DNA of 20,714 bases, from positions 1-20,714 of IMG/VR virus record IMGVR_UViG_3300034683_000522; one strand, written 5' to 3'. Shown piece after piece: positions 1 to 20,714 of the stretch. Origin of the DNA: a virus. A program made the translations under genes and the position numbers. A model generated the notes under the pieces. That model did no database searches. It was not told the origin of the DNA and saw nothing but the letters and a program-made list of their open reading frames with translations. Each line of letters opens with the position of its first letter. Position 1 is the first letter of the stretch.

Positions 1-129
1 TTTTATTTATTTTTATTTGAAAACAATCATTTGAATGCAGAAAATGATGTTTTTCAATTGTATGATAAAGGCGAAGATTATAGAATTGGGTGGATTTTCC
101 CAATATCTGTATTGGATAGCAATAAATAA
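1..129 (+). CDS. C-terminal end of an unidentified protein (partial)
   Basis: An open frame enters from the left edge in frame 1 and ends at TAA 127-129, giving the last 42 residues of a protein whose start lies outside the window. The visible tail is aromatic and acidic and ends in ISVLDSNK. The position just before the portal gene is where a terminase large subunit often sits, but the fragment shows no terminase nuclease motif and I do not recognise it. It is read as coding because the frame is open up to a stop only 12 bases before the portal start, which fits the tight packing of the rest of the window. Confidence 0.6.
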   Translation, partial: FYLFLFENNHLNAENDVFQLYDKGEDYRIGWIFPISVLDSNK

Positions 130-141
130 AGGTGGATAAAT

Positions 142-1680
142 ATGACTACAGATTTAACTTTTAAACTTTATCAGACAAATTCTAATGGGTCTAAATTTTT
201 AAGAAGACACCCAAAGTACGATGATTATAAGCCCGAATGGGATTTCTTTTTAGAGTGTTATTTAAACCCTATTGATTATGCAGATAAGCATTTGTTTAAG
301 TATTTTAAAGAAGGTGACAACGAGTTTAGAGAGCGTAAGAAAAGGGCTTATAGAGAAAACCATACAAAAAAGGTTGTTGAATTAATTAATTCTTATCTTT
401 TTAAGGCACAAGCTAAGAGAAAAATTGTTAATGATGCACTTTTTAATTTTAGAGAAAATGCTACAGGAAATTTTAAAAGTATAGAAAATTTTATGCAACA
501 TTCAGTTGCGAGATTTGCCAATCTTTTAGGAAGGGTTTACGTTGTGGTCGACAAGAAAAACCCAGAAGTTTTAACAGGAACTCATTTAGACAATATTAAG
601 GGAATGCCATATTGTTATGTTGTATTCCCCCAAGACGTTCTTGATTTGTCGTTCGATGATGTTGGGAATATTAGATGGATTTTACTTAAAGAGAGTGTTA
701 GGGATGACGAAAATCCATTTGAAAGTACTGGGGAGATAAATGAGCAATATAGATTGTGGTATGGGGGTGATTGGTGGCTTTTTGACAGCAATGGAGACGA
801 AATAGCAAGTGGCTCGACTGGGTTAGATGAAACACCAGTTATAGCGGTTGACGGGGAAGAGGGGTTAGATGTTTATAATGGAGTAAGTCTTATTAAAGAT
901 ATAGCCTATATTGACAGAGCTATATTTAATAACTGGAGTAGACTTGACGTAATTGTAAACGACCAAACGTTTTCGCAATTAATAATTCCAGCAGAAGGAA
1001 TTATTTTTACTGATACCGACGAAGATATGAAAAGCCAAATTTTAGAGATGGCTACTAATAGGGTTTTTCTATATTCTTCTCAAGCACAAGTTCCGCCTAA
1101 ATATATTTCGCCAGATGCAAGTCAAGCTCAATTTATTTTGAGTATGATAGAGAAGCAAACCAAGCAACTTTATGCTATTAACGGGTTGTCTGGCGAGGTT
1201 GCAAGTGATGTTAAAATACAAAGCGGTTTGGCTAAAACTTATGATTTTGACAAGCTTAATAAAATGCTTGCAAGTAGAGCCTCTTCTTTTGAAGTAGCAG
1301 AAAGAAAAATCTTTAGGTTGGCGTCAAAGTGGATGGGGATAGATACCAATAATTTCAATGAAATATGTGTAATAGACTATCCTGATGACTTTGATGTTAG
1401 GAGTTTGGCTGATGAAATTAGCTATGCTCAAGAAATGTCTTTGTTAAATATTTCAGAAACGTTTGAAAAGCAAATCAAGAAGAACATTGTTTATAAGGCT
1501 TTCCCAAAGCTTGATAGAGATACCCTTAAAGTTATTGAGGATGAAATTGATAATGGAGGCGGTTTTGGGGAAGTAGCCACAAGTTTTAGTAATGATAGTA
1601 ATATTTTTGAAGGGACAAAGTTTGACACTTTGGACACTATTGATAACACATTAAATCAAAAAATTAAACCAAAACAATAG
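142..1680 (+). CDS. Phage portal protein
   Basis: This 512-residue protein is the probable portal, the dodecameric ring at the capsid vertex that passes DNA and seats the head-tail connector. It starts at ATG 142 behind an AGGTGG ribosome site. The N-terminal part (about residues 1-110) has the pattern seen in DUF4055-like portals: HPKYDDY, a Trp, then a run of charged helices with YLFKAQAKRK. A beta-rich middle (about 120-230, with GRVYVVVDKK and YRLWYGGDWW) is followed by a long helical C-terminal part containing SGLAKTYDFDKLNKMLASRA (about 354-373), typical of the portal stem and wing. Length, position before scaffold and capsid, and this layout agree. The exact family (DUF4055 or SPP1 gp6-like) is my inference. 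Confidence 0.8.
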   Translation: MTTDLTFKLYQTNSNGSKFLRRHPKYDDYKPEWDFFLECYLNPIDYADKHLFKYFKEGDNEFRERKKRAYRENHTKKVVELINSYLFKAQAKRKIVNDALFNFRENATGNFKSIENFMQHSVARFANLLGRVYVVVDKKNPEVLTGTHLDNIKGMPYCYVVFPQDVLDLSFDDVGNIRWILLKESVRDDENPFESTGEINEQYRLWYGGDWWLFDSNGDEIASGSTGLDETPVIAVDGEEGLDVYNGVSLIKDIAYIDRAIFNNWSRLDVIVNDQTFSQLIIPAEGIIFTDTDEDMKSQILEMATNRVFLYSSQAQVPPKYISPDASQAQFILSMIEKQTKQLYAINGLSGEVASDVKIQSGLAKTYDFDKLNKMLASRASSFEVAERKIFRLASKWMGIDTNNFNEICVIDYPDDFDVRSLADEISYAQEMSLLNISETFEKQIKKNIVYKAFPKLDRDTLKVIEDEIDNGGGFGEVATSFSNDSNIFEGTKFDTLDTIDNTLNQKIKPKQ

Positions 1681-1692
1681 GAGGAGTATTTT

Positions 1693-2457
1693 ATGGAAAC
1701 AAAAAATGCACAGGGTGCAGGGGCTAACCTTGAAGGTGAAAATTTTGAAAAAGAGCAGGGGAAAGGCGCTCAAGAGGAACAAACAAAAGACCAGGAAAAG
1801 AAAGTTTTTTCAGAGGATTATGTAAAACAACTTCGTGAAGAAAACGCTAAATGGAGAACTAAACTTAGAGAGCTTGAGGAAAAGCTTACAACTTTGGGGG
1901 AAGTAGACCCAGAAGAGTATAAAAAGTTGAAAGAGCAACAAGCAGAGTTAGAGCGCAAAAAGCTTGAAGAAAAGGGTGAATTTCAAAAACTTAAAGAACA
2001 ACTTATTAATGAGCATAAAAGAGAGCTTGAAGCTAAAGAAACATATATCAAGCAACTTTTAAATGAGAAGCAGAGTCTTGATGACACTCTAAACACAACC
2101 ATTTTAAGTAATTCTGTCGCAATTGAAGCGGGTAAAGCCAAAGCCTATAACCCAAAAATCGTTGAAATGATAATTGCTCAGGAGGCAAAAGTTGAATTAA
2201 CAGAAGACGGTAAAAGGGTTATTAGATTTTATGACTCCAACGGAGTTTTGAGAGTTAATGGTAAAACTGGCGACCCACTTACAGTAAAAGAGAGAATTGC
2301 TGAAATGAAGGCTTCTGAAGAATTTGCTTACCTCTTTGAGGGTGGCAATGTTGGTGCTGGAAGCACAACTACCTTTAATGGTAGAAAAATTGATTTAAAT
2401 AAGCTTTCTGCCTCAGACAGAATTAGAGTTAAGAGGGAGATGGCAGGGTTATCTTAA
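1693..2457 (+). CDS. Capsid scaffolding protein
   Basis: This 254-residue, highly charged protein is the probable internal scaffold that guides procapsid assembly and then leaves. It starts at ATG 1693 behind AGGAGG, 12 bases after the portal stop. Residues 1-37 are a low-complexity Gln/Glu/Lys leader, residues about 38-130 form an almost unbroken predicted coiled coil (VKQLREENAKWRTKLRELEE and onward), and the C-terminal third is mixed. Residues about 196-225 (TVKERIAEMKASEEFAYLF, then a Gly-rich stretch) resemble the short tail segment common in phage scaffolds just upstream of the capsid gene. No protease motif is visible, so head maturation may not need cleavage, or the protease lies elsewhere. 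Assigned from composition and position. Confidence 0.78.
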   Translation: METKNAQGAGANLEGENFEKEQGKGAQEEQTKDQEKKVFSEDYVKQLREENAKWRTKLRELEEKLTTLGEVDPEEYKKLKEQQAELERKKLEEKGEFQKLKEQLINEHKRELEAKETYIKQLLNEKQSLDDTLNTTILSNSVAIEAGKAKAYNPKIVEMIIAQEAKVELTEDGKRVIRFYDSNGVLRVNGKTGDPLTVKERIAEMKASEEFAYLFEGGNVGAGSTTTFNGRKIDLNKLSASDRIRVKREMAGLS

Positions 2458-2487
2458 CAAAAAAATTAATAATGGAGGTCATCAATT

Positions 2488-3426
2488 ATGGCACAAGGAA
2501 CAACTTTTACTTTACCAAACTATACAGGTGAACTTTTTGAATTAAACCCTAACGGAGCGAGATTTTTCTCTGCTATAGGCGGTATGAATGGGCTTAGAAC
2601 TGTAAGTAATATTCAGTTTGGTATCACAACTTATGATTTGGGTAGCGACGACTCTAACCCAGACGCACTTGAAGGTCAGGACGCTCCTGATACTGCACCT
2701 GTTGCAAGAAGTGGATTATCTAACATTGTTGAGATATTCCACGAATCAGTAAATATTTCTTATTCTAAGCAGGCAAGTACTGAGAAACTTGCTACAGATG
2801 CTATCGACGGCGTGAATAACGTTGTTGATGAAAAAAGCTGGCAAGTAGAACAGAAAATTAAGAAAATTGCAAGAAGGATAAACTATCAATTCCTTAATGG
2901 TACTTATTCTTTCCCAGCAGATAATACAACTGCAAGAAAGACAAGAGGCTTATTGAGCGCTATCACTACTAACGTGGTTGTAGCAGATGGCGGGACTGGA
3001 GCACCAGACAATCTTAGCGCAAGCTATATAGAGTCACTTATCAAGAAAATTTTTGATAATGGCGGTATGGAGTATGATGATACTCTTACAATAATTACCA
3101 ATACTGCTCAGAAAATCAAGCTTGACTCTATATATGGTCAGCCAGTTCAGAGCACAACTGTTGGTGGTGTTAAACTTGAGCAAATCTACACTCCACTTTG
3201 TGAGCTTAATATTATGCTTGATAAGCATATGCCACAAGATACAATTGTTATTTCAACATTGTCTATGTGTAAGCCAGTTGGTTTATTTGTTCCTAACAAG
3301 GGCGTTTTCTTTGAAGAGCCACTTGCTAAAACTGGTGCGTCAGACAAGTCACAGCTTTATGGCGAATTTGGACTTGATTATGGCGTAGAGAGATTTCACG
3401 GTAAAATAACTAACCTTATTGGTTAA
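2488..3426 (+). CDS. Major capsid protein, DUF5309/SU10-like
   Basis: This 312-residue protein is the likely HK97-fold capsid subunit. It starts at ATG 2488 after a GGAGG site. Matches to the DUF5309/SU10-like capsid pattern are the N-terminal YTGELFELNPNGARFFSAIG, the internal FLNGTYSFPADNTTARKTRG followed by LLSAITTN (about residues 135-160), GGMEYDDTLTIITNTAQKIK (about 192-211) and a C-terminal YGEFGLDYGVERFHGKITNL. No long cleavable N-terminal delta domain is evident; the separate scaffold gene upstream would do that job. A perfect intrinsic terminator follows 4 bases after the stop, as expected for the most heavily expressed virion gene. Codon use looks slightly more GC-rich than its neighbours, consistent with high expression. 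Confidence 0.88.
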   Translation: MAQGTTFTLPNYTGELFELNPNGARFFSAIGGMNGLRTVSNIQFGITTYDLGSDDSNPDALEGQDAPDTAPVARSGLSNIVEIFHESVNISYSKQASTEKLATDAIDGVNNVVDEKSWQVEQKIKKIARRINYQFLNGTYSFPADNTTARKTRGLLSAITTNVVVADGGTGAPDNLSASYIESLIKKIFDNGGMEYDDTLTIITNTAQKIKLDSIYGQPVQSTTVGGVKLEQIYTPLCELNIMLDKHMPQDTIVISTLSMCKPVGLFVPNKGVFFEEPLAKTGASDKSQLYGEFGLDYGVERFHGKITNLIG

Positions 3427-3430
3427 TTTT

Positions 3431-3454
3431 AAGGCGGGGAAACCCGCCTTTTTT
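3431..3454 (+). terminator. Intrinsic terminator after the capsid gene
   Basis: AAGGCGGG (3431-3438) and CCCGCCTT (3443-3450) pair perfectly around a GAAA tetraloop, and the T run continues to 3454. An 8-bp GC-rich stem with a GNRA loop and a U tail is a textbook Rho-independent terminator. It lies between the capsid stop and the next gene. Because the same-strand genes continue, it probably gives partial termination that keeps capsid mRNA in excess over the connector genes. Confidence 0.88.
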
Positions 3455-3477
3455 GTAGTTTAAATATGGGAGGCAAT

Positions 3478-3822
3478 ATGAAATTTATTTGTGAAAAACA
3501 TCCTGAGTTGCAAATAGGTTTAGATATATCTTTTAAAAAAGGAGTTTACGAAACAAACGATGAGAAAAAGATTAAGTCAATTGAAAAGTTGGCGAAAGCT
3601 TTTGGAATTTCAATTTTAAAGGAAGATGGAAAAGTAAGTGAGGATAAGGGCGTAGAGAGTGTGGAGATTAAGGAAGAGGATTTGGAAGATTTGAGCTTTT
3701 TACAAAATATGTCCAAGCAAGAGATAATTGACTTTGCAGAAGCTAATTGCCAAATAACTTTAAATAAAAGTATGTCAAAAGAAAAGATGATTGAGGCAAT
3801 TGGAAATTTCAAGCAATCTTAA
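3478..3822 (+). CDS. Small capsid-adjacent protein with HeH/SAP-like C-terminus
   Basis: A 114-residue protein. An ATG also lies at 3466, but GGGAGG at 3468-3473 is well placed only for ATG 3478, so the protein begins MKFICEKHPELQ. Proteins opening with a MKF-x-C-x-x-HP-type stretch are common directly after phage capsid genes and are often called head or decoration-associated, but no function is established here. The middle (about 45-75) is Lys/Glu-rich and likely disordered. The last 40 residues (LQNMSKQEIIDFAEANCQIT, then KSMSKEKMIEAI) look like a small HeH/SAP/Rho-N helix-extended-loop-helix unit, a fold that can bind nucleic acid or act as a protein hook. Role unknown. Confidence 0.65.
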   Translation: MKFICEKHPELQIGLDISFKKGVYETNDEKKIKSIEKLAKAFGISILKEDGKVSEDKGVESVEIKEEDLEDLSFLQNMSKQEIIDFAEANCQITLNKSMSKEKMIEAIGNFKQS

Positions 3823-3837
3823 TTTTAGGAGTTTAAA

Positions 3838-4317
3838 ATGCCAGCACAAATTGATGCAACAAAGGGTGGTCAAAATTCTAATAGTTATATTACGCTTGAA
3901 GAGGCTGACCAATACTTTGATAATATGCTTTTTTTTGACGAGTGGGACTCTTTAGAGGTAGAGGATAAATTAAGGTTTATACATACTGCAATGGAGATGC
4001 TTGAAAACTTGCAAGTAAAGTTTGACAAGGCAGACCCAACACAAGCTTTAAAATTCCCTGTATCTACTTTAGAGTCAAAAGATGATGGTTGGGATGCTAT
4101 AAGAAAAGCTTTAAAAGCTCAATTAAAGCATTTGGTTTTTCATCACCAAGCAATTAGGGATGCTGAGAATTTTAAAGTTTCTGGGATGCTTAGTGAAAGT
4201 GTCTCTAAGAGTTATCAAAAATTTGCTGGCTTTAATGAACTAAATAAATATCCAACAGAGGTTAGGAATATTTTATCTTATTATGTGAATTTTGGCGTTA
4301 GAATTAAAAGGGCTTGA
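3838..4317 (+). CDS. Head-tail connector (DnaT-like adaptor family)
   Basis: This 159-residue protein belongs, by its N-terminal signature NSNSYITLEEADQYFDN (about residues 13-29), to the family that Pfam calls putative DnaT-like ssDNA-binding protein, which in phages sits in the head-tail adaptor position. The rest is helical (about 38-55 and 85-105), as in HK97 gp6/SPP1 gp15-type adaptors that form the ring under the portal. It starts at ATG 3838 behind a TTTAGGAGTTT site and ends at TGA 4315-4317, two bases before the next ATG. The name DnaT-like comes from the family label; its genomic position favours the structural role over any replication role. Confidence 0.75.
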   Translation: MPAQIDATKGGQNSNSYITLEEADQYFDNMLFFDEWDSLEVEDKLRFIHTAMEMLENLQVKFDKADPTQALKFPVSTLESKDDGWDAIRKALKAQLKHLVFHHQAIRDAENFKVSGMLSESVSKSYQKFAGFNELNKYPTEVRNILSYYVNFGVRIKRA

Positions 4318-4319
4318 TA

Positions 4320-4712
4320 ATGAGAAGTAATGCAGTTGTATTGGTTGACGTTAGAATTAGGCAACTTACTAATGATTTTATATCTGATAAAAATTTTTGC
4401 AATGGATTTAATTATAGAGGGTATATTAAGCTTGTTTCAAAAATAGTGGCAACAAATATTAACAATGTTGCAAGCCAATACAATCTTGACGAAGCAAGAA
4501 AAGCGAAATTGTCGAGACTTGCCAACACTTATTTATCTAATATTGATAAAGATGTAAGAAAAAAAATTTATAATGTAAAACGCTTTTCAATTGAAAATAA
4601 TTGTTCAATTGATATGGCACATAGAATTTTATTAAAAAATTTATTGTTAAAAAATTTCTATAAAATTAATGGGGAACTTTTTGGCGATGTACTAACCAAG
4701 TTTATTTATTAG
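4320..4712 (+). CDS. Unrecognised basic protein in the connector region
   Basis: A 130-residue protein that I do not recognise. ATG 4320 is chosen over TTG 4314 because AAAGGG at 4307-4312 is well spaced for it and because it then follows the previous stop by two bases. It is rich in Lys, Arg and Asn, mostly helical by eye, with a repeated leucine/lysine stretch near the end (RILLKNLLLKNFYK, about 104-117). There is no signal peptide, membrane segment or obvious catalytic motif. Its DNA looks even more AT-rich than its neighbours. Its place between the adaptor and the closure protein would suit a connector component, but a non-structural inserted gene is equally possible. Confidence 0.6.
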   Translation: MRSNAVVLVDVRIRQLTNDFISDKNFCNGFNYRGYIKLVSKIVATNINNVASQYNLDEARKAKLSRLANTYLSNIDKDVRKKIYNVKRFSIENNCSIDMAHRILLKNLLLKNFYKINGELFGDVLTKFIY

Positions 4713-4720
4713 GTGGGCTT

Positions 4721-5053
4721 ATGCAATATAACCATACTGGGTTTTTAGTCAAATATGAAAAAAATGATTTTGGGGATTTTATAGAAAGTTCAAAAATTCC
4801 AATACGATTTAACTTGATTGACGGAGAAACAAATAAGGCAGTCATATCTAACGGTGAGGTTGTCGTTTACGATATAAAAATTATTATGAGGGGAACTAAG
4901 AGCGCAATTAAGCTTGTTGATGGGGATTTTAAAATTGTGTTTAATGGGAAATATTATAAGCCAGTAGGAATTTACTATATATATAGCCATACTGGCAATA
5001 ATGTAAAATATATTGATATAGAGCTTGTCGATGATAAATTTAAGAAAGCTTAG
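4721..5053 (+). CDS. Probable head-closure (stopper) protein
   Basis: This 110-residue protein is likely the small beta-barrel stopper between adaptor ring and tail, in the class of SPP1 gp16 and similar head-closure proteins. The assignment rests on length, beta-rich pattern (HTGFLVKYEKNDFGDFIES at about 5-23 and NGKYYKPVGIYYIYSHTGNN at about 75-94) and position between a DnaT-like adaptor and an HK97-gp10-like protein. It starts at ATG 4721 after an AGGTGGG site, 8 bases after the previous stop. It overlaps the next gene by 23 bases. No family motif is decisive. Confidence 0.55.
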   Translation: MQYNHTGFLVKYEKNDFGDFIESSKIPIRFNLIDGETNKAVISNGEVVVYDIKIIMRGTKSAIKLVDGDFKIVFNGKYYKPVGIYYIYSHTGNNVKYIDIELVDDKFKKA

Positions 5054-5465
5054 GAAAAGTGTTTTACAATTAAAAAAGCGCTTTTCTCAGCAAAAAAGAT
5101 TTACAAATGAAATGATTGAAGACGCCATTCTTTCGGCTGCTGAATTTGTAAAGGATGAGTCAGTCAAAAGAACCCCAGTTGACGAAGGATACGTTGAAAG
5201 CGCTCACTATATTGATTCTGAGTATAATGATGATGAAATTTTTGTTGCCTATATTGCCGTTGATGAAAATTTAAGTGCTGGCGATGCAAAGGTTGGGGAC
5301 TACGCCCAATGGTTACACGAGGGAAGCTATGAGCTTGGCAAAAATTCAAGGCTAAAACAGCAATCGCAAAAGGTGAAGGTTGGGAGAAAGTTTTTGGAGA
5401 GGGCTTTCAAAGAAAACCAAACCAAAATTCAGGAGATTGTTATATCTAAGCTAAAGAGGGAATAG
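5031..5465 (+). CDS. HK97-gp10-like neck/tail-completion protein
   Basis: A 144-residue protein of the HK97 gp10-like type, found at the head-tail joint of siphophages. The family pattern is a helix with DAILSAAEFVKDESVKRTPV (about residues 31-50) followed by DEGYVESAHYIDSEYNDDEI, where related proteins carry VDTGxLRxS, and later YAQWLHEGSYELG (about 90-102), matching the usual YA-x-x-x-ExG segment, then a C-terminal helix. I start it at ATG 5031; TTG 5025 two codons earlier is less likely. No strong ribosome site is seen, and the start lies inside the preceding gene, so translation is probably coupled to it. Confidence 0.75.
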   Translation: MINLRKLRKSVLQLKKRFSQQKRFTNEMIEDAILSAAEFVKDESVKRTPVDEGYVESAHYIDSEYNDDEIFVAYIAVDENLSAGDAKVGDYAQWLHEGSYELGKNSRLKQQSQKVKVGRKFLERAFKENQTKIQEIVISKLKRE

Positions 5466-5466
5466 T

Positions 5467-5877
5467 ATGATAAGTTCTATTATTGTAGATATATTAAGCA
5501 AAGATGTTAGTCTGGGATTAATAAAAGGAGTTAACCTATTTGCTGAGAGAGCTTCTGGGAATAAATATGTTCTTGTGAGTGTTACACACTGTTCTGAGGC
5601 AATAGACGACCCTGTTGTTAAGAACGCAAGTATTAATATATTAATTTATGGATATAACGTTTCTGAGGGAATGGTTTTAGGCAGACATATTGTAAAGTCT
5701 CTTGAAAGTTTAACTCTACCATACAAATACTCTTTCGATGAAAGTGTTTATTATTCGCAATTTAGCGATGTGGTTAATTATACTTTGAAAGGTTTGAAAG
5801 TGACAATATATCCAATTTTACTCAATTATAGTGAGAGCTTTTCTATAAATTTAGAAGTAGTTTTTTCAGAAGAATAA
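5467..5877 (+). CDS. Probable tail terminator protein
   Basis: A 136-residue protein with the alpha/beta layout of tail terminators (lambda gpU and the DUF3168-like minor tail proteins), the ring that stops tube growth and joins the tail to the head. Supporting points are the length, an N-terminal amphipathic helix, two strands with KYVLVSVTHCSE (about 33-44) and ASINILIYGYNVSEG (about 54-68), and the helix GRHIVKSLESL. Its place directly before the tail tube is where this gene normally sits. ATG 5467 follows the previous stop by one base and has GAGGG at 5456-5460. The sequence itself is too divergent for a firm family call. Confidence 0.65.
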   Translation: MISSIIVDILSKDVSLGLIKGVNLFAERASGNKYVLVSVTHCSEAIDDPVVKNASINILIYGYNVSEGMVLGRHIVKSLESLTLPYKYSFDESVYYSQFSDVVNYTLKGLKVTIYPILLNYSESFSINLEVVFSEE

Positions 5878-5906
5878 TCTCGAAATTAATTTAACGGAGG
5901 TAAATA

Positions 5907-6413
5907 ATGGGAACAGCAGAAAATGTAAAATTAGGCGTTTGTAACGTAACTTTTGGTGGAACAGATTTGGGCTACACCAAAGGGGGCGTAAGTGTTTCTT
6001 ATTCAACTGAAAGTGTTGAAAAGACAGTAGACCAAGAGGATGTGCCGATAGGAGAAATTATTACTAAACAAAATTTTGAAGTAAAAGTGCCTATGGCAGA
6101 GTATGATTTAGCAAAATTTGAAACTTTGATACCAGACTCAACGCTTGTTACTGACTCAGTTGACTCAAGTAAAAAGAAGCTTGTTATTGGTGGTAGTGCA
6201 GGGACTGATTTACTTAACACTGCACAAGAATTAGTTTTAGTCCCAGTTGGCGGGAATATGAATGACTCAATCACCTTACATCACGCTATCGCAGTACCAA
6301 GTTTTGAATTTTCATTTGAAAAGGATAACGTTAGAGTTTTTGAGGTTACTTTTAAGGCTCTTAAAGGTGCTAATGGATTTGTTACAATGGGCGATGCAAC
6401 AGCAACACCTTAA
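5907..6413 (+). CDS. Major tail tube protein
   Basis: This 168-residue protein is the likely tube subunit that polymerises around the tape measure. It starts at ATG 5907 with a strong GGAGG site. The opening GTAENVKLGVCNVTFGGTDL followed by GYTKGGVSV (residues 2-30), the central QNFEVKVPMAEYDLAKFETL (about 55-74) and the C-terminal FEFSFEKDNVRVFEVTFKAL (about 133-152) match the beta-sandwich pattern of siphophage tube proteins: a strand-rich core with a helix in the middle and a VTFKAL-type last strand. It lies directly before the G/G-T chaperone genes, as tube genes normally do, and is followed by a strong RNA hairpin. Confidence 0.85.
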   Translation: MGTAENVKLGVCNVTFGGTDLGYTKGGVSVSYSTESVEKTVDQEDVPIGEIITKQNFEVKVPMAEYDLAKFETLIPDSTLVTDSVDSSKKKLVIGGSAGTDLLNTAQELVLVPVGGNMNDSITLHHAIAVPSFEFSFEKDNVRVFEVTFKALKGANGFVTMGDATATP

Positions 6414-6437
6414 TCATTAATTGAGAGAGACTACAAG

Positions 6438-6479
6438 AGGACGTCCTATTTTCTTGGTGGCAGGGGAGTCCCCGCCACC
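6438..6479 (+). other. Palindrome and strong hairpin between tail tube and chaperone genes
   Basis: AGGACGTCCT at 6438-6447 is a perfect 10-base palindrome. After it, GGTGGC (6456-6461) pairs with GCCACC (6474-6479), and after a bulged A, GGGG (6463-6466) pairs with CCCC (6470-6473) around an AGT loop. Ten GC-rich pairs in AT-rich DNA are very stable. No T run follows, so this is not a classical terminator. It may slow transcription, shield the 3' end of the tube mRNA, or mark a processing site. Confidence 0.7.
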
Positions 6480-6512
6480 GTATTAAAATTACTAAAAAAT
6501 GTTGGAGGATAA

Positions 6513-6800
6513 ATGAAGGTAGTTAATTTAAATAAATTTAAAAATGCACAACAAGTAGAGCTTGATGGTAAAACTTATAGTGTTAGAGGCTTGAAGGTTA
6601 AAGAGTATATGAGTGGGGAATTTGACGTTCTTACGTCAGAAGGAAAAACCCCAAAAGAAAATTTAGAGACAATGATTAATTTTTTACTTAAAGTTACTGA
6701 CATCCCAAAGGAAGTTTTAGAAGACCAAGAGTTGCAAGTTTTAACTGCACTTGTTGAACTTTCAAATGGAACTTACGAAGAGGGTAGCGAAAAAAAGTAA
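6513..6800 (+). CDS. Tail assembly chaperone G (unshifted product)
   Basis: A 95-residue protein in the position of lambda gpG, between tail tube and tape measure. Such proteins coat the tape measure and bring tube subunits to it. It starts at ATG 6513 with GGAGG at 6504-6508. The sequence shows a short beta unit (QVELDGKTYSVRGLKVKEYM, about 14-33) and a helical C-terminal part (NLETMINFLLKVTDIPKEVL, about 50-69), consistent with the family. It ends in Lys-Lys at a TAA that directly follows a slippery heptamer, so it should be the major product, with a minor longer form reading on into the -1 frame. I identify it by context and the frameshift rather than by strong sequence similarity. Confidence 0.82.
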   Translation: MKVVNLNKFKNAQQVELDGKTYSVRGLKVKEYMSGEFDVLTSEGKTPKENLETMINFLLKVTDIPKEVLEDQELQVLTALVELSNGTYEEGSEKK

Positions 6801-7135
6801 AAAGAGCAGGGGAAGGTTACAGGATACTTGAGATTGATTTCGGGTATTTATTTTCAGAGGTATTGCATTATTATTCAATCACATATTACGAACTTTTAGA
6901 GTTGCCAATTTATACATTTTGGGAGTTGTCGAAAAACATTCAAAGAATTAGGGGAGATGAAGATAGGCGTTTATTTGTTTTATTACAAAATATAATCGCA
7001 GGAAACCCAAAAGATTATCTTAATTCTCTTAACAAAGATGTTGGGAGCGTTTATATTATTGATGAATCAAGTGTAAGTCCAGATAAAGATGGACTTAATA
7101 GATTAAGAGCTTTATTTGGCTTGAGAGGGGGTTAG
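6513..7135 (+). CDS. Tail assembly chaperone G-T (-1 frameshift product)
   Basis: This is the frameshifted form of the preceding gene: 95 codons in the first frame, a slip of one base at 6791-6797, then 112 codons in the -1 frame to TAG 7133-7135, giving 207 residues. The T part begins VKRAGEGYRILEIDFGYLFS and continues through YYELLELPIYTFWELSKNIQ. It has no credible start of its own: the first in-frame initiator-type codon is TTG 6863, with AGAGG only two bases away, while the frame is open back to the slip site. In lambda, G-T is made at a few percent of G and its T part binds tail tube subunits; I infer the same here. Confidence 0.82.
6780..6800 (+). promoter_or_regulatory. Programmed -1 frameshift site of the dnaX type
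   Basis: The codons GAA AAA AAG TAA at 6789-6800 contain A AAA AAG (6791-6797) in the correct phase for tandem tRNA slippage, with the zero-frame stop at 6798-6800 right after it. GAGGG at 6780-6784, six bases upstream of the heptamer, resembles the internal Shine-Dalgarno-like element that stimulates dnaX frameshifting, although the spacing there is longer. I see no strong stem-loop downstream, so the upstream element and the adjacent stop are the likely stimulators. Confidence 0.85.
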
Positions 7136-7137
7136 TT

Positions 7138-10100
7138 ATGAAGTTAGGAAATTTATTTGTCGAAATTAAGGCAAGTACAGAAAATTTTAATAAAAAGATA
7201 AATGAGGCTACCTCTAAATTAGATGGGCTTTCTTCTGCGGCGAATACGACAAATAAAGCCCTATCTACTATGGGGCGCAATTTAAATAAAAACTTAATTA
7301 ACCCCCTCAAACATTCTTCTATGACTGCCATTAAATTAAACCAAAGTTTACAGTTGGCTATTGGAACTATTCATATGTTTAAAAGTGCTTTCAACTCGTC
7401 TATTGGGACTATCATTGACGCTTCTTCAAAAACCGAGCAGTATAGGGCGAGAATGTCTGCGTTTTTAGACACTAATGAAAAGGTTAATAAGACATTTGAA
7501 GATATGCAAAAGTTCGCAACAACAGTCCCAGCAACATACGAAGAGATTATGGATTCAGCAACAAGGCTTATGTATGTTATGGGCGACCAGTCAGCAAATT
7601 TTAAAGATAAGTGGATGCCACTTATTGTTGATATATCTTCTGTTACTGGGATTAAAGTAGAAGAGGTAACAGGACAGCTAATTCGTATGTGGTCTGCTGG
7701 CGCACAAAGTGCCGACCTTTTTAGAGAGAGAGGCGTTACAGCTATGCTTGGCTTTAGCGCAGGAGTAAGCTATAGCGCTCAACAAACAAGAATAAGATTA
7801 CTTGAAGCAATAGAAGGCGGTAAGCTTGGATTTATCGGGGCGTCTAAAGTTATGGCTAAAACTTGGGACGGTTTAATTTCTATGATACAAGATAAACTAT
7901 TTTATTTTAAAACTAAAATTGGCAACTCTGGCTTTTTTCTTTATATGAAGGCAATGGTCAAAAGCATAAATGATTATTTTGACGAAATGTTAGAGCAAGG
8001 AAAGTTGGATACTGTTGCAAAGACAATATCAGATACGCTTATTAATGCCTTTAAAAAGGTTTTAATATATTCTGCAAAAGTTGTAGATTTTTTCAAGACT
8101 TATAACAAATATTTTGACTCTGGGATTATAGGCTATATATTTTTTGGTAAGCTTGGCGCTGTAGTTGCTGTGTTGATAGCAAAACTTGTTGACTCTCTTT
8201 TTGGAATTGATTTAGGGAGCGCTGTTACTGACTTGGCTTCAAAGTTAATTGATAGTGTGAAGGGAGTATTTGACGGAGTAGAAGGGAAGCAGAATGATAT
8301 TATAAAAAAATACGGAATAACAACTATTCAACAATTAAAAGATGTTTATAGAGATATTGGAGAGCAAATTTCCAAGTCAAAGGCTGAGATACAAGAAGCT
8401 TATGGAATAACAGATAATGATTTTGAAGCACTTGTTCAGTATAATTCCACAGGAGTTCCAACGGTAAATAGTTCTAATGCAATTTCAAGAGTTGGTAAAC
8501 AGGGTGTAGACGCCGTTGGAAGATACGTCAAACTTGTAGATGAGCAAAAAGTCGTTCAAGGGTTAATTGATAAATATGCACAAGATAAAGAAAAATTCAA
8601 TAATAGATTAAAAGGGCTTAACGAACAGGAAAATTCAACAGAAATTCAAATTTTAAAGTGGCTTAATAAGGTTGATGAAATTGCCAAAGACTTAGAGAAA
8701 GATAAGATTAATGCTCGCGGAATAGTAGATACTTATGCAAGACTTTCTAAAGAGCAAGAAGAGGTAAATAGCCGTATTGATAGGTATATCCAAGACATAG
8801 CTAATACAAACTCTAAAATGGAGGTTGGAAATACTTATGCCTCACAATTGTTAACAATTGCAAAAAAGTTCCATAACTTAATGGACGAATTTAATGAAAG
8901 CTTTATTCGTCCAGATGATGCAAAAGCGATTGAATTATATGGGGCAAAGTTAGATAGCTATAGAGAACAGTATGATGCAATTTTAAATAAATTGCTTGGT
9001 ATAAAAAATCAGGCAAAACAGGTTATAGATAATCTCGTTAATGATGTTAGTAAAGAATACGACGATAAAATGAAAGATATAGATGTAAAACTTACTTCTC
9101 TTGGTTTGAGTGAGTCTGATGCTATTAGTCAAGAGGGCGAAAATTTAAAACAATCTTATAAAGATTTGTTTGCCCAAATAAGAGATATATTAATAAATGA
9201 GTTTAAATATACTACCTCCCAAGTTGATTTAATTGTTAATTCCTCACTTAAAAATATTAGCAGAAAGATAGATGAGTATGTTGGCAAACAGCAAGAGTTG
9301 CTTGCTAAAACAAAGATTAAAGAGGCGAAGGAAACGTCTGTTGAGTATAGAGCCAAATCTGAAAGTTTTAAAATAGAGTATGGAGACTCAAAATCTGTGA
9401 AAGATTTGCAAAACAGGCTTAAAAAAGATGTTGGCGGGCAATTTTCACTTAACACTTTTGATGTTGACTTAAATACTAAGCTGTTCGACATTGCAGAAAA
9501 GTATTCAAAGACAAGAAAGGCACTTGAGGATTTAATAGAAAAATTCCCAGAGCTTGGGGAGGCTTTACAGCAAGCTCAAATGGCGGAAATAAAGTATGCC
9601 CAAGATACCACCCTTACAAATGCTATGGAAAAAAGACTTGCAAAGGTTCAGGCTACTTTTGAAGCTTTTCACGATATTTTTTCTACAATTGGGGAGCAAA
9701 TAGGGCAAGGATTGGCTGATGGAATAGAAAATGGTTTTGATTTTGGGGCTTTTTTTGCCAATTTAGCCAAAATGATGAGAGCTATGGCAATACAAAAAAC
9801 AGTATCTCTTATTTTTGAAGGTACATATCAACAGATTATGGCGACTATCTATAGAACTTTGGCTATTTCTAATGCTTTGGCAAACCCAGCTTTGGCGGCA
9901 GCTTATTGGCAGGCTTCTATTGGGGCGCAAGTTGCTTCAAGTGGAGCTTTTGCTGGAGCAGCAGTTATGGGGAGTCTTGCGGGGGGATTAATCGCAGGTA
10001 TGGCTCACGATGGTATGAAGAGCATCCCAGAAGATGGCACTTGGCTACTTCAAAAGGGCGAGAGAGTTGTCGACAGACAAACAAATAAAGATTTAACTAA

Positions 10101-10275
10101 TTTTATCCAAAATGCCTCTGGAGCTCCACAGGTAAATATGACTGTAAACATTAATGGGGGTGATGCTGAAAGCGTAGAAAAAGCAACCCCAGAATTAAAG
10201 AGGACAATAAGAAGACTTTTTCAGGAAGAATTGAGTAATAATGGTCAAATGAGAAAGATGATGTATTCTCGATAG
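7138..10275 (+). CDS. Tape measure protein
   Basis: At 1045 residues this is the tape measure, which sets tail length and is ejected with the DNA. It starts at ATG 7138 after a G-rich site (GAGAGGGGG). The N-terminal region (about 1-300) is the usual tape-measure domain, including TVPATYEEIMDSATRLMYVM (about 122-141). A hydrophobic segment near 328-357 (IIGYIFFGKLGAVVAVLIAK) may span a membrane. About 390-900 is long alpha-helical, coiled-coil-rich rod. The C-terminus has an Ala/Gly-rich hydrophobic stretch (about 910-955), then HDGMKSIPEDGTWLLQKGER, the recurrent ending of many tape measures. At about 0.15 nm per residue, the family rule of thumb, the tail would be roughly 155 nm. Confidence 0.92.
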   Translation: MKLGNLFVEIKASTENFNKKINEATSKLDGLSSAANTTNKALSTMGRNLNKNLINPLKHSSMTAIKLNQSLQLAIGTIHMFKSAFNSSIGTIIDASSKTEQYRARMSAFLDTNEKVNKTFEDMQKFATTVPATYEEIMDSATRLMYVMGDQSANFKDKWMPLIVDISSVTGIKVEEVTGQLIRMWSAGAQSADLFRERGVTAMLGFSAGVSYSAQQTRIRLLEAIEGGKLGFIGASKVMAKTWDGLISMIQDKLFYFKTKIGNSGFFLYMKAMVKSINDYFDEMLEQGKLDTVAKTISDTLINAFKKVLIYSAKVVDFFKTYNKYFDSGIIGYIFFGKLGAVVAVLIAKLVDSLFGIDLGSAVTDLASKLIDSVKGVFDGVEGKQNDIIKKYGITTIQQLKDVYRDIGEQISKSKAEIQEAYGITDNDFEALVQYNSTGVPTVNSSNAISRVGKQGVDAVGRYVKLVDEQKVVQGLIDKYAQDKEKFNNRLKGLNEQENSTEIQILKWLNKVDEIAKDLEKDKINARGIVDTYARLSKEQEEVNSRIDRYIQDIANTNSKMEVGNTYASQLLTIAKKFHNLMDEFNESFIRPDDAKAIELYGAKLDSYREQYDAILNKLLGIKNQAKQVIDNLVNDVSKEYDDKMKDIDVKLTSLGLSESDAISQEGENLKQSYKDLFAQIRDILINEFKYTTSQVDLIVNSSLKNISRKIDEYVGKQQELLAKTKIKEAKETSVEYRAKSESFKIEYGDSKSVKDLQNRLKKDVGGQFSLNTFDVDLNTKLFDIAEKYSKTRKALEDLIEKFPELGEALQQAQMAEIKYAQDTTLTNAMEKRLAKVQATFEAFHDIFSTIGEQIGQGLADGIENGFDFGAFFANLAKMMRAMAIQKTVSLIFEGTYQQIMATIYRTLAISNALANPALAAAYWQASIGAQVASSGAFAGAAVMGSLAGGLIAGMAHDGMKSIPEDGTWLLQKGERVVDRQTNKDLTNFIQNASGAPQVNMTVNINGGDAESVEKATPELKRTIRRLFQEELSNNGQMRKMMYSR

Positions 10276-10287
10276 AAGGGGGGGAGT

Positions 10288-10644
10288 ATGACTTATTTAA
10301 CCCTTCCACTTCAGCCACACAAAATCATCCAAACTGTGCCATCACTTAATACAAAGGTAATTTCATATAATGGTGGTTTTGAGCAAAGGGTGAGCAAGTG
10401 GGTTAAACCAAAAAGAAAGTGGAAGTGTCAATATAATGGGATAAACATTCAAGATAAGGACACTTTGGTAAATTTCTTCATAGGTCGTTATGGGCAATTA
10501 GAAGCTTTTTATTTTTATGATTATATCAAAGGAGAGCAATATCTTGTAAGATTTGCAAATGATAGTATCACAATAGAGCATATAAACGCTCACTTTTTTA
10601 ATGTTGAATTTGAATTGTTAGAGGTGTTTGACAATGAGGCTTAA
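10288..10644 (+). CDS. Minor tail protein, lambda gpM/DUF2460-like
   Basis: A 118-residue protein directly after the tape measure, where lambda has gpM and RcGTA has g12. The family hallmarks are GGFEQRVSKWVKPKRKWKC (about residues 29-47), a Gly-x-Glu-Gln-Arg turn followed by a Trp, and LVNFFIGRYGQLEAFYFYDY (about 60-79), matching the helix plus (R/H)xGxxxAFxF strand of these proteins. It probably sits in the ring between tube and hub. It starts at ATG 10288 behind seven Gs plus AG. Its last 11 bases overlap the next gene. The two family labels cover related distal-tail folds, and I cannot decide between them by eye. Confidence 0.78.
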   Translation: MTYLTLPLQPHKIIQTVPSLNTKVISYNGGFEQRVSKWVKPKRKWKCQYNGINIQDKDTLVNFFIGRYGQLEAFYFYDYIKGEQYLVRFANDSITIEHINAHFFNVEFELLEVFDNEA

Positions 10645-11464
10645 TGAGGCAAATTTAAAGATAGCGGAACTTTATACGTTTAAGTTTAACAGCAGGGTTT
10701 CAGATGGAGAGACTCTATATTTTACATCGTCAAATGCAAAAATTTTAGAATATGCCCCAATTGCAATTAAAAGGGGGAGTGTTGACTTTAGTATGGAGCT
10801 TGAAGTGCCAAAGCTCGATATAACCATAGCTAACAATTCATTTAAACTTAAGGGAGATAAGATAAATATTATAAAGGCAATTGACATTGGGTACTTTACC
10901 AATTGTTATGTGACAATAGAGTATTATAATGTGGATACTGGGGAGAGAGATGTTTTTTGGTATGGGTATATAGACAAAGAAATAAAGTATACAAGAGATG
11001 AGATAACCTTCAGCGTTTATTCGTTACTTGAAAAACTCAATCAACAAATCCCAAAAATAACTTATCAAGAGCAATGTAATTTAAAATTGTATTCTACAAG
11101 GTGTGGGCTTAATAAAGAAAATTACAAGTTTACTGGCACTATTAGTTCAAAAATAGATAATAAAACATTCAATGTAGTTTATAGTGGGCAAACTCCAAGT
11201 GACGATTACTTAAAATATGGTTATTTAGTTTTTACAAGTGGAGAAAATTCAAATAATGGACAAACTATTAGTTCAAATTTAATTGATAATGGAAATAATG
11301 TAATTGTGATTACAAAATCAATGCCTTTCGCAGTTAATGTTGGCGATACTTTTGAAGCTTTTGCTGGATGTGATAAAAGTGGTAAAAGTTGTGCAGAAAA
11401 GTTTAATAATTATGTAAATTTTTTAGGATTTGAGTATATTCCAAATCCAGAAGTAATGCTTTAA
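10634..11464 (+). CDS. DUF2163/BR0599-type tail tip hub, probable Fe-S protein
   Basis: A 276-residue hub protein related to RcGTA g13 and functionally to lambda gpL. ATG 10634 is favoured over TTG 10628 because GAGGTG at 10621-10626 is better spaced for it. The N-terminal part (about 40-140) is the beta-rich DUF2163 region; the C-terminal part carries the BR0599 signature: CNLKLYSTRCGLN (148-160) and GCDKSGKSCAEKFNNYVNFL (245-264), then GFEYIP. Cysteines 148, 157, 246 and 253 have Cys-x8-Cys and Cys-x6-Cys spacing, as in lambda gpL, whose four cysteines hold a 4Fe-4S cluster. I infer a similar cluster here. The hub should contact the M-like protein and the megatron. Confidence 0.88.
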   Translation: MRLNEANLKIAELYTFKFNSRVSDGETLYFTSSNAKILEYAPIAIKRGSVDFSMELEVPKLDITIANNSFKLKGDKINIIKAIDIGYFTNCYVTIEYYNVDTGERDVFWYGYIDKEIKYTRDEITFSVYSLLEKLNQQIPKITYQEQCNLKLYSTRCGLNKENYKFTGTISSKIDNKTFNVVYSGQTPSDDYLKYGYLVFTSGENSNNGQTISSNLIDNGNNVIVITKSMPFAVNVGDTFEAFAGCDKSGKSCAEKFNNYVNFLGFEYIPNPEVML

Positions 11465-11472
11465 GGTGATTT

Positions 11473-11919
11473 ATGTCTGACGATTTAAAGGTGCAAATTA
11501 TAGATGAATGTAGGAGTTGGATTGGGACTAAATGGAGACATTATTGCAAAATAAAGGGCTATGGGGTTGATTGCATTTGGCTTGTGGTGGAAGTTTTTAA
11601 GTCGGTTGGACTTTTAGGGGAAATAGAAATCCCATATTATACAAGAGATTGGGCGTTAAGGCGGAGTGAAAGCCTCTTAGAAAAGTATATATTAGACTAT
11701 TGTTATGAAGTTGACAAAGATGATTTAGATGTAGGAGACTTACTTTTATATAAGTATGGCAAATGTTCTTCACACGTGGCTATTTATATCGGGAATAATA
11801 GGGCGATACATTCTCACATAAAAAGAGGCGTGGTTGAATTTGACCTTAATGAAAAAGGTATGCCAGAAAGGCTTACTAAGACATTTAGACTTAAACTTGA
11901 TAATGTGAAAAAGGAGTAA
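11473..11919 (+). CDS. Tail tip NlpC/P60 peptidase
   Basis: A 148-residue cysteine peptidase of the NlpC/P60 family, in the slot of lambda gpK (C-terminal half) and RcGTA g14. The catalytic Cys is C34 in GYGVDCIWL, and the His is H101 in SSHVAIYIGNN; a polar residue such as H113 in AIHSH would complete the triad. A helical stretch with IPYYTRDW (about 53-60) is typical of the tail versions. These enzymes cut peptide crosslinks in peptidoglycan so that the tail can pass the cell wall, or help tip assembly. It starts at ATG 11473 behind AAGGTG and is the second of four consecutive tip genes in the conserved order. Confidence 0.9.
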   Translation: MSDDLKVQIIDECRSWIGTKWRHYCKIKGYGVDCIWLVVEVFKSVGLLGEIEIPYYTRDWALRRSESLLEKYILDYCYEVDKDDLDVGDLLLYKYGKCSSHVAIYIGNNRAIHSHIKRGVVEFDLNEKGMPERLTKTFRLKLDNVKKE

Positions 11920-11924
11920 TAATT

Positions 11925-14900
11925 ATGGCTGTTTATGCTGCTGCCTTTGCAATTGGCGTAACTATCGCACTTTTGGGGCGTGTTTTTTATAGACCGAAAT
12001 TCCAGAATAATAGTGAGAGTGAAAAGCCACAAAATTTGCAAATTCCGACATCAACAAGGGGAATACAAATTCCTCTTATTTATGGGAAAAGGAAGGTTGC
12101 AGGCAATTTAATTTGGTATGATAACTTCCAAGTTCACGAGCATATAGAAAAGCAAAGTGTAGAGGCAGGAAAGGGTGGCGGTGGCGGGGCGCAAGATGTT
12201 AGTTATACATATTATACGTATAGTGTAAGCTTTGCCTTTGCAATTTGTATGACAAATGATTATGGCGCAAATTTAATAAAAATTTACAATGGTGACAAAG
12301 AGATAGATTGGGTGGGGAATCCAAATATTAGATTTTATGACGGCACGCAGACGACTCCAGACCCACATATTTCGGCGCTTACAGAAAGACCTCCAGTATA
12401 TAAAAATGTAGCATATATTGTTTTTGAAAATTATAATTTAGGGTCAAATCCAGCGTTCCCAAGCTTGTCTTTTGAGGTTGCTCATTATCCAATGTGGACT
12501 CCAGAGTCAAGGGTTTTAATGCCAAGTGCATTATACAATACTGGCATATATAAACATACGTATTATAGAGGTACAATACTTTACCAATTTTATGAATACC
12601 CTATTAGAAAAATAAAGGATGAGATATGGCAAAATATAGATTTCCCACATATACATAGAGAAACTTTACAACTATATGGTTATGACAATGGCGTTAATTA
12701 TGTTGGGGGGAAATTCAAAAAGCTTTGCAGAGTAAGTCTTGGATATTATTTTTCTACTTTGATGATGAGAATCCCAACTCCAGCAATATCTTACATCGGA
12801 GAGTCCTTTTGGGAAGTTCAATATGGAGATATTGGCGATGGAGTTATTAAAAAGGACACATTATATATAGCCCCAGTGGCATTGCATAAAGATTTAAGTA
12901 AGTATGAATATGTTGGCGATAAATATGAAAATTTAGCAGATAATTCAAATTTATCTTTTGCTTGTCCGATTGACAATAGGGGCGAACAATACGGAAACGT
13001 TGTATTGGCTACGGCATATGGCGAGATTTTTGTAGATGATAACCACAAAGTATATTGTATTGATTACGCAAATTATAATGTTGGCTATTTATATGACAAA
13101 GCATATAATTTTATAGATATTACAAGTCAAATAGCCCAATATGTTAATATTGAAGATATTATTGAAATAGGCTATTATAATGGCACTTTCGGGAGGACTT
13201 TGGCTTTTTCAACAGTAAATAGCGAACTTTATGTTTTTGTCTTCAATTATGATTGGTCTCAAATAGTAAGATATAAGAGTTTTTCTGGACTAAATACAGT
13301 TTATGATTTTTGTGTTGGGGGAGAATATTTATTTTACTGCCTTGCGAGTGAAAAGAAAATTAGAAAGGCATATCTTGGAGATGACAACTTTAGTGAGTCA
13401 ATTATAAATACTTATAATGTAAAACATTTTTCAAAGAGATTTTCAAATATATTTATTGGGGAGGATGTAACAGATACAGCGCCTAAAAGCTTTGCTTTTC
13501 TTATGTCGCAAAGTAGTGGCGCAATAGAAGTGCCAACATCACTTGACTATGCTTATTTAACCCTTGATGAGGTTGAAGACTATTTTAATAGCGGTAATTA
13601 TATAACTACTGACGGGTATATAGCTAATGAAAAAAGTACTTACAGCTACTATGAGGGGTTTTACTACAATGAGAATGATAATTTTGTAGAAATTTGGACA
13701 GATAGGGATGTTTATATTTCCCGTTTTAGATATTTTGATACGAGCTCATTTTACGACCCACAAAAAGTTTATACATATAAAAAAATAAACTTCAAATATA
13801 AATATAATAATATAGAATTTTTTTACTTAACTTCATTAAGTTCAGTCATTCCCAATGGGCTTGGGATTATTGCCCTTGCTCAATCGAATTTAGATAATAT
13901 TGTTGGGGTTACAACTCCTCAAGGAGCAGAAAATATACAAGATATGTTAGATTTCTCTAAATTTAACGAGGGGAAGATTTTTTGGCAACACAATTCAAGC
14001 TGGATGCCATATTATGATGCGGATTTAAAGAACTCAAATTTGACTTTGGATTTTTCCACTTTCTTCCCATCAAAATATACAAGTGATAAAGATTATTATA
14101 TAATGCACGCTTCTCAAGGGGAAAAGATAAGCTTGTATGACTTGTATGCAAGTTATTGTCCTGTTTGGCGCTCTGATTATATATATAGAGAGGGGCTTGC
14201 CTACAGTTGGGCAGACTATTATTTGGATGGTGCTGATTTAGTTTTCCCTGATGGGCAAAAACTATCTGATATGATAAGTTCTCTGGGTCATTACAATAAA
14301 AATGGGTTTGATATTGTTAACGAAAAGGATTTTAGACTCAGGATTTTTGGCAGTGGCGCCATATTGGCAGATAGTTCTGACGGCCATTTTATAGCCTACG
14401 TATACGCATCAACAGACGATGGCAAAACATACAAATTAAACCTTCTTGTAAGAGAGAGTGCGTCAGATTACGAAAGCGGACTGCCATTTGGGAGCAAAAA
14501 ATTATATGAAGCTTTAAATACAATGTTTATTGTTTATTGGGTTGCAAGGAGTCCTTCATCTTTTTATAATAGTGCTTATGTTGAAGCCTCTTCAATATAT
14601 CCAAACATTGTAATTGTTTCAATTCCGAGCGTCATATACTCCCGAAGCTCATATCAACTTACAGACACTTTTTGTGATACTTTGGGGAATTGTGTTGAAG
14701 CAACATATAATGTTGACTCTGTTAATGTAAACACAAGTATAAGTAGGTTTACAATTGGAGGAATTCCCTCAACAGAAAAAATAATATTTTTAGATGGCGG
14801 TTGGTGGAGCAAATATACTGGTGATGGGCAAAATCATATGCGATTTAATATGATATTAGCCTTAACAGATAAGGATGGGGTTTATGTTTACTATGAGAAG

Positions 14901-16952
14901 TCTAAATTTAATGATAGTACATTGGTCAACTCTTATATTGAAGATTCTGGTGGATTTATAAATATAGTTCCAAGTAATTTCAGGCCTATAACAGCATATA
15001 TGTTATATAAAAATATTGTAAGATATGATTATTCAACATTTTATAACCCTACAGTTGTTATTTATGGAAAAGATTTAAATGATAATTTAGAAAAATATGT
15101 ATTAGTTGAATTTGATATATTTCCTGACATTACAACTTATACTACGTCGACGCCAACTATGCTTAGTATGCATCCAGCAGTCAACTCTCAACCAGAAGAG
15201 CATTTTTTATTGGATGTGCGGGTTAAAGAGGGGTATTTCTCAATGGGGCAACAGCCAATTGTAACTCCACCATCAATATTTTTGGATATTTATAAAAATG
15301 GAGTTTTTGGGTGTGGGCTTCAAGATGATTTGTTGGATGCGGATACAATTGCGGATGCGCATAAATTTTGTTTTGACTCTAATATTACGGTAGCTCCAAT
15401 TTATGATAAAGGGATTGTATTTTTAGATGCTACACAAGAACTTAACAATGTTCATTTTGGATATTTACAATTAAATAGCGATTTTAGCAAGATACAATAC
15501 AGGCAGTTTAAACAAGAGTCTCTTGTCAATGATAATATTATTGATATTGATTATGACGTTATTGGAGAGCCAGAATTTAGTCAAAATATATCAGAATTTT
15601 ATAATAGAGTTAAGATTAAATACACTAAACAAGATGATAATTATAGTGTTGGGGTTGTTATGGCAGATGATGAGTTCTCCTTTGAGGAGAATGGAATAAA
15701 GGACACAACAGTAAACCTGCCAATGATTGTAGATGCAGAAGTGGCTCAAAAAATAGCCAATACTTATCTATCAATCAACAAAGAGCCAGAAACAAAGGTT
15801 TCTTTTAAAGTAAGCTATAAAACATTTAATAAAGCATTAGTCGGGAATATTGTATATTTGTATGATGAGTCTAACCAAATATATATGCCGATTAAAATAA
15901 CAAAAATAACAGAAAGCGAAGATGAAATTGAAGTTGAAGGATTAAAATTTGATTTTGGAGGTCTTGAAAACGGGACGCCTCCAAGTTATATTATTCACCA
16001 AGCTCCAAGTTTATTCGAAGCTCCTGAGAAGGTTGAAGGCGCAATCATATGCGAATTGCCACCTTATTTGTCTGGAGAGAAAGTTCTTGTAGGAATGGCT
16101 ATTGATAAGCCAGATGACAATGAGGGCTGGGCTGGAGTTAGTGTGTATGAGTCTATCAATGACAATGAATATTTTAGGACAAGCACTATAACATTTGATG
16201 GGACTTTTGGCAGTGTTATAGAGGTTGGTTCTGACTATTTGATTGCCATAGTTAATAACGATAGTCAATTTATGAGCTACAATAGTTACGACCAATACCT
16301 TGTGGATGACGGTACAAACTTAATATTTAACAATAATAGTAAAAAGTTTATGAGATTTGGTAAAGCAACGCTTTTAGAGCCTAAAAAGTGGAAATTTGGC
16401 TGGATTATTGATGATGTTTATGGGTTTTCAACGAATAGAATTGTAAATTGTAATGTTGGAGATTTACTTGTATTCCATAAAAATCTAAAAATAGAAGAGA
16501 AGAGTGGAACTATTATTGGTAAATCAGTAGATTTTGCCTTCCCATCATTTAATTTTGCAGGTGATGAGCAGGAAATCACAAGCGCAGAGACAATTGATAA
16601 TTTTATAGTAGAGGGCTATGGAGTGAGACCACTTCCTGTAGAGAATGTCTTAGTCAATGGAAGCAATTTTTATCAAATTGACAAAACGCAGCCTTGCGTT
16701 GTTAGCTGGATTTCAAGGAATAGATTTAAAAGAGATGCCGATGGTCTTGAAGACTATGATTTTGTTGATTTTAAAGTTGTCGTAAAAGATTGGCTTGGCA
16801 ATATTGTTCACACTGAGAATACTGTTCAAACAAGCATAGCACTTTCAGAATTAATTTATAGTAGCTTAGATAATCATATTTATTTGGAAATAATAAAAAG
16901 AGGGAGCAAATACGATAGCAAGATGGTGAGTGTTAAGATTAAATTGGTTTAG
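11925..16952 (+). CDS. Tail tip megatron (lambda J/RcGTA g15-like) with very large central insertion
   Basis: A 1675-residue central tip protein starting at ATG 11925 behind AAGGAG. Residues 1-22 form one hydrophobic helix. Residues about 38-188 are the conserved N-terminal domain, with IPLIYGKRKVAGNLIWYDNF, a glycine stretch, YTYYTYSVSFAFAICM and SLSFEV. Homology of pattern resumes at about 1115 (SIFLDIYKNGVFGCGLQDDL, then a domain ending near FDFGG at 1345), matching the Phage-tail_3 part of GTA megatrons, and ends in a C-terminal module with YGVRPLPVENVLVNG and a Trp-Ile-Ser-Arg-Asn-Arg segment. Residues about 200-1110 are Tyr/Asn/Ser-rich beta sequence with no TIM-barrel features, where RcGTA g15 carries its TIM domain. 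Probable receptor-contacting and hub-forming protein. Confidence 0.88.
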   Translation: MAVYAAAFAIGVTIALLGRVFYRPKFQNNSESEKPQNLQIPTSTRGIQIPLIYGKRKVAGNLIWYDNFQVHEHIEKQSVEAGKGGGGGAQDVSYTYYTYSVSFAFAICMTNDYGANLIKIYNGDKEIDWVGNPNIRFYDGTQTTPDPHISALTERPPVYKNVAYIVFENYNLGSNPAFPSLSFEVAHYPMWTPESRVLMPSALYNTGIYKHTYYRGTILYQFYEYPIRKIKDEIWQNIDFPHIHRETLQLYGYDNGVNYVGGKFKKLCRVSLGYYFSTLMMRIPTPAISYIGESFWEVQYGDIGDGVIKKDTLYIAPVALHKDLSKYEYVGDKYENLADNSNLSFACPIDNRGEQYGNVVLATAYGEIFVDDNHKVYCIDYANYNVGYLYDKAYNFIDITSQIAQYVNIEDIIEIGYYNGTFGRTLAFSTVNSELYVFVFNYDWSQIVRYKSFSGLNTVYDFCVGGEYLFYCLASEKKIRKAYLGDDNFSESIINTYNVKHFSKRFSNIFIGEDVTDTAPKSFAFLMSQSSGAIEVPTSLDYAYLTLDEVEDYFNSGNYITTDGYIANEKSTYSYYEGFYYNENDNFVEIWTDRDVYISRFRYFDTSSFYDPQKVYTYKKINFKYKYNNIEFFYLTSLSSVIPNGLGIIALAQSNLDNIVGVTTPQGAENIQDMLDFSKFNEGKIFWQHNSSWMPYYDADLKNSNLTLDFSTFFPSKYTSDKDYYIMHASQGEKISLYDLYASYCPVWRSDYIYREGLAYSWADYYLDGADLVFPDGQKLSDMISSLGHYNKNGFDIVNEKDFRLRIFGSGAILADSSDGHFIAYVYASTDDGKTYKLNLLVRESASDYESGLPFGSKKLYEALNTMFIVYWVARSPSSFYNSAYVEASSIYPNIVIVSIPSVIYSRSSYQLTDTFCDTLGNCVEATYNVDSVNVNTSISRFTIGGIPSTEKIIFLDGGWWSKYTGDGQNHMRFNMILALTDKDGVYVYYEKSKFNDSTLVNSYIEDSGGFINIVPSNFRPITAYMLYKNIVRYDYSTFYNPTVVIYGKDLNDNLEKYVLVEFDIFPDITTYTTSTPTMLSMHPAVNSQPEEHFLLDVRVKEGYFSMGQQPIVTPPSIFLDIYKNGVFGCGLQDDLLDADTIADAHKFCFDSNITVAPIYDKGIVFLDATQELNNVHFGYLQLNSDFSKIQYRQFKQESLVNDNIIDIDYDVIGEPEFSQNISEFYNRVKIKYTKQDDNYSVGVVMADDEFSFEENGIKDTTVNLPMIVDAEVAQKIANTYLSINKEPETKVSFKVSYKTFNKALVGNIVYLYDESNQIYMPIKITKITESEDEIEVEGLKFDFGGLENGTPPSYIIHQAPSLFEAPEKVEGAIICELPPYLSGEKVLVGMAIDKPDDNEGWAGVSVYESINDNEYFRTSTITFDGTFGSVIEVGSDYLIAIVNNDSQFMSYNSYDQYLVDDGTNLIFNNNSKKFMRFGKATLLEPKKWKFGWIIDDVYGFSTNRIVNCNVGDLLVFHKNLKIEEKSGTIIGKSVDFAFPSFNFAGDEQEITSAETIDNFIVEGYGVRPLPVENVLVNGSNFYQIDKTQPCVVSWISRNRFKRDADGLEDYDFVDFKVVVKDWLGNIVHTENTVQTSIALSELIYSSLDNHIYLEIIKRGSKYDSKMVSVKIKLV

Positions 16953-16954
16953 AT

Positions 16955-16963
16955 GGGGGGGGG
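16955..16963 (+). repeat. Nine-G homopolymer before the fibre start
   Basis: Nine consecutive Gs lie between the megatron stop (16950-16952) and the fibre ATG at 16967, three bases before that ATG. This is the longest G run in the window and stands out in AT-rich DNA. It may act as a Shine-Dalgarno surrogate. Tracts of this length change length by slipped-strand mispairing in some bacteria, so it could tune or switch fibre translation. Confidence 0.9.
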
Positions 16964-16966
16964 TCA

Positions 16967-17899
16967 ATGGCTTTTACTAAAAATACCAATATAGCAAAAA
17001 TCCCAGTCGGAGCTACAGACTGGGTTTCTTTGGTCAATGGCTTTATAGATGCCTATGAAGAGGGGCGAACTATTAAGCTTGTTGCTGGTGAGGATATAGC
17101 ACAGTTTAAGGCAGTAACACTTAATAATGACGGAAGTGTATATTTAGCCAATAATAGTGATATTTTTTTAGGTATAGCCTCTAATAGCGCATTAACTGGA
17201 GAAGATGTTTTTATATTTAGAGATGTTGGAATTGAAATAGCATTTGGAAGTTGGCAGATTGGCGGGCTTATTTATCTTGGGAGTGGGGGGGATTTAACAC
17301 AAACTCGAGCTGCTGATACAGATGAGCCGATAGGAATTGCAATAAGCAATAGTTCTTTTGTACTTATAGACAAGAATAATGTTATATCACTTCCAACGCA
17401 TTATCACGACGACCTTTATTATACTGAGACTGAAGTTGATAGTTTGCTATCAAACTATTATTTAAAGAGCGACTTATACAATAAGACTGAAATTGATAGT
17501 TTGCTTGCTGGTTTGCAGGCATTGGGGAATCAATCTGGAGCTTTAGGACTTTCTAAGACTTTAACCGTTAGCTCTGGCGATATTTATTACTTCGACGGAT
17601 TTAATATAAGCGATGTAGCTCCATCTTTAAATATTTTTCAGGGCGGTATTTTACAAAATATTCATACAGTTGCACAAGTTTATTTTGAAGACAATTTTTT
17701 AAAAGTTAAGTTTTTGGCTGATGGAACTTATAGAGTTGATGCAATTATTAGCGGGGCTTATAAGGATGGAGATATTGATTTACTCGAATATGCTGACAAT
17801 ATTTGTTATGTAGAAAGTGGGTATGTAGAAGATGGATATGTAGAGTGTATACAGTCTTATGTTGATGTTGGATATGTCGAAACTGGGTATCATATATAA
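16967..17899 (+). CDS. Tail fibre protein with YVExGY repeat C-terminus
   Basis: A 310-residue fibre-type protein. Residues about 36-136 form a small beta domain (GEDIAQFKAVTLNNDGSVYL, later EPIGIAISNSSFVLID) like the beta-barrel modules in phage tail and head fibre proteins. Residues 145-183 hold the hallmark fibre segment HYHDDLYYTETEVDSLL and a second copy of the same unit, YNKTEIDSLLA, which typically lies at the base of a trimeric shaft. Residues about 190-270 are a further beta domain. The last 30 residues repeat YVExGY-type units. It starts at ATG 16967, preceded by the nine-G tract. It most likely trimerises at the tip and binds the host surface. Confidence 0.8.
   Translation: MAFTKNTNIAKIPVGATDWVSLVNGFIDAYEEGRTIKLVAGEDIAQFKAVTLNNDGSVYLANNSDIFLGIASNSALTGEDVFIFRDVGIEIAFGSWQIGGLIYLGSGGDLTQTRAADTDEPIGIAISNSSFVLIDKNNVISLPTHYHDDLYYTETEVDSLLSNYYLKSDLYNKTEIDSLLAGLQALGNQSGALGLSKTLTVSSGDIYYFDGFNISDVAPSLNIFQGGILQNIHTVAQVYFEDNFLKVKFLADGTYRVDAIISGAYKDGDIDLLEYADNICYVESGYVEDGYVECIQSYVDVGYVETGYHI
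17807..17896 (+). repeat. Imperfect tandem YVExGY repeats at the fibre C-terminus
   Basis: The last 30 codons of the fibre gene encode YVESGY, VEDGY, YVEC, then SYVDVGY and VETGY before the stop. The DNA repeats around TATGTAGAA-GATGGA-type units with scattered differences, so the copies have diverged but the protein pattern Tyr-Val-Glu/Asp-x-Gly-Tyr is kept. The array stops directly at the end of the protein. Confidence 0.8.
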
Positions 17900-17938
17900 T
17901 ATAAAATAAATATCAAAACAAATGAAAAGGAGGATTTT

Positions 17939-18808
17939 ATGAGCATAGTTTTGCGTAATGTTAAAGGTGCGCCTTTAACTTTTGACGAGATGGACGCCAA
18001 CTTTAAAGAATTGAGAGATAAGGTAGTTTATGTTTCTGGGGATACACTTCCAACAACAAATGAGAATGGAGATGCTTACACAGAAGGAACTATATACTTC
18101 CAAAAAAATACTGCTGGAGAGTATAAAATTTGGGTTTATGGCTCCTCTGGGGCTGAAGAGCTTACAATGGGTGGCATAACTAATTCGCTTGAAATTGCCT
18201 CTTTAGCTGGGATTGCCTTCTCTGCACGAACAAGAGATGACATACAAACCTCTTATGCGCAAGAGGGTGCAGAACCATATATGCAATATTTGGCTTTTGC
18301 TAAGTCTGGTGTTTCTGGCACAAATTCTAACACTGGACTTAACAATTTATATATGACGTCTTCATATTATGTAGACACTTATGTCCCAGTATACCAAACT
18401 TATAAAGCTCTGCCAGAAACTTTTAAATTTTATAAAGCTTTGAATGATTGGTATGACGCAGATTTGGTTAATAGGTATGATAAACAAATTGTTTTAGCAG
18501 TTTTGGAATGGAGCGACTCAACTAAGGAATTTGGTTTTTATGAATTTCCTGGCGCAAGCGGATTTTCAAATATAAGGGATGTTAATATTACACAGTCAGA
18601 TGCAGAGATTACAAACTTTTCAAATGCTTATTTGATTTTAGAAATTACTGAGACTGACCTTAACGATATGGGGCTTGTATATAATAAAACTGGAGCTGGA
18701 ATATATTTTCCACAATTCAAAGACATAACTTTTGCTACAAGTCCTGCTGTTGACTTTGCAAAGATTAGTTTCTTGCTCACTAACCATACTTTCTTGGTTG
18801 AGATATAA
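17939..18808 (+). CDS. Second tail fibre/tip-associated protein
   Basis: A 289-residue protein starting at ATG 17939 after a strong AAGGAGG. The N-terminus has LRNVKGAPLTFDEMDANFKE (residues 5-24); the Leu-Thr-x-x-Glu-x-Asp-x-Asn-Phe motif is common at the start of phage fibre and tip-associated proteins. A beta hairpin follows, with EGTIYFQKNTAGEYKIWVYG (about 49-68), which resembles units that attach to other fibres. About 95-289 is a beta-rich, aromatic region without a recognised domain, likely the receptor-facing or accessory part. Gene order (fibre, then this gene, then holin) suggests a distal tip component or fibre partner; a fibre assembly chaperone is less likely given the length. 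Confidence 0.62.
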   Translation: MSIVLRNVKGAPLTFDEMDANFKELRDKVVYVSGDTLPTTNENGDAYTEGTIYFQKNTAGEYKIWVYGSSGAEELTMGGITNSLEIASLAGIAFSARTRDDIQTSYAQEGAEPYMQYLAFAKSGVSGTNSNTGLNNLYMTSSYYVDTYVPVYQTYKALPETFKFYKALNDWYDADLVNRYDKQIVLAVLEWSDSTKEFGFYEFPGASGFSNIRDVNITQSDAEITNFSNAYLILEITETDLNDMGLVYNKTGAGIYFPQFKDITFATSPAVDFAKISFLLTNHTFLVEI

Positions 18809-18838
18809 TTATTTAATTTTATTGAGATGGAGGGAGCG

Positions 18839-19129
18839 GTGACAATTACAATAAATCAAGACTTAATATTTATCGCTATATTTTTATCTATTTGTTTAGA
18901 CGTATTTTTTAAGCCATTTATTAAAGTTAAAAATGAAAGCATTAAACGAGTCATAACAAGAGTTATTTTATTAATTTTGTCAACTATAGTCGTTTACTTA
19001 ACAGACCCAAAAGAGCTAATTACTCAGTCAATTGCACTATCTGTTTTGTCAATGATTTTTTATGACGTTTCTGGATATAAAATATTAAAAAATGCCGTAA
19101 AAAAAAGGTTGGGGGACTCTTTAACCTAA
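18839..19129 (+). CDS. Holin
   Basis: A 96-residue membrane protein. ATG 18827 lacks a ribosome site, while GGAGG at 18829-18833 is five bases before GTG 18839 in the same frame, so I start at GTG. Three hydrophobic segments are visible: about 9-27 (LIFIAIFLSICLDVFF), 37-54 (RVILLILSTIVVYL) and 61-78 (ITQSIALSVLSMIFYDVSGY), with a basic C-terminal tail (KNAVKKR). Size, three helices, basic tail and position before spanin and lysozyme genes fit a class I holin, which opens the inner membrane at a set time so that the endolysin escapes. No sequence family is claimed. Confidence 0.75.
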   Translation: MTITINQDLIFIAIFLSICLDVFFKPFIKVKNESIKRVITRVILLILSTIVVYLTDPKELITQSIALSVLSMIFYDVSGYKILKNAVKKRLGDSLT

Positions 19130-19133
19130 TTTA

Positions 19134-19163
19134 CGACAGAAGTCGCCCGCCTCTATAGGCGGG
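19134..19163 (+). other. Two adjacent stem-loops between holin and spanin genes
   Basis: CGAC (19134-19137) pairs with GTCG (19142-19145) around AGAA, and directly after it CCCGCCT (19146-19152) pairs with AGGCGGG (19157-19163) around CTAT. The two helices abut and could stack. No T run follows on either strand, so this is not a normal terminator. It lies 37 bases before the spanin ATG and may affect mRNA stability or timing of lysis gene expression. Confidence 0.7.
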
Positions 19164-19200
19164 GGTAGTTCACTTAAATTGGTATTATAGTGAGGGTATT

Positions 19201-19740
19201 ATGTTTGGAACTAAATATATTTGGGGCTTTATATATAAGGGGATTGCTTTCTTTGTTGGTATATTTTCTTTATTTGCTTTTGGCTATTTAAAGGGGAGGA
19301 AAGCGCAGGATGGAAGGCACGAAAAAGAGGAGTTGGAAAAGCAAGTTAAACAACAAGAAAAAGTGATTAACAAACAAATAGAAAACGCCAGCAAAAAGGA
19401 AAAGATTGGGGAAAATATTAAAGCTCAAAATCAAAAAGAAAAAGAGTTAATAGAGAAAGTAAAAGAAAAGAAAAAATATAATATGGGGCAATGGGTAATT
19501 TTTGCTTTCATAATAACTTGTACTATAAGCTGTACAAGAACAAAAATTGAATATGTTGAAACACCCTGCTTAAAGCCAATAGTTTTAGAAAGACCAAGCT
19601 TAAACAATGTTGAAATATATCCAGATATGATTTTAGATAATGACACTTTCAATAAAATAATAGAAAACGACATTAAATTAAAAAGTTTAATAAAAAAATA
19701 TGAAATGATGATTAATATTATTAACGAGGGGGGACAATGA
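19201..19740 (+). CDS. Single-frame spanin-like protein: inner-membrane and lipoprotein-like parts in one ORF
   Basis: A 179-residue ORF from ATG 19201, behind GAGGG. Residues 7-30 are a membrane helix, 35-92 a Lys/Glu/Gln coiled coil: the build of an inner-membrane spanin (Rz-like). From Met95 it changes to an outer-membrane spanin (Rz1-like): a hydrophobic stretch WVIFAFIITCTIS, Cys111 in a weak lipobox (Thr-Ile-Ser-Cys), and a Pro-bearing tail with TPCLKPIVLERPSLN, as o-spanins have. Normally these are two genes in different frames. Here they are in frame. A slip or one extra base in the A6 run at 19471-19476 would end the first part at TAA 19479-19481, one base before ATG 19483. It may be a true fusion, a slippage gene, or a sequence error. 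Confidence 0.7.
   Translation: MFGTKYIWGFIYKGIAFFVGIFSLFAFGYLKGRKAQDGRHEKEELEKQVKQQEKVINKQIENASKKEKIGENIKAQNQKEKELIEKVKEKKKYNMGQWVIFAFIITCTISCTRTKIEYVETPCLKPIVLERPSLNNVEIYPDMILDNDTFNKIIENDIKLKSLIKKYEMMINIINEGGQ
19483..19740 (+). CDS. Possible separate o-spanin lipoprotein (internal start)
   Basis: If translation begins at internal ATG 19483, the product is an 85-residue prelipoprotein with a 16-residue signal and a mature part of 69 residues starting at Cys111 of the longer ORF. The case for it is the lipoprotein-like signal and o-spanin-type tail. The case against is that the N-terminus (Met-Gly-Gln-Trp) lacks the usual basic residues, which instead precede it in the longer frame (KEKKK), and that the upstream ribosome site is poor. 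Reinitiation after a stop at 19479-19481 could overcome the latter. Confidence 0.4.
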   Translation: MGQWVIFAFIITCTISCTRTKIEYVETPCLKPIVLERPSLNNVEIYPDMILDNDTFNKIIENDIKLKSLIKKYEMMINIINEGGQ

Positions 19741-20150
19741 GTAAAATTAAAGAACTCCTCATAAGGCACGAGGGGCTAAGGTTAAAACCATATTTTTGCA
19801 CCTCTGGGAAATTGACAATAGGGGTTGGGCGTAATCTTGAAGATAAAGGAATAACTGAAAGTGAGGCGCTGTATCTCCTTGATAATGATATAAAAGAAAC
19901 AATAAAGTATTTAGAAACCTTTGCTTTTTGGCATAATTTGAACACTCCAAGAAGGGACGCACTCATTGATTTTTGTTTTAATGTAGGCTTTGGAACTTTT
20001 ATCAAATTCAAAAAGATGATACAGGCTCTTGAGTATGGGGATTATGAAAAAGCCTCAGAAGAGCTTTTAGATAGCAAGTATGCAGAGCAAGTTGGAGAAA
20101 GAGCAAGAGAGTTAGCCCATATTATTAGGCACGGAGAGTATTATCAATAG
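19737..20150 (+). CDS. Endolysin, T4-type lysozyme (GH24)
   Basis: A 137-residue muramidase that cleaves the MurNAc-GlcNAc bond of peptidoglycan. It starts at ATG 19737 within ATGA, overlapping the spanin stop by four bases. The catalytic region is RHEGLRLKPYFCTSGKLTIG: Glu12, Cys21 and Thr27 sit at exactly the spacings of T4 lysozyme Glu11, Asp20 and Thr26, with Cys in place of Asp. The structural Gly residues and a GRNL turn follow. Later helices include RRDALIDFCFNVGFGTFIKF (about 76-95), as in the family. There is no signal peptide or SAR helix, so release depends on the holin. It is slightly shorter than T4 lysozyme (164 residues), as many phage versions are. Confidence 0.93.
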   Translation: MSKIKELLIRHEGLRLKPYFCTSGKLTIGVGRNLEDKGITESEALYLLDNDIKETIKYLETFAFWHNLNTPRRDALIDFCFNVGFGTFIKFKKMIQALEYGDYEKASEELLDSKYAEQVGERARELAHIIRHGEYYQ

Positions 20151-20159
20151 AGGGGAGAT

Positions 20160-20609
20160 ATGAAAGTTATATTTTACAAGGCAAAATATGGTGATTTATT
20201 AAATAAAATAATTGCTCTTTGGACTCTTGGAAAATATTCACATTGTGAACTTGTTGTTAAAGAAACTGAGCTTTTATATATAACTTACACGTCTCATATT
20301 GCTTATGGCGGGGTTGTTTGCAGGACAATATCAAAAACTTCTGATGAGTGGGATGTTATAGATTTAAGTAAATTTGATTTAAACAAAGAAAAGGCTGTTA
20401 ATTTTTGTAAAAGCCAAATTGGGAAGGGGTATGATTTAAAAGCAATTTTTCTAACCTTTGTCATACCATTTAAAAAGCAAGACAGGAAAAAGTGGTTTTG
20501 TAGTGAATTTGTCACTGAGGCACTAAAGGCAAGTGGACTTAATATTGATAAGAAGTCTTTTAGAATACATCCAAACAAACTTTATAAGATTTTAAGAGAA
20601 ATAGTATGA
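20160..20609 (+). CDS. YiiX-like permuted NlpC/P60 cysteine hydrolase
   Basis: A 149-residue protein of the YiiX/YebB type, a circularly permuted papain-like fold in which the catalytic His comes before the Cys. His28 and Glu30 lie in KYSHCELVV; Cys114 lies in KWFCSEFVTEALKAS (111-125), the usual WFCSE motif. In between, GGVVCRTISKTSDEWDVIDL and GKGYDLKAIF match the phage members of the family, and RIHPNKLYKIL ends it. ATG 20160 follows AGGGGAG, nine bases after the lysozyme stop. Placement in the lysis cassette suggests cell-envelope peptides as substrate, but family members have varied substrates, including lipids, so the reaction is not certain. Confidence 0.85.
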   Translation: MKVIFYKAKYGDLLNKIIALWTLGKYSHCELVVKETELLYITYTSHIAYGGVVCRTISKTSDEWDVIDLSKFDLNKEKAVNFCKSQIGKGYDLKAIFLTFVIPFKKQDRKKWFCSEFVTEALKASGLNIDKKSFRIHPNKLYKILREIV

Positions 20610-20630
20610 AATATTTTTTTGGAGGTAAGT

Positions 20631-20714
20631 ATGCCGATTTACGCATTTCTTGATGAAAAAAATAAAGTAACCAACATTGAGGTTTTAAACTACAATATAG
20701 AGTTCCCTTATGTT
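20631..20714 (+). CDS. Start of an unidentified small protein (partial)
   Basis: ATG 20631 has a strong GGAGG at 20621-20625, and the frame is open for all 28 codons to the window edge. It begins MPIYAFLDEKNKVTNIEVLN. Small phage proteins opening with a similar Tyr-Ala-x-Ile/Leu-Asp-Glu-x-Asn-x-Val pattern are common near fibre and lysis genes and have no known function. The fragment is too short to assign. Confidence 0.7.
   Translation, partial: MPIYAFLDEKNKVTNIEVLNYNIEFPYV

Follow-up and report, generated by a model that had tools for sequence, protein, structure and literature searches.

The window analysed here, which is an entire IMG/VR virus record (20,714 bases), appears to carry a two-component spanin whose i-spanin-like and o-spanin-like parts lie, as recorded, in one and the same reading frame (Table 1). 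Judged by sequence content, the assignment to two-component spanins is well supported. The best reading of the locus, to which we give a probability of about 0.4, is a real same-frame pair that is made as two proteins, with the o-spanin started internally at ATG 19483; a one-base indel in the record comes close behind. In the sections used here, a survey of 677 phage genomes reports 182 embedded, 228 overlapped and 118 separated spanin pairs together with 58 u-spanins, puts the o-spanin of embedded and overlapped pairs in the +1 or -1 frame, and describes no same-frame i/o pair (PMC6139136). If true, the same-frame pair would be a further layout beyond these four, and possibly an intermediate in spanin gene evolution produced by the i-spanin stop loss that the survey authors imagine as an evolutionary step (PMC6139136, same sections). 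Such a pair would be missed by gene callers, which see one ordinary protein.

Table 1. Features of the spanin locus and its neighbors (window coordinates)
Feature	Position	Strand	Basis or remark
Small membrane protein	18839..19129	+	GTG start with strong Shine-Dalgarno preferred over ATG 18827
Single open frame through i-spanin-like and o-spanin-like parts	19201..19740	+	179 aa
i-spanin-like part	19201..19482	+	Residues 1-94; PHROG 214 'Rz-like spanin' match, residues 1-93
Transmembrane helix 1	19240..19290	+	Residues 14-30; hydropathy; within predicted helix 4-91
Long charged Lys/Glu/Gln helix, ending KEKKK	19306..19476	+	Residues 36-92; composition, AlphaFold single-sequence model
A6 run at the join	19471..19476	+	Codons AAA AAA in AAG AAA AAA TAT AAT ATG
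TAA stop, -1 frame	19479..19481	+	One base before ATG 19483; reads ATA TAA after the run
o-spanin-like part	19483..19740	+	Met95 to Gln179; own ATG 19483
Lipoprotein-like signal MGQWVIFAFIITCTISC, candidate lipidated Cys111	19483..19533	+	Hydropathy, sequence; Cys111 codon TGT 19531-19533
TAA stop, +1 frame	19496..19498	+	Read one base forward after the A6 run
Cys123, candidate disulfide Cys	19567..19569	+	12 residues after Cys111
Endolysin (Phage_lysozyme)	19737..20150	+	Pfam PF00959 E=1.3e-17; PHROG 7 E=1.4e-23

Two spanin-like parts in one open frame

The frame begins at ATG 19201, which has a strong Shine-Dalgarno sequence (-6.6 kcal/mol), and runs to TGA at 19738-19740 with no stop between the two parts. 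Its product is ordered as a membrane helix, a Lys/Glu/Gln-rich helix, KEKKK, a second hydrophobic segment with TISC, and a tail. An earlier note on this DNA had described a single frame with Cys111, an o-spanin ATG at 19483 and an A6 run at 19471-19476, all of which, coordinates included, are confirmed on the sequence; the frame has 179 residues, and the ATG is Met95. The order that it gave (membrane helix, coiled coil, KEKKK, lipoprotein-like signal) is also seen by hydropathy and composition, the second element as a long charged helix, with two small deviations of the lipoprotein-like signal described below. The combination of two hydrophobic segments (residues 14-30 and 95-111) with a lipobox-like end of the second occurs in no other ORF of the approximately 1 Mb of loci fetched. 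An AlphaFold single-sequence model (mean pLDDT 65) has a helix at residues 4-91 and, at low confidence, breaks it at residues 92-94, which is exactly the i/o join. A fold comparison from this model was dropped because the model is too weak, and an Rfam search gave no match.

Residues 1-93 have the N-terminal transmembrane domain and the periplasmic domain, often a coiled coil, that characterize i-spanins. They match PHROG 214, 'Rz-like spanin' (E=6.3e-7), and more weakly PHROG 739 and 8821. Composition bias inflates the E-values of such matches, and long, apparently unrelated membrane-plus-coil ORFs match PHROG 214 with E down to ~5e-6. The match of this part is above that background and its position in the cassette agrees, and the predicted i-spanin assignment still stands. 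A class-wide survey of the PHROG 214 base rate was too noisy for use, returning mostly long membrane-plus-coil ORFs. The locus resembles lambda Rz/Rz1 (PHROG 214) in its N-terminal membrane helix and long charged helix with a lipoprotein-like protein downstream, in a lysis cassette that adjoins the endolysin, and in an extra Cys, here a candidate, near the lipidated one. It differs in that the lambda o-spanin is embedded in the +1 frame, whereas here there is one frame and no stop.

The o-spanin-like part (residues 95-179) has no family match. Its hydrophobic segment ends in TISC, which departs at position -3 from the lipobox consensus [LVI][ASTVI][GAS]C (PMC6139136, same sections), and a signal peptide beginning at Met95 would lack Lys/Arg ahead of the hydrophobic core. 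In 507 of 528 spanin pairs, one or more periplasmic Cys residues are available for an intermolecular disulfide, and in lambda Rz1 C29 lies 9 residues after the lipid Cys20 (PMC6139136, same sections); Cys123 supplies a candidate of this kind. The remaining tail is modeled by AlphaFold as a proline-containing stretch of low confidence and then a C-terminal helix. The only relative of this part is a viral contig (L001) that begins at residue 126 and has 82% nucleotide identity, with 8 synonymous and 2 non-synonymous codon changes over residues 126-178 (dN 0.028, dS 0.463). Because dN/dS is only ~0.06 in this comparison, the part is maintained as a protein.

An unrelated two-helix lysis or membrane protein that is not a spanin is the least probable reading. 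It could be argued from the missing family match of the o-part, from the imperfect lipobox, and from the weak matches of PHROG 214 to other membrane-plus-coil proteins. However, the endolysin adjoins, the i-spanin match exceeds background, the o-part is under purifying selection, and its Cys-containing start and C-terminal helix resemble those of a Helicobacter prophage o-spanin. This o-spanin candidate is also short, and it has a Cys after a hydrophobic start without Lys/Arg and a second Cys further on.

Proposed production of two proteins from one frame

If the best reading holds, the host of the phage would be Gram-negative and the locus would function as a two-component spanin. Ribosomes that start at 19201 would make the i-spanin with the o-spanin sequence as a C-terminal extension, its first helix sitting in the inner membrane and its charged helix in the periplasm. 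The o-spanin would be made separately from ATG 19483, possibly aided by the A-rich, unstructured leader, and would be anchored in the outer membrane as a putative lipoprotein. As two proteins, the i- and o-spanin would then come into contact in the periplasm and, once the wall has been cut by the endolysin, may fuse or disrupt the outer membrane.

The match of the i-part to Rz-like spanins, the position in a lysis cassette, and an endolysin start that overlaps the o-spanin stop (ATGA) all favor this reading, as do the helix break of the low-confidence model at the join and the selection on the o-part. In related lysis loci, moreover, a separate o-spanin gene follows or overlaps the i-spanin gene. 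A simple scan of related endolysin loci yields five clear i/o pairs; in each of them the two genes overlap and the o-spanin lies in phase +1. Campylobacter phages have overlapped or separated pairs (PMC7692668). As here, the i- and o-spanin adjoin a related lysozyme in Helicobacter prophage BK070151 (L029) and in two Desulfobulbaceae loci (L033 and L052), but there the i-spanin has its own stop, and the o-spanin, read in a different frame, has a Shine-Dalgarno sequence of its own. The same-frame arrangement is found in no relative, which counts against the best reading.

Near the join, ATG 19483 is the only ATG, GTG or TTG at which a separate o-spanin could start, and a search of the other frames found no upstream start open to the o-spanin. 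This codon lacks a Shine-Dalgarno sequence (+0.2 kcal/mol), whereas almost every gene start of the window scores -6 or better and the six o-spanins used for comparison range from -3.8 to -7.5 kcal/mol. The missing Shine-Dalgarno sequence argues against an internal start, as does the signal peptide without Lys/Arg. The surroundings of the codon argue in its favor, with no predicted structure in the region from -25 to +20, as in only 1.7% of window ATGs, and a leader that is 75% A. This setting fits either an A-rich open-leader start or coupling to an i-spanin stop that is absent from the record.

Topology bears on the choice between one protein and two. With helix 1 inserted N-in, helix 2 would pass from the periplasm to the cytoplasm, which is the wrong orientation for processing of Cys111 by Lgt and LspA, and a hydrophobic helix that remains uncut is unable to reach the outer membrane. 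For these reasons, two proteins are more plausible. The second helix is also a difficulty for the best reading, in that it would draw the C-terminus of the full-length i-spanin back to the inner membrane.

A single polypeptide that forms a covalent i-o spanin, with its order reversed relative to T1 gp11-type u-spanins, is unlikely on these topological grounds, even though the open frame itself, the missing Shine-Dalgarno sequence at ATG 19483, and the positive charges of KEKKK right before the second hydrophobic segment would all agree with it. As in T1 gp11, both membrane signals could sit in one polypeptide, but the u-spanins of the survey are defined by the opposite order, an N-terminal lipoprotein signal and a C-terminal transmembrane domain (PMC6139136, same sections). 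It seems quite improbable that the 179-residue chain is itself the working protein, whether as a reversed covalent spanin or as a precursor from which cleavage after insertion frees a lipidated o-spanin. If it is, then both parts of an outer-membrane disruptor would come from one frame.

The A6 run and the accuracy of the record

The run at the join is one of 21 A6 runs in the window and one of its 59 homopolymers of 6 or more. The ATA TAA that the earlier note saw in the -1 frame after the run is present, with its stop at 19479-19481. If programmed slippage, ribosomal or transcriptional, occurred at the A6 run, it would give a 93-residue i-spanin ending at 19481, with re-initiation at ATG 19483. 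Besides this directly adjacent stop, a canonical -1 site (A AAA AAG) in the tail chaperone gene of this phage is consistent with such a mechanism. At the join, however, the in-frame phase is G AAA AAA T (19470-19477), and there is no slippery heptamer X XXY YYZ with perfect re-pairing. Six bases are also fewer than the approximately nine at which selection against slippage-prone runs is evident in most bacterial genomes (PMC1088944), and A7 and A8 runs are tolerated elsewhere in the phage. The coincidence of the -1 stop is weak because a stop within one sense codon in that frame follows 25% of codons in the genes of this AT-rich phage by chance, and the neat stop was discarded as evidence. With a short run, a non-canonical phase and a commonplace stop, slippage is very doubtful. 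Of the four options that the earlier note left open, internal start and indel remain, while slippage gains little and a functional fusion is disfavored by topology.

A one-base error of assembly or sequencing at the A run, or a sampled frameshift variant, is the strongest competitor, tentative as it is. Normally there would be two separate genes, an i-spanin that ends beside the o-spanin ATG and an o-spanin translated by coupling, and the locus would be an ordinary spanin pair. Stops of both shifted frames lie near ATG 19483, and coupling to a nearby stop would account for its missing Shine-Dalgarno sequence. All related pairs found, like the 528 pairs of the survey (PMC6139136, same sections), have their o-spanin in a different frame, and a fusion makes little sense topologically. 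Against an indel, 57% of window positions are expected to have a tidy stop in one or both shifted frames, and all other genes of the window are intact.

Two independent assemblies also speak against an indel. A contig of the same phage species from another sample (L027) covers window positions 24-9201, with the join outside, at 98-99.6% identity. Over these 9.2 kb, all 25 homopolymers of at least 6 bases and all 82 of at least 5 have the same length in both contigs, and all ten gaps fall in a diverged stretch at 6155-6278. Because the run lengths agree, a simple homopolymer error is unlikely, with the control region being 24-9201 rather than the join itself. The best reading depends on the A6 count, which we infer from this control outside the join to be probably correct. 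The stretch at 6155-6278 is a short, strongly diverged patch in a gene region that is otherwise ~98% identical, and either local recombination or a variable tail-protein segment could explain it.

Searches of viral contigs with the whole ORF, the o-part and the i-part returned only L001, which starts inside the o-part. A DNA pattern in which the A run could have 2-9 bases gave nine matches, none of them a relative of the ORF, and no relative of the join was found with the whole ORF among genome contigs or by blastn and tblastn against phages. Scans with the likely holin, the endolysin, P0004 and the major capsid protein recovered L027, L025 and endolysin loci, and there was no related spanin in any of them. 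Another candidate, L028, turned out to be an unrelated actinobacterial-type prophage. The earlier note had proposed that relatives would reveal whether the fusion is conserved; conservation of the o-part is borne out by L001, and L001 and L027 both lack the join.

Lysis cassette and wider genome

The window has tailed-phage structural genes followed by the lysis cassette. The small membrane protein upstream of the spanin frame has no family match in a PHROG/Pfam profile search and, by position only, is likely the holin. The gene after the endolysin (20160-20609) matches PHROG 1128 (E=7.5e-37) and has a weak match to the YiiX/C92 papain-like amidase family, which suggests a possible second lytic or cell-wall enzyme.

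A tail assembly chaperone pair precedes the tape measure gene at 6513-7135. Its first frame ends GAA AAA AAG TAA, with the canonical -1 slippery site at 6791-6797, and the -1 frame is open to 7135. The genome is mosaic (2488-3426 and 142-1680): the capsid protein has its nearest counterparts in actinobacterial phages, with 44% identity to those of Mycobacterium and Propionibacterium, the portal has them in SSU5-like enterobacterial phages, and the lysis genes are of Gram-negative type. In the contig of a relative (L143; IMGVR_UViG_3300031485_000130, 5000-23455), the lysis cassette is followed by genes for replication and repair, which by eye include a helicase, primase, DNA polymerase III alpha, RecA, and SbcCD-like and PhoH-like genes. 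Because that contig continues past the cassette, the phage genome is probably larger than the window.

Between the likely holin and spanin genes there is a G+C-rich hairpin, GCCCGCCTCTATAGGCGGGGGTAGTTCAC, at 19143-19175, which we take to resemble the end hairpin of an IS200/IS605-type element. At window position 4713, L027 has ~90 extra bases (L027:4691-4781) that are absent from the window and end in GAAGCGAGAATCTCGTCACTTTAGTGGTGGGAGGTTCA, presumably again like an IS200/IS605 end.
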